Positions 1-64,000 of a stretch of DNA of 64,000 nt are shown one piece after another. Source of the stretch: a candidate division WOR-1 bacterium RIFOXYB2_FULL_46_45. Its GTDB lineage: Bacteria > Margulisbacteria > WOR-1 > XYC2-FULL-46-14. The position numbers were made by a program, and so were the translations under genes. The notes under the pieces are model-generated. The model did no database searches and was not told where the DNA came from. It worked only from the letters and a program-made list of their open reading frames with translations. Location of the stretch: NCBI GenBank assembly GCA_001771585.1, contig MEUE01000003.1, positions 474,109 through 538,108 on the forward strand, read 5' to 3'. Each line of letters starts with the position of its first letter. Position 1 is the stretch's first letter.

Positions 1-674
1 CAACCTCAAAATCACAGGTCTTCTCAACCGCCGCCGATGGACAGACTTCGGTTGAAATCCATGTCCTGCAGGGAGAGCGACCAATGGCGGCGGATAACCG
101 AACCTTGGGACAATTTCATCTTGACGGAATTCCACCGGCACAAAGAGGAGTTCCTCAGATTGAAGTTACTTTTGATATCGATGCCAACGGAATATTAAAT
201 GTTTCTGCGCACGATAAAGGAACCGGAAAAAAACAGAATATTACAATCACCGCTTCTTCCGGCCTGTCAAAAGCCGATATTGAAAAGATGAAAAAAGAGG
301 CCGAAGCGCATGAGGCGGAAGACAAGACCAAAAAAGAAGAAGTGGAAACCAGAAACCAGGCCGACGGGCTCTCCTATACCGCTGAAAAGACCATAAAGGA
401 TGCCGGAGAAAAAGTAAAGAAAGAGGACAAAGAAAAGATTGACGCGGAAATTAAGAATGTCCGTGAGGCGCTTAAAGGAACTGACCTCGCCAAGATCAAA
501 CAAGCGACCGAAACCTTGCAACAGGCGCTCTACAAGATCTCCGAGGAGCTGTATAAACAACAACAGGCTCAAGGACCGGCACAAGGACAGCCCGGACAAC
601 CGGAACAGGAGAAAAAAGAGGGAAAGACCGTTGACGCGGAATACGAGATGAAGGATGATAAAGACAAGAAGTAA
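1..674 (+). CDS. dnaK: Chaperone DnaK (Hsp70), C-terminal part
   Basis: Partial gene; its reading frame enters the window at base 3 and about two thirds of the protein lies upstream. The visible part is the substrate-binding beta-sandwich ([20 protein letters not shown], then [15 protein letters not shown] and [19 protein letters not shown]), followed by the helical lid and a Gln/Pro/Lys-rich tail ending in a charged, EEVD-less run of Asp and Lys. These are hallmark DnaK sequences. DnaK is the cytosolic ATP-driven chaperone that works with the DnaJ encoded 30 bases downstream on the same strand. The ATG at 84 is an internal Met, not the start. Confidence 0.97.
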
Positions 675-676
675 TA

Positions 677-696
677 CCCCATATTTAAATATGGGG
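677..696 (+). promoter_or_regulatory. Perfect 20-bp palindrome covering the dnaJ ribosome binding site
   Basis: The dnaK-dnaJ spacer holds a perfect palindrome, CCCCATATTT followed by its reverse complement AAATATGGGG. As RNA it can form an 8-bp stem with a four-base loop. The GGGG(A) that would be the Shine-Dalgarno sequence of dnaJ (ATG at 705) is the 3' arm, so folding would hide it. This could act as an intercistronic stem or a simple thermosensor; that role is inference. Confidence 0.6.
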
Positions 697-704
697 AAGA
701 TGTA

Positions 705-1814
705 ATGCCAGCCAAAGACTATTATAGTATTCTTGGCGTATCAAAGAGCGCGTCACCGGACGAAATCAAAAAAGCATTTCGTTCCGCGGCGCGCAAGTAC
801 CATCCGGATGTAAATAAAGCTCCCGACGCGGCACAAAAATTCAAAGAATTGAACGAGGCCTACCAGGTCCTCTCTGATCCAAAAAAGAAACAACAATACG
901 ATACCTTTGGTTCTGCCGGTCCGGGAGCGGGGGGCTTTGGCGGAGGCGGAGGAGGCTTTGATTTTAGCGGTTTTGATTTTGGAGGCGGAGGAGCGCAGGG
1001 GTTTGAAGGTTTCTCCGATATCTTTGAAACTTTCTTTGGCGGAACTCCGGGAAGAGGCCGGCGTTCATCCGGACAAGAACGGGGATCGGACCTGCGCTAC
1101 GATCTGACAATTACACTAAAAGACGCGGCGACCGGGATAGAAGTCGAATTGGACATTTCGCATATGACCGCCTGTCAAACTTGCAAAGGTTCCGGAGCAA
1201 AACCGGGGAGCAAAGCGCAAAAATGTTCCACTTGCGGAGGCGCCGGACAAGTCCGGCAAGCCCAGCGGACTATTTTGGGAAGCTTCACATCAATTGTCAC
1301 CTGTCCGCAATGTCACGGACAGGGAGAAACCATCTCATCCCCCTGCCCCGCTTGCCATGGACAGGGGCGCAGTAAAACCTCGCATCGGGTAAAGGTAAAA
1401 GTACCGCCCGGAATTGACTCGGGACATCAGTTGAGAGTCGCCGGAGCCGGAAATGCCGGAGCAAAAAATGGAGCTCCCGGCGATCTATATGTTTTTATCA
1501 CCGTCAAAGAAGACCCAAAATTCGAACGGGAAGGGGCCGATCTTTTATACAAAGTAAAAATTCCCTATGTGAAGGCGGTTTTGGGGGGAGAGATCGAAGC
1601 GCCGACTCTAATTGACGGCCAGGCGGCGGTCAGGATCCCTCCCGGCACCGAGAACGGAACCACTTTCCGCCTAAAGGGAAAAGGGATGCCCAATCTGCAA
1701 CAGTACGGGCGGGGAGACCTCTACGTCCGGGTTGAGGTTGACATACCGCGGCATCTGGACGGCAAACAAGAAGAGCTCTTGCGGCAATTTGGGAAGCTGC
1801 GCGGGGAAGTTTGA
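705..1814 (+). CDS. dnaJ: Chaperone DnaJ (Hsp40)
   Basis: Co-chaperone that delivers substrates to DnaK and stimulates its ATPase. 369 aa, normal length. The J domain (1-70) carries the HPD motif in [12 protein letters not shown] Gly/Phe-rich linker (about 73-115) follows, then the zinc-binding region with four CxxCxGxG-type repeats ([32 protein letters not shown]), then the two substrate-binding beta domains. The start at 705 fits the J-domain N-terminus and a GGGGA ribosome site that lies in a palindrome. It sits 30 bases after dnaK, the usual dnaK-dnaJ order; no grpE or hrcA is visible because the window starts inside dnaK. Confidence 0.98.
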
Positions 1815-1840
1815 CAAAATAAATAATCGAGTGATATAAT
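1811..1840 (+). promoter_or_regulatory. Sigma70-type promoter of the 87-aa coiled-coil gene
   Basis: TTGACA (1811-1816), an 18-bp spacer and TATAAT (1835-1840) with an extended -10 TGA just before it. The ATG at 1850 is 9 nt after the -10 box and no Shine-Dalgarno is present, so the mRNA probably starts at or next to the start codon (leaderless). Confidence 0.75.
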
Positions 1841-1849
1841 AATTTCACT

Positions 1850-2113
1850 ATGGCATTAACTAAAAAAGACAGAGAAAATCTTCTAAGCGACTTTAAAGCC
1901 GTTTTCGCAACCAAAGATGACCTTCAAGAAGTCAAAGCAGAACTAAAAGAAGTCAAAGCAGAATTAAAAGAATTTAAAAATGATACCCTTAACGGCCAGG
2001 ATAAAATTCTCAAACAATTGAGTGACTTACGCACCGACAAGCTGATGCTTATCTCCCGCAATCGCGAGCACGAAGAGAGAATCGTTCGGCTGGAGCAAAA
2101 GGTGCTGGTTTAA
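1850..2113 (+). CDS. Small coiled-coil protein, unknown function
   Basis: 87 aa, highly charged and almost certainly all helical. A seven-residue unit EVKAELK occurs twice in a row (about residues 24-37), giving a regular heptad that predicts a coiled coil. A second helix with many Arg/Glu (NREHEERIVRLEQKVLV) closes the protein. There is no signal peptide or membrane segment. It has its own near-consensus promoter and is not an obvious part of the dnaKJ unit. I do not recognise a family; short coiled-coil proteins of this kind often act as oligomerisation or scaffold units, but nothing here fixes a role. Confidence 0.75.
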   Translation: MALTKKDRENLLSDFKAVFATKDDLQEVKAELKEVKAELKEFKNDTLNGQDKILKQLSDLRTDKLMLISRNREHEERIVRLEQKVLV

Positions 2114-2135
2114 GTTCCGATTCGCATGCTTTTAT

Positions 2136-2873
2136 ATGCAACGCTTTTTTATCGCGCCATCACAAATTAACAATAATATCGCGGAAATAACCGGCTCCGA
2201 CGCCAGGCAAATCCAAAAAGTCCTGCGCAGTAAGATTGGCGATAAACTGATTGTTTGCGATGGAACGGAAAAAGCCTACGATGCCGAAATTTCCGCCATC
2301 AATAAAGGCACCGTATCTTTAAAGATTCTGCGGGAATTGAATGAGGAAACCGAATCGACCGCAAAAATTACTCTTGCCCAATGCCTGCCGAAGGGATCGA
2401 AGATGGATTTTATCATCCAAAAATCGGTTGAGCTGGGAGTGTTTGATATAATTCCCATCATATCTGAGAGATCGATTCCCAAGATCAGCGATAAATCCGA
2501 GAAGAAACAGGAGCGCTGGCAGAAAATTGCGAAAGAAGCCGCCGAACAATCGGGACGTTTGATTATTCCTCAAGTTCATCCGATCCAATCGTTTGATGAT
2601 CTTTTGAAATCATCGAATAAATATGATTTAAAAATGATCCCGTGGGAATTGGAAAAAGAAAACCGCCTTCGGGCGAAATTGCAAATGGTAGGGACAGGTC
2701 GCGACCTGTCCCTACTGATTATCGTTGGCCCCGAAGGCGGTTTTTCGCAAAATGAAATCAAATCCGCCAAATCCGCCGGATTTATCCCGATAACATTGGG
2801 CAAAAGAATCCTCCGTACCGAAACTGCACCAATCGCGATATTATCAAATATCTTCTATGAACTTGATTCATGA
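2136..2873 (+). CDS. rsmE: 16S rRNA (uracil(1498)-N3)-methyltransferase RsmE
   Basis: SAM-dependent SPOUT methyltransferase that methylates U1498 in the decoding centre of 16S rRNA. 245 aa, typical length. A PUA-like N-terminal domain (about 1-70) is followed by the trefoil-knot domain with VGPEGGFSQNEI and the SAM-loop LGKRILRTETAPIAIL near the C-terminus; IIQKSVELGVFDIIPI is also typical. Oddity: just before the knot motif a perfect 28-bp palindrome (2688-2715) encodes VGTGRDLSLL, which looks like a repeat element accepted in frame. The stop overlaps the mtaB start as ATGA (2870-2873), so the two genes are probably co-translated. Confidence 0.95.
   Translation: MQRFFIAPSQINNNIAEITGSDARQIQKVLRSKIGDKLIVCDGTEKAYDAEISAINKGTVSLKILRELNEETESTAKITLAQCLPKGSKMDFIIQKSVELGVFDIIPIISERSIPKISDKSEKKQERWQKIAKEAAEQSGRLIIPQVHPIQSFDDLLKSSNKYDLKMIPWELEKENRLRAKLQMVGTGRDLSLLIIVGPEGGFSQNEIKSAKSAGFIPITLGKRILRTETAPIAILSNIFYELDS
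2688..2715. repeat. Perfect 28-bp palindrome inside rsmE
   Basis: The arm GTAGGGACAGGTCG is followed at once by its exact reverse complement CGACCTGTCCCTAC. It lies inside the rsmE reading frame and codes for a loop-like stretch before the SAM-binding knot. GC-rich palindromes with this look are common as dispersed REP-like repeats in environmental genomes; only one copy is in this window. Confidence 0.85.
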
Positions 2874-4000
2874 AAAAAATAGCTTTTTACACCCTCGGCT
2901 GCCGCGCAAACCAATATGAAACCGATGTGTTAAAACGGCAATTCCCCGATTGTGAAATCGTCGAACCCTTCAAAGAAAAAGCCGACGTCATTGTAATTAA
3001 TTCCTGCGTCGTCACCCATGACGCCGAACGCAAATCCCGCCAGGCGATCCGCCGCGCCTTAAGAGAGGCAAAAGAGGTCTATTTAACCGGTTGTTATTCC
3101 AAATTAAACAAAGTAACAATTGACGGAGTTAAGATATTGGAAAAGAAAGAATGGAAAAACGCAAAAACAAGCAGGGTGCGCGCCAACTTGATGATCGAGA
3201 ACGGCTGCGAAAACTTTTGCGCCTATTGCATCGTCCCATACGTCCGCGGAAAAATCAGAAGCCGCAATCCAAAGGATGTTCTTTGCGAAGCGCAGGAGAT
3301 GGTAAAAAACGGGGCTCGGGAGATTGTTTTGACCGGAATAAACCTGGGAGCATACCAACATTCTTTAATGGGTCTTATAAAAGAACTGGCAAAGATAAAA
3401 GAACTTCTGCGCATCCGCTTAAGTTCTATCGAACCAATGTATGTGACAGATGAATTGATTGAAACCGTCGCCAAAACCCCCAAAGCCTGCCGCTTTTTCC
3501 ATATTCCGCTCCAATGCGGGGACGATCAACTCCTAAAATCGATGGGAAGAATCTATACCGCAAAAGAATACATAAATATAATCCATAAAATAAGAAAAGC
3601 AATCTCGGAATGCGGCATCTCTACGGATATAATAGTTGGACTCCCGGGAGAAGACGAAAAGGCCTTCAACAACACCGTAAAGCTCGTTAACGAGCTTAAG
3701 TTCTCAAACATGCATCTTTTCCCCTATTCCAAGAGAAATGGAACCAGGGCAGCTACTATGCCCAATCAGGTATATCCCAAGATTATTAAAAGAAGAATGC
3801 TAAAACTTCAAAAATTAAAAGAAAAATATTCAAATCAGTTTAGAAATAAATATATTGGGAAAGAAGTAGAGATTTTAGTTGAACAACCAGGAGAAGGATT
3901 GACAGATAACTTTATTAGAGTAAGATTTAAAGACATAAAAAATCGTACGGGAAAAATTAAAAAAATACCTTTATACTCGAATTCTATCTCAAATCAATAA
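2870..4000 (+). CDS. mtaB: tRNA threonylcarbamoyladenosine methylthiotransferase (MtaB-like)
   Basis: Radical-SAM methylthiotransferase that adds a methylthio group to t6A37 in tRNA. The N-terminal UPF0004 domain shows FYTLGCRANQYETD, INSCVVTHDAERKSRQ and LTGCYSK, carrying the three Cys of the auxiliary cluster. The radical-SAM Cys triad CENFCAYC is near residues 113-120 and is followed by IVPYVRGKIRSR, which with GCRANQ favours MtaB over MiaB. A short TRAM-like domain follows (IGKEVEILVEQ...). At 376 aa it is shorter than the usual 430-450, mainly from a compact linker between UPF0004 and the radical-SAM core. Translationally coupled to rsmE (ATGA overlap). Confidence 0.9.
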   Translation: MKKIAFYTLGCRANQYETDVLKRQFPDCEIVEPFKEKADVIVINSCVVTHDAERKSRQAIRRALREAKEVYLTGCYSKLNKVTIDGVKILEKKEWKNAKTSRVRANLMIENGCENFCAYCIVPYVRGKIRSRNPKDVLCEAQEMVKNGAREIVLTGINLGAYQHSLMGLIKELAKIKELLRIRLSSIEPMYVTDELIETVAKTPKACRFFHIPLQCGDDQLLKSMGRIYTAKEYINIIHKIRKAISECGISTDIIVGLPGEDEKAFNNTVKLVNELKFSNMHLFPYSKRNGTRAATMPNQVYPKIIKRRMLKLQKLKEKYSNQFRNKYIGKEVEILVEQPGEGLTDNFIRVRFKDIKNRTGKIKKIPLYSNSISNQ

Positions 4001-4231
4001 TCCCGAACGAATTCTAATGGGATGGTCTCAAATAAAAGTCTCAAATCCTCGAATTTAATCTCGAAGCTTGAAAGGGTTCGGGAAATGATTTTGGGGATTC
4101 GAGCTCTTAATTCGGGACCCATCCTATTCGCATTGATTCGAGAAGTTGATTCGTGATTTACAAAAGAATCGGGAGCCTAATCCCCTTAAAGTATCCTTGT
4201 TCCCTTTAAGAAAATAAAGGCTCCCGAGTTC
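4001..4231. other. Folded, repeat-rich intergenic region between mtaB and the barrel gene
   Basis: 231 bases without a supported gene, between convergent genes. It is full of short repeats (CTCAAAT, CGAATTCTA, ATTCGAG variants) and inverted repeats, for example CCCGAAC (4002-4008) with GTTCGGG (4076-4082), and GGGATGGTC (4019-4027) roughly matching GACCCATCC (4116-4124). The right end holds the hairpin listed as a terminator. It could be a decayed palindromic element or a structured RNA. Confidence 0.4.
4170..4226 (-). terminator. Probable terminator hairpin of the barrel gene
   Basis: On the minus strand, right after the stop codon at 4232, CGGGAGCCT (4218-4226) pairs with AGGCTCCCG (4170-4178), and inside it CTTAAAG can pair with CTTTAAG. 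A moderately T-rich ATTCTTTTGT follows. The loop is long, so this is a likely but not classic intrinsic terminator. Confidence 0.5.
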
Positions 4232-4945
4232 TTATAACGTAATTGCTTGGCCTACAGATATGGTCAACCCTTTTGCCGAACGAGGAGTTTTTGAATCTCC
4301 TGTTCTCAAGATTGAGTATCCAAGTTCCAGGCAGGTGTCACTGCCCAGACCGATGTTGCCGGCAATCCCGAAAGCGACCTGACCGCCGATGGAACCGGAA
4401 GTCTGCCCTGAGCGATAAACCAGATAGTTGATACCGCCTGACAGGTAGGACTTGATTCCACCCAGAAGGTCCGCGGGAAGATTGATGACGCCGTCAAGAT
4501 AAATTGGAATACCTTTGAACGACACATCATTGGTATCATTCCCCGAAAACACTCCCAAGCCGAGCTTATACTTCACGGAATCCGCCGATAAACCGACGAT
4601 CGATCCCAATCCCAACGGATCGGGTAACACGATATTACCGCGGCCAAAAAGGATGGATTTATTCATCAAATAGCCAACGTTAATATCCGTATTCAATCCC
4701 CATCCAAACAACCCGGACGAAGGAGCAGGAGCTACCCTTGCCGGTGGTGGCGGAGGAGGAACAGCAACCGGTGGCGGAGCGATCGGTCTTATTGCTTTCG
4801 GCGCAACTTTTTTCGCCGGAACTTTCTTTACAACCTTTTTCTTAACGACTTTGGTTGTCTTTTTAACCGTCGCCGCGTCAGCCATCGGAGCCGCGATCGT
4901 CAATACAAATGCGAATACTGCGATTAATGCGATTAATTTCTTCAT
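4232..4945 (-). CDS. Secreted Lys/Pro-rich outer-membrane barrel protein
   Basis: 237 aa. Clear Sec signal peptide (MKKLIALIAVFAFVLTIAAP...ADA, cleavage near 24). Next comes a low-complexity spacer of Lys/Val repeats (KKTTKVVKKKVVKK) and then a Pro run (APPPVAVPPPPPPARV), followed by about 150 residues of alternating beta strands rich in Gly/Leu/Ser (GLNTDINVGYLMNKSILF, GIAGNIGLGSDTCLELGYSI). This suggests a small 8-10 stranded outer-membrane barrel held by a positively charged, Pro-rich periplasmic linker, which might contact peptidoglycan. The start is set by a strong AGGAGGTGA ribosome site. I cannot name the family. It has its own promoter and terminator, as expected for an abundant envelope protein. 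Confidence 0.75.
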   Translation of the reverse strand: MKKLIALIAVFAFVLTIAAPMADAATVKKTTKVVKKKVVKKVPAKKVAPKAIRPIAPPPVAVPPPPPPARVAPAPSSGLFGWGLNTDINVGYLMNKSILFGRGNIVLPDPLGLGSIVGLSADSVKYKLGLGVFSGNDTNDVSFKGIPIYLDGVINLPADLLGGIKSYLSGGINYLVYRSGQTSGSIGGQVAFGIAGNIGLGSDTCLELGYSILRTGDSKTPRSAKGLTISVGQAITL

Positions 4946-4984
4946 TATTATTTCACCTCCTGTTTTGCCTAATTGGCGTATGTT

Positions 4985-5013
4985 AGCTTACATATATATT
5001 AATTGGGTGTCAA
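4985..5013 (-). promoter_or_regulatory. Promoter of the barrel gene inside the end of ksgA
   Basis: On the minus strand TTGACA (5008-5013), a 17-bp AT-rich spacer and TAAGCT (4985-4990). The -35 box is perfect, the -10 box weak. It gives a leader of about 35 nt carrying AGGAGGTGA before the ATG at 4945, unlike the leaderless starts common elsewhere in the window. Confidence 0.45.
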
Positions 5014-5799
5014 GAGGGAATTTTGCGCTAGCGCCTCAAATTCGGCAAGGGAAAGGGTTTCCGGACGTCTTTTGGGATCAACTCCCGCCTTGTCCCAATC
5101 AATTCCGTATTCTTCAAGCGAATTGGAGAGAATTTTTCTCCGTTCTGAAAAAGCTCTTCTCACCATTTGCTGGTTAATACGATATAGGGGCCGGTCATAA
5201 AACTTCAGGACAATCACAGCCGAGGAGACCTCCGGCCAGGGATAAAAAGAACGCTTTGAGATTAATGAGTTTATTTCGGCGGCGGCATTGTTCTGGATAA
5301 AGACCGCGAAAGAACCGTAGCTTTTTGTTCCCGGTTTGGCGGTAATCCGCTCCGCCACCTCTTTTTGGACCGTTAAAACCGCCAGCGACACTCTCCCCCT
5401 CCACCCTTCTATCAGCTTTTCGACGATCGGAGCGGTTATGTAATACGGCAGGTTTCCCGCCACTTTGAATTTTAAAAGATCGGAGGGCGGATCCCATTCC
5501 AAAATGCTCGCCCGGATAATTTCAACATTCTTCCATGCAGCCAAAACTTTTTTTGAGATTAAAACCATGTCCGGATCGGTATCGATCGCGATAATCTTTT
5601 TCGCGCGCTTGGCGAGCTCTCCCGTCAAAACTCCCAGCCCCGAACCGATTTCAATTACAATATCGTCGGAATTTAATTCGGCCGCGGCAACAATTCTCTC
5701 CAGAACTTGCGGATCAACCAGAAAATTCTGCCCCAGCCGCTTCTTTGGAAAAAGGTTGTAGGAGGCAAGCAGTTCCCTGGTTATTTTATACAAAGACAT
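4999..5799 (-). CDS. ksgA: 16S rRNA dimethyladenosine transferase KsgA/RsmA
   Basis: Dimethylates two adjacent adenosines in helix 45 of 16S rRNA, a late ribosome-assembly step. 266 aa, normal size. N-terminal KKRLGQNFLVDP, SAM motif I VIEIGSGLGVLTGELA, motif II IAIDTD, and the catalytic NLPYYITAPIVEKL, followed by the C-terminal helical domain with FSERRKILSNSL. It is last in the minus-strand run pilT-lipA-aminotransferase-pdxA-ksgA; its start lies 19 bases inside pdxA. pdxA-ksgA adjacency is also classic in enterobacteria. Confidence 0.97.
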   Translation of the reverse strand: MSLYKITRELLASYNLFPKKRLGQNFLVDPQVLERIVAAAELNSDDIVIEIGSGLGVLTGELAKRAKKIIAIDTDPDMVLISKKVLAAWKNVEIIRASILEWDPPSDLLKFKVAGNLPYYITAPIVEKLIEGWRGRVSLAVLTVQKEVAERITAKPGTKSYGSFAVFIQNNAAAEINSLISKRSFYPWPEVSSAVIVLKFYDRPLYRINQQMVRRAFSERRKILSNSLEEYGIDWDKAGVDPKRRPETLSLAEFEALAQNSLLTPN

Positions 5800-6677
5800 T
5801 CCGCAACCTTTATGGCCCGTATTAAAGAAGAGGGATCGGCCATGTTTTTACCGGCAATGTCAAAGCCGGTCCCGTGGTCGACCGAAGTCCTGATAATCGG
5901 AAGCCCGATCGTAACGTTTACCGCCTTGTTGAAAGCCAAAAGTTTTATGGGGATCAACCCCTGGTCGTGGTACATGGCGACGACAAGATCGTACTTGCCG
6001 TTTTTAGCCGCGTTAAAAAGCGTGTCTGCCGGAAACGGCCCTTCAACGCTTATTCCCAATTTTCGCGCCGCGGCAATCGCCGGAATAATTTTTCGCTTCT
6101 CTTCGTCTCCCAAAAGCCCTTTCTCCCCCGCGTGCGGATTAAGCCCCGCCACCGCGATCCGCGCGGATTTGCGGGCCCGGTGCGCCAGTTTGATCACGTT
6201 TAATATTCTTTCTTTGGTTATTTTTTTTGAAACCTGATTGAGAGGAATGTGGGTGGTGGCCAGAACAACCCAAAACGGGTCGGCGACAAACATCATCGCG
6301 TAATTTTTGGTCCTGGTCCTCTTCGCGAAAAATTCGGTGTGGCCGGCAAAACGATAGCCGGCTTTGTTTATTGCCGCTTTACTGATCGGAGCGGTAGCAA
6401 TCGCCGAAATTTCTTTCTTCAGCGCCAGCTCTACCGCTTTTTCTAAATATTCCATTGAGGCGCGCCCGGGAGACCAGCGGGGATTAGAAATATCCATCAC
6501 ATTGATTACGCCGCGGACAAATTTCGCTTCGGAAACTTTTTTGATCTTATTGACGCGGGGTCCAAGCAGGGCGGCGGAACCGATAACAAAAGCGTGAAGC
6601 TTTGAATTTTGTAACGCCTTAACACAAATCTCGGGACCAATCCCGGTCGGGTCCCCCATTGTAACCGCTACGACCAT
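5781..6677 (-). CDS. pdxA: 4-hydroxythreonine-4-phosphate dehydrogenase PdxA
   Basis: NAD-dependent oxidative decarboxylation step in the DXP-dependent route to pyridoxal phosphate. 298 aa, slightly shorter than the usual 320-330. Motifs: VAVTMGDPTGIGPEI at the N-terminus, GHTEFFAK (metal His), GLNPHAGEKGLLGDEE, YHDQGLIPIKLLAFNKAVNV and IRTSVDHGTGFDIAGK, all PdxA signatures with the metal-binding His residues intact. It overlaps the upstream aminotransferase by 10 bases and the downstream ksgA by 19, so the run is tightly coupled. The product PLP is the cofactor of the neighbouring aminotransferase. Confidence 0.96.
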   Translation of the reverse strand: MVVAVTMGDPTGIGPEICVKALQNSKLHAFVIGSAALLGPRVNKIKKVSEAKFVRGVINVMDISNPRWSPGRASMEYLEKAVELALKKEISAIATAPISKAAINKAGYRFAGHTEFFAKRTRTKNYAMMFVADPFWVVLATTHIPLNQVSKKITKERILNVIKLAHRARKSARIAVAGLNPHAGEKGLLGDEEKRKIIPAIAAARKLGISVEGPFPADTLFNAAKNGKYDLVVAMYHDQGLIPIKLLAFNKAVNVTIGLPIIRTSVDHGTGFDIAGKNMADPSSLIRAIKVAECLCIK

Positions 6678-7837
6678 CTGATTCCCGCTTTTTCCATTCG
6701 GGATAAAGCGGCAGAAATCCTCTCTTTGGAATCAACCAATGCAAAGCGGACATAGCCCTCTCCCAAATCGCCAAAAGCCGGGCCGGGGGCAACTACAATC
6801 CCGGTCTTTTCAAGCAGACGCATAGAGAAAGAGGTGGAATCAAATCCGGAGGGAACCGGAACCCAGACATACATGCTGGCGGACGGTTTTTGCGTTTTGC
6901 AGCCAAGTTTATTCAAACCGTCAACCATAATATCTCTTCTTTCCTGATAGATTCGGCGCGTCCTCTCCAAATAATCGCCGGAGAGGTTCATGGCACAGAC
7001 CGCCGCTTTTTGCACCGCGGAAAAAAGGCCGTAATCAAGATTAGTTTTTATTTTCTTAAGCGTGGCGATCAATTTAAGATTCCCAACCACAAAACCGACC
7101 CTCCAGCCGGCCATCCCGAAAGTCTTGGACAAAGTATGAAATTCGATGCAGACCTCTTCCGCTCCGGGAATTGATAGACAAGAGATCGGTTTTTTTCCTT
7201 CAAAATAAATTTCGGCATAGGCAAAATCGTGCACTAAAATGATTTTATGTTTTTTGGCAAAGGCGACCGCTTTTTCAAAAAAAGCGCGGTCGGCCGTAGC
7301 CGCGGTCGGATTGGTCGGATAACTTAAAAATAAAATTTTGGCCTTGCGCGCGACTTCCGGATCGATCTCATCAAGGTTCGGAAGAAAACCGGTTCCGGAT
7401 GAAGTCGGAAGGACATAGGGTTCTCCTCCCGCCAGAATCGTCCCTCTAAAATGGGCCGGATAAGCGGGCATGGGGACTAAAGTCATATCTCCCGGATTGA
7501 CAAAAGCAAGGGCAAAGTGGACCAGCCCCTCTTTTGATCCGATCAGGGGAATAATTCCGCTTTCAAAATCAACTTTGATCCCGTATTGTTTTTTACACCA
7601 AGAGACAACCGCGGCCCTGAATTCGTCGCAGCCGTCAAAAGTGGGATAGCGGCTGTTGGAGGGCTCCCTTATCGCTGAAATAAGCGCTTCAATCACTTCG
7701 GGGGGGGGAGGAACATCGGGATTCCCCATCCCCAGGTCGATCAGATCGGCCCCTTTTTTATATTCGATCGCCTTCAGGCGATCGAGTTCGGCAAAAACAT
7801 ACGGGGGCAAATTTTTTAATCGCTGAGCTTCTTCCAT
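6668..7837 (-). CDS. PLP-dependent class I aminotransferase, LL-diaminopimelate aminotransferase-like
   Basis: 389 aa, fold-type I aminotransferase. Visible motifs: LIDLGMGNPDVPPP (N-terminal substrate region), SNSRYPTFDG, GSKEGLVHFALAF, FLSYPTNPTAA with the PLP-ring Asn, HDFAYAEIYF (Asp contacting the pyridine N), HTLSKTFGMAGWRVGF (Schiff-base Lys near residue 238) and YVRFALV with the carboxylate-binding Arg. The sequence resembles DapL/AlaC-type enzymes, which make LL-diaminopimelate for lysine and peptidoglycan or act on alanine. The family has overlapping specificities, so the substrate is inferred. Overlaps lipA by 22 bases and pdxA by 10. Confidence 0.88.
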   Translation of the reverse strand: MEEAQRLKNLPPYVFAELDRLKAIEYKKGADLIDLGMGNPDVPPPPEVIEALISAIREPSNSRYPTFDGCDEFRAAVVSWCKKQYGIKVDFESGIIPLIGSKEGLVHFALAFVNPGDMTLVPMPAYPAHFRGTILAGGEPYVLPTSSGTGFLPNLDEIDPEVARKAKILFLSYPTNPTAATADRAFFEKAVAFAKKHKIILVHDFAYAEIYFEGKKPISCLSIPGAEEVCIEFHTLSKTFGMAGWRVGFVVGNLKLIATLKKIKTNLDYGLFSAVQKAAVCAMNLSGDYLERTRRIYQERRDIMVDGLNKLGCKTQKPSASMYVWVPVPSGFDSTSFSMRLLEKTGIVVAPGPAFGDLGEGYVRFALVDSKERISAALSRMEKAGIRWS

Positions 7838-8652
7838 GTCTCCTCCGCGTGAAAACTGGACCGGACAAAAGGACCGGCTTCTACCTTTTTTATCCCTAGA
7901 CTTTCGCCGTAAACTTTATATTCCATAAATTTTTCCGGCGCTACAAACCTTTTCGGCTTTGGATGCAGGCGGGAAGGCGGAAGGTATTGTCCGATCGTCA
8001 CCATGTCCAAACCTGTCTTATTTAACCTCAAAATAAGGTTAAATACATCCTCATCCTCTTCTCCCAATCCTACCATGAAACCGGACTTGGCGCAAATTCC
8101 GCTCTTTTTGACCCTCAAAAGCAATTCAAGCGAGCGTTCAAAGACCGCCTGCGGCCTAATTGACCGATAAAGAGAGGGAATCGTTTCCACGTTGTGGTTT
8201 ATAACGAGGGGAGAAGCGTCAATGACTTTTTGTAACGCGGCTTCGTCTCCCTGAAAATCCGGGATCAAAACTTCAACTTTTTTTCCGGAAAGCGCCGTAA
8301 TCACCCGGGCAAATTGTTCGGCACCAAAATCGGGGAGATCGTCGCGCGTGACCGAAGTTACAACCACATAATCAAGACCCAGTTTTAAAACGGCCTCACG
8401 GATCTTTTCCGGCTCGTCCGGATCAACCGGCTGCGGCGCTCCCTTCCCCACCCCGCAAAAAGCGCACGACCTGGTGCAGACCTTTCCAAGGATCATAAAA
8501 GTGAGGGTGTTTTTGGAGAAACATTCTCCGATGTTGGGGCATTTGGCCGATTCGCAGACGGTGTGGATTGCAGGATCCCCAAGAAGAGCGCGGATTTTAT
8601 TTATGCTTTGGGACTTGGGCGCTTTCTTTATCAGATAATCGGGAAGAGCCAT
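7816..8652 (-). CDS. lipA: Lipoyl synthase LipA
   Basis: Radical-SAM enzyme that inserts two sulfurs into octanoyl groups on lipoyl domains. 278 aa, typical. Both iron-sulfur sites are present: the auxiliary cluster Cys in CESAKCPNIGEC and the radical-SAM CTRSCAFC. The C-terminal Ser ligand of the auxiliary cluster is present in VRSSFHAEE. Other motifs are YVVVTSVTRDDLPDFG and GLGEEDEDV. The start ATG shares one base with the pilT stop (TAATG). No lipB or lipoyl-dependent dehydrogenase is in the window. Confidence 0.97.
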   Translation of the reverse strand: MALPDYLIKKAPKSQSINKIRALLGDPAIHTVCESAKCPNIGECFSKNTLTFMILGKVCTRSCAFCGVGKGAPQPVDPDEPEKIREAVLKLGLDYVVVTSVTRDDLPDFGAEQFARVITALSGKKVEVLIPDFQGDEAALQKVIDASPLVINHNVETIPSLYRSIRPQAVFERSLELLLRVKKSGICAKSGFMVGLGEEDEDVFNLILRLNKTGLDMVTIGQYLPPSRLHPKPKRFVAPEKFMEYKVYGESLGIKKVEAGPFVRSSFHAEETWKKLSD

Positions 8653-9698
8653 TAAAGCCGGCGCTGCATCTGTTCGGCGTTAAACGCGCGGTTCAAGGCC
8701 TCGTCCTTCTCGATCAGCCCATTCTTAAACAAATCCAGCAGGACCGAATCCATGCTCTGCATCCCGTGCTCTTTTCCGATTTCGATCATCGAATAGAGCT
8801 CCTGGGTGGTCGATTTGCGGATAATGTTCCTGACCGCCGCGTTCGCGACCATAATTTCAATCGCCGGAACAACCCCCTTCCCGCTTTTGGCCGGAATCAG
8901 CTGCTGCGCCACCACCGCCCGCAGGGCCAGAGACAATTGCAAACGGATCTGCGCCTGCTGGTGGGGCGGAAAAACATCGATGATGCGATCGATCGATTGC
9001 GGTGCGTCCGGAGTATGGAGCGTTGAGATGACCAAATGGCCGGTCTCGGCCGCGGTCAAAGCAATTTGGACCGTTTCCAGGTCGCGCATTTCCCCAACCA
9101 GGATCACGTCCGGATCCTGTCTCAAAACCCGTTTCAAGGCGGAGGAAAAAGAAAAAGTATCAATGCCGACTTCCCGCTGTTCAATTATCGCTTTTTTGTG
9201 GCGATGGATATACTCGATCGGATCTTCAATCGTGATGATGTGGCAGGCGCGGGAAGTATTGATCTTATCGATCATGCAGGCCTGGGTGGTTGATTTTCCG
9301 GAACCGGTCGGACCGGTAACCAGGATCAGCCCTTTTCTCTCTTCACAAAACTTGTCGATCACCGGAGGGAGATGCAATTGGTCGCGCGCGGGGACATGTT
9401 TCGGGATCCTTCTGATCGCACAGCCGACGTTGCCGCGCTCATAATGCAAGTTGACCCTGAAGCGGGAATTTTCCACCTCATACGCGAAGTCCAGTTCTTT
9501 TTCTTCTTCAAAGGCCTTGCGCTGTTTTTCGTTGACCATCGAAAAAGAAAGATTGGCTACTTCCGCGGCACTCAAAAGCTGGTTTCCGAAAGGGGCCATT
9601 TCCTGCGAAACCCGGTAAACCGGAGGACTGTCGATTATCAAATGAAGATCCGAAGCCTCCATCTTTTCCATCTGTTTCAAAAGTGAAATTATTTCCAT
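8652..9698 (-). CDS. pilT: Type IV pilus retraction ATPase PilT
   Basis: Hexameric ATPase that retracts type IV pili (twitching). Domains: PAS-like N2 domain with ASDLHL, then the RecA-like core with Walker A GPTGSGKSTTQA, the Asp box TIEDPIEYIH, Walker B VILVGEMRDLETVQIALTAAETGHLV and the His box STLHTPDA. I chose the ATG at 9698 because AGAGGTG lies just upstream; an in-frame GTG at 9731 would add 11 residues but overlap the promoter. First gene of a five-gene minus-strand run. It is divergent from the prepilin peptidase gene, so two pilus genes share one control region. Confidence 0.96.
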   Translation of the reverse strand: MEIISLLKQMEKMEASDLHLIIDSPPVYRVSQEMAPFGNQLLSAAEVANLSFSMVNEKQRKAFEEEKELDFAYEVENSRFRVNLHYERGNVGCAIRRIPKHVPARDQLHLPPVIDKFCEERKGLILVTGPTGSGKSTTQACMIDKINTSRACHIITIEDPIEYIHRHKKAIIEQREVGIDTFSFSSALKRVLRQDPDVILVGEMRDLETVQIALTAAETGHLVISTLHTPDAPQSIDRIIDVFPPHQQAQIRLQLSLALRAVVAQQLIPAKSGKGVVPAIEIMVANAAVRNIIRKSTTQELYSMIEIGKEHGMQSMDSVLLDLFKNGLIEKDEALNRAFNAEQMQRRL

Positions 9699-9726
9699 AG
9701 ACACACCTCTTTGAATACTATATAAT
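9698..9726 (+). promoter_or_regulatory. Promoter of the prepilin peptidase gene
   Basis: TAGACA (9698-9703), 17-bp spacer, TATAAT (9721-9726). The ATG at 9735 is 8 nt after the -10 box, with no Shine-Dalgarno, so a leaderless transcript is likely. Its -35 box covers the first base of the pilT start codon on the other strand. Confidence 0.7.
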
Positions 9727-9745
9727 TTCACACAATGCTTGTCAA
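9718..9745 (-). promoter_or_regulatory. Promoter of pilT
   Basis: On the minus strand TTGACA (9740-9745), 16-bp spacer and TATAGT (9718-9723). The -10 boxes of this promoter and of the prepilin peptidase promoter overlap by three bases, so both cannot be occupied at once. The transcript would carry a short leader with AGAGGTG before the ATG at 9698. Confidence 0.7.
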
Positions 9746-10460
9746 TCTGCTGGTTTTTGCGCTGGGCGCGATGCTCGGGAGTTTCCTGAACGTCTGCATC
9801 TACCGCCTACCCCGGGAAGAATCGGTTATCTTCCCCGCCTCGCACTGCCCAAAATGCGGTAGAAATATTCTCCCGCTTGATAATATCCCGGTCTTAAGCT
9901 GGCTGATCCTCGGCGGAAAATGCCGCTTTTGCAAAGAGAAAATCTCGGCCCGTTATCCCCTGGTTGAATTGATAACCGCCGTTTCAATTTTCCTGCTTTA
10001 CCAAAAATTCGGATTGACCTCCGATTTGTTTTTCTTTTCGGTTTTTGCCTCCGTCTTAATTGTCGGCTTTTTTACGGACTTGGCCGAACAAATTATCCCC
10101 GACGAAATAGTGATCGTCGGCTTGATTGCGGGATTTTCGCGCGCCCTTTTGAACGGCTCTTTTTTTGATTCCCTTTTTGGAGCGGCTTCCGGCTTTGCTG
10201 TTTTTTTTATAATTGAAAAGCTCGCGAAAATTATTTTTAAAAAAGAGGGGCTCGGTTTTGGGGACGTAAAACTGGCGGCGATGCTGGGAGCTTTTTTAGG
10301 CGCGGCCGGATTCTGGCACACCTTTGTTGCCGCCTATGTGCTTGGGGCGATTGTTTCGGTCTTTTTGCTGGTTTTAAAAATAAAAAAAATGGGGGATTAT
10401 ATACCCTTCGGCCCTTTTTTGATTATTGGCGCCCTTTTGGTCCTTGCGATTGGATGGTAA
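9735..10460 (+). CDS. pilD: Prepilin peptidase / N-methyltransferase (PilD family)
   Basis: Inner-membrane aspartyl protease that cleaves and N-methylates type IV prepilins and pseudopilins. 241 aa with about seven hydrophobic segments. The cytoplasmic zinc-binding loop has two CxxC pairs (CPKCGRNI, CRFCKEKI), typical of the bifunctional form. The catalytic Asp residues are in FTDLAEQIIPDEI and GLGFGDVKLAAMLG. The N-terminal GSFLNVCIYRLPREESV is a family signature. Transcribed away from pilT from an interlocked promoter. No pilin gene is in the window. Confidence 0.95.
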   Translation: MLVNLLVFALGAMLGSFLNVCIYRLPREESVIFPASHCPKCGRNILPLDNIPVLSWLILGGKCRFCKEKISARYPLVELITAVSIFLLYQKFGLTSDLFFFSVFASVLIVGFFTDLAEQIIPDEIVIVGLIAGFSRALLNGSFFDSLFGAASGFAVFFIIEKLAKIIFKKEGLGFGDVKLAAMLGAFLGAAGFWHTFVAAYVLGAIVSVFLLVLKIKKMGDYIPFGPFLIIGALLVLAIGW

Positions 10461-10473
10461 AAAAGATATAATT

Positions 10474-10737
10474 ATGAAGTTCAATATTTGGATGGTTGTT
10501 GTTGTATTTGTTTTAACGGGACTGGCTTACGGAATAAAGTCCGATCTTGATTCTTTAGGCAGGCTTAAAGAAAAAACCGCTCGGCTTAAAGTTAATTTTG
10601 AAGTTGAGGTTAAAAAACAGGCGGAACTAAAGGATTTGTTGGTTAGGCTCGATAATAAAGATTTTATCGAAGCCCTGTCCCGGGAGAAACTGAATCTGGT
10701 CAAAAAGGGGGAGACAGCTTACAAAATATGCCGCTAG
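10474..10737 (+). CDS. Septum formation initiator (DivIC/FtsB family)
   Basis: 87 aa counted from ATG 10474; an upstream in-frame ATG at 10426 would run through the end of the peptidase gene and place 16 polar residues before the membrane anchor, so I reject it. Layout: short cytoplasmic N-terminus, one membrane segment (MVVVVFVLTGLAYGI), a periplasmic coiled coil (LDSLGRLKEKTARLKVNFEV...) and the conserved terminal EALSREKLNLVKKGETAYKI, the DivIC/FtsB signature. It takes part in the FtsL-FtsB/DivIC-FtsQ/DivIB divisome complex. It overlaps the S1 gene by 10 bases, matching the divIC-yabR order of Firmicutes. Confidence 0.88.
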   Translation: MKFNIWMVVVVFVLTGLAYGIKSDLDSLGRLKEKTARLKVNFEVEVKKQAELKDLLVRLDNKDFIEALSREKLNLVKKGETAYKICR

Positions 10738-11153
10738 ATATCGGCTCCGAAGTGGAAGGAAAAGTTACCGGGATCGCCAATTTTGGAGCTTTCATTGAAC
10801 TCCCCGAAAAACATGTCGGTTTGGTCCACATCTCCCAGGTCTCCGATAACTACGTCACCAACATCAACGAACATTTGAAAGTCGGCGATCTGGTCAAGGT
10901 CAAGATTATGGGGATGGCAAAGGGCGACAAGTACGACCTTTCAATAAAACAAGTAGGGAAAGAGGGCCAGTCCCAGCCGATCCCAATGATGCGTCCGAGG
11001 AGAAACGACCGGGCGGAACGTCCCGCTTTCGGTACTTTTGAAGACAAGATCAACCAATTCTTGAAACAGAGCGACGAACGGCTGCTCGACCTTAAGAAAA
11101 ATATTGAGGGGAAGCAGGGGATCCGGAAACGCAAGAAAAAGATCAAAGAATAA
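10728..11153 (+). CDS. S1-domain RNA-binding protein (YabR-like)
   Basis: 141 aa. One S1 OB-fold domain at residues 1-75 (GSEVEGKVTGIANFGAFIEL, GLVHISQVSD, VGDLVKVKIMGM, KYDLSIKQ), then a basic linker and a charged helical tail ending in a Lys-rich stretch. This is the small YabR/GSP13-like S1 protein thought to bind ribosomes or mRNA. It overlaps the divIC/ftsB-like gene upstream and is followed 6 bases later by tRNA-Leu, so the mRNA and the tRNA may share a transcript. RNA binding is well supported; the target is unknown. Confidence 0.9.
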   Translation: MPLDIGSEVEGKVTGIANFGAFIELPEKHVGLVHISQVSDNYVTNINEHLKVGDLVKVKIMGMAKGDKYDLSIKQVGKEGQSQPIPMMRPRRNDRAERPAFGTFEDKINQFLKQSDERLLDLKKNIEGKQGIRKRKKKIKE

Positions 11154-11159
11154 AACTCT

Positions 11160-11246
11160 GCCTGGGTGGTGGAATTGGCAGACACAAGGGACTTAAAATC
11201 CCTCGGGACTAATTATCCCGTGCCGGTTCGACTCCGGCCCCAGGCA
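11160..11246 (+). tRNA. tRNA-Leu (anticodon TAA)
   Basis: Acceptor stem GCCTGGG (11160-11166) pairs with CCCAGGC (11239-11245), with discriminator A at 11246. The D arm is followed by anticodon stem AGGGA/TCCCT with the 7-base loop CTTAAAA (anticodon TAA), a long class II variable arm (CGGGACTAATTATCCCG), and the T arm with GGTTCGACTCC. The size (87 nt) and long variable arm fit Leu. The 3' CCA is not encoded and must be added after transcription. Confidence 0.97.
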
Positions 11247-11265
11247 TTCCCCTTAATTCTTATCC

Positions 11266-11868
11266 TTATCCTTTCAGTCCCTTCTCTCTCAATTTACAAC
11301 TATCACACACCCCGCACGGTTTGGCGCTACCTTCGTAGCACGACCAGGTCTTATCGATAGGAACGCCGAGTTTTTTAGCCAGCTGAACGATTTGCGCTTT
11401 GGTTTTTTTGATGAGCGGCGCGGAAACTTTAATTCCGCAATCCCTCGCCCCTGCTTTGATTAAATTTTGAAATGCCCTTACAAATTCCGGCCGGCAATCG
11501 GGATAGCCGGAATAATCGATCGCGTTGGCACCGTAAAAAATCGCTTCCGCTCCGATCGCTTCGGCATAAGATAAAGCGAAACTTAGGAATATTGTGTTTC
11601 TGGCTGGAACATAGGTCGGCGGAATCCCTTTTGCTTTTTTCTTGTGTCTTGGATCAAGCAGAGAACTGCCTTTCCAGGGTAGCTTTATCTGTACGACGCG
11701 GTACGCAACCGATACGCGCTTCGCCGCCGCCACCGCATAACGAATTTCTTTCCGGTGTTTCTGTCCGTAGTCAAAAATCAGAGCGTGGCATTGATATCCT
11801 TTACCAATCGCGTAGTAGAGGGTTGTCGTCGAATCCAGCCCGCCGGAGAGAAGAAGGATAGCTTTCAT
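11266..11868 (-). CDS. queC: 7-cyano-7-deazaguanine synthase QueC
   Basis: ATP-dependent enzyme converting 7-carboxy-7-deazaguanine to preQ0 in queuosine synthesis. 200 aa, slightly short. PP-loop LLLSGGLDSTTTLYYA at the N-terminus, YVPARNTIFLSFALSYAEAI in the middle, and the zinc site near the C-terminus with four Cys (CYEGSAKPCGVCDSC). All expected motifs are intact. The ATG overlaps the stop of the upstream secreted protein gene as ATGA, so it may be translated from that mRNA even though no function links them. queD, queE, queF and tgt are not in the window. Confidence 0.95.
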   Translation of the reverse strand: MKAILLLSGGLDSTTTLYYAIGKGYQCHALIFDYGQKHRKEIRYAVAAAKRVSVAYRVVQIKLPWKGSSLLDPRHKKKAKGIPPTYVPARNTIFLSFALSYAEAIGAEAIFYGANAIDYSGYPDCRPEFVRAFQNLIKAGARDCGIKVSAPLIKKTKAQIVQLAKKLGVPIDKTWSCYEGSAKPCGVCDSCKLREKGLKG

Positions 11869-12452
11869 GTCGTCCCATCATAATTTGCCAACCAAAACAC
11901 TTTGAACTTTCTTGTCGGATTGCTTTTTTCCTCTATTATTGAAAACAAAACAACATTAGACAAGCCGGCAGGCAGATTAAAATTATTCTTACCCTGGTTT
12001 TTTACTTTAAATGTCTCCCAGTTGTTGCCAAAATAAATACGCGGTTCAACCGCAAATCGAAAATTATCGTTTAAATTTATCTCAAAAAAATCTGATTCTT
12101 TATAAGAAATCGACCCCACCAAAAACTCCGACAAGTGCAAAGAATCATCCGCGTATCCGTTTTCAAGCACACATCTATAACTGCTTGGATTAATATGAGT
12201 AACCACATATACTTCTTCCGGGGGATAATTTTTTTCATGAACTCTTAAATTTACTATTCCATCAATTTTATTTTTTATTACCTTCTCTATTCCCGTGGTT
12301 ATAGAATCATCTAAACAAGGATCAACGCAAAGCTTATGATATTTCCACTTGATTTTCAAAAGATCGTTGATGCCGACAGAAGAGATTGGAGCCGTAAGGA
12401 ACAAGAACAATGAAGCAAGGATCATAAATGCTATTGTTGTTTTTCTCTTCAT
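11865..12452 (-). CDS. Sec-exported protein of unknown function, partner of the L,D-transpeptidase-like gene
   Basis: 195 aa with a clear signal peptide (MKRKTTIAFMILASLFLFLTAP). The mature part is a mixed alpha/beta domain with two closely spaced Cys (KLCVDPCLDD) and a third downstream (YRCVLENG), suggesting periplasmic disulfides. I do not recognise a family. It begins 7 bases after the L,D-transpeptidase-like gene stops and has a G-rich ribosome site, so the two are almost surely co-expressed. A periplasmic partner directly downstream of a cell-wall enzyme that lacks its own signal peptide is the arrangement of an immunity protein; that reading is inference. Its stop overlaps the queC start. 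Confidence 0.7.
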   Translation of the reverse strand: MKRKTTIAFMILASLFLFLTAPISSVGINDLLKIKWKYHKLCVDPCLDDSITTGIEKVIKNKIDGIVNLRVHEKNYPPEEVYVVTHINPSSYRCVLENGYADDSLHLSEFLVGSISYKESDFFEINLNDNFRFAVEPRIYFGNNWETFKVKNQGKNNFNLPAGLSNVVLFSIIEEKSNPTRKFKVFWLANYDGTT

Positions 12453-12459
12453 CCCCCCC

Positions 12460-13404
12460 CTACCTTACTATCACTTCTCCAACATTATAAGCATCTTTTC
12501 TGCTTTTTATTAGAAAAGCATATATTTCCGTCCATTTTGCTTTGTCTGTTACCGTTATACAACCAGCAGATCTGGATCCAACATGCAAAAATCGAGCTCC
12601 CTTATGGCTTATCCGAAACCATGTTTTTGCATACCTGGAATATTCCAAATAATATCTGCCAAGATCATGAGGCTCGGAAGGGATTTCTAGATCGTATTTA
12701 CCAAAAGGGATAGGATCATTTTTGTCCACAACCGCATTATACGTTCCCAACCCCAAGACAGTAAGTTTTCCAGCATTTTGATCTAAAAACAGCTTCGCCG
12801 AACCACGATGCGCACCTTTGCGGGACAAATAAGATTTACCCTCTTCGTTCAAGCAGACATTTGCGTTCTTCCTTTTGAAAGCCCCTTCTAAAACAACAAA
12901 ATATTCACGATTATCTTCTACCCTTAACAACTCAACCTTTAATAATTGCGGCAAAGCAATTACCTCTTTGTTTTCTAGTTTCACCTTCAACCATCCTTTT
13001 GATTTTACATCCGAAACATAGCGAATGGTCGATTCGTAAGATATTTCCAAGTCAAAAGTGATTATCGCGATTTTGCCTTTTTCTCTGCCAACACCCTTAA
13101 TCGATACCTTTATTTCTTTTTGAACGGTTCCTTCTTTTATTTTTATGCTGGTTTTCCCTGCCCCAAAATCAACATGGCGCTCCCTAATCTCTCTCACTTC
13201 AGCAATAATTGGAAGGGTCAGGGCTTTCTTTTTTAAGGTTCTTTGGAAAATTATCTTATCAAAAGACTTGCTGCTCCCTCGAGGAAGAGCAATGTTAATT
13301 TCGGCAGTTTGTTTTTCTATTTGCAAAACAATTTTTAACTCCCTGCCAAGATTATCTCCTGTATATTTAACTCCCTTCAGTTTTAACAACAAATAATATG
13401 ACAT
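12460..13404 (-). CDS. L,D-transpeptidase-like (YkuD/Tlde1-type) protein without signal peptide
   Basis: 314 aa. The C-terminal part (about 210-314) has the layout of the YkuD fold: VLGLGTYNAVVDKNDPIPFG resembles the TP-G entry motif, and RISHKGARFLHVGSRSAGCI gives a His followed by S-x-G-C, with Cys as the presumed nucleophile; the usual Arg after GCI is a Thr. Residues 1-200 are beta-rich and unrecognised. No signal peptide or membrane segment is present, which is odd for an enzyme acting on peptidoglycan. Tlde1-type (DUF2778) interbacterial effectors share this lack. Ribosome site AGGGGG precedes the ATG. Downstream lies a Sec-exported partner, upstream the HEPN/MNT pair. Enzyme class moderately supported, effector role speculative. 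Confidence 0.55.
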   Translation of the reverse strand: MSYYLLLKLKGVKYTGDNLGRELKIVLQIEKQTAEINIALPRGSSKSFDKIIFQRTLKKKALTLPIIAEVREIRERHVDFGAGKTSIKIKEGTVQKEIKVSIKGVGREKGKIAIITFDLEISYESTIRYVSDVKSKGWLKVKLENKEVIALPQLLKVELLRVEDNREYFVVLEGAFKRKNANVCLNEEGKSYLSRKGAHRGSAKLFLDQNAGKLTVLGLGTYNAVVDKNDPIPFGKYDLEIPSEPHDLGRYYLEYSRYAKTWFRISHKGARFLHVGSRSAGCITVTDKAKWTEIYAFLIKSRKDAYNVGEVIVR

Positions 13405-13424
13405 ATATTTAGCCCCCTATTGAA

Positions 13425-13805
13425 TTATTCGGGATCAGCAATTAATTTAAAGATTTTCTTGGCTATTTGAAGGCTTTTTTCGGCTTCTTCTTTGCTAATC
13501 TTGTCACCCGTTGGATACCTTAATTGAGGATATAAATCCTGTAAAAATGAAAGCTCTTCCAGCGGGTCGTTAAGATTTTTATTTTTTTCAACAAGCTTAA
13601 AAAGTTCTTTTAAGTCATGAATAAAGGGAAATTCTCGGTTGTTTTTTAATAAAAACCACTTAAATATTTTTTCAATGGCCTGATGAGAGTGATAAACGGA
13701 AATATGGTAATTGTCGGATTTTTTTAACAGTAGCTCGGCTGATTCCAAATCATCTTTGGCGTAACCAAGCCATTCTTCTTGAATTAAGGATTTCTCACTT
13801 TTCAT
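13425..13805 (-). CDS. HEPN-domain protein of an MNT/HEPN pair
   Basis: 126 aa, all helical. Typical HEPN start (WLGYAKDDLESAELLLK), middle HSHQAIEKIFKWFL and the conserved R-x5-H (REFPFIHDL) that forms the RNase centre in active HEPN proteins. The gene overlaps the upstream nucleotidyltransferase gene by 11 bases, the standard two-gene arrangement. In studied pairs HEPN is the RNA-cleaving toxin and MNT neutralises it by AMPylation. Here the genes have intact motifs and sit beside the L,D-transpeptidase-like gene, so this stretch may be a small conflict-gene cluster. Confidence 0.9.
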   Translation of the reverse strand: MKSEKSLIQEEWLGYAKDDLESAELLLKKSDNYHISVYHSHQAIEKIFKWFLLKNNREFPFIHDLKELFKLVEKNKNLNDPLEELSFLQDLYPQLRYPTGDKISKEEAEKSLQIAKKIFKLIADPE

Positions 13806-14109
13806 ATACTTTTACGCCTTTATGAGAAATTTCATATTGAACTGTTCCCCAAATATCCTTCCTCCTGTGAAACAGACCCTTGTTCAATAAAAGCATATCG
13901 ATGGGCATCCCGATATCAAACAATTCTTTTCTGACCATAAACAACTCTTTGTGTTTGTCCTTAACATTGTCTTTAATGATGCAAACATCCAAATCACTGT
14001 TTTCTTTTGTTTTTCCCGAGACATAACTGCCGAACAGGTAAATCTGGTCCGGTTGAACTATTTTTTTTATTGTTTCTACCACTTGATTTACTTTTTCTTC
14101 TGTAACCAT
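13795..14109 (-). CDS. MNT-type nucleotidyltransferase (antitoxin of HEPN pair)
   Basis: 104 aa. Minimal nucleotidyltransferase of the pol-beta fold: IYLFGSYVSGKTKENSDLDV contains GS-x10-DxD, the metal-binding core, and PIDMLLL supplies the third acidic strand. This size and motif set fits MNT proteins paired with HEPN toxins, which AMPylate Tyr residues on the toxin. A TGT-TATACT element (-10 at 14133-14138) and a GGGGT ribosome site precede the ATG at 14109, so it should lead the minus-strand unit MNT-HEPN-LDT-partner-queC. Confidence 0.9.
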   Translation of the reverse strand: MVTEEKVNQVVETIKKIVQPDQIYLFGSYVSGKTKENSDLDVCIIKDNVKDKHKELFMVRKELFDIGMPIDMLLLNKGLFHRRKDIWGTVQYEISHKGVKVYEK

Positions 14110-14195
14110 TTATTGCTCTACCCCTTGCTTTTAGTATAACACCGCTAAAAACAAAATTCTATGAAATTTTTGGTTTCGCATCACGAAATAATATC

Positions 14196-14963
14196 ATGAT
14201 CACGACAACAACTCTTTATACCGTAAGGCACGGTTTATCAGAAAACAATATCGAGCAGGGCAGAAAGATTCTCTTGCCCGGACTAATCCAAACCGTCAGT
14301 AAGGCATTAGGCTCCAATGCTGCGGTTTTACTGACCGAACTACTTGACCAAGTTATTAGAGAAAAATCCTCCAAGTATCCCCTGGCAGACAGAAATGTAG
14401 CATTAGGGAAAGAACGCTTTGCTCAAGCATATTTAACCGGAGAAAAACTTTCAAACCTTGATATTAATCCGGAAATTATACTTGCTTCAACCTACTTGAG
14501 AGCAAAGCAAACAGCAGGAGAAATTCAAAACGGGTATCAGACTGCAACCAAAAGAAGGGTACCCATCACATATCATGAGTTTTTGACAGAAAGATATGTC
14601 GGTGACCACTTTGGCTATCCATTTGATTATTATAAATATCTTTTCCCTGAAAGCTACCTCCAATACTTAAAAGAAGGGGAACTTATTTATCGTCCCCCAA
14701 ACGGAGAAAGCAAACAAGACGTTTGGGATAGAATAAAAGGAAATCTTGAACGAACTCTAATGCCTTTTTCGGGAAAAGTAATTTTGATAGTAGGACATGA
14801 ATGCGTTAATTTGTGCATACATTCAGTATTAACCGGAACAGATTTTGGCAAACTACTGGCAGCAGATGTTAAAATACCAAATCTTGGAATATACGGTTAC
14901 ACAAATAATGAAAATACCGGCTGGGAAGAGATTCTGGGGTTTAATGGGAAGATGATCTTATAA
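14196..14963 (+). CDS. Histidine phosphatase / phosphoglycerate mutase superfamily protein
   Basis: 255 aa, soluble. The catalytic RHG box is at residues 8-13 (YTVRHGLSENN), with a second Arg and acid/base region (STYLRAKQTAGEIQN) and the second catalytic His in ILIVGHECVNLCIHSVL. These four parts define the superfamily, whose members act on sugar phosphates, phosphoproteins or nucleotides. An unusual insert (residues 25-75) follows the RHG box. The substrate cannot be told. It converges on purA with a 23-base overlap. Its base composition is richer in A/T than purA, and it lies beside the HEPN/LDT cluster, so it may have been acquired. Confidence 0.8.
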   Translation: MITTTTLYTVRHGLSENNIEQGRKILLPGLIQTVSKALGSNAAVLLTELLDQVIREKSSKYPLADRNVALGKERFAQAYLTGEKLSNLDINPEIILASTYLRAKQTAGEIQNGYQTATKRRVPITYHEFLTERYVGDHFGYPFDYYKYLFPESYLQYLKEGELIYRPPNGESKQDVWDRIKGNLERTLMPFSGKVILIVGHECVNLCIHSVLTGTDFGKLLAADVKIPNLGIYGYTNNENTGWEEILGFNGKMIL

Positions 14964-16227
14964 TCTGCTCTCGCTCCGCCCCCACCGAGACCATCGAAAT
15001 TTTGCACTCCGCCAGCTCGGACAGCTTATCCAGATATTTTTTACAGTTTTTGGGAAGATCCTTATATGATTTTGCTTTTGAAATATCTTCCTTCCATCCG
15101 GGCAGTTCTTCGTAAGACGGCTTGCATTTTTCCAGATGATCCAGGTCGCAGGGAAAATCCATGACTTTTTTGCCTTCATACTCATACGCGGTGCAGACCA
15201 AAATCTTATCCAGTCCGGAGAGGACATCAATCTTTGTAACCGCCAGCTCGGTTAACCCATTGATCCTGGCCGAATGGCGCATCACTACCCCGTCAAACCA
15301 ACCGCAACGGCGCGGCCGGCCGGTGGTGGCCCCGTATTCCCCGCCTTTTTCCCGCAGTTCTTCCCCCTCTTTCCCTTCAATCTCGGTCGGAAAAGGTCCC
15401 CCTCCCACTCTGGTCACATACGCTTTTACAACGCCAATTATACGGCTGACGGAATTCGGAGGAACCCCCGCCCCGGAACAAGCCCCGCCGGAGATCGGGT
15501 TGGAAGAGGTAACATAAGGATAGGTTCCGTGATCAACATCGAGCATTGTCCCCTGCGCCCCCTCCAAAAGAATCTTTTTCTTGTCTTTGATCGACTGGTT
15601 AATCAACGAAGTAGAGCTCTCTACCGCGTATTTTTTTATCTTCGAAGCATATCCGAGATATTCTTCCATAATCTTTTCCAAATCATAAGAGACACTGCCG
15701 CCGTAAAATTTATTGATCTGGAAGGACTTCTCTTCTATGTTCCAAATCAATTTTTCTCTCAGCTCTTTTTGATTATACAAATCACAAACACGGATTCCGC
15801 GGCGATTGAATTTGTCGACATAGCACGGTCCGATCCCGCGCGAGGTGGTTCCGATCCGACCGGCCTCTTTCTTCCCCTCCTGCGCCGAATCCAGATCGCA
15901 ATGGTATTGAAAAATAAGATGTGCCTGTGAAGAAATTTTCAGGTTGTCGGTCGCGATCCCCTCTTTTTGGAGCGACTCAAGCTCTTTTAATAGAACCTTA
16001 AGGTCAATCACAACGCCATTGCCGATGACGCAGGTAACTTTGGGATAAAAAATGCCGGAAGGGATCAGATGAAGCTTAAATGTTTTGTCGCCGATAACCA
16101 CCGTGTGACCGGCATTGTTCCCGCCCTGGTAGCGGACCACCATGTCCATATCGGACGACAAAAGATCGGTAATTTTCCCTTTGCCTTCATCTCCCCACTG
16201 GGTGCCGACTATAATTGTTGCGCTCAC
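14941..16227 (-). CDS. purA: Adenylosuccinate synthetase PurA
   Basis: GTP-dependent first step from IMP to AMP. 428 aa, typical. Motifs: GTQWGDEGKGKITDLL (P-loop and catalytic Asp), YQGGNNAGHTVVIG (catalytic His), GTTSRGIGPCYVDK, LLEGAQGTMLDVDHGTYPYV and TTGRPRRCGWFDGV. The start is a GTG at 16227, giving the normal N-terminus SATIIVGTQWGD. There is no Shine-Dalgarno; a promoter lies right in front. It is divergent from a secreted hydrolase and converges on the phosphatase gene. Confidence 0.97.
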   Translation of the reverse strand: MSATIIVGTQWGDEGKGKITDLLSSDMDMVVRYQGGNNAGHTVVIGDKTFKLHLIPSGIFYPKVTCVIGNGVVIDLKVLLKELESLQKEGIATDNLKISSQAHLIFQYHCDLDSAQEGKKEAGRIGTTSRGIGPCYVDKFNRRGIRVCDLYNQKELREKLIWNIEEKSFQINKFYGGSVSYDLEKIMEEYLGYASKIKKYAVESSTSLINQSIKDKKKILLEGAQGTMLDVDHGTYPYVTSSNPISGGACSGAGVPPNSVSRIIGVVKAYVTRVGGGPFPTEIEGKEGEELREKGGEYGATTGRPRRCGWFDGVVMRHSARINGLTELAVTKIDVLSGLDKILVCTAYEYEGKKVMDFPCDLDHLEKCKPSYEELPGWKEDISKAKSYKDLPKNCKKYLDKLSELAECKISMVSVGAEREQIIRSSSH

Positions 16228-16235
16228 AACTTTTT

Positions 16236-16264
16236 AGTTTATCATTTTACCTCTTATCTTTCAA
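16236..16264 (-). promoter_or_regulatory. Promoter of purA
   Basis: On the minus strand TTGAAA (16259-16264), 17-bp spacer, TAAACT (16236-16241), then 8 nt to the GTG start at 16227. Leaderless layout. Its -35 box lies next to the -10 box of the divergent hydrolase gene. Confidence 0.55.
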
Positions 16265-16273
16265 TGTTATAAT
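16265..16273 (+). promoter_or_regulatory. Extended -10 promoter of the secreted hydrolase
   Basis: TGT-TATAAT (16265-16273), 7 nt before the ATG at 16281, without Shine-Dalgarno. No good -35 box is visible, which the TGn extension can compensate for. Confidence 0.6.
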
Positions 16274-16280
16274 GTAACTT

Positions 16281-17645
16281 ATGAGGAAAATTTTGATCTT
16301 TTTGGCCGTAGTAATCGCGCTGGGGTCAGCGGCGGCGGCCGATTGGGAGCTCTCTGCCCCCATAAATTCCTATTCGATAAAAACTTACGAAATCGATAAC
16401 ATCGCCGTTGATGAGATTTATTATACCTGCAGTACCTTCCAAAAAAAACCGGTTCAGATCTTTGGCTATTATTGCCGGCCAAAGAATAAGTCCAACCTTC
16501 CGGCCATCGCCATCATCCACGGCGGAGGAGGATACGCCAAACTGCCGACTACTCTTAATTTTGCCAAACACGGCTACGCGGTCCTGACGATTGATCTTCC
16601 CGGAAAGGGGACTTTGCGTTCGGACAAATCAAGATCGACCGGTCCCGACATGGATGTCCCTACCCTTTTAAGGGTTTCGCCCGACCCAAGCTACAATTAT
16701 CTCTATCACGCGGTGCGGGCGGCTCGAGGAACCATCTCTTTTTTGGAAAGCCGTGCGGAAGTTGATAAAACCAAAATAGGGATGCTGGGGCTGTCGTGGG
16801 GAGGCGTGATTACTCTGATTGTAAACGGAGTCGACAAAAGACTGGCTTCGGCAATTCCGGTCTTTGGATCGGGATATCTGGACCAGGGTTCAACCTGGCA
16901 GGGGAGATTTGACCAGTGGATGTCGGACGCGGACAAAAAAACTTACAACCGGCGCTTTGACGCAAAAAACTATCTGAAAAGCCAGCACGCTCCGGTTCTT
17001 TATATGACCGGTTCAAACGACCATTGCTTCTATATCCCGAATTTTATAAAAAGCTATCGGAATATGCCTCCGGGACAGGCGACTTTAACGATCTACCCGA
17101 ACGGAAAACATACCGTGAACGCCGCAATGCTGAACACCTTTCTGCATTGGTTCAATGTAACGCTTAAGAAGACCGAACCGCCGTTTTCAAAAATTACGAT
17201 TGAAAAAATAAAAAATCAAAAAGGCTTTCTTATGCTCAAACTCTCCCATGACGGCACTCTCTACTATTCAAAATCGGGGGTAGACCGCTGGACGGTAAAA
17301 AAGTGGCTTCCGATCAATTCGTCCGGCGGCTGGGTTAAAATCCCCAAGGAATTGCTCTCTCCCGAAATTATCTTCTTTGCAGGAGTAAGGGACGGGCGGG
17401 GAGTCCTGGTCACTACCCCGATTTACGCCTTGATGCATTTTAAATTAAGCGACGGAAGAACAATCTACGCATTGACCCCGCCGGTTGAGGAGATCGAATA
17501 CCACCGCATCTCACCCCAGACCTGGGAAGAAATTCTCGGGCAAAAATGCGATATCCCGGGAGATTCTTTTTTATTGGCAAATTTGACGCGGGTCGGGGCT
17601 AAAGTCGTAAATAAGAAAAGCTACTATTATATTAAACTGCCTTAA
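16281..17645 (+). CDS. Secreted alpha/beta hydrolase (acetyl-xylan-esterase/dienelactone-hydrolase-like)
   Basis: 454 aa. Signal peptide [20 protein letters not shown]. The hydrolase core (about 60-300) has the oxyanion region [23 protein letters not shown], the nucleophile elbow GLSWGGVI (Ser), the acid in MTGSNDHCF and the catalytic His in [10 protein letters not shown]-terminal beta-rich domain (about 305-454) is attached; I do not recognise it. The core resembles esterases acting on carbohydrate or peptide esters in the periplasm or outside. It overlaps the end of convergent aspS by 14 bases. Hydrolase class sure, substrate unknown. Confidence 0.88.
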
Positions 17646-19380
17646 TATGTATCTCTTTTAACTGTTTGGGGTCAACCACGTCCGGAGCGCCGGTTAGGGG
17701 ACAGATCGCGGATTGGGTTTTGGGGAAGGCGATTACATCGCGGATAGAATCCATCCCGGCCAGCATCATGACTAAACGATCAAGGCCAAGGGCAATTCCG
17801 CCGTGCGGAGGAGCTCCGTACTCCAATGCCTCAAGTAAAAATCCAAAACGCCGTTTGGCCTCTTCTTCCGAAAAGCCCAACAGCTTAAATATTTTTCTTT
17901 GAATATCCATCCGATGGATACGGATCGATCCTCCCCCCAGCTCCACCCCGTTTAAGACAAAATCATAGGCCTGCGCCTTTATGGCGCGGGGATCCTTGGC
18001 AAAGCGCTCTTCAATATCATCCCAGCTCCCGTGCGGCGCAGTGAAGGGATGGTGACGGGAGACAAAGCGTTTTTCGGTTTCCGAATATTCAAACAATGGA
18101 AAATCGGTTACCCATAAGAAATGAAATTCGTCTTTCTTGATTAAATTTAACTTGTTGCCCAGCTCAAGCCGCACCGCGGCCAAAACCTGATTGGCAACCT
18201 CAAACTTGTCGGCCGCAAAGAAGAGGACATCGCCGGTTTCGGCCTTTAATGCTTTTAGGATTTCGTCCAGTTCCTCTTTTTTAAGAAATTTAGCGATCGG
18301 CGACTTTACGGAATCCGCTTCAACCACCAGCCACGCCAGCCCTTTGGCTCCGAATGATTTTGCCAGCACCTCCAGCTTGTCCAAATCGGTGCGGGAAAAC
18401 GTTGAAGCCCCTTTGGCATTGATTGCTTTAACAATTCCGCCGCTTTCGACGACGGAACGGAAGACCTTGAATTCGACATTTTTAACTAAATCCGAGATGT
18501 CGACTAATTCCAGCCCAAAGCGGGTATCCGGCTTATCGCAGCCGTAGCGGAGCATCGCCTCTTCCCAGCTAAAACGCTTGATTGGCAAAGAAATTTTATC
18601 TACCGTCTGCTTCATCAACCCTTCGATCATATTGATGATGTCGTTTTCTTCCACAAAAGACATTTCGATATCAAGCTGGGTGAATTCGAGCTGGCGGTCG
18701 GCCCGCAAATCTTCGTCGCGGAAACAGCGGGCAACCTGGTAATATTTCTCCATCCCGGCAACCATCAATAATTGTTTGAATAATTGCGGCGATTGCGGCA
18801 GGGCGTAGAATTTCCCCGGGTTCAAACGGGCCGGGACCAAAAAGTCCCTCGCCCCTTCGGGGGTCGATTTGGTTAAGAAAGGCGTTTCAATCTCCAAAAA
18901 ACCTTCCTTATCCAAATAATTGGACATCGCTTTGATGATTTTATGGCGAAAGATCAGATTTTCGCGCATCTTGTCTTTGCGCAAGTCGATATAACGATAC
19001 TTTAAACGAAGCATTTCATCCGGCTCGGCCGTTGAATCGGCAATTTCAAAGGGCGGGGTCTTGGAAGTGTTTAAAATCTCCAGGTTTTCGGCGACAACTT
19101 CTATTTCACCGGTCGGAATTTTTTTGTTGACCGCTTCAGCAGCTCTTTCGGTAACTTTTCCGGAAATAAATACGACATATTCGGGGCGGAGGCTCTCCGC
19201 GATCTTATGCAATTCCTTGTTGTCGACATTAAAGACGACCTGGACCAGCCCCGACCGGTCGCGCAGGTCGATAAAGATCAGGCCGCCGTGGTCGCGGCGG
19301 CGGTGGATCCAGCCGGCCAAGACGACAGTCTGCCCGATATGAGATTTGTGAAGTTCTCCGTTGTTATGGGTGCGGCGCAT
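17632..19380 (-). CDS. aspS: Aspartyl-tRNA synthetase AspS
   Basis: Charges tRNA with aspartate. 582 aa, bacterial type with the GAD insertion (about 280-400) between motif 2 and motif 3. N-terminal anticodon-binding OB fold [19 protein letters not shown], class II motif 2 [19 protein letters not shown], motif 3 [15 protein letters not shown] and the Asp-specific [16 protein letters not shown]. His at residue 31 is the residue found in non-discriminating AspRS of Pseudomonas, which also makes Asp-tRNA(Asn); so a GatCAB route to Asn-tRNA is likely. A TGC-TATAAT element 6 nt before the ATG suggests a leaderless mRNA. Confidence 0.97.
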
Positions 19381-19386
19381 AGGTTA

Positions 19387-19395
19387 ATTATAGCA
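19387..19395 (-). promoter_or_regulatory. Extended -10 promoter of aspS
   Basis: TGC-TATAAT on the minus strand, 6 nt before the aspS ATG at 19380. No Shine-Dalgarno and only a weak -35 region. Confidence 0.6.
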
Positions 19396-19405
19396 GATAA
19401 AGAAA

Positions 19406-20275
19406 TTAAGCTCCATTAAGATGGTAAGCAAAACCCATTCTAACCCCTAAACTTGGAAGATCATAAATTTGGCCGTGAGGGCGGACAAATAAAGGTGCGG
19501 CCCCGTTACTTAAATGCATCCCTAAAACCGTATCCCAAAGTCGGCTCTCACCATCATTGTCTTTTAAGCTGTAATAATTATCCCAGAATAGTAAATACTG
19601 TTCTCCGTTTGATATCCCCTGCTGATCAATGTTATAAAAAACATCCCCCTTCCAAACTCCCAACAAACGACTGCCAGGACAGGGTTTTAGACTACACTTC
19701 CCAACTTTATTTAAAAGATAATCTCCCGCTCTAAACGGCCGGGTAAAAGCGATAACATCTCCGACTTTGTCGGTTTTTTTGGCTTCCTCCGCAACCGCCA
19801 TGACCATAAGTTGCGATAAGCTCTTCCGTTGACCATGAAAATCCCCCCTATATCCCTGCCCGCTAACCGATTCTTCAACCACCACCCAGGGACAAACCCA
19901 AACATTCGCTTCAGACGGGCGGGTTGTTACAAAACTTTCGTCTCCGGTCAATTCCTGATGGGTAGAAGGAAATTCTCTTACAATATCGCAAAGAACAAGT
20001 TTTACAATATTGATCATCGCCACCGGATTGCCAAAATCATTACCAAGAAACCCCAGTAAAACGCTCATTGGATCATAACCTAATCTTGAATCAACGTCTT
20101 TTTCGGTGGTTTTCATTCGCGGATCTTCTCGTTTGATAGGACTGTTATATAAACCGGCAATGCTTTGATGTGAAATTGCGGAAAGATGACCGGCGGCAAA
20201 AACAGAAAAGGTGGTCGGAGAGACTCCCGCTTTTTTACTTGCAACATTAATAGATAAAAGAGGTTTAGCTCTCAT
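19406..20275 (-). CDS. Hypothetical protein (289 aa)
   Basis: I do not recognise this protein. It is predicted soluble, with no signal peptide and no long hydrophobic segment. Visible stretches: an HTH-like but unconvincing start (SINVASKKAGVSPTTFSVFA), a Trp/Val-rich strand VWVCPWVVVEES, GDVIAFTRPFRAGDYL and VFYNIDQQGISNGEQYLLFW. It begins 5 bases after the 173-aa gene stops, so the two form one unit. The region is a bit richer in A/T than aspS and dus on either side. Likely a lineage-specific accessory gene. Confidence 0.65.
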   Translation of the reverse strand: MRAKPLLSINVASKKAGVSPTTFSVFAAGHLSAISHQSIAGLYNSPIKREDPRMKTTEKDVDSRLGYDPMSVLLGFLGNDFGNPVAMINIVKLVLCDIVREFPSTHQELTGDESFVTTRPSEANVWVCPWVVVEESVSGQGYRGDFHGQRKSLSQLMVMAVAEEAKKTDKVGDVIAFTRPFRAGDYLLNKVGKCSLKPCPGSRLLGVWKGDVFYNIDQQGISNGEQYLLFWDNYYSLKDNDGESRLWDTVLGMHLSNGAAPLFVRPHGQIYDLPSLGVRMGFAYHLNGA

Positions 20276-20280
20276 TTGTT

Positions 20281-20802
20281 CTATTTTACTACAAACCCTT
20301 CCAATTGCCGGCAGGTCAATTGGGCCGCTTTACAATTGTCCACCAAAATATCGGCTTCTTGAAGTTGCCTTGCTACTCTTTTTGCCATTTCAGCCATGAT
20401 CTCCTTTTTGGGCTTTTCATTGTTGTCGGATATTGAAAGCAGGTCCCCTTCCCTCTCCAAAAAACCCAAAAAATTATCGGCGCTTTCAACCGCCGCCCGC
20501 GCCGCTTTACAATGAGATTCCGCCATCTTGTTGCAATCACCCAAAACCTCTTTTTCCAAAATCTTGGGTCTCAGGTTCTCCCGGTCGTCCAAACGGCATT
20601 CTTCCGATTTTCCCTTCCCCTGGCATACCCTCACCTTGGTCATCCCCGTTGCCAGGTAGACATCGTAATAAACCCGTTTATTCCCTTCCCGTGTTTTTAT
20701 TGAGACCGCCTTCGGAGCTTTAGGGGAATATCTTGCCGTATACCCCTGAAATTCACGGCTGTTTAGCGGAGCAAGCGATTGCAAAAAATAGTTGTCCGAC
20801 AT
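20281..20802 (-). CDS. Hypothetical protein (173 aa)
   Basis: Unrecognised. Residues 1-75 are mixed alpha/beta (REFQGYTARYSPKAPKAVSI, YYDVYLATGMTKVRVCQG); residues 85-173 form a long helical region with several Cys (CNKMAESHCKAA, DNCKAAQLTCRQLE) spaced as if facing one side of the helices. No signal peptide. A TATAAT-like element lies 4 nt before the ATG, so the promoter may be right at the start codon. It is the first gene of a two-gene unit with the 289-aa protein. Confidence 0.65.
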   Translation of the reverse strand: MSDNYFLQSLAPLNSREFQGYTARYSPKAPKAVSIKTREGNKRVYYDVYLATGMTKVRVCQGKGKSEECRLDDRENLRPKILEKEVLGDCNKMAESHCKAARAAVESADNFLGFLEREGDLLSISDNNEKPKKEIMAEMAKRVARQLQEADILVDNCKAAQLTCRQLEGFVVK

Positions 20803-20836
20803 CTTAATTATATATCCGCCAATGAATCAAGAAATT

Positions 20837-21763
20837 TCAGATAATTTTGGCCAACGCGAGAAGTTCGGGGATCGTCCTGCAATTGGTAATTTGCCTTCTT
20901 AGTTCGTGGGTGTTCCTGAATTCCTTCAAATACCACATGGCGGTCTTTTTCATCTGTCCCAGCTTCCCGGTCGGCCGGGTCTTTTTATATTTTTCAAGGT
21001 AAGCAAGATGGCGGCGCATAACATTTTTCTTTTCTTCCGGATCCGGCGTTTCCCCGCTGAAAAACCACGGGTTCCCCAGCGCCCCCCTCGCCACCAAGAC
21101 CCCGTCGCAGCCGGTTTCATTAAGCATCTTATGCATCAGCTCCCGATTTAGAATATCTCCCGAACCAAAGAGCGGAATTTTAACCGCCGCTTTGGCCTTT
21201 TTAATCGCTTCGTAATTGACTGTGCCGGAATACCCCTGTTTCATGGTGCGGCCATGGACAAACAAAGCGGAAGCCCCCGCCTTTTCGCAATTTTTAACGT
21301 TAGCGATAAATTCCTTTTCGTCGTAGCGGTCAAAACCGATCCGCAATTTGACGGTGATTGGAAGAGAAAGGTTTGATGAAAGCTTTTCGATGATTTTAAA
21401 TAAATTAGTCGGGTTTTTGGCAAAGTAGGCACCGCATTTTTTCTTCAAGATCTTCTTGGCCGGGCAGGCGGCGTTGATATCCAAAAAAACCGGCTCAACC
21501 ATGGTCAAGAGGAGCTTGGCCGCTTCCAGCATCTGATCTGGATTTGATCCTAAAAGCTGTGCGGCGATCGGCTTATCGTCGGGGTGGGTCTTTAAGATGT
21601 CACGTTTTGGGTCTTGTTGGTGAAGAAGGGCGTTGGCATCGACCATCTCGTAAAAGCAGAATTTTGCTCCGTGCTCCCGCGCGATCAGGCGGAAAGAGAG
21701 GTCGGAACAGCCCGAGAGGGGAGCTAAGAAAGTATTACCGAATTCTTGCCAAAACTTCTTCAA
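20837..21763 (-). CDS. tRNA-dihydrouridine synthase (Dus family)
   Basis: FMN-dependent reduction of uridine to dihydrouridine in the tRNA D loop. TIM-barrel start FLAPLSGCSDLSFRL, catalytic Cys in DINAACPAKKI, FMN-binding VHGRTMKQGYSG and GSGDILN, and VARGALGNPWFF. I favour the TTG at 21763 (MKKFWQEFGN...), which has AGGA about 11 nt upstream and gives the usual short N-terminus. An in-frame ATG at 21808 would add 15 basic residues and overlap hisS by 74 bases. The C-terminus contains the helical tRNA-binding domain. Downstream of hisS in the same direction, overlapping it by 29 bases. Confidence 0.93.
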   Translation of the reverse strand: MKKFWQEFGNTFLAPLSGCSDLSFRLIAREHGAKFCFYEMVDANALLHQQDPKRDILKTHPDDKPIAAQLLGSNPDQMLEAAKLLLTMVEPVFLDINAACPAKKILKKKCGAYFAKNPTNLFKIIEKLSSNLSLPITVKLRIGFDRYDEKEFIANVKNCEKAGASALFVHGRTMKQGYSGTVNYEAIKKAKAAVKIPLFGSGDILNRELMHKMLNETGCDGVLVARGALGNPWFFSGETPDPEEKKNVMRRHLAYLEKYKKTRPTGKLGQMKKTAMWYLKEFRNTHELRRQITNCRTIPELLALAKII

Positions 21764-22994
21764 AGGTAATTTCTTCCTGCGAGTTTGCCTGCATATCACG
21801 CAGTACAACTATATTCTTTTTCAACTCATCATCGCCAAGGATCAAAACATATTTTGCCCCAATGGCATTGGCAATCTTTAATTGGGCTTTGAGCTTTTTA
21901 TCCTGATAATCCATATCGGCCGAAATCCCCGCTTCACGAGCTTTTTGTAGATATTCGACTGCTTTTGATTTCGCTTCTTCCCCCAGCGGAGCGATATATA
22001 ATTGTACATTAGCTTTTAGTTTTGCGTTTTGATCTTTGAGCTTCATAATCTCCACCAATCTCTCCATCCCAATCGCAAACCCAACCGCTGGAACGGAAGA
22101 TCCGCCAAAATCTTCCACCAAATTATCGTACCGCCCTCCCCCACAGACCGCGTTCTGGGCGCCGAGCGAACTTGAAATCACCTCATAAGTCGTTTTGGTG
22201 TAATAATCCAAGCCGCGGACCAATCTTTTGTTTATTTTGTAATTAACAGATAGAGAATCCAGGATAGATTTTAATTTTTCAAAGTGATCTTTGCAATCGG
22301 CACAGAGATAATCACTATCACCTATTTTCTGAAGTATTTCATTAGTAATGTTCTGACATGTGGGTTTTTTGCAATCTAAAATTCTCAATGGATTTTTTTT
22401 GTACCTTATATGGCAATCTTCGCACATCTGCACAATAAACCCTTTAAGATAGGCTCTTAAGCGAGAATCAAACCTAGGACGACATTCTTTACAGCCAACC
22501 GAATTAAGGTCTACTTCTAAATCAGTTAGTCCTAAATCTTTAAAGATAGAAACCGCCAAAAGAATTGTTTCGGCATCCAATGCCGGATCGGCTGATCCAA
22601 AGGCCTCAATCCCAACTTGATGGAATTGGCGGTAACGTCCCGCTTGAGGGCGCTCATAACGGAACATCGGCCCAAAATAATACAATTTTGTAATTTTATC
22701 TTTGGAGATTAGATTGTGTTCAAGGCAGGCACGGACAATCGGGGCGGTCCCTTCCGGCCGCAAGACCACGTTGCGGTTCCCTTTGTCGGTAAAAGAATAC
22801 ATCTCCTTGGAGACGATATCGGTCGATTGGCCGACCGCGCGGGCAAAAAGCTCGGTCATCTCCATAATCGGAGTCCTTATTTCCTGATAGTTGAATTGTT
22901 GGAATTTTTTGGAGCAGGCCGCTTCTATTTTCTGCCAGAGCGGCGCCTCTTCCGGCAAAATATCCTTCATTCCGCGCAGGGATTGGTATTTCAT
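21735..22994 (-). CDS. hisS: Histidyl-tRNA synthetase HisS
   Basis: Class II synthetase, 419 aa. Motif 1 region, VVLRPEGTAPIVRACLEH, motif 2 FRYERPQAGRYRQFHQVG, the His-specific VRGLDYYTKTTYEV and GGGRYDNL, and the C-terminal anticodon-binding domain (VQLYIAPLGEEAKSKAVEYL). An interesting insertion (about 170-245) has eight Cys (CKECRP, CEDCH, CADCKDH), which could be a zinc knuckle; similar inserts occur in other bacterial HisRS. A TGC-TATAAT lies 6 nt before the ATG. The first 9 codons and this promoter are repeated 904 bp upstream at the end of radA. Confidence 0.96.
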   Translation of the reverse strand: MKYQSLRGMKDILPEEAPLWQKIEAACSKKFQQFNYQEIRTPIMEMTELFARAVGQSTDIVSKEMYSFTDKGNRNVVLRPEGTAPIVRACLEHNLISKDKITKLYYFGPMFRYERPQAGRYRQFHQVGIEAFGSADPALDAETILLAVSIFKDLGLTDLEVDLNSVGCKECRPRFDSRLRAYLKGFIVQMCEDCHIRYKKNPLRILDCKKPTCQNITNEILQKIGDSDYLCADCKDHFEKLKSILDSLSVNYKINKRLVRGLDYYTKTTYEVISSSLGAQNAVCGGGRYDNLVEDFGGSSVPAVGFAIGMERLVEIMKLKDQNAKLKANVQLYIAPLGEEAKSKAVEYLQKAREAGISADMDYQDKKLKAQLKIANAIGAKYVLILGDDELKKNIVVLRDMQANSQEEITFEEVLARIR

Positions 22995-23011
22995 GCTGAA
23001 ATTATAGCATA
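22968..23011. repeat. 44-bp direct repeat, copy at the hisS start
   Basis: Covers the first nine codons of hisS, its ATG and its extended -10 promoter. Identical in 43 of 44 bases to 23872-23915, in the same orientation. The two copies enclose the orphan gene at 23052-23852. The core reads CGCGCAGGGA on the plus strand. Confidence 0.9.
23001..23009 (-). promoter_or_regulatory. Extended -10 promoter of hisS
   Basis: TGC-TATAAT on the minus strand, 6 nt before the ATG at 22994, no Shine-Dalgarno. A complete copy is found at 23904-23912 inside the other direct repeat. Confidence 0.6.
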
Positions 23012-23051
23012 GAAGTGAAATTATTAACTATTTCTTACGATAATAAAGCAT

Positions 23052-23852
23052 ATGACAATATGCGGGCTAATTCCAAAAACACAAAGGATAACCCTAAAAC
23101 AATTCGATGCAGTACTAATGCATACCCAAAGATGCAGCCGCGACAATCAAGAGTTTTTTGGTAAATACAAACAAAAAACAACCGGGGAATTCATATTACA
23201 CATAAGAAGGGGATGGCAAAATGCCGCGCCAAACAATAACCAAAGAAGGGTTTTTCATACACACCGGTTCTTCGACAGCAAGGCAACAGAAATGGATGTT
23301 TTTTCTTTTCTCACTGTAAAAACAAACCGGGAAATGCTTATAAGCTGCCCGGACTCCAGCCATGTATATACAAAAAAATACTTCGGCAGAAACCTGCCCG
23401 TCGCGAATTTTCTTGCCAGGATCAGGAAAATGTTCCTTGAAAAAGAAAAAGGCGTCTTATATGAAGAGGATGGAACCTATGATCCGCGTTTTGAGGATAT
23501 GCCGGAAAACCACCGGCTCTACACCTACGAAGCAGACTCAATACATTTTGCGCTGCAAATATTTGCTCAAATTCTCCATGTTAGTCCGACCAATCTTGGA
23601 GAATTTTTAGAAAAATGCGGGGTAGAAACAAAAAAATACAACTCAAAAGGGCAGAACATCATAACCTGCCCTCCTAAACCCCAAACAGAGTTAATAAAGA
23701 GAGAATTCGGATTATTTTCAACTTCTTCCGAAACATGGTACGAAACCATGAGAACAAAATGGAGGCCTTATTGCGGAATTTATGGCGGCGGGATTAGTCC
23801 TCAGTTAGCGGCCCGCTTCGCTTCAAGCAACTCAGTCAGACAGCCTTTCTAA
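23052..23852 (+). CDS. Orphan protein with a possible JAMM/MPN metalloprotease-like motif
   Basis: 266 aa, opposite in direction to hisS and radA. At about residues 68-81 it has VFHTHRFFDSKATEMD, which fits H-x-H-x7-[S/T]-x2-D, the zinc site of JAMM/MPN+ isopeptidases with Thr in the Ser position; a Glu upstream (TTGEFILHI) could be the catalytic acid. The rest (LGEFLEKCGVETKKYNSKG and so on) is unrecognised. No signal peptide. A GATAAT element (23039-23044) 7 nt before the ATG could be its promoter. It lies between two 44-bp direct repeats and seems to have been inserted between hisS and radA. Function by motif only. Confidence 0.6.
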   Translation: MTICGLIPKTQRITLKQFDAVLMHTQRCSRDNQEFFGKYKQKTTGEFILHIRRGWQNAAPNNNQRRVFHTHRFFDSKATEMDVFSFLTVKTNREMLISCPDSSHVYTKKYFGRNLPVANFLARIRKMFLEKEKGVLYEEDGTYDPRFEDMPENHRLYTYEADSIHFALQIFAQILHVSPTNLGEFLEKCGVETKKYNSKGQNIITCPPKPQTELIKREFGLFSTSSETWYETMRTKWRPYCGIYGGGISPQLAARFASSNSVRQPF

Positions 23853-23871
23853 GGCTTCTCTAATAATCGTG

Positions 23872-23915
23872 CATTCCGCGCAGGGACTGGTATTTCATGC
23901 TGAAATTATAGCATA
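23872..23915. repeat. 44-bp direct repeat, copy at the radA end
   Basis: Second copy of the hisS start region (one mismatch). On the minus strand it again holds TGC-TATAAT and ATG, but this frame ends after 12 codons (MKYQSLRGMHDY, then TAG), so it is a hisS remnant. The same bases encode the last residues of RadA (IISA and stop). Confidence 0.9.
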
Positions 23916-25280
23916 AAGGGCATCTTTAATATTCGAAACGGTATCTATTCTTATATTTGAACTCTTAACCTGCACGGCGTTCCCTTTGGGGATAATAATT
24001 TTCTTAAAGCCAAGCTTTTCGGCCTCCTGAACGCGGGCTTCAATTTGCGAAACCGCCCGGACTTCGGAAGTCAAGCCGACTTCGCCGACAAACAGAGTGT
24101 CGGGAGGGACAATTTTCTTTTTGTAAGACGAGGCGATCGCCACCGCCACCGCCAAATCGGCCGCCGGCTCATCAATTGAAACCCCGCCGGCGACATTGAC
24201 ATAAATATCTTCGGAACTTAATTTCATGTTTAAGCGGTTTTCCAAAATCGCCGCGACCATTGAAACACGATTGTAATCAAGTCCGACGGTGGTGCGGCGG
24301 GGAACCGCCATTTTGGTAAAAGATACTAATGCTTGAATTTCTAAAAGCAATGGGCGGCTCCCTTCTATAACGGCAGTAACAACCGAACCGGGCTGACCGA
24401 CCGGCCGCTCCGATAAAAAGACTTCTGACGGATTCAAAACCGGAACCAGACCTTCTTTCTTCATTTCAAAGATCCCGACTTCATGGACCGAACCGAAACG
24501 GTTTTTTACCCCGCGCAAGATTCGAAACTGCCGGTGCCGCTCCCCTTCAAAATATAAAACCGTATCAACCATGTGCTCAAGAATCCTGGGACCGGCCAAA
24601 TTCCCCTCTTTTGTAACATGGCCGACAACAAAAGTCGCGATATGTAAACTCTTCGCCAGCTGGACCAGATACGCCCCGCTCTCCCGAACCTGCGAAACCG
24701 ATCCGGCGGCGGAAGTTAAATCTTCACGATAGATCGTTTGGATTGAATCAATAATTGTAATGGTCGGTTTTAAATCAACCATTGCTTCTTCAATCGCGGC
24801 AATATTGGTTTCAGGAAAAAACTTGATATTGGGCGAGAGCGCCTTTAATCTTTCGGCTCTCATCCTGACCTGTTTTGCCGATTCTTCGCCGGAGACATAG
24901 AGGACCGGAGCTTTAATTAAATTTGCCAGCTGGAGCATCAGTGTCGATTTTCCGATCCCCGGATCTCCGCCGACCAGAACGACCGATCCCGGAACAATCC
25001 CTCCTCCCAACACCCGATCCAACTCGTCCAATCCGGTCTTTATCCGATCCTCCGCATCAAATTTAATATCCTTAATGTTTATCGGCTTATTTTGAACATT
25101 TGAATTTAGAGTTTTAGATTTGTTTAGAGTTTCGGATTTCGTGCTTCGGATTTGCTCTTCAGAGAGCGTGTTCCATTCCCCGCAAGACCCGCATTGCCCC
25201 GCCCACTTAGGAAAATCTTGTCCGCAGGATCCGCAGACAAAAACAGTTTCACTCTTCACTTTCGGCAGCCCTGGCATCAA
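23895..25280 (-). CDS. radA: DNA repair protein RadA (Sms)
   Basis: RecA-like helicase that extends strand invasion in recombination. 461 aa. N-terminal zinc finger CGSCGQDFPKWAGQCGSCGEW, Walker A GGDPGIGKSTLMLQ, the RadA KNRFG motif (GVKNRFGSVHEVGIFEM) and the C-terminal Lon-like domain (ILENRLNMKLSSEDIYVNVA, GEVGLTSEVRAVSQIEARV). The start overlaps clpC by 32 bases, as in the clpC-radA order of Firmicutes. Its last four codons lie within the direct repeat copied from hisS. Confidence 0.96.
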   Translation of the reverse strand: MMPGLPKVKSETVFVCGSCGQDFPKWAGQCGSCGEWNTLSEEQIRSTKSETLNKSKTLNSNVQNKPINIKDIKFDAEDRIKTGLDELDRVLGGGIVPGSVVLVGGDPGIGKSTLMLQLANLIKAPVLYVSGEESAKQVRMRAERLKALSPNIKFFPETNIAAIEEAMVDLKPTITIIDSIQTIYREDLTSAAGSVSQVRESGAYLVQLAKSLHIATFVVGHVTKEGNLAGPRILEHMVDTVLYFEGERHRQFRILRGVKNRFGSVHEVGIFEMKKEGLVPVLNPSEVFLSERPVGQPGSVVTAVIEGSRPLLLEIQALVSFTKMAVPRRTTVGLDYNRVSMVAAILENRLNMKLSSEDIYVNVAGGVSIDEPAADLAVAVAIASSYKKKIVPPDTLFVGEVGLTSEVRAVSQIEARVQEAEKLGFKKIIIPKGNAVQVKSSNIRIDTVSNIKDALYAIISA

Positions 25281-27510
25281 ACATCAGCAGATCCCCGCTG
25301 ACGCTCGCGTCTATTTCGGAACCGAAAGGAAGCTTTCCCAGCAAAACCTTTTCCGAAAGAGGGTCTTCCACAAAATCTTCCAGAGCGCGGCGAAGCGGAC
25401 GGGCCCCGAACTTGGGATCGTAGGCTTTTTCAACCAGGAAATCCCGCGGTTTTTTCTTGAGCTTCAAGCTTAACCCTTTTTCTTCCAGCCGCTTGTTCAG
25501 GTCCGCGAGCATTATGTTGACAATCGCGGAGAGGTCTTCTTTTGAAAGTGCCTTAAAAACAATCGTCTCGTCAATGCGGTTTAAAAATTCCGGACGGAAT
25601 TGTTTTTTTATTTCGTCCAGTACCGTCTTTTTCATCTTGTCGTAGGTTGAAGAAGCGCTTTCGGTGCCGACAAAGCCCATCGTCGATTCTTTCTGGATCA
25701 GCTCCGCTCCGGCGTTTGAAGTCATAATGATAACCGTGTTCCTGAAATCAACTTTCCGACCTTCGGAATCGGTTAGGTGTCCGTCTTCCATGATCTGCAA
25801 AAGAGTGTTTAAGACATCCCGATGCGCCTTTTCCACTTCGTCAAAAAGGACGACAGAATGCGGACGGCGACGGACCGGCTCGGTCAACTGCCCCCCCTCC
25901 CCATGGCCAACATAGCCGGGAGGAGAGCCCATCAGGCGCGAAACGGTGTGCTGTTCAAGATATTCGGACATGTCAACCCGAACAATCGCGTCCATGTCGC
26001 CAAACAAAAACTCGGCCAATCGTTTGGCCAATTCGGTCTTGCCGACGCCGGAGGGACCGAGGAATAAAAAAGAGCCGATCGGACGGCGCGGATCTTTCAG
26101 TCCGGCCCTTGAACGACGGATCGATTTTGCGATCGCCGCAATCGCCTCATCCTGTCCAACCAATCTTTTTTTAAGGGTCTCTTCCATCTTCAGCAGGCGT
26201 TCGGTCTCTTCGGAGGTGAGCTGGGTCACCGGGATTCCGGTTACTCCGGCCACCACCTCCGCGATCGTCTCCGCGTTCACCTCTTTTTTTCCGGAATTTT
26301 TCAGCATCACGCGGGAAGAGGCCTCGTCCAGAAGGTCGATCGCCTTGTCCGGAAGACGCCGCTCGGAAATATAACGGTCGGAAAGCCGCGCCGCGGAGAC
26401 CAGCGCGTCGTCGGTGATCTTCACTTTGTGAAAATCCTCATAGCGCCCCTTGAGCCCTTTGAGAATTTCCATCGTATCGGCCACGTTCGGCTCTTCTACC
26501 ATAACTTGCTGAAAACGGCGCTCCAACGCCGGATCGGATTCGATCCGTTTGCGGTATTCGTCCATGGTGGTGGCGCCGATACATTGGAATTCTCCCCGCG
26601 CCAGGACCGGTTTTAGTATATTTGCGGCATCCATCGCCCCTTCTGCCGCGCCGGCGCCGATTAGCGTGTGCAGTTCGTCGATAAAAAGGACGACGTTCTG
26701 CGCTTTTTTAACTTCGTCCATTATTTTTTTGAGGCGCTCTTCAAATTCGCCGCGATAGCGGGTCCCGGCAATCAAAAGCCCGAGATCAAGGGTCACAACC
26801 CTCTTCCCGACAAGTGGTTGAGGAACATTTTGCGCAATAATTCTTTGGGCGATTCCTTCGACAATCGCCGTCTTGCCGACTCCGGCTTCGCCGATTAGGA
26901 CCGGATTATTTTTTTTGCGGCGGGAGAGAATCTGGATCACCCTTTCGATCTCTCTTCCCCGTCCGATTACCGGGTCCATCTTTTTGGAAGCGGCCAGAAG
27001 GGTTAAATCGCGGCTGAAATTATCGAGGACCGGCGTCGCGCTCTTTTGCTGCGGCTTGGCCATCTTCATCGCCTGTTCCGCCATCACCGCGACAATGCGG
27101 CTTTTGAACAGATGGAAATCAATCCCAAACTGGGAGATAACCGCGCCGGTGATCCCGGTCCCTTCCCTCATCATCCCCAAAAACAGATGTTCGACTCCAA
27201 TGTAGCTGTGCCCCAGCCCGCGCGCCTCCTCCCATGCCAGTTCGATCACCCGTTTAATCTGCTGGTTAAAAGGGAGCTCGTTGGATTGTCCCTGCCGGTG
27301 GCCAAAACTAATCTGTTGTTCGATGGTCTCTTTGATGTCGGGGATTGCCACTTTAAAAGATTCGAGGACGCCGATCACGCGCGGATCTTTTTCGCGGAGG
27401 ATGCCAAGAAAGAGATGTTCGGCGCCGACAAAATTACAGCCGGACCTGATGGCCTCTTCCTGCGCCGCCATGATTACCCTGATCGCCGGTTCCGAAAAGC
27501 GTTCGAACAT
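25249..27510 (-). CDS. clpC: ClpC-family AAA+ unfoldase lacking the middle domain
   Basis: 753 aa, against about 810 for typical ClpC. N domain with two Clp-N repeats ([33 protein letters not shown] and [12 protein letters not shown]), first AAA domain Walker [14 protein letters not shown], second [16 protein letters not shown]. The ClpP-docking loop keeps MGFVG. Between the AAA modules [20 protein letters not shown] goes straight to [16 protein letters not shown]: the UVR-containing M domain, needed in ClpC for MecA/McsB control, is missing. Sequence is ClpC-like but architecture is that of ClpA. TGC-TATACT 6 nt before the ATG suggests a leaderless mRNA. Confidence 0.92.
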
Positions 27511-27516
27511 GGATTA

Positions 27517-27525
27517 AGTATAGCA
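27517..27525 (-). promoter_or_regulatory. Extended -10 promoter of clpC
   Basis: TGC-TATACT on the minus strand, 6 nt before the ATG at 27510. No Shine-Dalgarno and no good -35 box. Confidence 0.55.
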
Positions 27526-27530
27526 GATTT

Positions 27531-29384
27531 CTAGAGCGGTATATAGACCGTGAAAGCAACCCCTTCTCCGGGATTGTTCTTTATGCGGATGGTCCCATGA
27601 TGCTCCTCAATTACCCTCAAAGTGATCGGAAGCCCCATGCCGGTCCCGTAGGTCTTGCTGGTAAAGAAGGGATCAAAAAGATGGCGCAATTTTCCCTGCG
27701 GGATCCCGCCGCCGGTGTCGGAGATCTTAATCATTATATATGGCTTCTCCTCAATCTTCTCCCCCCAGGTCATTTCGTTGCTGGAAAACGAGCCCGGCTT
27801 CAGATTGAGCGCCATGATATATTCGGTATCGATAAAAATCGTCCCGCTCCCCCGCTCCGCCAGCGCCTCGATCGCGTTCTTGATCACATTGGTAAAGGCC
27901 TGCACCAGCTGGGGGGCATCCCCTTTAAAAAGAGGGACATCGGCAAACTTGGTCTTGAGCGTTATGTTGCGTTTTTTCATCTCCGGCTCAAAAAGAAGGA
28001 CTACATCTTCAATCACCAAATTGATGTCGACATCCTTGATCTCCGCCTGCCAGGGACGTCCGAATTTTAACAGGCTTTCGGCGATATGGTTGATCCGTTC
28101 GATCTCTTTCGGGACGATCTGCGAAAATTTTACGCGAAACTCCGGGTCTTCCCATTTTTTCTCAAGCAGCTGGGTAAAGGTGCGCAAAGAAACAAGCGGG
28201 TTCCTGATCTCATGCGCCATCCCGGTCGCCATGTTCCCCAGCGCGATCAATTTTTCGGAGAGGATCAGGCGGCTTTGGGTATCCTTCAGGTCGGCCACCA
28301 TCCGGTTGTAGGCGTTTGAAAGATCTCCCACTTCGTCAATCGAGCCGGTTGAAATATGGTAGGAGAGATCCCCGCTGGCGATCGCTTCGGTCCCGCGCGC
28401 CAGCTTGCGCAGCGGCTGTTCCAGCGTCACCGCAAAGATGAAGCCGACCAAAATCGTAAACAGCATCCCAAAAACCATATAAAGCAGGGAGTTTAGTTCC
28501 AAAACATCGGGATTTTTTACCGCCAGCGACCGGGTCGTTTCAAATGTAAAAAGATGGACCAGCCCGAAAATCAACAAAACAAAAAGGACAAAACCAAAAA
28601 TCACCTTAAACAAGAGCCGGGTCCTCAAATAGTTGAGCGGATTTAAGGCCAGCTTCGATTTTGGGTCAACTCCCTCCCCCAGAGCCAGGCCGATACAGGC
28701 CATAAAAAAAATAAGTTTTGAAAAAAAGAAAACCGCCCCATCCCCTTCTATCTGGTAAATTTTCATGAAAACAAAAGAAACAATAAATAAAACGCAGGAA
28801 GCGGTGGTATAAAGGGCCAGGATCCTCTCCCCTTTTTCGTGGTGCTCCGTAAAAAACACGTTGATGAAGCTGGCCACCGCCCACAAACCCAGCAGTACGG
28901 TAAAAACAAGCCGCGGCAGGTCAAAAGGCAGAATGAAACCGCCAAAATAATAAAAAATAACTTCGGGCTCCACCGCCAGCCCCTTGAAAATCAAAATCAG
29001 GCGGGAGCCGGCAACCGCGGCAAATAAAGCCAGAAAAAAAACGGAAAAGAAGCCGACCACCCCGGCATCTCCTTTGACCCTTGAGCGGAAATTGATCAGC
29101 AAAAAAATAAAAAAACTTCCGGCAACAAGCGCAAGGGATATCCCCTTCTCAACAAAGATCAGTTCAAAGAACGGCCGCTGGTATTTTACCAGCAGCTGGA
29201 AAAAAACCGAAAAAAGATTGTAGGAGAGCAGGGAAAAGAACAGAAAAAACAAAAGCAGCAGATTTGTTTTTTTGGTCCGAAAAAATTCAAACAAAAAAGA
29301 GATCGATACCCCGGTTAAGATGGCGAAGGTAAAAACCTCTATAAAAACTCCGATGGTCTCAAAAAGGGAAATTGCCGGGCTCAT
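27531..29384 (-). CDS. Membrane sensor histidine kinase with multi-span sensor
   Basis: 617 aa. About eight membrane segments in the first 240 residues, two more around 260-330, then a HAMP domain (LEQPLRKLARGTEAIASGDL), the HisKA phospho-acceptor GMAHEIRNPLVSLRTF (His near 390) and the HATPase domain with NVIKNAIEAL (N box), ISDTGGGIP (G1), FDPFFTSKTYGTGMGLPI (F and G2). NtrB/ZraS-type kinase core. No response regulator is adjacent, so the partner is elsewhere or is the receiver protein at 51148. Its promoter shares the -35 box with that of the SMC gene. The signal sensed is unknown. Confidence 0.93.
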   Translation of the reverse strand: MSPAISLFETIGVFIEVFTFAILTGVSISFLFEFFRTKKTNLLLLFFLFFSLLSYNLFSVFFQLLVKYQRPFFELIFVEKGISLALVAGSFFIFLLINFRSRVKGDAGVVGFFSVFFLALFAAVAGSRLILIFKGLAVEPEVIFYYFGGFILPFDLPRLVFTVLLGLWAVASFINVFFTEHHEKGERILALYTTASCVLFIVSFVFMKIYQIEGDGAVFFFSKLIFFMACIGLALGEGVDPKSKLALNPLNYLRTRLLFKVIFGFVLFVLLIFGLVHLFTFETTRSLAVKNPDVLELNSLLYMVFGMLFTILVGFIFAVTLEQPLRKLARGTEAIASGDLSYHISTGSIDEVGDLSNAYNRMVADLKDTQSRLILSEKLIALGNMATGMAHEIRNPLVSLRTFTQLLEKKWEDPEFRVKFSQIVPKEIERINHIAESLLKFGRPWQAEIKDVDINLVIEDVVLLFEPEMKKRNITLKTKFADVPLFKGDAPQLVQAFTNVIKNAIEALAERGSGTIFIDTEYIMALNLKPGSFSSNEMTWGEKIEEKPYIMIKISDTGGGIPQGKLRHLFDPFFTSKTYGTGMGLPITLRVIEEHHGTIRIKNNPGEGVAFTVYIPL

Positions 29385-29393
29385 TTGAAATTT

Positions 29394-29422
29394 ATTCTAA
29401 CAGAGCGGTCTTATGGTTGCAA
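29394..29422 (-). promoter_or_regulatory. Promoter of the histidine kinase (shares -35 with SMC)
   Basis: On the minus strand TTGCAA (29417-29422), 17-bp spacer, TAGAAT (29394-29399), 9 nt to the ATG at 29384. TTGCAA is self-complementary and is used in the other direction for the SMC gene. Confidence 0.65.
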
Positions 29423-29445
29423 GCAACAATGTAATCGGATATAAT
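29417..29445 (+). promoter_or_regulatory. Promoter of the SMC gene (shares -35 with the kinase)
   Basis: TTGCAA (29417-29422), 17-bp spacer, TATAAT (29440-29445), 8 nt to the ATG at 29454; no Shine-Dalgarno. The exact mirror layout of the kinase promoter about one shared -35 box. Confidence 0.7.
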
Positions 29446-29453
29446 TCCAAAAT

Positions 29454-31724
29454 ATGTTCCTCAAATCACTTGTCCTGCGCGGCTTTAAAACTTTTGCCGA
29501 CAAGACCGTTTTTGAATTCGAACCGAACGGATTGACCGCTATCGTCGGCCCCAACGGCTGCGGCAAGAGCAACACCGTCGACGCCTTCCGCTTTATCCTG
29601 GGCGAAGGGTCGCTCTCGGAAATAAGGGTCAAAGAGCTCTCCGACATAATCTTTGCCGGGACCCAAACCAAAAAACCTCTCTCGATGGGAGAGGTGGCGA
29701 TCACTTTTGACAATTCCGACCACGCGCTTCCGATCGACTTCTCCGAAGTTTCGATAAGAAGAAGGACTTTCCGCGACGGGGCCTCCGATTTTTTGATCAA
29801 CAACAACTCCTGCCGTTTGAAGGATATCCGCGACCTCTTCCTTGACGCCGGCATCTCCGAAGATTCCCTTTCAATTATCGGACAGGGGAAGGTTGACTCG
29901 ATCCTGTCGTCGCAGCCGGAAGAAAGAAGACAGGTCTTTGAAGAGGTGGCGGGGATAAAAAAATACAAACAGCGAAAGGAAGAAGCGGAGAAAAAACTGA
30001 TCTTAGCCGAACAAAATCTCCTGCGGATCTGCGATTTAAAAAACGAGATCGGTGAAAACCTGTCGGTCTTGGAAGAACAGTCCAAAGCGGCGGAAGAATA
30101 CCTGGCGCTTAAAGAAAGCTTCCGCTCGCTTGAAATCGGCATTTCAAAAAAACAGGTGGCGGTTCTGCTTGAAAAGAGCGGACTTTTAAAAGAAGAGATC
30201 GAAAGATTCGAAAAAAGCGAAGACGAACGGCTCAAGAAAGAAAAAATTGTCGGGGCCGAAAAACATTCCCTGAAAGAAAAGATCAAAACGCTCGATTTGG
30301 AGCTTGAAAACGCGCGGATCAAACTCGAAACTTTGCGGGAAAAGGCGGAAACGGAACGCTTTGCGGCAATGATGGAAAAAGAGAACCGCCTGCGCGATCT
30401 CAAAGAGGCGGAACGCTTCCTCGCCTTTGAGATCGGCCAGCTTAAAAACACCAACGGCACAATTGACGCCAAACTTCTTGAGCTCCGCAAAAAAACGGAG
30501 CGGGCCGGCGTTGAGGCAATGGACATTCTCCCCGAGCTCAAAGAATTTGTGGCTCTTTCCGAAAAGCTTTTTTCAATCTCGCGAAGTTTGATAAAGGGCC
30601 TGCACCAGAAAGAAATTGAAGACCATTCCAAAAGCAGCCGGCTCCTTGATATCCTAAACGCCGAGATCGTGGAATTTACGGAACAAAAGCAAAACAACGA
30701 AAACGCGCTAAGACAGAAAGAGGCGGAGATGAAGGCGGCCGCCGAAAAATTAAATGCCGAACAGCCCTCCCCTCCATTGGTGAACCTGGCCATACAGGAA
30801 GAACAGGCCAAACTGCAGGAAAAAATAGTGGAGCTAAAAAAAGAAAAAGAACAATGCGCCGACAATATCGAATTTTTGGAATCAAGAGGGGAAACCCCGG
30901 AAGAGGCGGCGGCGCGGGAATTCCATCTTAAAAACAAACTGCTGCTCGCCAAGACCGAAGGGGAGCTCTCGCAGGTTACCGAAAGAATCTTTGCCGAATA
31001 TAACCTGACCGTTTCCGATCTGATGCAAATTGAGACCGAGATTCCGAATGTGGGAGCGGCCAAAAAAGAAACGCTCCGTTTAAAATCCCGCATGCTGGAG
31101 TTGGAACCGGTAAACTTAATCGCCATTGAAGAATATAAACAATCCACCGGTCGGTTCCGGCTAATCAACGAACAATACGAGGACTTAAACTCGGCCCGCG
31201 AAAACTTAAAAGGGCTGATCGCGGAACTTGACCTCAAGGCCAGGGAAGAGTTCTTGAGGAAAATGGAGATTATCTCCGCGCACTTTAAGCAAATTTTTAC
31301 CGAGCTTTTTCCGGGAGGGGAAGCCAAGATTGAACTGGCGCTGTCCGAAAACAGCAATCCGCTTGAAGCCGGGATCGAAATTTCAACCTGTCCCGGCGGG
31401 AGAAAATGGCTGCCGCTGCAGGCGCTTTCCGGCGGGGAGCGGGCGTTAACCGCGATCGCGATCCTTTTTGCGTTTTTGAAAACTAACCCCAGCCCCTTTT
31501 GCATTTTGGACGAGGTTGACGCGCCGCTTGACGACGCCAATATCGACCGTTTTACAAAATATTTAAAAGAGATGGCCAAAGTAACGCAGATGATGATCAT
31601 CACCCACAACAAGCACACCATGAAGGCGGCCGACACCATTTACGGAATCACCATGGAAGAGGCCGGCGTCTCCAAACTGCTCTCAATGAAGATGAACAAA
31701 CTGGCCGCCGAAACGGTGGCATGA
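29454..31724 (+). CDS. Minimal SMC-family ATPase without recognisable hinge
   Basis: 756 aa, against about 1150-1200 for bacterial SMC. Both head halves are complete and SMC-like: FKTFADKTVFEFEPNGLTAI, Walker A VGPNGCGKSN, SIIGQGKVDSIL, EEVAGIKKYKQRK at the N side; EPVNLIAIEEY, signature LSGGERALTAIA, Walker B FCILDEVDAPLDDAN and IITHNKHTM at the C side. Only about 385 residues lie between, nearly all coiled coil. The Gly-rich SMC hinge is absent, as is a Rad50 CxxC hook; residues 340-400 (GVEAMDILPELKEFVALSEK...) break the coil and may form a small turn. One unbroken frame. ATGA overlap with the next gene; no scpA/scpB nearby. Confidence 0.88.
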   Translation: MFLKSLVLRGFKTFADKTVFEFEPNGLTAIVGPNGCGKSNTVDAFRFILGEGSLSEIRVKELSDIIFAGTQTKKPLSMGEVAITFDNSDHALPIDFSEVSIRRRTFRDGASDFLINNNSCRLKDIRDLFLDAGISEDSLSIIGQGKVDSILSSQPEERRQVFEEVAGIKKYKQRKEEAEKKLILAEQNLLRICDLKNEIGENLSVLEEQSKAAEEYLALKESFRSLEIGISKKQVAVLLEKSGLLKEEIERFEKSEDERLKKEKIVGAEKHSLKEKIKTLDLELENARIKLETLREKAETERFAAMMEKENRLRDLKEAERFLAFEIGQLKNTNGTIDAKLLELRKKTERAGVEAMDILPELKEFVALSEKLFSISRSLIKGLHQKEIEDHSKSSRLLDILNAEIVEFTEQKQNNENALRQKEAEMKAAAEKLNAEQPSPPLVNLAIQEEQAKLQEKIVELKKEKEQCADNIEFLESRGETPEEAAAREFHLKNKLLLAKTEGELSQVTERIFAEYNLTVSDLMQIETEIPNVGAAKKETLRLKSRMLELEPVNLIAIEEYKQSTGRFRLINEQYEDLNSARENLKGLIAELDLKAREEFLRKMEIISAHFKQIFTELFPGGEAKIELALSENSNPLEAGIEISTCPGGRKWLPLQALSGGERALTAIAILFAFLKTNPSPFCILDEVDAPLDDANIDRFTKYLKEMAKVTQMMIITHNKHTMKAADTIYGITMEEAGVSKLLSMKMNKLAAETVA

Positions 31725-34246
31725 GGTTTTTTTTTCCGCTCCCCCTCACACTCTTTCTCACACTCTTGCTCACATTCCCATCCCATGCTCTCCCCTCCCC
31801 GCTGACCGCCGCTGTTTCGGTCTGTCCTTCTTTCGGAAAGATTGAACAACGCAACCCGCTGATAATCGGCGGCCTGGTTGTTTTTGAAGATTCCCGATCG
31901 GGCAAAAGCAAGCTTTACGCCCAAAAAATCGGGGCCGACAATGATACTCCCGTTTCTGGTTCGCGGGGGAGCCAAAGCGGCGCTAAAATGGTTTGGTCCG
32001 AAGACAACGCGGCAATCGTGGTTTGGCAGGAAGAAGAGAACGGGATTACCCGCATTTTGGCCCAAAAGATCGGACCGGACGGGTCGCCGCTTTGGGGCTC
32101 AACCGGAATCATGCTTGCCAATTCCGAAAAAAGCCAATCGGACCCGGTCCTGGTCTCCGACCGGACGGGAGGGGCGATTGTCGCCTGGCAGGATTTTCGC
32201 AAAGATAACGAGGACATTTACGCGCAGAGGATCGGCATAAACGGAAATCTGCTTTGGCAAAAAGAGGGCGTGGCGCTTACAGCCCACATTAAAACCCAAT
32301 GGTATCCGCAGATCGCGGAAGACGGATCCGGAGGCGCGATTATCGCCTGGAGCGACCGGCGGGACGGGAACTTTGACATCTACGTGCAGAGGGTTACCGC
32401 AAACGGGGGACAGCTCTGGGGAACCGAAGGGAAAAAAATCGCCGGCTCCGAACTTAACGAAGAGGATCCCCGGCTCATCAACCTGAAAAACAACCGCACC
32501 GCCCTATCTTACCGGATAAAAACGAACGGCAGTTACCTTTTTCTTTTGGACGAAAATGGGAATGTTTCTTTTTCAACCCAAATCAATCAGACTTGCCCGG
32601 AAATTGAACTGGCGGCCGGTTCAGGGAACGAGATTATCGCTTTTTATTCCGACGCCGCCTCCGGCGATACCGACCTTTACTGCAAAGCGTTTAACGAAAA
32701 GGGACAACTTCTTTGGAATCAACCGATTGCCGAAGTCCGCGGAGCGGAAGAGCAGATAAAAATAAAAGGGACCGGCCCGTGGATTGCCGCCTGGGTTGAC
32801 CATCGCAACGGACGGGCCGAAATTTTCAGCCAAAAAATTGAGTCCGGCGGAACATTGAGTTTCGGAGCCAACGGGATGAAAATCTCCGAAAAACAGCAGG
32901 ATCCCCTCTCCTATTCTTTTTACGCGAACGAAAACGGAGAAGGCTTTTTTGCTTTCCAAAACGATTCGGATATCTACGGCCGGAAAATCGGCGGCGGTGA
33001 AGAACCTTTTATTATAAATTCCGCCAAGGGACGGGCCGCGCAGAAAAACGCCCGCCTGATTGACGACAATTCTGGAAATTATATCGCCGCTTTTGAGGAT
33101 TACCGCCGGGGATATTCGGAAATTTATCTTACTAAAATTTCTCCGCAGGGAACTCCTCTCTGGGGGAAAGCGGGAATAGCGGTCTCGCCGAACGGCTCTC
33201 CGCAAAAAAACCCGCAAATAGCCGGCGACGGGGCCGGCGGAGCCTGGGTGGTGTGGGAAGACGGCTCCAAATTATTCTGCCAGAGAATAAACCGTAAAGG
33301 GGAAAGGATCTCCAAAAGCGGGATCGTTTTGACCCCTACCATAGGTTATGCCGAACAGACCAGGGCACAAATTGTCTCCGATCATAACCATGGGACAGTT
33401 ATCGTCTGGGAAAATTACGAAAGCGCTTATAATGCCAAAGACATTTGGGCGCAAAGGATAACTTCCAAAGGAAAACTTGCATGGAAAAACGGCGTTAAAA
33501 TTATTGCTTACGGCGGCGACCAGGCCGCTCCGGCAATTTCCGACAAGAATCTTGTGGTCGCCTGGGCCGACTCCAGGCTGGACGGAAGAACCTTTGACAT
33601 TTACGCCCAAAAGATAAATTCGGCGGGAGAACTGCTCTGGGCCGAAGACGGCATCCCGGTTTGCGAAGCTCCGGATGTGCAAATTGATCCGGTAATTGCC
33701 GATTCGGGAGATGATTCTATTGTTTTTTGGACCGACAAAGCCGGAGGGAGTTTTGATATTTACGCGCAAAAAGTGGACGCGAACGGCACCTGCCGCTGGG
33801 TTAAAGACGGGATTGCGGTGGCGCAATCGAGCCGCACCCAGCAGAGAGCAAAAATTTCGCTTCCAACCGTTCTCTGGGAAGATTTCCGTTTCGGCAACTG
33901 GGATATTTACGCGCAGGCGCTCGGGTCGGACGGGAAACTGCTCTGGGCGGATGACGGAATTCCGATCGTAAGCGCTTCGGCCACCCAGTATAATCCGCAG
34001 ATTGTAAAAAACATAGTGGCATGGGAAGATTTTAGAAATGAAAGCAACTACGCGATCTATTTGCAAAAACTTGGCAGTGACGGAAAAAATCTTTATCCTG
34101 CCAACGGCGTTTTAGTTGAAGCGTCCGCCTTAGGCGGCCGCTTCCCGGCTCTCGCCGCGGCCTCCAATCTCAGCAGTTTTGCCGTTATGTGGGAAGACGT
34201 CTCCCTGGGTGAACCCCGCTTATTGTGGCAGAGATTCAGGCCCTAA
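31721..34246 (+). CDS. Secreted repeat protein, probable beta-propeller or solenoid
   Basis: 841 aa with signal peptide (MRFFFPLPLTLFLTLLLTFP). The mature chain is about 14 copies of a 45-60 residue unit with consensus W-x-D-x-R-x-G-x2-DIYAQ-x-I then G-x-LLW-x3-G-I; examples are DIYAQKINSAGELLWAEDG, DIYAQALGSDGKLLWADDG and DIYVQRVTANGGQLWGTEG. Such repeats suggest beta-blade folds and an extracellular or surface location. No C-terminal sorting domain like those of the 51-64 kb cluster is present. It overlaps the SMC gene by four bases (ATGA) and has no separate promoter, so it depends on SMC expression although the functions look unrelated. Confidence 0.8.
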   Translation: MRFFFPLPLTLFLTLLLTFPSHALPSPLTAAVSVCPSFGKIEQRNPLIIGGLVVFEDSRSGKSKLYAQKIGADNDTPVSGSRGSQSGAKMVWSEDNAAIVVWQEEENGITRILAQKIGPDGSPLWGSTGIMLANSEKSQSDPVLVSDRTGGAIVAWQDFRKDNEDIYAQRIGINGNLLWQKEGVALTAHIKTQWYPQIAEDGSGGAIIAWSDRRDGNFDIYVQRVTANGGQLWGTEGKKIAGSELNEEDPRLINLKNNRTALSYRIKTNGSYLFLLDENGNVSFSTQINQTCPEIELAAGSGNEIIAFYSDAASGDTDLYCKAFNEKGQLLWNQPIAEVRGAEEQIKIKGTGPWIAAWVDHRNGRAEIFSQKIESGGTLSFGANGMKISEKQQDPLSYSFYANENGEGFFAFQNDSDIYGRKIGGGEEPFIINSAKGRAAQKNARLIDDNSGNYIAAFEDYRRGYSEIYLTKISPQGTPLWGKAGIAVSPNGSPQKNPQIAGDGAGGAWVVWEDGSKLFCQRINRKGERISKSGIVLTPTIGYAEQTRAQIVSDHNHGTVIVWENYESAYNAKDIWAQRITSKGKLAWKNGVKIIAYGGDQAAPAISDKNLVVAWADSRLDGRTFDIYAQKINSAGELLWAEDGIPVCEAPDVQIDPVIADSGDDSIVFWTDKAGGSFDIYAQKVDANGTCRWVKDGIAVAQSSRTQQRAKISLPTVLWEDFRFGNWDIYAQALGSDGKLLWADDGIPIVSASATQYNPQIVKNIVAWEDFRNESNYAIYLQKLGSDGKNLYPANGVLVEASALGGRFPALAAASNLSSFAVMWEDVSLGEPRLLWQRFRP

Positions 34247-34313
34247 GAACAATCATCCCGTTATTTCCACTGGATAATTGCTCCAAAACACTTTGACTGC
34301 AAATTCGGGGAAA

Positions 34314-34550
34314 TTATTTGTGAGTGCTTTTCTTTTCTTTTTGTTGGAGGATTTCAAAGTTCATGACATATAACTGTGACTTGGGAGCCGGCAAATTCTT
34401 TGATGCGTCTAATATTTCAATCGCGATGACTTTCCCTTTTTTGTCATAATCAAAAACAATGCCACTTTTTACCTCGTCACTTTCATAGTAGGGAGCTTCG
34501 CTGAATCTTATATACATAGCATCCGATTTTTCGTCATAGTTTACTTTCAT
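34314..34550 (-). CDS. DUF2283 family protein (likely antitoxin)
   Basis: 78 aa counted from the ATG at 34550, which overlaps the stop of the DUF4258 gene as ATGA and has GGGAGG upstream; an ATG at 34571 would add seven residues. The start MKVNYDEKSDAMYIRF, the Glu-rich SEAPYYESDEV and IVFDYDKKGKVIAIEILDASK are the DUF2283 signature. DUF2283 proteins are commonly encoded right after DUF4258 toxin-like proteins, and the pair is regarded as a probable type II toxin-antitoxin module; neutralising activity is inferred from that. Confidence 0.85.
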   Translation of the reverse strand: MKVNYDEKSDAMYIRFSEAPYYESDEVKSGIVFDYDKKGKVIAIEILDASKNLPAPKSQLYVMNFEILQQKEKKSTHK

Positions 34551-34810
34551 TTTTTGCCCTCCCTTAAACATTTCTTAATTTTGGTAGTTCGATAAGCAGT
34601 TATGACCTTCTTCTCCCCGTTTTTTGAATCATATACCACCCTGTACAAAAATTTCTTCCCCGCTTTGGATATTATTGTTTGAGCAATCTTTCTGTTTGAA
34701 GGTTCCGCATCCAAAACTTCCCCGGGATTAGCAACAACTTTTTCAACTTCCGTTTTAGTTATGCCTCTTTCTTCCAATTGCCTCTCCGCATGAGGATAAT
34801 AAAACAACAT
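34547..34810 (-). CDS. DUF4258 family protein (likely toxin)
   Basis: 87 aa. HAERQLEERGITKTEVEKVV, NPGEVLDAEPSNRKIAQ and FLYRVVYDSKNGEKKVITAY follow the DUF4258 pattern, a small RelE/BrnT-like alpha-beta fold with conserved His and Arg. First gene of a two-gene minus-strand unit with DUF2283. It is short, basic and coupled by ATGA to its partner, as in toxin-antitoxin pairs. RNase activity is plausible but not shown by sequence. It is divergent from the 1203-aa gene. Confidence 0.82.
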   Translation of the reverse strand: MLFYYPHAERQLEERGITKTEVEKVVANPGEVLDAEPSNRKIAQTIISKAGKKFLYRVVYDSKNGEKKVITAYRTTKIKKCLREGKK

Positions 34811-34974
34811 GTTTTATTATATCACGAAGAAGTCTCTTGGGGGGAATAGCACTGGCCAGACAGGATTGGTCTTTGGGTTGTCTTCCGCAAGTTTTTGCTC
34901 TTCTAACCCGATAAAACAGATAGAACATCACCAAAACACCAGCCTTTTGTCCGGGGTGCAATTAGGAGGAGAGA

Positions 34975-37900
34975 ATGCCAGGAAGAGTTCCTAAAGCGGA
35001 ATCAGCCGGCCCTATTGATTTTTCTTATCCCTTGCGTGAAGACAAGAACGTAAAAGCAGGGAATAATGCCCTTCAAAAAGATCGGTTTTATGAAGCAATC
35101 GGCAGCTATAACAAAGCCTTATCTCGCGCTAATTCCGACCAAAACAAGGCGGCTATAAACTACAACCTAGCCATCGCCTGGTTTAAGCTGGCACAAGAAC
35201 AAAATGACCCTTCAATTAAAGAGGCCTACCTGCAAAAAGCGCAAAAACATATATTTACCGCGTTTAAACATCATCGCAGTCCCATCCACCCGGATCTCCC
35301 CTATTTGGCAGGGACAATCCATTATTCTTTGGCAGAATTAAATTCAAATGACTCAAGCTGGGTAATGGGAAAACAATATTTGGAAGACGCGAAGAATTTT
35401 TTTGTTTCTGTCCTTCAAAAAACGGCGCTTGACCCAAAACAAAGAGAATTGCATAAGAAAGCCCAATACAATCTTGAATTAACGATAAAAGCTTTGGATG
35501 AATTCCTAAAGAAATATACCAATGGGATTAAAACATCTAAGCATAAAGAAAAACCAAAAACACCGGACGCAAAAAAAGAAACAGTTCACAAGTTTAATAG
35601 AGCGTTATATGAGAAGACCAGAAAAGAACTTGCTAAAACACTCCCAAAGAAACCTCCCAAAGAAGTCGCAAAAGCTGCGGCCAAAGCAATCGAAGATTTG
35701 CCAAGGCCTAAACTTGCCGAAGCCAAACCGACCAGCTTAGGGAATGTTTCCACTGACAGTATTCTTTCTATAGTTGACACTAAAAAACCAGATGAGGGTA
35801 AAAAACTATTTGGCTATATCTCCCCCAACCGCTATGTCCTGTTAAAAAATGGGATTCTTGACCAATTGACCAGGATTGGCGTTACAAAAAGCCCATCTTT
35901 ACCTTTGGATCCGCAAGGTCAGCGCAAAGAATTATCCTTTACAGTGACCCTTTATGCCAATAACGACAAAATTTCCCTGCTCAATCATTTGAATGGAGAA
36001 ATTGACGATATTAAATTTTACGGTCCCGACGGGAAAGAAAATTTCCCGCAATATACTTTAGAGAAAGGCCAATCGCAAGAGACAACAATAGTTCTTCAGG
36101 AAAAATTCAAAGGGACGGTGGTTTATAAAATTTACAAAACCGAACCGGAAAAAAGCGCCGGCGTTGGCAAACAATACGTTCAACCGGCCCCTTTTGCAAT
36201 TGAATATCCTGCCGATCTTGAGGCGGAGCTGCAGAAATTAGACCAGCTGCCAATCGCGCAAAAAGTCGCCGGATTAAAATCCTGGATACAAACCAATTTA
36301 ATATATGACAGGTCTGAAGAGACAAAAACCGCTTATCTTTCTTCTCTTGTTTCTACTCCCCCAGTTAACTTGGCCCTTAAAATAAGAAAAGTTATGTGCG
36401 GGGTGGCCAATACGGTTTTTATTGCCATTTTAAGAAGCAGATATAAAATTCCGGCTCGTTTGGCTAGCGGATTTATGGTTTCAGACGGCAATATCAGAGA
36501 TCCATTCCATGGCTGGGCGGAGGTTTTTTACGATGGTAGGTGGCATACCGAAGACGCGACCCAGCAGGGATATTCCTCAGATTTTCTAGCAGTGGAACAA
36601 AAAAAAGAAAAAAAGAGAGAATATACTGCGGCGGATTATTATAAATTAAGGGCTGAAGTTTACCAGTCTGACACTAGTCCTCCCCGTTTATGGGAGTTTC
36701 AAAGGGTTGCCAATGGATTAGGCAGAAACTATTTAAATGATGCATTTGTTGTATTAAAAGAACAAGAGAGCATTCCCCCTAATTTTATCCTTCTCTTGCA
36801 TACCGCATCAAACAATTCGCAGCTAATTGATTTTTTTAGATATTTAGACAAAAAATACCGGGCAGGAAGGGTTAATTTGAGAATGGTTGTGAATAGCCTA
36901 TCTGATGCCATTGATCGTAAAAGTTATCTTTTTAATCCAAACTTAAACTTAGTAAGAAAATTAATAGCAGGATGGTCTCCTTTAATATTGCAAAACATGG
37001 ATAAACTAAGTCGTTCAGATTTAATTACGGCAGTTGCCTTCTCGCAAGAACCGGCACATGTAAAACCTCTTTGGAATTGGATAGTTAAAAACAAATATTG
37101 GCGTGGCATAGATAATCTTCTTAAATTTAATCCGGCTTATACCGAACAGGCGCTAAACTTTATGCTGGATGTTATGAATGAGGATAATAGTTCCAGCATA
37201 CTAGACAAAATATTTGAGATCAGCGGGCTTCTATATGGAAAACCCGAATACCGGTTTCTGGAAAAAATTGCCCCACAATTTTATAACAAGGCGGCATCCT
37301 GGGCTGAGCAACACGCCCTCCTGGACGTATTATTTTTAGCTCCGCTTGAATTCATTAAGGCAAATGTTGATAATTTGATTAATAATATGAAATCAGTTTC
37401 TGACGGTTTTAAGCATCAAGTTTTTTATAATGTGGCTGGCCTTGAGACACTTCATCCGGGAGTTGAGGGATCTTTTTTAAAATTGGCCTTAATGGCTCAC
37501 GATAAGAGAGTATTAAAAGCACTTGCAAACCTCATAAATAAACATGTAAGGAGGGGATCGTCTCACTTTAGCGCATTTTCTCTTAGCGCTGCCATTAACT
37601 CTTGGGATAATAAAAGATTAACCTTACTCGGGGAAGTGGATGCCAAAGCAGCGTGTATCGTTTTAGAAGAAAGGATTAATAGGCAGTTAGAGCTTAATAA
37701 TTGGAAACTGGACACGGATAAAGAGATTTCCAAAAAATCATTACTGCTTCTTCAAAGACTCTCTCTTAAAGACAAAACCATTTCGCGAAAAGCTGCCTAT
37801 TTTTCCCTTTCCACCATGCAGCAATTATTCTTTCTCGGAATAGAAGTCCAAACAAGTAAGGAAATCGCCAAGAATTTGGCCAAACTGCTTAAAAAATCCG

Positions 37901-38586
37901 GTGCTAAATTGGAAGAGATTATGGCTTTTGTCGATTTTTCTGCCGAGAATTTTACCAAAATGCATATCTCGTCTTCCGAATTCACATTCTGGAGTACCCT
38001 GATATCTCAATTACTTAAAATGCTGCCAAGCGATAAACAATATATTCCAATTAGAAAAATGTGGGATAAACTTAAACAATTCCCAAAAAGATTGCGGGCG
38101 CTTCTGCCGACTATTTCTGGATTAAATTATTCGTACTTTATCCGGGCCGCCAACGGGGAGCCGGAGAGAAAATTTTATGACGAGAAATTAGAATACGAGG
38201 TCAGAAAAGCCTGCAAGGATAATTTTCCGCATTTCAGCCAAGGCGATAAAATGCTGGTAGCATCGAGATTTCTGGCTAAATTAAGTGTTAATACTTCCCG
38301 GGAAGAATTACAAAGACTACCATTGTCTGTCTTCGTGCAAAAATACCAACAAAACAGAGATTCTTTTTATCTTAAAGAGTTAATGGACGGGAAATGGGAA
38401 AAAGCTAAATGCTCCCCAGAAATAATCAAGAATTTAACTTCTTTCGCCTTAAACGGCTTTGCGACGGATGTTGAAAAAAACAATTTCATCAACCGCGTCG
38501 AATCAAAATTCAATATCAAGCTCAAAATCTCAAAGGAAGAGCGTGAAGATATCAGCCATCCAATAGAAGGATTTATATATCCCTAG
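34975..38586 (+). CDS. Large TPR-transglutaminase-like protein with helical-repeat tail
   Basis: 1203 aa, no signal peptide. Residues 25-175 form TPR-like helices ([20 protein letters not shown]). Residues 440-560 hold a transglutaminase/cysteine-protease core: Cys about 475 in [12 protein letters not shown], His about 512 in [12 protein letters not shown] and Asp about 526 in [10 protein letters not shown], the expected triad. Residues 600-1200 look like helical repeats (HEAT/ARM-like). The start has AGGAGGAG upstream, a strong ribosome site. The gene is richer in A/T than metK next door and lies beside a toxin-antitoxin-like pair, so it may be accessory. It ends across the metK stop codon. 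Target unknown; it could cross-link or cleave proteins in the cytoplasm. Confidence 0.75.
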
Positions 38587-39779
38587 CAGCTAACTGCCTT
38601 CTTTAACTTCTCCACCAGATCGGTCTTTTCCCACGGAACATTGAGGTCGTTTCTACCAAAGTGTCCGTAAGCGGCCGTTTGTTTGTAAATCGGGCGACGC
38701 AGATCCAAGTTTTTTAAAATGAACCCGGGCCTGAGATCAAAAACTTTCTGAATCGCGTCGGCAATCTTTTCGTCCGGAATTTTTCCGGTTCCAAAAGTAT
38801 CCACCATCACCGACAGCGGATGCGCAACCCCGATCGCGTAAGCCACCTGGACTTCGCATTTTTTTGCCAGTCCCGCCGCCACCACGTTTTTGGCGACATA
38901 ACGGGCCGCGTAAGAAGCGGAACGATCCACTTTGGTCGGATCTTTTCCCGAAAAAGCGCCGCCGCCGTGGCGGGCATAGCCGCCGTAGGTATCGACAATA
39001 ATTTTGCGGCCGGTAACTCCGGTGTCGCCGTGCGGGCCGCCGATCACAAAACGACCGGTCGGGTTCACATAATACTTGGTATCCTTATCAAGCAGGTTGG
39101 AAGGGATCACAGGAACAACCACTTCGTTGATCATCTCGGAGCGGATCTGTTCGTATTCTATTTCGGGAGCATGCTGGGAAGAGACCAGGACCGAATCAAT
39201 CCTGGCCGGACGGCCGTCAATATATTCAACCGTCACCTGCGATTTTCCGTCCGGACGCAGATATGGAAGCGTTCCGTCTTTTCTGACATCGGCAATCCGT
39301 TTTGCCAGCTTATGCGCCAAAACGATCGGCATCGGCATCAGCTCTTCGGTCTCATCGCAAGCATAACCGAACATCAACCCCTGGTCGCCGGCTCCCAGAT
39401 GGGCCAGATCTTCTTTTATAACTTCGCCGCCACGAATCTCAAGAGCTTTATCGACTCCGCGGGCAATATCTTTCGATTGTTCTTTAACCGAAACGATGAC
39501 ACCGCAGGTTTCATAATCAAAACCCATCTTGGCATCGGTAAAACCGATCTCGCGGACCGTTTCTCTGACGATTTTTGGGATTTCAACATAACAGCCGGTG
39601 GTAACCTCACCCGCCACCACAATCAAACCGGTGGTGACCAGGCATTCAACCGCAACCCGTCCCATCGGATCTTTTTCTATGATCGCGTCCAAGATCGCAT
39701 CCGACATCTGGTCGCACATCTTGTCGGGATGCCCTTCCGTAACCGATTCCGAAGTAAAAAAATGTCTCCCTTTATGCAT
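38583..39779 (-). CDS. metK: S-adenosylmethionine synthetase MetK
   Basis: Makes SAM from methionine and ATP. 398 aa. Signatures [17 protein letters not shown] (ATP-binding), [16 protein letters not shown] and [21 protein letters not shown] are present, with the catalytic His and Lys residues. Unlike many genes here it has a classic ribosome site AAGGAGG (39789-39795) 9 nt before the ATG and a TATACT -10 box (39803-39808). It supplies SAM to the many methyltransferases and radical-SAM enzymes in the window. Divergent from the M15-like peptidase gene. Confidence 0.98.
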
Positions 39780-39788
39780 AAGATTAAT

Positions 39789-39831
39789 CCTCCTTGGCTA
39801 TTAGTATACAATAATGTGTGATAAAATACAA
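39789..39831 (-). promoter_or_regulatory. metK promoter and ribosome binding site
   Basis: On the minus strand a weak TTGTAT (39826-39831), 17-bp spacer, TATACT (39803-39808), then AAGGAGG (39789-39795) before the ATG at 39779. This leadered layout contrasts with the leaderless starts nearby, and it overlaps the promoter of the divergent peptidase gene. Confidence 0.55.
39819..39827 (+). promoter_or_regulatory. Extended -10 promoter of the M15-like gene
   Basis: TGA-TAAAAT (39819-39827) ends 6 nt before the ATG at 39834; no Shine-Dalgarno. It overlaps the metK -35 region on the other strand. Confidence 0.5.
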
Positions 39832-39833
39832 AT

Positions 39834-40262
39834 ATGGGAGACCTTTCGGAACATTTCAGCCATAAAGACTTTATCTGCCGCTGCAACAGCTGCCGCGGAA
39901 AAGAATTCAAGATCCATCTCGGGCTGGTCGGGATATTGGAAGAAATTACCGAACATTTTAAAAAACCGGTAAAAATCGTCGCCGGCTTCTGGTGCGATGA
40001 TTACCACGAAAGCTTGAAAAGGGAAAAAAGGAGCCCTCACAATACCGGCAAAGCGGTGCATATTAGTATGGAAGAGGTTCCTCCGTCCGAAATTTTTAAG
40101 TTCGTCGAAAAGATCCCCGAAGTAAACGGCCTGGGACTTTATCCAAAGGAAGGTTTTGTCCACATCGATACCCGGCCTAAGGAAAAGCGGGCGCTCTGGA
40201 TCAAAGAAGGGAACAACTACTCGGCCCTGACGGAAGAAAAACGAAAATATTACAACCTGTGA
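39834..40262 (+). CDS. Peptidase M15-like (VanY/D-Ala-D-Ala type) protein with altered zinc site
   Basis: 142 aa. The fold matches the M15A / Peptidase_M15_3 family: SEHFSHKDFICRC at the N-terminus, VKIVAGFWCDDYHESL, SPHNTGKAVHISM and GFVHIDTRP. The usual zinc ligands are His in SxHxxGxAxD, that motif's Asp, and a His in HxD. Here the Asp position is His, so the site is H/H/H if it still binds metal. Two Cys (CRCNSC) lie near the start. No signal peptide, odd for a wall peptidase. The stop overlaps the GTG start of the recombinase gene. Confidence 0.75.
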   Translation: MGDLSEHFSHKDFICRCNSCRGKEFKIHLGLVGILEEITEHFKKPVKIVAGFWCDDYHESLKREKRSPHNTGKAVHISMEEVPPSEIFKFVEKIPEVNGLGLYPKEGFVHIDTRPKEKRALWIKEGNNYSALTEEKRKYYNL

Positions 40263-41125
40263 ACAACCCGGCCAAAAAGTTTCTTGACGGACTCGAAAAC
40301 GAAAGGAACTATTCCCCCTACACCATTTTAAATTACCGGATCGACCTTGCCGAGCTTGATAAATTCCTTAAAAACAAAAAAGCCGATTTCGCGAAAGTTG
40401 ACCGCGTACTGGCGCGGGAATTTTTGTATGCCCTGCAAAAAAAATATTCGAGGAGATCGCTCGCGCGCAAAATCTCCGCCTGCCGCTCTTTTTTCCGGTT
40501 CCTTCTTCGCGAAAAATATTTAAACCAAAACCCCTTTGAGCTGGTTAAGACCCCCAAACTGGAACGCCGGCTTCCCAATTTCCTTTACGAAGACGAGATG
40601 AACAAACTGCTGGAAAATATTGTAAATCCAAGGGACAAAGCGATCCTTGAATTGCTCTACAGCTCCGGCATCCGCGTTTCGGAGGTGACGAAGCTGAATC
40701 TATCTGATCTCGACTTGGAAGCGGGCGAGATCCGGGTTTTTGGGAAGGGCTCAAAGGAGCGGATCGTTCTGGTCGGCCGGTTTGCCGTTGCGGCGATCAA
40801 GGATTATATAAAAAACGAACGGCCGAAAGTAAAAAGCCTGGCCCTTTTCTTAAACAAGCGCGGCGGGCGTCTGACACAAAGAAGCATTGAGCGGATGATA
40901 AAATTTCTATCGAAAAAGAGCGGGCTTTTAAAAAAAGTTACACCGCATACGATCCGGCATACTTTCGCGACCCATTTGCTGACGCGGGGAGCGGATTTGA
41001 GGACCGTGCAGGAACTGCTCGGGCACACTTCACTTTCAACCACACAGGTTTATACGCACGTGACCAAAGAAAAGCTAAAATCGGTTTATGATGTGGCGCA
41101 CCCGCGGGCTAAGATGGTAAAATAA
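40259..41125 (+). CDS. Tyrosine recombinase XerC/XerD family
   Basis: 288 aa. SAM-like N-terminal DNA-binding domain (FLDGLENERNYSPYTILNY) and catalytic domain with Arg in SSGIRVSEV, Lys-bearing beta hairpin RVFGKGSKERIV, HTIRHTFATHLL (His and Arg), LLGHTSLSTTQVYTHV (His and the Tyr nucleophile). All catalytic residues are present. Size and sequence fit housekeeping XerC/D, which resolves chromosome dimers at dif; only one copy is in this window and no dif-like site is evident. It starts with GTG in a GTGA overlap with the M15-like gene. Confidence 0.93.
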   Translation: MNNPAKKFLDGLENERNYSPYTILNYRIDLAELDKFLKNKKADFAKVDRVLAREFLYALQKKYSRRSLARKISACRSFFRFLLREKYLNQNPFELVKTPKLERRLPNFLYEDEMNKLLENIVNPRDKAILELLYSSGIRVSEVTKLNLSDLDLEAGEIRVFGKGSKERIVLVGRFAVAAIKDYIKNERPKVKSLALFLNKRGGRLTQRSIERMIKFLSKKSGLLKKVTPHTIRHTFATHLLTRGADLRTVQELLGHTSLSTTQVYTHVTKEKLKSVYDVAHPRAKMVK

Positions 41126-41133
41126 GCCATCCG

Positions 41134-44100
41134 ATGCCAGCAAAAATTTTTAAAGCTACATTAATATTAACGGCCTGCCTGCTACTCTCCGGTTTCTCGT
41201 TGCCCAACCCGACCGAGGCGCTCCGCGAAAATGTCCGCCAGCAGGCGCTCGCAAGCTTTAGGGGGCTTTTCCACAAGGAAGTTAAGATCGGCTCCGCCGG
41301 CGGAAGGATTTTGGGACAGATCGTTTTGAAAGATGTCGAAATCTCCGAAGATTTTAAGGCAAAAACGGTCAAGATAAACTTCAACCTGGTCAAGTTTATG
41401 CAAAACAAAGGGGATGTCGTCCCCGCCATCACTTCAATTGAAATTGACGGGGGAGAAGTCAGGGCCATCCGCGACAAAAATAACCAAATCAACCTGACCG
41501 CCCTCTTTGTCGACCCGAACGCGAAAAGCAACACCCCGATCGACTTCCCGACCAAAGCGAAAATATACGTTAAAAACTCCAAAGCGGAATATCTTGACCA
41601 GCCGCTCGGCTATAAAAATAAATTTGAGGCCTTAAACGGCACAATTGATTTGAGGCAACCGCCGATTTTGAGGTTTACCGCCAACACGGTGAGCCAGGGG
41701 ATAAAGATAAAAATTAATGGCGAAAGCAACCTGGCAAAACAGGATATTAAGCTTGAGATAAATTCCAATCCGGTCAACCTGACGCTGAACTACGCCGGGA
41801 ATCGGCTCTTAATCTCTTCTTCTTCCGACCTCAACATTAATGCGCCGGGGATAAGCGGCCGCGCCAAATCAATTCTGAATGTTTCCGGGACTATCCAAGA
41901 TTTAAACGGAAAAATAACGACCGTTTTTACCAACGCTTCCGCCCTGGGACAACAGCTTGACCGGGGGGAAGCCGACTTTTCATACAATCGCGGCAAAATA
42001 GTCCTTAAAAAACTGGATTTAAAATCAAAAGACGCTTCCCTTTCCGGACACGGGACCGTTTTGAGCGACATGGAAACTGCCCTTTTTGTGGACGCGAAAG
42101 GAATAGTGCTTTCCGGAGAAAATTTTATCGGAACAACCGGAGCCGTCATCAAGCGTTTTGCGGGGACGCTCTCTTTTAAAGCGGACCATGCATTCCTTTC
42201 TGCCCCGATCAGGAACCTGACCGCCTCCGGCAGGATTGAGATCGAAAACGGCAAAATCGCGGACCAGATCATCGATTCCGCCAGCGGCGAGGTCTCTGTT
42301 TCTAAAGGAAAAATCGATTTTCCTTTTCTTGTCGTAAAACGGAAAAAGTCGGTTTTAACCGTTTCCGGTAAAACCGGGATAAACTATCCGACCGATCTTA
42401 AAATAGCGGCTCACAACCTTGACCTGGAAGACCTAAAAATTCTAAACCTCTTTCTCCCTCCAAGGGAACAAAACTTAACCGGCAGGGCTGATTTTGACCT
42501 TTCAATAAATGGGCTGATTGAAAGCGAGACCGAACTCCTTTCGCTTTCGCCGCTGCTTGATTTAACCTACTCCGGAAAGCTGGCGGTAAGAAACGGCGTC
42601 GTCCACGGGGTAAAAATCGTCTCGGCCGAAGCCGATTTTGATTTCACCAGGCGGTGCCTGGCGATCAGGAACGCCGCGATTGACGGAGTAAATTCAAAAA
42701 TTATCGGCTCGGCCGATTACCGGAATGGAATTTGGAGTACCGCTACCTCCGGATACCTGGATACCGATGATTTTGCCTCCTACCTGAACGAATACGGCAA
42801 TTTTGACGGGACGGGGACCTTCCAGCTGGGGATGGACTCTCGCCCCAACGGAAAATTGTCCATTAATTTTAAGAATGTATTTTTTAATAAAATCGCGCTT
42901 GGCAATGTGAAGGCCGGGATCGAAATCAAAGAAAATCTTTTATCCTTCTACGATCCGCTGGTGATCGAAGCTCCCGCCTCCAAATATGAATTGTCCGGAA
43001 AATTTGATCTTTCCTCACAGAAACCCGACCTGCTCTTTAAAATCAGCAAAACCGAAATAAACGATTTGGCGCGGCTCTCCGCTAAAATCTGGAACATCGT
43101 GAGCCCCCGCGCCCAAAAGGACCTTAAATTCAAAAAAGTGGTTTTTCCCGACCCGGAAGATTATCAGCTCTACCCCGGCTATCTGGAATTGTGGGCAAAA
43201 ATTAAGCCGGAAACAATAAAAGAAGAAGATTTTAGAATCCCGGATATAAAAGGAGAGGTGCAGGCGGAGATAAAAATAACGGAGCGGATCGACTTTTCCG
43301 GAAAAATTATTCGTCCGGTGTACCGGGATTACCAATTTGATTCGCTGGAGCTTGAGGGACAATATCAAAACCAACTGCTCAGTTTTAAAAAGGCCTGGGT
43401 CACCAAAAAGGACGGTTATTTATCGGCCTGGGGGACGCTCAATAATTTGCGTTTTAAGGGGCGGGATCTGCCGGTTGACCTTTTGGGATTGATTCTCGGC
43501 AAAAAAGATTATAAGGGCAAATTTAATTTGGACGGGACCTTTGGCGGGGAACCGGACAATCCCAAGGTTTCTCTCTCTTTGCAGGGACGGGACCTGTCTC
43601 TGGCGGATATAAAATACCGGGAGATTTCGGCCGAAGCCTCCCTGGAAAATAAGGAGCTTATGATCGGTTTTTTTGATTTAAAAACCGAGACCGGAAAGTC
43701 GCATTTGGACGGGACCTTGTCGCTGAAGGACTTTTTGTTTGACTTGAACGTTGAAATAAGCAACGAAGCGCTCGGCCTGATAAATTTATTTAACGACACC
43801 GTGCATTACCGCAAGGGGAAAGCGGACGGAAAAATGCGGATCTCAAACAACACGGCAGAAGGAAGTTTTGAAGTTAAAGACGCGGTCTTTGAAGTTCTAA
43901 AGCCAAGTTCAAAGATTGAAAGAGTGAATCTGGCCCTGTCCGGAGACGGCAATTTGCTCCGCTTAACCAAATTGCAGGGGATCTGGTTCGGCAAAGGGAC
44001 AAAATATTATCCCAACCGCCTCTCACTTGCCGCCAATATCAACCTGGCAAGCCAAACGATCAACGCTTCGCTCTTTGATACCTTGATAACAATGGACCTT

Positions 44101-45300
44101 GAAAACAGCTATGCCGGGAAGGTTTACTGCGAGAAGCTGAAATTAAAAGGCTCTCTGTCAAAACCTCTCCTCTCCGGAAAATTGACCTTTTCCGACGGGA
44201 TCCTTTATCTGCCGGAAGGAGGAAAGTCTTCCCCTCCCCCAGTTTCGGCCGCCTTTGACCTGAACCTTAATTTTTTAAAAAACATGTACGTCACCAGCGG
44301 CAACTTAAATTCGATGGATTTGACCAACCTTTTTATAAACCTGGAAGTCCAGGGAAGGGATCTTGTTTTAAAGGGGGATACCGCCGCCCCAACTCTGGCG
44401 GGAGAAGTTCAACTCAAGCGCGGGGCGGTCACCGTCTTCAACCGCGAGTTTGACCTCCTCTCCGCAACCGACCAGGAAAAGTTTTATCCCTATGACGCCG
44501 AAAAGGTCGGCCAGAACTATGCCCGCTTCTCTCCGGAATACGGAATCTTCCCCTATTTAAATATTACCGGCAAAGTGGTTGTCCTGGAAGATTCCGTTCC
44601 TACCCCCCCCAATTCTTCTCTGCCTGCTATTCCTACAACCGCCCCGGAGTCTACGACTATGCCTTTGGAAAAGAAGGAAATAAACGTAGTCGCTAAAATC
44701 CGGGGAGTCCCAGGAGCTACAGACCTAGTGCGGGGCTTAAAAATCGATTTTGAGGCCTTCACCGAAGATAAAAACACTTCCCCTTCGCAAATGGTCAAAG
44801 CCCCTTATTCAGACAAGGATGTCCGGTTCCTTTTGCTCCCCGATTTCGTCAGATCATTCATTGGGACCTCCAAAGAGAATGTCCAGGGCTCCGATGTGGC
44901 GGCCGACTATCTGGACAGCCGGCTGAAGGTGATGGTCTTCAGAAATTTAGAGAGGCGGCTGGAAGAATCGCTGGGGCTTGAAAGCCTGACCCTGCAATAC
45001 AATTTTGGAAAAGACCTGCGCCGGACCTTTGGATCAACCTCAACCGCAACGACCACCCCCCAGCCGCTTTACGGCATCGGTTTTATCAAGGGATTCTACG
45101 ACCGCCTTTATGTTGACTTAAAATACGCCCAATTCGACCAGAGTATCGCGACCTATAAGAACGCCACTTCATTAAATTATGAGATAACCTATCGGCTCTC
45201 ACCGACTTTCGGTTTGGCTTATTATCAGGAACCGTTAACTTATAGCGGAGTCAATACCAATTATTATAAGTTGACACTCAAAGGAGCGGTGCAATTCTAA
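41134..45300 (+). CDS. tamB: TamB-like AsmA/DUF490 envelope-assembly protein
   Basis: 1388 aa. N-terminal hydrophobic signal anchor (KIFKATLILTACLLLSGFSL), then a very long run of beta strands of the AsmA/DUF490 kind (repeated short strands with GxxxLSG-type units), and the C-terminal TamB region (KDLRRTFGSTS, GIGFIKGFYDRLYVDLKYAQ), ending ...KLTLKGAVQF. TamB spans the periplasm as a lipid-conducting or barrel-assembly partner of an Omp85 protein. The BamA-type gene follows 19 bases downstream, so the pair forms a module. A Pro/Thr-rich insert with many Thr/Pro codons occurs around residues 1155-1180. Confidence 0.9.
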   Translation: MPAKIFKATLILTACLLLSGFSLPNPTEALRENVRQQALASFRGLFHKEVKIGSAGGRILGQIVLKDVEISEDFKAKTVKINFNLVKFMQNKGDVVPAITSIEIDGGEVRAIRDKNNQINLTALFVDPNAKSNTPIDFPTKAKIYVKNSKAEYLDQPLGYKNKFEALNGTIDLRQPPILRFTANTVSQGIKIKINGESNLAKQDIKLEINSNPVNLTLNYAGNRLLISSSSDLNINAPGISGRAKSILNVSGTIQDLNGKITTVFTNASALGQQLDRGEADFSYNRGKIVLKKLDLKSKDASLSGHGTVLSDMETALFVDAKGIVLSGENFIGTTGAVIKRFAGTLSFKADHAFLSAPIRNLTASGRIEIENGKIADQIIDSASGEVSVSKGKIDFPFLVVKRKKSVLTVSGKTGINYPTDLKIAAHNLDLEDLKILNLFLPPREQNLTGRADFDLSINGLIESETELLSLSPLLDLTYSGKLAVRNGVVHGVKIVSAEADFDFTRRCLAIRNAAIDGVNSKIIGSADYRNGIWSTATSGYLDTDDFASYLNEYGNFDGTGTFQLGMDSRPNGKLSINFKNVFFNKIALGNVKAGIEIKENLLSFYDPLVIEAPASKYELSGKFDLSSQKPDLLFKISKTEINDLARLSAKIWNIVSPRAQKDLKFKKVVFPDPEDYQLYPGYLELWAKIKPETIKEEDFRIPDIKGEVQAEIKITERIDFSGKIIRPVYRDYQFDSLELEGQYQNQLLSFKKAWVTKKDGYLSAWGTLNNLRFKGRDLPVDLLGLILGKKDYKGKFNLDGTFGGEPDNPKVSLSLQGRDLSLADIKYREISAEASLENKELMIGFFDLKTETGKSHLDGTLSLKDFLFDLNVEISNEALGLINLFNDTVHYRKGKADGKMRISNNTAEGSFEVKDAVFEVLKPSSKIERVNLALSGDGNLLRLTKLQGIWFGKGTKYYPNRLSLAANINLASQTINASLFDTLITMDLENSYAGKVYCEKLKLKGSLSKPLLSGKLTFSDGILYLPEGGKSSPPPVSAAFDLNLNFLKNMYVTSGNLNSMDLTNLFINLEVQGRDLVLKGDTAAPTLAGEVQLKRGAVTVFNREFDLLSATDQEKFYPYDAEKVGQNYARFSPEYGIFPYLNITGKVVVLEDSVPTPPNSSLPAIPTTAPESTTMPLEKKEINVVAKIRGVPGATDLVRGLKIDFEAFTEDKNTSPSQMVKAPYSDKDVRFLLLPDFVRSFIGTSKENVQGSDVAADYLDSRLKVMVFRNLERRLEESLGLESLTLQYNFGKDLRRTFGSTSTATTTPQPLYGIGFIKGFYDRLYVDLKYAQFDQSIATYKNATSLNYEITYRLSPTFGLAYYQEPLTYSGVNTNYYKLTLKGAVQF

Positions 45301-45304
45301 AATG

Positions 45305-45313
45305 TGTTATAAT
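45305..45313 (+). promoter_or_regulatory. Extended -10 promoter of bamA
   Basis: TGT-TATAAT (45305-45313), 6 nt before the ATG at 45320, with no Shine-Dalgarno and no -35 box. It would let bamA be made separately from tamB. Confidence 0.6.
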
Positions 45314-45319
45314 CAAAGC

Positions 45320-46993
45320 ATGAAAATTCGGATCGCGGTCGCCGCTCTGATACTTCTATTGGCCGGTTCGATCGGTTTCGCCGAACAAGAAAACTTCAAC
45401 TCTGTAATTTATGACCTGGATGTCCGCGGGAACGAAGTGGTAAAAGAAAAGACGATCCTTGAAGCCGTCGACAGCAAGGTGTTGACCACCGTCTCCGAAA
45501 GCCAGATCAACAACGATATCAAAAAAATCTTCTCGCTCGGCTATTTTGAAAATGTCACCGTCTCTTACGAGCCCTATAAAAAAGGGAAGCGGATTGTTTT
45601 CGTCGTCAAGGAAAACCCGCTGATCAAAAAGATACTTGTTTCCGGCAACAGTGTCTATTCCACCGGCGAAGTCAAGACCTTGATGTCTTTAAAAGAAGGG
45701 GAAATCTTAAACTACAAATTGCTCCGGTCAGATATCGACGCGATCCAGGGCAAATACCAAAAAGACGGCTACATTATGGCTAAAGTTACCGATGTCAAAG
45801 CCGATCCGGAAAGCGAAAAACTTTATGTGGATATAAGCGAAGGAAGAATCGAAGGGATAACAATCGAAGGGAATACCAATACCAAGGATTGGGTAATCTT
45901 GAGGGAATTGAATTCCAAAGCCGGAAAAGTTTTCAACGAAAAGACCCTCAAAGCCGATCTCCGCAGGATCTTCAATCTCGGCTATTTCACCGAAGTCAAT
46001 CCGGAGTTTGTCCCGGGGAAAGAAAAGAATTCACTGCTTCTGAACTTAAACATTAAAGAAGCCAAGACCTCGACCATCAACTTCGGCGGCGGCTACGGGG
46101 AGCGGGAAGGCTGGTTTGGGTTTACCGATCTTTCGGTCAACAACATTTTTGGGACCGCCCAAAATGTTTTGTTGAAAGGCCAGGCGGGGCAACAGGTTTC
46201 AACTTACCAGTTTAAATATTATAATCCCTGGTTTTGGCCTCAGAAGCTTGGACCCAGGACCTCCCTCACCGCCCGGATCTGGAACACCATGGGGCGCGAT
46301 ATTTATTTGACTTTGCAGGACGAATATCACATGGGCTGGGACATGGCGATCGGAAAAGATTTAAACGAACAATATAAAAGCAGTTTCTCTTTCGGTTCCG
46401 AAGCGGTCTCTCCGCGCAACAACGCTTCGTTTGAAGCTTATCTTTCAAACTTCATCGGATATTCGCTGTCGTTTGATACCCGCGACGTCTGGATGAATCC
46501 AACCAATGGCGCCTACCACACCCTGTCGTTAAAGCTGGGCTGGAAACACGCCAATAGCGCGGTTACCACCTACAGCAAATACGGGCTGGATCTCAACCGT
46601 TTTTATACGGTCAGGGAAAACACCGTTTACGCCTGGCATATCGGCGGCGGCTACGGCGTGGGCGACATCCCTCTGGGCGAAGAATATTGGGCCGGCTCTC
46701 CCAACACCGTCCGCGGCTACGGACTGGATGAGATAAAAAAAGGGACGCGGCTCTTTTTGATCAACAACGAAATCCGTTATACTTTTAACGAAACCTTGCA
46801 GGGTGTGGTCTTTTTCGACTGGGGTAACGCCTGGAATACCGGACTGCCGGTCTTTTCCGACTTCATCGCCGGCTGGGGACCCGGCGTCCGCCTGAACACT
46901 CCGCTTGGTCCGATCCGCCTTGACTACGGAATGCCGACCAGCAAGCCCTTTGGTACCGGGATGCTTCAGTTTAGTATCGGACAAGCGTTCTAG
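45320..46993 (+). CDS. bamA: Outer-membrane assembly protein BamA (Omp85 family)
   Basis: 557 aa counted from the ATG at 45320, which opens a normal signal peptide (MKIRIAVAALILLLAGSIGF); an ATG at 45302 would add six polar residues. After the signal there are three POTRA domains (about 27-105, 106-180, 181-255; each ends with a strand such as VFVVKENP or YVDISEG), then the 16-strand barrel. The loop 6 motif VRGYGLDEIKKG and LFLINNEIRYTF are present, and it ends with Phe (QFSIGQAF). Three POTRAs instead of five matches TamA, but sequence and size also fit BamA of other phyla. No other Bam genes nearby. Confidence 0.92.
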   Translation: MKIRIAVAALILLLAGSIGFAEQENFNSVIYDLDVRGNEVVKEKTILEAVDSKVLTTVSESQINNDIKKIFSLGYFENVTVSYEPYKKGKRIVFVVKENPLIKKILVSGNSVYSTGEVKTLMSLKEGEILNYKLLRSDIDAIQGKYQKDGYIMAKVTDVKADPESEKLYVDISEGRIEGITIEGNTNTKDWVILRELNSKAGKVFNEKTLKADLRRIFNLGYFTEVNPEFVPGKEKNSLLLNLNIKEAKTSTINFGGGYGEREGWFGFTDLSVNNIFGTAQNVLLKGQAGQQVSTYQFKYYNPWFWPQKLGPRTSLTARIWNTMGRDIYLTLQDEYHMGWDMAIGKDLNEQYKSSFSFGSEAVSPRNNASFEAYLSNFIGYSLSFDTRDVWMNPTNGAYHTLSLKLGWKHANSAVTTYSKYGLDLNRFYTVRENTVYAWHIGGGYGVGDIPLGEEYWAGSPNTVRGYGLDEIKKGTRLFLINNEIRYTFNETLQGVVFFDWGNAWNTGLPVFSDFIAGWGPGVRLNTPLGPIRLDYGMPTSKPFGTGMLQFSIGQAF

Positions 46994-47556
46994 TGGATGA
47001 CAAATTTGAAAAATATATTGAAGAACTCCTGCTTTGGAACAAAAAATTCAACCTGACCTCCATCACCGATCCCAAAGAGATCAAAATAAAACATTTTGAA
47101 GACTCGCTTTCTATTCTGCAGGCAATTGATTTGACAAACCAATCCGTTGTCGATATCGGCAGCGGAGCCGGTTTTCCCGGAATCCCTTTAAAACTCGCGC
47201 GGCCGGGCATTTTGCTTACTTTAATTGAAGCGACCCGCAAAAAGACCGAGTTTTTAAATCATATCGTAAAAACGCTGGGTCTTTCCGGCGTGGTGGTGGT
47301 TTGGGGAAGAGCTGAAACATTAAAAAATAAATACGCCGAAAAATTTGACGTCGCCGTCGCCCGCGCGGTGGCTAAACTGCCGGAATTAATCAAGCTGGCC
47401 TTTCCGCTCTTAAAACCGGGCGGAATCCTAATTGCCCAAAAGGGGCCAAACGTTGAACCTGCCGGGGTAAAAGTAAAAGAGATTAAAGAGATTACGCTAT
47501 CGAATGGGCATAAGAGAACGCTGGTGGTGGTTGAAAAGGCTACTCACCCAAGATAA
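46993..47556 (+). CDS. rsmG: 16S rRNA (guanine(527)-N7)-methyltransferase RsmG (GidB)
   Basis: 187 aa. N-terminal LLLWNKKFNLTSITDPKEI, SAM motif VVDIGSGAGFPGIPLKLARP, ARAVAKLPELIKLAFPLLKPGG and the catalytic-side TLVVVEKA. GTG start overlapping the bamA stop (TAGTG). rsmG followed by parA and parB is the gidB-parA-parB order found near the chromosomal origin in many bacteria. Missing neighbours gidA and trmE may lie elsewhere. Confidence 0.95.
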   Translation: MDDKFEKYIEELLLWNKKFNLTSITDPKEIKIKHFEDSLSILQAIDLTNQSVVDIGSGAGFPGIPLKLARPGILLTLIEATRKKTEFLNHIVKTLGLSGVVVVWGRAETLKNKYAEKFDVAVARAVAKLPELIKLAFPLLKPGGILIAQKGPNVEPAGVKVKEIKEITLSNGHKRTLVVVEKATHPR

Positions 47557-47583
47557 GCTTTTAACCTCTGTTTCTGATTTTAT

Positions 47584-47604
47584 CCCTCTCTATCCTAGAG
47601 AGGG
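47584..47604. repeat. Hairpin 1 downstream of rsmG
   Basis: CCCTCTCTA (47584-47592) pairs exactly with TAGAGAGGG (47596-47604), loop TCC. It shares its stem with a second hairpin 40 bases further on. Not followed by a T run in either direction, so it is not a simple intrinsic terminator. Confidence 0.75.
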
Positions 47605-47644
47605 AGAGCAACATTTTGCGCTTATGTTTTCTTCCTTCCAGCTT

Positions 47645-47667
47645 CCCCTCTCTAGAATAGAGAGGGG
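47645..47667. repeat. Hairpin 2 upstream of parA
   Basis: CCCCTCTCTA (47645-47654) pairs exactly with TAGAGAGGGG (47658-47667), loop GAA. Nearly the same stem as hairpin 1. The two could be REP-like elements or protein-binding sites between rsmG and parA. Confidence 0.75.
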
Positions 47668-47705
47668 TCTAATTAGTTAAAATAGTATTAAAACGTACTT
47701 GGGGT

Positions 47706-47718
47706 GAGTAATTTACTC
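47706..47718. promoter_or_regulatory. Palindrome GAGTAA-T-TTACTC upstream of the parA promoter
   Basis: Perfect 6+1+6 palindrome 12 bases before the -35 box of parA. Its position would suit an operator, for example for ParA/ParB autoregulation; no protein can be assigned. It does not match the parS consensus. Confidence 0.35.
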
Positions 47719-47730
47719 TCTTGAAAAAAA

Positions 47731-47759
47731 TTGACCGCTTAACTCTATGCGAGTATAAT
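47731..47759 (+). promoter_or_regulatory. Promoter of parAB
   Basis: TTGACC (47731-47736), 17-bp spacer, TATAAT (47754-47759), nearly consensus. The ATG at 47774 is 14 nt after the -10 box, giving a leader of only 6-8 nt without Shine-Dalgarno. Confidence 0.75.
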
Positions 47760-47773
47760 ATAACTTACCATCT

Positions 47774-48541
47774 ATGGGAATTATCACTGCAGTCGTAAAC
47801 CAAAAAGGGGGCGTGGGAAAGACCACCACCACCGTCAACCTTGCCGCCTACCTGGCGACCTTCGGAAAGAAAGTGCTCCTGCTCGATCTTGATCCGCAGG
47901 GAAACGCCACCGTCGCCTTCGGGATCGATCGGAACAATATTGAAAACTGCATCTATAATCTTTTAAGCGAGGAACTCCCCATTGAAAATGTTATCCAAAA
48001 AACCAACTTGAACAACCTGGAAGTGATCCCCGCAACCTCCCGCCTGGCCGGTGCCGAAGTAGAGCTGGTCACCGCCGAAGCGCGCGAAGGGCGGCTCAAA
48101 AAAGCGCTCTTTGCCGCCCGCGACCGCTACGACAATATTTTAATCGACTGCCCGCCATCGCTAAATTTATTGACGGTAAACGCCCTGGCGGCGGCGGACG
48201 AAGTGATCGTCCCGATCCAGTGCGAATACTACGCGCTGGAGGGGATCAGCCAACTGATGCACACCCTGGATTTAGTGAAGGAACGACTTAATCCGTCCCT
48301 AAAAATTGCCGGCGTTCTTTTAACTATGTACGACAGCCGCACAATTTTATCCAACCAGGTGGCGGAAGAGGCCAAAAAACATTTTGGAAACAAGGTCTTC
48401 AAGACCATCATCCCCCGCAATGTCCGCCTGGCGGAGGCCCCCGGCTTTGGACAGCCGATCGTTTTTTATGATCCCAATTCACACGGAGCAACCGCTTATG
48501 AAAAATTCGCGAAGGAGGTAATCGGCGATGAATCAGCCTAA
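47774..48541 (+). CDS. parA: Chromosome partitioning ATPase ParA (Soj)
   Basis: 255 aa. Deviant Walker A KGGVGKTTTTVNLAAYLA at residues 10-27 with the signature first Lys, Walker A' LLLDLDPQGNAT, Walker B ILIDCPPSLNLLTVNAL. Length without N-terminal HTH domain is type Ib/chromosomal Soj-like. It moves ParB-parS complexes by nucleotide-dependent nucleoid binding. Forms an operon with parB (14-base overlap). Confidence 0.96.
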   Translation: MGIITAVVNQKGGVGKTTTTVNLAAYLATFGKKVLLLDLDPQGNATVAFGIDRNNIENCIYNLLSEELPIENVIQKTNLNNLEVIPATSRLAGAEVELVTAEAREGRLKKALFAARDRYDNILIDCPPSLNLLTVNALAAADEVIVPIQCEYYALEGISQLMHTLDLVKERLNPSLKIAGVLLTMYDSRTILSNQVAEEAKKHFGNKVFKTIIPRNVRLAEAPGFGQPIVFYDPNSHGATAYEKFAKEVIGDESA

Positions 48542-49385
48542 AAAAGGGCTCGGAAAAGGACTCGACGCTCTGATCCCAAAAGGGACGGTTTTTACATCGG
48601 GGAGGACAATCGTCAACATCGATATTACCAAGATTTTTCCAAACCCCAAACAGCCCCGGACCACCTTTAACGACGCGGACCTGGCCGAACTGGCGGAAAG
48701 CATCAAGGGGAGCGGAGTGATCCAGCCGGTTTTGGCCCGCATGAACAAAAACGGTTACGAGCTGGTGGCGGGAGAGCGGCGCCTGCGCGCGGCAAAACTG
48801 GCCGGTTCCACCACCATCCCCGCGATCATCAAAGACTTTTCGGACGAAGAATCGGCCCAGCTTGCCCTGATTGAAAATCTCCAGCGGGTCGATCTGAACC
48901 CGGTTGACGAAGCCGATGCCTACAACCGCTTGAGCCTGGAATTTAACTGGTCGCAGGACGAGATCGCAAAAAAGGTCGGCAAAAGCCGTTCAACCGTTGC
49001 CAATATGATGCGGATACTTGACCTGCCGGGAGAAGTTTTGGACGGACTGCGCTCCGGAAAAATTTCCGCCGGCCACGCGCGCACCCTTCTGGCCGCGCCC
49101 AAAGAGAACCAGCTCGACCTCTACCGCCAGATTATCTCAAGCAACCTGACGGTGCGCGACATTGAATCGGTGGTCTCACCTGTAGCAGCGGAAGGGAAAA
49201 AAGAACGGAAGAGAGAGAAAAAATATAATATTTTTCAAGACGTTGTCGACCAGCTGATGGGCTGCCTGGGGACCAAGGTCAGGATCTACGGCTCCTGTGA
49301 AAAAGGGAAGATCGAGATCGACTTTTTCTCGAAAGACGATTTAAACCGGCTCCTCGATCTAATCTTAAAGAAGGAGGTGCAGTAA
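48528..49385 (+). CDS. parB: Chromosome partitioning protein ParB (Spo0J)
   Basis: 285 aa. N-terminal KKGLGKGLDALIPKG (ParA-interacting arm), ParB/Srx CTPase domain with FPNPKQPRTTFNDADLAEL and GERRLRAAKLAG, ENLQRVDLNPVDEA, the HTH IAKKVGKSRSTVANMMRIL, GHARTLLA and a C-terminal dimer domain. Binds parS and CTP, forms sliding clamps that ParA segregates and that load SMC. The SMC here is a highly reduced form, so whether ParB still loads it is an open question. I found no clear parS in the window. Confidence 0.96.
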   Translation: MNQPKKGLGKGLDALIPKGTVFTSGRTIVNIDITKIFPNPKQPRTTFNDADLAELAESIKGSGVIQPVLARMNKNGYELVAGERRLRAAKLAGSTTIPAIIKDFSDEESAQLALIENLQRVDLNPVDEADAYNRLSLEFNWSQDEIAKKVGKSRSTVANMMRILDLPGEVLDGLRSGKISAGHARTLLAAPKENQLDLYRQIISSNLTVRDIESVVSPVAAEGKKERKREKKYNIFQDVVDQLMGCLGTKVRIYGSCEKGKIEIDFFSKDDLNRLLDLILKKEVQ

Positions 49386-49387
49386 AA

Positions 49388-49546
49388 ATGGGCAAAGCGC
49401 TAAAGATCATAATCGGGATCGCATTGATACTCATCGGAGCCTATACCGTTTATCTGTGGTGGGGGGATGTTTTGACTCTGATCCGCGGGGGGATCGGCCT
49501 GGCGATTATTCTGGCCGGCCTGATTGCCTTTGCGCTTCTAGATTAG
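49388..49546 (+). CDS. Small two-span membrane protein (52 aa)
   Basis: Short gene with excellent start signals: AAGGAGGTG (49371-49379) 8 nt before the ATG at 49388. The protein is two hydrophobic helices (LKIIIGIALILIGAYTVYLW and IGLAIILAGLIAFALL) joined by a short WGDVLTLIRGG turn, so a membrane hairpin. It begins two bases after parB and is surely cotranscribed with parAB. No family known to me. It converges on the 77-aa gene with a 41-base overlap. Confidence 0.75.
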   Translation: MGKALKIIIGIALILIGAYTVYLWWGDVLTLIRGGIGLAIILAGLIAFALLD

Positions 49547-49739
49547 CGATCGTATCGACAACCGAGAGCCCGTCCTGGGCAGAATTTAGAAGTGCCCGGT
49601 AGAGCTCCCTGGTTTTTTGGTCAAGCGTCGCGAGATGCGGCGCCAGTTGCGCCTCAAAAACCGCCTTCGCTTCCGGACCTAATATCTTATAGACCTCCAA
49701 AAAACGCTCAATATCCTTTAAAAGCTTCTCTTTGTCCAT
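49506..49739 (-). CDS. Small helical protein, unknown function
   Basis: 77 aa counted from the ATG at 49739, which has AGGA 5 nt upstream; an ATG at 49760 would add seven hydrophobic residues. All helical: MDKEKLLKDIERFLEVYKIL, then FEAQLAPHLATLDQKTREL and ALLNSAQDGLSVVDTIANLE. No membrane segment. Divergent from the DUF1015 gene with 62 bases between the starts. I do not recognise the family; a regulatory or adaptor helix bundle is possible. Confidence 0.6.
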   Translation of the reverse strand: MDKEKLLKDIERFLEVYKILGPEAKAVFEAQLAPHLATLDQKTRELYRALLNSAQDGLSVVDTIANLEAQRQSGRPE

Positions 49740-49763
49740 GATTATCCTAAATTTTAGCACAAG

Positions 49764-49792
49764 TTGCGATTTTAGTCGCTCTATGTTATATT
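49764..49792 (+). promoter_or_regulatory. Promoter of the DUF1015 gene
   Basis: TTGCGA (49764-49769), 17-bp spacer, TGT-extended TATATT (49787-49792), 9 nt to the ATG at 49802, no Shine-Dalgarno: leaderless layout. Confidence 0.65.
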
Positions 49793-49801
49793 AGAATAAT
49801 C

Positions 49802-51151
49802 ATGGTAAATGTCTTCCCCTTTCGTGGAATCTTGTACGAAAAGAAGAAAATTAAGAACCTGGCGAAGGTGATGACCCCTCCCTATGACGTAATCAATCCA
49901 TCCGAACAGGAATATTATTATGAGGAAAGCCCCTACAATATCATCCGGCTGATCCTGGGGCAGGAATTTCCAAACGATTCCCGCTATAACAATAAATACC
50001 TGCGTTCGGCCGCCTTTTTGAAGGGCTGGCTGCATCATGGGATATTAAAACAGGACGGAAAACCGGCACTTTATCTTTATGAACAGTCTTTCCTGGTTAA
50101 AGGAAAAAGGTACCGCCGGCTCGGCTTTATCGCCCTTTTGCGCCTTGAGGATTTTGAAAAAGGGAAGGTCTTTCCGCACGAGAATACCCTTTCCAAACCA
50201 AAACTTGACCGGCTGGAACTTTTGCGCGCTTGCTCGTCCAATTTTGAAAACATTTTCACGATTTATTCCGACGACAAACTGAAAACAATGAAGCCGTTTA
50301 AAAAATACCTGCGGCGGCAGCCGGCGATCAAGGTAAAAGACAAGTTAAACACCGTCCATTCCCTCTGGAGGGTCGACGATCGGACTACGATCATTAAAGT
50401 GATGAAAGAGATGAAAGACAAGCCGGTCTTTATTGCCGACGGACATCACCGTTACGAGGCCTCGTTACGCTATCGGAATGAAATGCGCGAGAGAAGCACC
50501 CGCTTCAGCGAGGATGAATCTTATAACCACATCATGGCCTTTTTTACTCCGATTGAGGGAGAAGGCCTGGTCGTTCTTCCGATCCACCGGCTGGTCAAAG
50601 TCCCTTCCGGTTTTGATTTTGAGCGTTTCCGTGAGGAGCTGGGAATTTATTTTGACATCAATACCGTCCCTTTTTCCAAAAGGACGGAGAAGCAAGCCCG
50701 GCTCAAGGCCTTAAGCGCCTTGGAATCTACCGGAAAGGAAAAAAACGCTTTCCTGCTTTCAATCAGGAACTCCAATCAATACCTGATCCTCTCGCTAAGG
50801 GACAAAGCGATCATACGGGAGCTGGTCCCGGACAAGCCCGCCGCCTACCAGGAACTTGACGTAACGGTTTTGCAGGCGGTGGTGATCGGGAAGATTTTGA
50901 ATATTTCTCCCGAAACCCTTACTTTTCCAAAAGAGGCCAATGAAGGGCTTGATAAGGTTTTAAGCGGAGAATTCGACTTGGCCTTTATCTTGAATCCGAC
51001 TAAAATTACCGATGTGATCGAAATCGCGAAAGAATACGAGAAGATGCCGCAGAAATCCACCTTCTTTTTTCCAAAACTTCTAAGCGGACTGGTTCTAAAC
51101 CACATCGCCTATAACGAAAAAGTTGTCTTCGAAGAAAAACCGGAAGATTAA
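49802..51151 (+). CDS. DUF1015 family protein
   Basis: 449 aa. The start VNVFPFRGILYEKKKI, KVMTPPYDVINPSEQEYYYE, SPYNIIRLILG and the central FIADGHHRYEASLRYRNEM are the hallmark of DUF1015, a widespread family with ParB/Srx-like and kinase-like folds; some relatives (SbnI group) are L-serine kinases. The DGHHRY His pair and Arg are kept. Soluble, normal length. Overlaps the convergent receiver gene by four bases. Biochemical role in this organism not known. Confidence 0.9.
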   Translation: MVNVFPFRGILYEKKKIKNLAKVMTPPYDVINPSEQEYYYEESPYNIIRLILGQEFPNDSRYNNKYLRSAAFLKGWLHHGILKQDGKPALYLYEQSFLVKGKRYRRLGFIALLRLEDFEKGKVFPHENTLSKPKLDRLELLRACSSNFENIFTIYSDDKLKTMKPFKKYLRRQPAIKVKDKLNTVHSLWRVDDRTTIIKVMKEMKDKPVFIADGHHRYEASLRYRNEMRERSTRFSEDESYNHIMAFFTPIEGEGLVVLPIHRLVKVPSGFDFERFREELGIYFDINTVPFSKRTEKQARLKALSALESTGKEKNAFLLSIRNSNQYLILSLRDKAIIRELVPDKPAAYQELDVTVLQAVVIGKILNISPETLTFPKEANEGLDKVLSGEFDLAFILNPTKITDVIEIAKEYEKMPQKSTFFFPKLLSGLVLNHIAYNEKVVFEEKPED

Positions 51152-51516
51152 TTCCCCAAAAGCGTTTTTATCTTTTTGGAAAGCTCGACAAAATTCAGCG
51201 GTTTGATTACCAGGTCGTCCACTCCGGCCGCCTGGGCTTTTTTCTGCACATCCGTTACGTCAAAAGAGGTGACGGCAATAATCTTGGTATTTGTATTGTT
51301 GGGGCTTTTTTTGATCCGCCGGCAGACCTCCACCCCGTCCACCCTTGGAAGCAAAATATCCAAAAGGATAAGATCAAAAGTTTTTTTGAGCGCCATGCTT
51401 AAAGCTTCTTCTCCGCTTGCCGCGACCGCGACCTCAAAACCTTCCTTATTAAAAAAATCTTCCTCCATCTTCAATTGGACCGGATCGTCTTCAACCAGCA
51501 GGATTGACTTTGGCAT
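51148..51516 (-). CDS. CheY-like response regulator receiver protein
   Basis: 122 aa, one receiver domain and nothing else. Acidic pocket EDD (9-11), phospho-acceptor Asp 53 in LILLDILLPRVDG, Thr in AVTSF and Lys in VIKPLNF are all present. Last gene of the minus-strand surface-protein cluster, overlapping the ATPase gene by 26 bases, so it probably works with that ATPase or with a kinase elsewhere, such as the orphan kinase at 27531. Confidence 0.93.
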   Translation of the reverse strand: MPKSILLVEDDPVQLKMEEDFFNKEGFEVAVAASGEEALSMALKKTFDLILLDILLPRVDGVEVCRRIKKSPNNTNTKIIAVTSFDVTDVQKKAQAAGVDDLVIKPLNFVELSKKIKTLLGN

Positions 51517-52900
51517 CTTTTTCCGCCTCCGGTTTTACATGTTTCATTTCTTCATTGTAGACCGCCACATCCGAAGCGTCAATCACCGTCTTGTTCTCTC
51601 GTACCGATTTTGCCACCACCCAATCGCAGACCTTGAGCACTCCGCGGGGAATGCCGTAGCCAAGCTCATAGATTTTCTCGACCGCCTGCGCGGTGAACGG
51701 CCCCATCCCCTGCCCTCCGGCGTTTGAAATCCTCTTTTGGATAAGTTCCTTGGTCTCTTCCAGCGAAAGCGCCCCCAAAAGCATGCTTTCGACAACCCGG
51801 TCAAAGAGAGCCGGCAGGTCTTTTTTCAAAAGTTCCCGGGTCTGAGGAAGCCCTGCCATCACCAGATAAACATTGTGCAAATCGCCCAGCGTCCTTAAAA
51901 ATTGCTCCAGCTTTTCGTTCAACTCGTGCGCTTCGTCGATCAAAAGAAGAATATTGCGCTTATGCTTGCGGCAAATTTCGCGGAATTCATAAATAGAATA
52001 CTTGCGGGTATGGTTGGCTCGGCCGGCAATCGTGGCGGAAATAAGGTCGATCACCTCTTCCGGCCGCTCCGGCGGACGCAAAAGATAAATAGTATCAAAG
52101 CGGTCTTTTAAATGCTTCTCCAGCCAAAGGAGAAGTGTTGTTTTTCCCGTTCCCATCCCCCCAACGATCAAAATATGGCCGCTTAGGGTGTTTAGTTTTT
52201 CCATGATGAGCGCGATCTCAACCTGGTGCCCGGCATAGGTGTTGGGCATCACGTTCAAAGTGAAAGGATTGCTCTTCCAGCCGAATTTTTCAAGCCAAAG
52301 TTTCTGCTCGGGGGTGAGATCGGCCGCCTTGAGCCGAGTCCCGCATTTTTTACAAAACTCGGCGTCTTTTATGTTCCTGGCCTTGCATTCGGCACAGACA
52401 ATTGAGGTCTTATCCAGGAAAAATTGCCAGAGTTTGAAGAGCAAAACCATAAATAAGAGGGAAAAGAAAACCGCAAAAACCACCGCGGTGTAGATCACAT
52501 CGTCAATTTTCTGCACCTCCCGTTCGATTATGACCGGAGCGGATTGTTTCTCTATTATCTTTTCAATCACCCGTTCCTTTATCACCTGGGGAGGAGCCGG
52601 TTTTGCGGCCGGAGCTTCCTTTTGGGCAGGAACGGGAGCGGCTTCCGGAACCGCCGGCTGGTTTGAAATCTCCTGTTCAATCAGGCTCTTCAATTCCTGC
52701 GCGGCCTGGTTTTTTGGATCAATCTCCAAAGATTTCTTTATCTCCCTTAGCGCTCCGGCATTGTCGCCCTGGAGATACTTGGTGGAGCCAAACTCAAAAT
52801 ATTCGTCGGCGGTAAAGCCCCATGCCGCCTGCCTACCGGCAAGGCAGGCCACAGACAAAAGGAACAAAATCAGCGCGATCCTTTTTTTCACGAGACTCAC
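51491..52900 (-). CDS. Membrane-anchored ExeA/GspA-type AAA ATPase with periplasmic TPR and zinc ribbon
   Basis: 469 aa. Order: signal-like hydrophobic N-terminus (KKRIALILFLLSVACLAG), TPR unit (YFEFGSTKYLQGDNAGALRE), Ala/Pro-rich linker with VIKERVIEKIIEK, a membrane segment (about 137-162), a zinc ribbon CAECKARNIKDAEFCKKC, and an ExeA/GspA-like AAA domain with Walker A GGMGTGKTTLLLW, Walker B ILLLIDEAHEL and VYLVMAGLPQT. Topology: TPR outside, ATPase in the cytoplasm. ExeA relatives energise assembly of type II secretin. A palindrome (52827-52849) lies in the signal region. The gene overlaps the PorV-like gene by four bases (ATGA). Unusual fusion; role in export is inferred. Confidence 0.85.
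   Translation of the reverse strand: MSLVKKRIALILFLLSVACLAGRQAAWGFTADEYFEFGSTKYLQGDNAGALREIKKSLEIDPKNQAAQELKSLIEQEISNQPAVPEAAPVPAQKEAPAAKPAPPQVIKERVIEKIIEKQSAPVIIEREVQKIDDVIYTAVVFAVFFSLLFMVLLFKLWQFFLDKTSIVCAECKARNIKDAEFCKKCGTRLKAADLTPEQKLWLEKFGWKSNPFTLNVMPNTYAGHQVEIALIMEKLNTLSGHILIVGGMGTGKTTLLLWLEKHLKDRFDTIYLLRPPERPEEVIDLISATIAGRANHTRKYSIYEFREICRKHKRNILLLIDEAHELNEKLEQFLRTLGDLHNVYLVMAGLPQTRELLKKDLPALFDRVVESMLLGALSLEETKELIQKRISNAGGQGMGPFTAQAVEKIYELGYGIPRGVLKVCDWVVAKSVRENKTVIDASDVAVYNEEMKHVKPEAEKDAKVNPAG
52827..52849. repeat. GC-rich palindrome within the ATPase signal region
   Basis: GCCTGCCT (52827-52834) pairs with AGGCAGGC (52842-52849) around the loop ACCGGCA. It encodes CLAGRQAA at the end of the hydrophobic N-terminus. 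Palindromes of this type occur as dispersed repeats in many uncultured-bacteria genomes. It is unrelated in sequence to the palindrome in rsmE. Confidence 0.8.
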
Positions 52901-54156
52901 CTCCCCTTCGGCAGTTTGATAAACTTATCAAGGCGTTCTTTAAACTTGAGCGCCGCCTGGTTTCCGGGAATAATCTGCAGTGATTTATCAACCAGCTCCA
53001 GCGCCTTATTGTAATCCCCTTCCTGGTAGGCGGCGGTCGCCTGGTCAAGAAGATCCTGCACCTTCTTTTTCTGTTCAAGTATTGATTTTAACTTGTTCTG
53101 CTGTTCTTCCTGGCGCAGGTCGGAAACAATCCGGCTGACAAATTCGCGGCTCTCGTCGCTTGAAGGATCGGTTTCAATCGCGAGCCTGAATTCGTTTAAG
53201 GCATCGAGATATTTTTTCTTCCGATAAAGTTCTTTCCCTTTGTTGTAGTGCAGTTTGGCTTCTTCCTGTTTGTTTATTCCAAAACGGAGCCCAAAACTGA
53301 CCCGATGGGTCGCCCCTAAATTCTCGTAAGGGACATAGGCGTAATCGAGGTTGAAATAAGGCGATTTAAATCCCAACCCGCCCTGCAGACGCGATTTGGA
53401 AGAGCCCCCTCTTATGCAGAAAAAATCGTTGAAATAATATTCAAGCCCGTAGTTTAGAAAATTTTCTCCGCCGGTCGCAAGAGTATAGTCCGCGGAGACA
53501 TTCAAGGCATCGGTTAAAAACGGTCCGGCGGAAATTCCGATCGTAATGGCCGACGGGACAGAGGCCTCTTCGGAAATAAATTTAAGTTTTCCGATCTGGT
53601 TTTTTGCCACCAGGGCCAGATTGACCGCCGGACGCAGTTCAAATAAGATTCCGCAATCGGCGGCAATGGTTGAAGAGTTAAAAGAATCCAGTTTTTCGTT
53701 TATGTATTTCGCGCTCACCCCGAGAGAGAATCTTTTATTTAAACGCTGCGCCCAAGATAAAGTAAACGCTCCGTCATATGCGCCAATGTCGCTCCCTTTG
53801 GCTCCGGATGAATCGTAGCCGGGGATTGAGCCGTAATTTAAGACGGTATAACCCAGTCCGATTGTCCCGATCCGATAGGGAAAGGCAAAGCCCAGGTAAT
53901 CAAAAGACATGTCGCCAAACCAGTTGGCGTGCATCGAAGAAAGTTCAACCAGTTTTTGGTCGACCAATCCGGCCGGGTTCCAATAGACCGCTTCGGGACC
54001 GCGCGCCAACGCGGTGTAGGCCTCCCCCATCGCCACCGCCCTGGCTCCCACCGAAATGTTCAAGAAATCGGCGGAAGTTGTCCCGGCGGCACGGGCAAAA
54101 GCCGGCAGCGCCAAAACCGGCAGAAATAAAAATACCAATAAATATTTGATTTTCAT
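52897..54156 (-). CDS. PorV/UPF0164-like outer-membrane protein with C-terminal TPRs
   Basis: 419 aa. Signal peptide (MKIKYLLVFLFLPVLALPAF). Residues 30-315 follow the PorV/PorQ family: FLNISVGARAVAMGEAYTAL, YWNPAGLVDQKLVELSSMHA and NWFGDMSFDYLGFAFP, then a FadL-like barrel. Residues 320-419 hold two TPR-like units (KLHYNKGKELYRKKKYLDAL and YQEGDYNKALELVDKSLQI), presumably periplasmic. In Bacteroidetes PorV shuttles type IX secretion cargo to the surface. Here it lies between surface proteins and an ATPase with its own TPRs. Overlaps genes on both sides by four bases. Confidence 0.88.
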   Translation of the reverse strand: MKIKYLLVFLFLPVLALPAFARAAGTTSADFLNISVGARAVAMGEAYTALARGPEAVYWNPAGLVDQKLVELSSMHANWFGDMSFDYLGFAFPYRIGTIGLGYTVLNYGSIPGYDSSGAKGSDIGAYDGAFTLSWAQRLNKRFSLGVSAKYINEKLDSFNSSTIAADCGILFELRPAVNLALVAKNQIGKLKFISEEASVPSAITIGISAGPFLTDALNVSADYTLATGGENFLNYGLEYYFNDFFCIRGGSSKSRLQGGLGFKSPYFNLDYAYVPYENLGATHRVSFGLRFGINKQEEAKLHYNKGKELYRKKKYLDALNEFRLAIETDPSSDESREFVSRIVSDLRQEEQQNKLKSILEQKKKVQDLLDQATAAYQEGDYNKALELVDKSLQIIPGNQAALKFKERLDKFIKLPKGR

Positions 54157-56783
54157 CTTATGACTACAAATTTGCCGACCTTACTGTCGCCGGAGCTCTT
54201 GATGTGATAGACATAAACTCCGGAGGCCAGCGCCGCACCGTCGGCATTGGTCACGTTCCAGCTGTGCTGTCCGGTCCCGCTGCTCTCGCTTAAAGTGGTA
54301 ACCAGGTCTCCGCTCACGGTATAGACACGGATGGTGCACTCGGAAGCAAGATTGGTAAAAGTTATCTGGGTATGCCCGGCCGACGGCTTAAAGGGAACCG
54401 GGAAAGCGTAGGCATTCGCCAAGTCGAGCGCCGGAGTGGACATCAGGGTATAAGTTGAAAAATGGATTGCCGGAGCCGATACGGATTTTGTGGTCGTATT
54501 GACGGTGGAACCGGGGACTCTGATCCAGAGCTTATTTGTTTCATCCAGCCAGTAGATCAAAAGATTTTCCGCCTTGATCGGAGGAGTTGTCCCGTCAACA
54601 AAGCCATCGTCATTCGCATCCGTATAATAAAGGGTCAAAGTTGTCGTCGCGGCAAAATTGGAGGTGATCCTGGTGCCGGAACTATTGTAAGCGTTAAATT
54701 CGGTAATTGAAGAGGTAATCGGATAATGGAACGGGTTCCCTTCGGCGATCGCTTTGCTGTTTGCGGTTAAGATCGTATTGGAATCAACCACTGTCGGACT
54801 CGCGATCGGGTCACGGTTGATTACAACATAGCCGTCCTCCGCCAAAGCGTTCGCCGCAAGTTCAACCTTCGCTTTCCCGTCGGTGCTTTCGTAAATGGTC
54901 GATTCTTCGTGGTCCAGAAGAACTCTGAAGGTCCAGGATTCTGTGCTGGCCAGGTAATAACCGCCAGTGTTCTTGGCATCGGTCGTTATAATCGCCTGAT
55001 AGGTGTAACCGTTTTTAAGCGCTGTGGAAGGGGTAAAAACCATAGAGCGCACATTGGTCCAGGAGAAGGTCCCCGCAACCGTTTCGGAAGTGCTCTGGCT
55101 TAGGTTGGTTGAGATCGCTTTGAGAGAAAAAGCATTCTCGACGGAGGTTTGGTCCATGGTATGGCTGAAAGTCGCGTTAACGGTTGTGGAAGAATTAACA
55201 TTAATAGAAGAATTCGCGGGAGAGACCGAAGCGACTTCGGGCGTCAACAGCGCCGTTTGGACGGAAACCTGGGTCAACCGGACATTTTGGGTTCCCGAAG
55301 AATGTAAAAAGGCCTTAAAAAGAAGCTGACCGTTTCCGGCCGGAAAAGTGATGACATTGGAATTTATTTCGGAGGTGGTGTTTGCCGTGGCATAAGTACT
55401 GCCACTGGTTTCCCAGCTTGAGGTTGTACTATTATAATACAGCCAGGTTGAACCGGCATCATTGGACAGGGCGTATTTTATTTCCCCTCCGTCTTTGGTG
55501 GCGGTTTCGGTTATGGATGAGATGGTGTTAAAGCTGGCCTGCTGGGCGGCAACAGGATTGATGGTCGGATCCCCTTGGGTATAGTGGGTCGGTCCGATGG
55601 TGACGGAAGTCAGCGTCGGCGGATAAGCAACGCTATCGCTTTCAAAAGAGGCCTGATATTGGAAATAGCGGTTGTTGCTGATATTGGTTAGGGATAAAGA
55701 GGGAAGCCCGGTTGTTGAATTGGAAAGTTCGGTATAATAAGTTGAGCTGGTCCCATCCGGTCCGACAAAATCTCCGGTCAATCCTGAACGGGCCTGCAAT
55801 TTGATTCTCGCGGCTCCGCGCTTATAATAATTCAGCATCTCCGTAGCCGACAAAGCCCTATTCCAGATCGCGACTTCGTCAATTGTGCTGTTTGAGTAAG
55901 AAGCTCCTGATCTCCCGACAAAAGAAGGAGCAGTCTTTATGTTTCCGGTAGCGGCCTTTTCTCCGGTTTTTACCCCGTCAATGTAAGCTAACAAGGTTGC
56001 TCCATCATAAGTTAAAGCCAAATGATGCCATTCGCCATCAATGAGTTGGCCGACGGTCCCGGCATAAAGAGGGTACCAGCCATTCTCTGTGTTAACGGCA
56101 ACTCTTAATCTTCCGTCATGAACCCCGCCCTGCCACCCATCAGGAACACCCAATTCAACCGTGAATACGGGTCCCAAAACAAAATGCCATTGGTCCCCGG
56201 TTGTCACCGGCTGGCCATTTCTTTTAAACCAGGCGGAAGCGGAAATTTTATTTTGCGCTTTTTGCGGACTAATGGAAACATAATCGTTGGTCCCGTCAAG
56301 TTGAATCGCCTTGTTAAGCTTGCCGGTTGTCGATTTGTTGGTACTGCCATCGCTGGTAAACAGAACCGCGTTAGTGCTTTGGCCGGAAGAATCGGTAAGG
56401 GTTGAGCCATGCACCGCCGGGTCGTCATTCAGGTGGAGCAAGAGGACGCAGTCGGTCATGCTAAAATTGCCTTCGCTGTAACCGGATTCGGAAGCTCCGC
56501 TGTCCGGCAATTCTTTGTAATAAGGAGCTTTGGGAACCCAGGAGAGGGTCTGCCAGGCGGCGGAAGCGGTGGCATCAATGACGCTTGAGGTAAAATTGGT
56601 AGAGGTGCTGTGGGTAAAACTTTGGGTTGGAGCAACAAGCGAAACCATCCCGCCGGTTAAATCAATTTTAGTTGTATCGTAGGTGTAGTTTGATGAGGTG
56701 CCAAAGGTCCAGCTGGTGGTAGCGGAAAAAGAAACGGAACAAAAGACCGCGAGAATCAATAGTGCTAAAAGGCACCTTTTCAT
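54153..56783 (-). CDS. Secreted LamG/Big_5 protein with FlgD-like sorting-type C-terminus
   Basis: 876 aa from the ATG at 56783, which starts a normal signal peptide (MKRCLLALLILAVFCSVSFS) and is 8 nt after TGC-TATAAA; an ATG at 56792 would add MSN. Domains: a LamG/concanavalin-like region (about 120-320; AIQLDGTNDYVSISPQKAQN, DGEWHHLALTYDG), strands, a Big_5 Ig-like domain (VNATFSHTMDQTSVENAFSL) and a C-terminal FlgD_ig/T9SS-like module (YAFPVPFKPSAGHTQITF to GVYVYHIKSSGDSKVGKFVV). Likely a carbohydrate-binding surface protein exported with the help of the PorV-like partner. Confidence 0.85.
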   Translation of the reverse strand: MKRCLLALLILAVFCSVSFSATTSWTFGTSSNYTYDTTKIDLTGGMVSLVAPTQSFTHSTSTNFTSSVIDATASAAWQTLSWVPKAPYYKELPDSGASESGYSEGNFSMTDCVLLLHLNDDPAVHGSTLTDSSGQSTNAVLFTSDGSTNKSTTGKLNKAIQLDGTNDYVSISPQKAQNKISASAWFKRNGQPVTTGDQWHFVLGPVFTVELGVPDGWQGGVHDGRLRVAVNTENGWYPLYAGTVGQLIDGEWHHLALTYDGATLLAYIDGVKTGEKAATGNIKTAPSFVGRSGASYSNSTIDEVAIWNRALSATEMLNYYKRGAARIKLQARSGLTGDFVGPDGTSSTYYTELSNSTTGLPSLSLTNISNNRYFQYQASFESDSVAYPPTLTSVTIGPTHYTQGDPTINPVAAQQASFNTISSITETATKDGGEIKYALSNDAGSTWLYYNSTTSSWETSGSTYATANTTSEINSNVITFPAGNGQLLFKAFLHSSGTQNVRLTQVSVQTALLTPEVASVSPANSSINVNSSTTVNATFSHTMDQTSVENAFSLKAISTNLSQSTSETVAGTFSWTNVRSMVFTPSTALKNGYTYQAIITTDAKNTGGYYLASTESWTFRVLLDHEESTIYESTDGKAKVELAANALAEDGYVVINRDPIASPTVVDSNTILTANSKAIAEGNPFHYPITSSITEFNAYNSSGTRITSNFAATTTLTLYYTDANDDGFVDGTTPPIKAENLLIYWLDETNKLWIRVPGSTVNTTTKSVSAPAIHFSTYTLMSTPALDLANAYAFPVPFKPSAGHTQITFTNLASECTIRVYTVSGDLVTTLSESSGTGQHSWNVTNADGAALASGVYVYHIKSSGDSKVGKFVVIR

Positions 56784-56791
56784 ATTTGACA

Positions 56792-56800
56792 TTTATAGCA
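56792..56800 (-). promoter_or_regulatory. Extended -10 element before the LamG gene
   Basis: TGC-TATAAA on the minus strand, 8 nt before ATG 56783. It could give an internal promoter within the surface-protein cluster; there is no -35 box or Shine-Dalgarno. Confidence 0.45.
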
Positions 56801-56812
56801 GAATTTACACTT

Positions 56813-59800
56813 CTAATCAAGCACCAATACGTGCCCAGAGCCGATCACCTTGTTGTTGCCGATAATTTTGATCATGTAGATCCCATTCGGTACCGCCGAG
56901 CGGACAAGATCTGAAATGCCGTTCCAGCTAACCTCATTGTATCCGCTCTTCCCCCCGTCGGTTCCGCTCTGCGCCTTAAAAGTCCACGCCACCATCCCCA
57001 CCTTGCTAATCACATAAATACTGATGTCCGCGTCGGTTGAAAGCTGGTAGCTAATCTTACAAGTCCCTCCGCTTAAGGCCTTGAATTCGGTCGGATAGGT
57101 CAACACCTCTCCCACCACCTTCACATCCCCGCTCTTCGCCACTTTGAGTCCGGTTACTTCTTTTGTCCCTTTATTGCTGTTCGTATCGGTCGCCTCTATT
57201 GTTATCGCGTGCGTCATCACGCTCTCATCCGCCAGATCGGTCGTTGGCGTATACTCCAGCGTCGCCGCCGTTGTACTCGTCGCAACCGTAGTTAGTGTTA
57301 CCAGTGTTCCATCTACTCTCATCGTAACCCCGCTCGCGTTAATTGCCACATCGTCTATCGCCGTTATACTGAAGGTCGGCCGCGCAGAAATATAATCATC
57401 ACTGCGGATCGCGGTGTCTTTTATCTTCATCGTGATCGTCGGAGGATTGGGATCTCCGCTTTTCGTCGTAAAGCTCTTGCTGTAAGCCGTACTCAACGAG
57501 TTTCCATAAATATCTTTCGCCGCTGTGCTGACCGACAGGGTATAGCTGGTCCCGCCGCTTAACTGGTTCGTCGGCGTAAAGGTCATAGTCGTATTCCCCG
57601 TGTTCCAGCTGAAGGTCCCGCTCACTACCGACTTTATTGACGCTCCGGAAGACGAGGTCTGCAAAGAAAAAGCGTTCTCCACACTGGTGGTTTCCATCGT
57701 CCTTGAAAAATTTAACTCGAAATCAGAATCTATCTCCACATCAATATCCGGTATATTTATCGTTATCTCGCTGGTTGTTATCTGCTGGGTATCAAGCGTG
57801 AAAGTAAAGCTTTCGCTGAAGCTCCCCCAATTCAACGCCCTGTCTTGCGCCCTAACTTTCCAAGTATAGGTCCCATCGGTCAATGTTGTCGGATAAGTAT
57901 AGCTGGTAGCGGTTGTAGTTGTGACTACCGTACTGTTTAAGGTCACCTCATAACTCCCGATCCCGCTCGTCTCATCGGTCGCGATGCTCCAGGTAAAAAG
58001 CGGCGTCGCGTCATTGGTATTCGAATTATTTGTCGGCGACAGCAGTGTCGGAACCGTCGGAGCGGTCGCATCGTAGGTTATCGTTGATGTGACTGTTGCA
58101 CTCTCGTTTAAACCCGCATTCCTTATCTTATAGTACACCGTCTTTCGCGCGTCACTACTGCTCAATGTAAATTCACTCGTCCCCAAATAGGTCAGCCAGC
58201 TCGCTCCGGTAAAACTTGCCGACTCCGAACTCATCATTTCCGTCGGAACTCCGCTTACTCCGGTCGCTTCAATCGAAACCAACTGATTATTTGTATAACT
58301 TGTACTTCCACTGCTCCGATCCTTAAGCGTCAGCAAACTTACGGCCGGAACGGTTGTGTTGATCGTAAAACTTTGTGCCGTGGAATAGCTCCCCCATAAC
58401 TCCACATTGCTCTTTGCTCTCGCGTCCCAGCTGTGGCTCCCGTCCGTCAAAGTTGTTGACGGCGTATAACTCGTTACCGCCCCCTGCGTTGTTGCTATCG
58501 TCCCGTCTATCCGCACCTCGTAACTGGCAATATTCGACAAGCCCGTGGCGGCATTCCAACTAAAGGTCGGGGTTGCGTCATTCGTTATTGTCCCCGTCGT
58601 CGGATAGACCGCCGTCGGAGCGGTCGGATTCGTCGAATCGATTATAAAATTGGCGGTCGATTCTTTCGTCCCCCAATTATTGAAAATATCCTGCATCTCA
58701 ATCTTTATCCTCGCCTCATTCGTCGTGAACGCCGGTACGGGATTCCAACTGTACGCCGAAGTCGTCGCCTGTCCCGTCGCGATGCTGACATAGCTTGTCC
58801 CTTCATTCGTCGAATATGAAATTCTCATCGAATTCGCTTTAATCCCGTAACTATCCGTCGCTAAGAAGACCACATCGTGCGCCACTCCCCCCTCCCAGCT
58901 CGTCGACGCCGACGGCGTCTCAATCGTTATCGTCGGCCCCGTATACTCTGGAATATATATTGTAAACTTCGAATCGCTCTCGTCCGTCCCCTTCACATTC
59001 GCTCCCGAGGTTGCTTCGATACTGATTTTACAATTTGTCGAATTTACCACCGGCAAGGTCCACGAGTAACTCCCCGTATTCGGCTGGGCGCTCGCTATCG
59101 CCGTGTAGCTCACCCCATCATCCGTTGAATACGACAAATTTATTCCCGTTATCCCATCCGCATCCTGAGAAGCCTGCCAGGTTATATTGTGCGCCGACAC
59201 CGCTTCCCAGCTCTCGCTCCCGTTTGGAGAAATCACCCTCACCGCAGGGACCCCTCCGGCCGACATATCGTACTGGTACGCCCCCATATCAGATGTAGCG
59301 GGAGTCGCCGTGTGGATACAAGGAGAATTATTAGACAGATGATAATCGTTGCCGGCAGAATTTACAAACTTGGCATTAGAAGAAATTGCTCCCGTGCCGG
59401 CGGTTGTTCCGCTGTAATTTGTCGCATTGCCGTAAACATTATTATAAGAATTAGTTAATGTTATACTCGCCCCTTTTATGATACCTGTCCCGCTGGCAGT
59501 CCCCCCTTCGGGACTTGCGCAAACTATGTTATTGGTAACAGTATAGACACCGTTACGTCCCAAAGAAATCCCGGTCGGATTATTAGTAAAGGTATTATTG
59601 GTAAGAGCCAAAGTATTGGGGGTAAGAATGAGCCCATAAAAACCCGTAACAAAGTTGTTTACTTCATTTGTGCTGATCGTCCCCGAATATCCCTGCCCGG
59701 TAAAAAATATCCCGTAACTGCCTGATGCGCCGCTTCCTGTTAACTTGTTATTTTTGATCAGGTAATTATTATAAGTATTAAAAAAATGGATTGCCTTCCC

Positions 59801-62800
59801 ATCTATTCCTGTAACTTCGATTGTACAATTATTAATTGTAATACTATCTCCTGCCGTCGCAATATATATCCCCTCACCCGATGTCCCGCTTGCGGATATG
59901 CTGCACACCTCAACCGTACTGTTGTCGGCGGTATTATTGATCTGAACACCATACGAGGCAATGCCGTTGTGGGTTATTGAATTGTTGGATATTAGTCCGG
60001 CGGCATTTAAGGTAATCGCCCTTGCCGCATCACTATTAGAAATAATCGTATTGCCATAGATCACCGCTCCGGCGCTGTTGCCATAAACAGAACCAAGCCC
60101 GGCAGTAATTGAATTATTTCTGATTTCAGAAGCAGAATTTGCCTGCAGAGCGTAATAATTAGAATCGACTGTCGCGGTAATGCTAAATCCTTCTACCGTA
60201 GAGTTGTTGCCGACAATTATCCCGTAATTGGATGAGACTGTCCCTGCCGCAATAATTGCATTGGTGCTCGGACTGGCATCTGATTTTAAATAAATACTGG
60301 CAGGAATTGTTATGGGAAAGCTCTCCGATGACCCGCTCATCGCAGAATTGTATGTTCCCGCCTCAACCAATATTTGATCACCGGCCTGCGCCTGAGTCAT
60401 GGCATATGTTATGGTCTGCCACGGCCTTCCCGAACTCCCATCCCCCACTACATTCCCTTCTGTTGTACTTGCGTCAACATAATGAGTAGCACCTCTTGTA
60501 ATAGTAAAACTTGCAGCCGATTCATCTGTACCGACATATCCTCCGGCATCTTGAAGTTCTATCTTTACTCTCGCGTCTGTAGTTGCCACATTCGGTACTA
60601 TCCAGCTGTAAGGAGAAGTCTTCGACGCGCCGGCAACCACGCTCGTGTAGGTGGAGCCGCCGTCAACCGAATAATAGACGTTTAAACTGTTGGCGGCAAT
60701 TCCAGAATGGTCGGTCGCTTCAAAAGTTATCGGGTAGGTGCTCCTGCCGGCAATTGTTTCCCCGCCATTGGGCGCTTCGATTGTAATTGTCGGCCCGGCC
60801 GTATCAATCCAATCATAGGCTCCCATATCCGCCCCTTCGGGAGTTCCGACAGCTATACAAGGGGAAGAGTTGCCAAGATGATAATTATTCCCCGCCGCGT
60901 TGACAAACTGGGCGTTGGCTGAAATTGTCCCAACCCCGCTTCCAATTGTCCCTTCATAACCCGTAGTGTTTCCATAAACATCGCTGTAGCTTACATTTGC
61001 CGTACCGCCGTTATTATCAATTCCTTTACCGGAAGAAGTTCCTCCCGCCGGATCATACGCGACTATACAGTTGGTTATATTGGTAACCGTGGTACCGTCA
61101 TTTTGAACATTTATTCCGGTATCATTGGCAATAAGCGTATTATGGTTTACGGTAGCCACGTGTGAACCAACTATTCGCGTATGAATCCCCGTAGTAAAAT
61201 TTCGAACCTCGTTGCTGCCCACTGTACCGATCTCATTCCATGCCGACAACATTATGCCGACAGAGCCGTCTCCGTCACTGGCTACAATGTTGTTGGTTAT
61301 CAAATAATTATTGTTCGAGGCATTCATATTTATTCCGTAAGAAGATCCTGCTCCATCCACTTCGATAGTATTGCTTTTAACGGTAATGTTATCGGCGCTA
61401 TCTTCCGCGCGGACACCCTGCGCAGCATACCCTGTTGAAGAGATGGTGTTTCCTTCGGCAGTGCTATTGTCAGCCGCATTCACAAAATTGATACCAAAAG
61501 AACTCCCCCCATTATGGGTAATAGTATTGTTTAACACGTGTCCGCGCGCGTTTAACTTCACGGGCATTGTTTGGTTATTGTCCCCGTTTGATGTTAAAGT
61601 ATTTCCCGAAATAAGAGCCCCCGCTCCATTTATAACCGCCGATCCATTGGCGGCAACTATTGAATTATTAATTAAAGAAGAATTCGCATATAAGCTCACC
61701 GCATGGTTATTGGCGTTGGTTGTGGTGGCGGTTATCGAAAATCCTTCAAGAGTCGCGCCTACTCCCAAATTTATGGCATTGTTGCTTCCCACACTTCCCG
61801 CCGCGAGGATCGCGTTGGTAGTCGGATCAGCTATTGATTTTAAGTATTGCCCCGCGGATAAACTGAAAGGATAGGTCTCTCCGTTTGAAGTATCATATGT
61901 CCCCGCCTTAACATTGATTGTACCGGTTGTGTTGGCAATCCCCTTGGCAACTGTTTTCCACGGACTTCCCACACTGCCGTCACCGGTACTGTCATTTCCC
62001 GAAACCGCGTCTATATATGAAGCGGCTACAATCGAAGAGGTGCCGCTGTCATCCTGGTACGCGCCAATGTCGGCGCCGCCCGATGACGTTCCAACACAGG
62101 GAGAATCGGAATAGAGATGGTAATTATTACTGCTGACAGCTTTGAATCTTGGATAAGATGAAATATCTCCGGTCCCGGCGCTGACTCCATTATAATTTGT
62201 TTCGGTATTCCAAATATTATTATAGGTTGAAGTGACTGTTCCGCTGGCACGATAGATGCCGATGCTGCCTCCTATGTATTCCCCCGGTTGCGCGCCGCCA
62301 CAGACAATATTATTAGTCATGTTAACTATGCCGGCATAATTTATATTAATTCCATTGGTATTTCTAACAAAAGTATTATGGTTAAGCGTAGCTGTAAAAT
62401 TATCTAAGACCCTGAGGTATGTTCCATTTGTGAAACCCCTGACCTCGTTACTAGCAACCGTCCCGCTTCTAACGGTACCGTTTATGGATAATACGATCCC
62501 GTACAATGCCGAGGGGGAAGAGGTCGTACTGCCAACAACCTTATTGTTCGTAATATTATAACTAGCGTTGGTGCCGTTTGCTTTTATTCCCGCCGTGTTC
62601 GAACCGGTAGCTTCAACCGTATTATTGTTAATTAAAATACTGTCCGCGGAATCGTCCAAATATATTCCGTTCGAATAGGTTCCTGTTCCACTGACAGTGC
62701 AACCTTCAACCGTACTCGTGTCGGCCGCATTTTGTATTGAAATAATATTTATCCAGGCTCCATTTTGAGTTGCGTTGTTGCCGCTTACATATCCTCTCGC

Positions 62801-63373
62801 GTTCAGACGGATTCCGGAACCATTATCGGGACTGTCGGCCGCGCTGGCAACTATTGTATTGTTTATTACCGATGCCCCCGCCGCACTTACAACCACCCCA
62901 CCCTTTGAAGCCGTTATACTATTATTTAAAACCTGCGCGTCCGCATTTGCCTGAACCGCATAATAACCGTTGGTAAAGCTGGTCGTCGTAATGGTAAAAC
63001 CGTCGACAGTAGAATTCGCGCTTAAAACAATTCCATGGACGCTTGAACCGGTTGCCGCGATTGTGGCCGAAGTTGTCGGTGTGGCATTTGACCGCAAGGT
63101 GACTCCGGCTGGAATTGTTATGGGAAAAGTCTCGACCGAACCCGGCATCGTCGCGGTATATGTTCCGGCAGCGGTTAAGATAATATCGTTTGCGGTAACT
63201 TGCCCCACCGCCCAGGTAATTGTTTGCCAAGGATTACCCGAAGATCCGTCCCCATCAACGTTCCCGGTTGTAGCCGCGGCGTCAACATAGTAAGTTGCCG
63301 CAAAACCGGCAGGGCAAAAGACCCAAAGAACACAAAAAAAAACCACTAACTGTTTAAACAGTTTTTTATTCAT
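56813..63373 (-). CDS. Giant secreted adhesin with three beta-helix modules and Ig-like domains
   Basis: 2186 aa. Signal peptide (KKLFKQLVVFFCVLWVFCPA). Three right-handed beta-helix modules, each opening with a DUF1565-like YVDA...GDGSSG-PWQTI segment (about residues 28, 450 and 963), with many NNxI ladders. Ig-like domains follow (TIEAPNGGETIAGRSTYPIT, RVISPNGSESWEAVSAHNIT), then strand-rich regions with TTLTDGSHSW-type repeats, a Big_5 domain (LNFSRTMETTSVENAFSL), and a FlgD/T9SS-like C-terminal module (VLTYPTEFKALSGGTCKISY to SGHVLVLD). Few Cys. Probable long surface fibre or polysaccharide-binding adhesin. The C-terminal 200 residues are nearly identical to those of the next gene. Confidence 0.87.
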   Translation of the reverse strand: MNKKLFKQLVVFFCVLWVFCPAGFAATYYVDAAATTGNVDGDGSSGNPWQTITWAVGQVTANDIILTAAGTYTATMPGSVETFPITIPAGVTLRSNATPTTSATIAATGSSVHGIVLSANSTVDGFTITTTSFTNGYYAVQANADAQVLNNSITASKGGVVVSAAGASVINNTIVASAADSPDNGSGIRLNARGYVSGNNATQNGAWINIISIQNAADTSTVEGCTVSGTGTYSNGIYLDDSADSILINNNTVEATGSNTAGIKANGTNASYNITNNKVVGSTTSSPSALYGIVLSINGTVRSGTVASNEVRGFTNGTYLRVLDNFTATLNHNTFVRNTNGININYAGIVNMTNNIVCGGAQPGEYIGGSIGIYRASGTVTSTYNNIWNTETNYNGVSAGTGDISSYPRFKAVSSNNYHLYSDSPCVGTSSGGADIGAYQDDSGTSSIVAASYIDAVSGNDSTGDGSVGSPWKTVAKGIANTTGTINVKAGTYDTSNGETYPFSLSAGQYLKSIADPTTNAILAAGSVGSNNAINLGVGATLEGFSITATTTNANNHAVSLYANSSLINNSIVAANGSAVINGAGALISGNTLTSNGDNNQTMPVKLNARGHVLNNTITHNGGSSFGINFVNAADNSTAEGNTISSTGYAAQGVRAEDSADNITVKSNTIEVDGAGSSYGINMNASNNNYLITNNIVASDGDGSVGIMLSAWNEIGTVGSNEVRNFTTGIHTRIVGSHVATVNHNTLIANDTGINVQNDGTTVTNITNCIVAYDPAGGTSSGKGIDNNGGTANVSYSDVYGNTTGYEGTIGSGVGTISANAQFVNAAGNNYHLGNSSPCIAVGTPEGADMGAYDWIDTAGPTITIEAPNGGETIAGRSTYPITFEATDHSGIAANSLNVYYSVDGGSTYTSVVAGASKTSPYSWIVPNVATTDARVKIELQDAGGYVGTDESAASFTITRGATHYVDASTTEGNVVGDGSSGRPWQTITYAMTQAQAGDQILVEAGTYNSAMSGSSESFPITIPASIYLKSDASPSTNAIIAAGTVSSNYGIIVGNNSTVEGFSITATVDSNYYALQANSASEIRNNSITAGLGSVYGNSAGAVIYGNTIISNSDAARAITLNAAGLISNNSITHNGIASYGVQINNTADNSTVEVCSISASGTSGEGIYIATAGDSITINNCTIEVTGIDGKAIHFFNTYNNYLIKNNKLTGSGASGSYGIFFTGQGYSGTISTNEVNNFVTGFYGLILTPNTLALTNNTFTNNPTGISLGRNGVYTVTNNIVCASPEGGTASGTGIIKGASITLTNSYNNVYGNATNYSGTTAGTGAISSNAKFVNSAGNDYHLSNNSPCIHTATPATSDMGAYQYDMSAGGVPAVRVISPNGSESWEAVSAHNITWQASQDADGITGINLSYSTDDGVSYTAIASAQPNTGSYSWTLPVVNSTNCKISIEATSGANVKGTDESDSKFTIYIPEYTGPTITIETPSASTSWEGGVAHDVVFLATDSYGIKANSMRISYSTNEGTSYVSIATGQATTSAYSWNPVPAFTTNEARIKIEMQDIFNNWGTKESTANFIIDSTNPTAPTAVYPTTGTITNDATPTFSWNAATGLSNIASYEVRIDGTIATTQGAVTSYTPSTTLTDGSHSWDARAKSNVELWGSYSTAQSFTINTTVPAVSLLTLKDRSSGSTSYTNNQLVSIEATGVSGVPTEMMSSESASFTGASWLTYLGTSEFTLSSSDARKTVYYKIRNAGLNESATVTSTITYDATAPTVPTLLSPTNNSNTNDATPLFTWSIATDETSGIGSYEVTLNSTVVTTTTATSYTYPTTLTDGTYTWKVRAQDRALNWGSFSESFTFTLDTQQITTSEITINIPDIDVEIDSDFELNFSRTMETTSVENAFSLQTSSSGASIKSVVSGTFSWNTGNTTMTFTPTNQLSGGTSYTLSVSTAAKDIYGNSLSTAYSKSFTTKSGDPNPPTITMKIKDTAIRSDDYISARPTFSITAIDDVAINASGVTMRVDGTLVTLTTVATSTTAATLEYTPTTDLADESVMTHAITIEATDTNSNKGTKEVTGLKVAKSGDVKVVGEVLTYPTEFKALSGGTCKISYQLSTDADISIYVISKVGMVAWTFKAQSGTDGGKSGYNEVSWNGISDLVRSAVPNGIYMIKIIGNNKVIGSGHVLVLD
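56816..57415. repeat. 600-bp repeat, copy 1 (adhesin C-terminus)
   Basis: Encodes the last 200 residues of the 2186-aa protein. Ungapped and about 94% identical in DNA to 63401-64000 by my count of roughly 35 differences; most are silent, protein changes are few (Val/Ala, Ile/Val, Val/Ala, Val/Ile). Confidence 0.9.
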
Positions 63374-63397
63374 GTTTTTTTAGATAATTTTATCAAC

Positions 63398-64000
63398 TTA
63401 ATCAAGCACCAAGATATGCCCCGAACCGATCACCTTGTTGTTGCCGATAATTTTGATCATGTAGATCCCGTTCGGCACGGCAGAGCGCGCCAGATCCGAA
63501 ACGCCGTTCCAGCTGACTTCATTGTATCCGCTCTTCCCACCGTCGGTACCGCTCTGCGCCTTAAAGGTCCACGCCACCATCCCCGCTTTGCTGATCACAT
63601 AAATGCTGATGTCCGCGTCGGTTGAAAGCTGGTAGCTAATCTTACAAGTGCCGCCGCTTAAGGCCTTGAATTCGGTCGGATAGGTCAAGACTTCTCCCAC
63701 CACCTTCACATCCCCGCTCTTCGCCACTTTGAGACCGGTTACTTCTTTTGTCCCTTTATTACTGTTCGTATCGGTCGCCTCTATTGTTATCGCGTGCGTC
63801 ATCACGCTCTCATCCGCCAGATCGGTCGTTGGTGTATACTCCAGCGTCGCCGCCGTTGTACTAGTCGCAACCGTAGTTAGTGTTACCAGGGTTCCGTCTA
63901 CTCTCATTGTAACTCCGCTCGCGTTAATTGCCACATCGTCTATCGCCGTTATACTGAAGGTCGGCCGCGCAGAAATATAATCATCACTGCGGATCGCGGT
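63398..64000 (-). CDS. C-terminal part of a second giant adhesin (paralogue)
   Basis: Partial; the gene continues past the window edge, so the start is not seen. The visible 200 residues hold the end of an Ig/Big-like region (SITAIDDVAINASGVTMRVD, TLEYTPTTDLADESVMTHAI) and the FlgD/T9SS-like module (YPTEFKALSGGTCKISYQLS to GHILVLD), nearly identical to the C-terminus of the downstream 2186-aa protein. Only 24 bases separate its stop from the start of that gene, so the two are in one transcription unit. The Met at 63934 is internal, not a start. Confidence 0.88.
   Translation of the reverse strand, partial: TAIRSDDYISARPTFSITAIDDVAINASGVTMRVDGTLVTLTTVATSTTAATLEYTPTTDLADESVMTHAITIEATDTNSNKGTKEVTGLKVAKSGDVKVVGEVLTYPTEFKALSGGTCKISYQLSTDADISIYVISKAGMVAWTFKAQSGTDGGKSGYNEVSWNGVSDLARSAVPNGIYMIKIIGNNKVIGSGHILVLD
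63401..64000. repeat. 600-bp repeat, copy 2 (adhesin C-terminus)
   Basis: Second copy of the adhesin C-terminal segment; runs to the edge of the window and probably beyond. See 56816-57415. Confidence 0.9.

Follow-up and report, generated by a model that had tools for sequence, protein, structure and literature searches.

A hinge-less, half-length SMC protein conserved across a bacterial class that retains ScpAB and parS

The hinge is regarded as a defining part of SMC complexes, in connection with dimerisation, a proposed DNA gate, and the bypass of obstacles. In the 64,000-nucleotide stretch of DNA analysed here (the window), the smc gene encodes a protein of only 756 aa, and the analysis concerned whether the hinge is really missing and, if so, what kind of ATPase is left. 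A preliminary description made from the sequence alone had proposed a half-length SMC that cannot dimerise in the usual way, acting as a minimal loop-forming or end-binding ATPase. The gene and its ATPase motifs lie in the window as follows.

29454..31724, + strand: smc, hinge-less half-length SMC ATPase, 756 aa (ORF; TIGR02168; class homologues)
29547..29573, + strand: Walker A motif GPNGCGKSN at residues 32-40 (read from the sequence; no variation among 28 homologues)
31425..31523, + strand: ABC signature (LSGGERALT) and Walker B (ILDEVDA) (sequence; 28 homologues)

The smc ORF starts with ATG and its translation contains no internal stop. The window SMC scored 683.6 bits with TIGR02168 (SMC_prok_B), against a cut-off of 567.35, and was matched in two stretches, which in a six-frame search covered profile positions 1-474 and 849-1181; therefore, a central block is absent from the protein. 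Both halves of the ATPase head are complete, as had been noticed from the sequence, and in the alignment of 28 homologues the signature (LSGGE at about residues 658-662) and Walker B (residues 684-690) were, after the invariant Walker A, invariant or almost so. A genome search indicated that the window SMC is the sole SMC of the source genome (1.70 Mb, four contigs, 99.5% complete), the remaining SMC_N matches being ABC-type ATPases and a 510-aa frame that is RecN-like by size. A 742-aa open frame opposite smc, at 29411-31639 (-), probably does no more than mirror the coding strand.

Next to be considered is whether the short form is peculiar to one assembly. In a phylum sample of 74 genomes, 31 of which belong to the same class as the window, an SMC homologue was present in 30 of the 31 class genomes, and the lone exception was a genome of 69% completeness. 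The near-full-length class homologues (n = 28) ranged from 714 to 909 aa and shared the short architecture; the nearest was 68% identical to the window SMC, and one sits in a single-contig genome (G065). An assembly or annotation artefact, that is, a deletion or frameshift in smc, is refuted by these 28 proteins from separate genomes, and its probability is negligible.

Subsequently, the hinge was sought with the SMC_hinge profile (PF06470). Six-frame searches gave no match in the source genome at E <= 10 and none across the 31 class genomes at E <= 0.001. The same search as for the class genomes was positive in 10 of 14 control genomes and in all eight genomes of the f30 lineage, where the SMC measures 1190-1193 aa and gave a strong hit with the hinge profile in every genome (in one of them the SMC is broken by contig ends). 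When the 28 homologues were compared with all Pfam families at E <= 10, SMC_hinge was absent from the 25 commonest families listed. A hinge encoded by a separate gene was rejected on the empty six-frame searches, and a zinc hook on the lack of a CxxC motif in all 28 proteins. The canonical SMC hinge has an alpha/beta fold; in structure searches with the whole model of the window SMC, no known hinge fold stood out. Thus, the absence of both hinge and hook, as originally described, was borne out, and neither of the two outcomes named there as refuting it, a hinge in a profile search or a deletion in the assembly, materialised. With the hinge gone from a real and conserved protein, dimerisation in the usual way, through the hinge, is impossible.

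AlphaFold models of the window SMC and of one distant homologue, both as monomers, were used to examine what occupies the place of the hinge. The parts of the coil between the two head halves are given below.

29958..30512, + strand: outgoing arm of the coiled coil, residues 169-353, a single helix about 185 residues long (AlphaFold model)
30534..30605, + strand: hydrophobic apex helix, residues 361-384, at the hinge position (two AlphaFold models; composition)
30630..31001, + strand: returning coiled-coil arm from apex to joint, residues 393-516 (AlphaFold model)
31002..31307, + strand: joint and head-proximal coil, residues 517-618 (AlphaFold; alignment to 5xei)

The two models agreed on a helix of 175-185 residues (residues 170-344 in the homologue), a loop, a 24-residue apex helix (361-384 in the window SMC, 356-379 in the homologue), another loop, and a return arm with the joint near the head. 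The tip was purely helical in both. Confidence was good for the head and the joint, whereas the tip had a low pLDDT of about 47-68. The coil between the heads, joint included, covers approximately residues 169-618, with which the earlier estimate of about 385 residues between the heads is in agreement if the neck and the head-proximal coil are excluded. The top hits of Foldseek and VIA-align were SMC heads, namely Pyrococcus 5xei and Geobacillus SMC (5xg3 among the top hits), followed by cohesin and condensin heads; with 5xei, a Pyrococcus SMC head with coil and joint, 483 residues were aligned with a Z of 27.6.

The apex differs from the arms in composition: the residues LIVFM make up 39% of it against 25-27% of the arms, and charged residues 22% against 39-46%. 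Furthermore, in 24 of the 28 proteins the 25 consecutive residues of greatest hydrophobicity within the arm region were located at 42-52% of its length, where the chance expectation for such a central position is about 17% per sequence and the sequences, being related, are not independent. For all its hydrophobicity, the apex is weakly conserved in sequence, and in f6 and f7, the deepest members, its helix is harder to make out. Given this hydrophobic apex helix, which had been missed when the sequence was first described, it is plausible that the tips dimerise in another way.

We then looked for the partners of a bacterial condensin. Two of their genes are found in the window.

47774..48541, + strand: parA (Pfam AAA_31, 232 bits)
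48528..49385, + strand: parB, with a GERR motif (Pfam ParB_N and HTH_ParB; sequence)

GERR is a motif of the site at which ParB proteins bind CTP. ScpA was detected in 27 and ScpB in 26 of the 31 class genomes, all misses falling in genomes less than 90% complete, and scpA adjoins scpB in the source genome. Two perfect parS sites, 892 bp apart, are present on contig C1 of that genome; parS within one mismatch was found in 28 of the 31 class genomes, and a reversed control pattern in none of the 31. The retention of ScpA, ScpB, ParB, and two perfect parS sites argues for a ParB/ScpAB-type condensin and against an end-binding Rad50-like enzyme. Judged by its sequence, the window SMC is still such a condensin, and the only one of its genome. 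Hence, the functional guess of the preliminary description was right in part. A second full-length SMC, which it had suggested looking for together with ScpAB, was not found, and ScpA and ScpB were. The loss of the hinge stands; the proposed end-binding ATPase is not supported, since sequence and predicted structure are those of an SMC and not of Rad50 or RecN, and ScpA and ScpB are present. Its suspicion that ParB-dependent loading may be altered is not supported as stated either, because ParB with its GERR motif and both perfect parS sites are kept.

The gene that follows smc was also inspected.

31721..34246, + strand: repeat-containing protein of 841 aa whose N-terminus resembles a signal peptide (ORF directly 3' of smc)

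Its start codon overlaps the stop codon of smc in the sequence ATGA. In each of the 14 class loci compared, a homologue is the next gene 3' of smc, and none was seen beside smc in the f30 lineage. The 841-aa protein had no Pfam match; as an arm-tip partner it is unlikely, since its signal-peptide-like start makes it look secreted. Elsewhere in the window are a 1203-aa ORF without any Pfam match (34975-38586) and a very large ORF of 2186 aa (56813-63373, -).

As to descent, all 28 short SMCs fell on one side of a branch with support 100/99 in a head-only tree, in which f30 was the closest full-length group and two Bacillota SMCs were further out. Because all eight genomes of f30, the nearest SMC-bearing lineage, have kept a full-length hinged SMC, the hinge was lost in the class, probably once, at or before its base. 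The deep class members f5, f6, and f7 have longer arms (852, 909, and 828+ aa, respectively), which suggests that the arms were reduced stepwise. As one part of the best overall explanation, the window SMC probably arose from a normal bacterial Smc that lost its hinge together with the hinge-side portion of both arms; it is Smc by descent, and by architecture it departs from Smc in having no hinge.

In the 35 genomes outside the class and f30 (G002-G036), SMC_prok_B at E <= 1e-20 found no SMC except a contig-end fragment in G008. Fourteen of these genomes were examined and contained only RecN- and RecF-sized proteins and the G008 fragment, with parS kept in most, and these lineages appear to have lost SMC or to use a replacement. 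In G015 (97% complete), ScpA and ScpB are kept (G015:C51:6072-7438) and no SMC was found; either smc lies inside a gap or ScpAB is partnered with something else.

From the sequences and the monomer models we infer dimerisation, loading, and loop extrusion by the following route, which we consider reasonably probable: the all-helical tip would replace the hinge as the dimerisation module, giving a shorter ring, essentially the SMC 'core', that is loaded at parS and extrudes loops. Two protomers would join through their tip helices in a small helical bundle, ScpA would bridge both heads, and ScpB would bind ScpA, so that a closed ring of about half the usual length is formed. ParB would load this ring at parS. 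ATP-driven head engagement would then lead to DNA clamping and segment capture in the small lumen, followed by release upon hydrolysis, and DNA loops would be formed without a hinge gate. Such a ring is predicted to bypass large obstacles on DNA poorly.

A short ring without a hinge is credible because of two earlier results. B. subtilis Smc in which a Rad50 zinc hook replaces the hinge supported normal growth on rich medium (PMC5344682), and a Wadjet JetC core devoid of the whole elbow-to-hinge segment still cleaved plasmid DNA, which was taken to report on loop extrusion, if artificially dimerised (PMC12647877). The JetC core did not bypass obstacles, and its ring had to stay closed (PMC12647877). 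JetC belongs to another SMC family, and its core had to be crosslinked by design; with that reservation, the class proteins resemble such a core that came about naturally. The wider claim, that a natural class-wide condensin extrudes loops by means of a half-length ring in which a hydrophobic tip made of helices alone provides the closure, and that the hinge gate is dispensable for segregation in living cells, is put forward tentatively, as one that may or may not hold.

Alternatively, the arms might never dimerise at the tip, and the two SMCs might form an open clamp, held together solely through ScpA-ScpB at their heads and the ATP-driven engagement of these heads. The lack of any known dimerisation domain in the class SMCs and the retention of ScpAB would suit this arrangement, but we consider it unlikely, since 24 of 28 proteins have a hydrophobic stretch in the middle of the arm region, which is unexpected for a free coil end, and the JetC core was inactive once its ring was opened (PMC12647877). 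Dimerisation could also occur in trans through an unrelated tip-binding protein, or the hinge could have diverged beyond the profiles or collapsed into the apex, and the deep members with longer arms (828-909 aa) fit a reduction that may have been stepwise. However, both models have only helix at the tip, against the alpha/beta fold of the canonical hinge, the six-frame genome searches contained no hinge match, and for a partner in trans no candidate is known, the product of the conserved downstream gene looking secreted. These possibilities are accordingly rated as quite improbable.

A repurposed repair or end-binding ATPase, similar to Rad50/SbcC or RecN, is more improbable still. Half-length arms without a hinge do recall RecN-sized proteins, but the RecN, Rad50, and archaeal ASRP models scored far below their cut-offs whereas SMC_prok_B scored above its own; moreover, there is no CxxC hook, the genome has a separate 510-aa RecN-like frame, and ScpAB and parS are retained. 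MukB/MksB identity was rejected, PF04310 (MukB N-terminal domain) matching two of the 28 members with a best E of 0.12. A phage origin was rejected as well: a scan of viral contigs returned ordinary SMC fragments and short proteins, and the two short ones inspected carry CxxC. Viral contigs L096 and L107 encode SMC-superfamily proteins of 703 and 774 aa that appear SbcC-like because of their CxxC hook and, in one case, an SbcD-like gene that follows.

A class whose sole SMC is hinge-less while ScpAB, ParB, and parS are intact is a natural experiment on the need for the hinge. The question of 'core motor versus hinge gate' becomes testable in vivo, and a compact SMC is on offer for structural work.

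Among known systems, RecN likewise has a short coiled coil and no hinge; unlike RecN, the window SMC scores only 48.7 bits on TIGR00634 (cut-off 407.85). Rad50/SbcC and archaeal ASRP (coalescin, Sph) are also SMC-superfamily ATPases with a coiled coil and no SMC hinge, but they use a CxxC zinc hook (PMC9389158), which the class SMCs do not have. With the Smc of Smc-ScpAB, as in B. subtilis, the class SMC shares the head, neck, joint, ATPase motifs, ScpA/ScpB, and ParB/parS; it differs in having no hinge, a hydrophobic tip helix, and a helix of about 185 residues instead of 344 aa (PMC5344682). Prokaryotic arm lengths show main modes at 238, 341, and 515 aa and a minor mode at 163 (PMC5344682); the outgoing helix of the window SMC is shorter than all the main modes and nearest to the minor mode. 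The engineered JetC core (PMC12647877) and Rad50-hook Smc (PMC5344682) also function without the native hinge, but these are laboratory-made, whereas the class SMC is natural and conserved across its class.

The idea of a hinge-less SMC is not wholly new, because June 2025 saw the report of a marine 'hinge-less' SMC clade, drawn from ocean gene catalogues and assigned to Actinobacteria, with the comment that the protein possibly has a different function (PMC12153180). No other report of SMC proteins lacking a hinge was found in the open-access literature. As far as the available text of that report goes, the marine proteins are similarly of SMC type, with no hinge, no zinc hook, and apparently no regular SMC alongside; the lineage here is a different one and comes with genome context, and ScpA/ScpB are not mentioned in that text for the marine clade (PMC12153180). 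The present analysis adds a different lineage, complete or near-complete genomes, class-wide loss of the hinge, the persistence of ScpAB and parS, and a candidate for the module at the tip.
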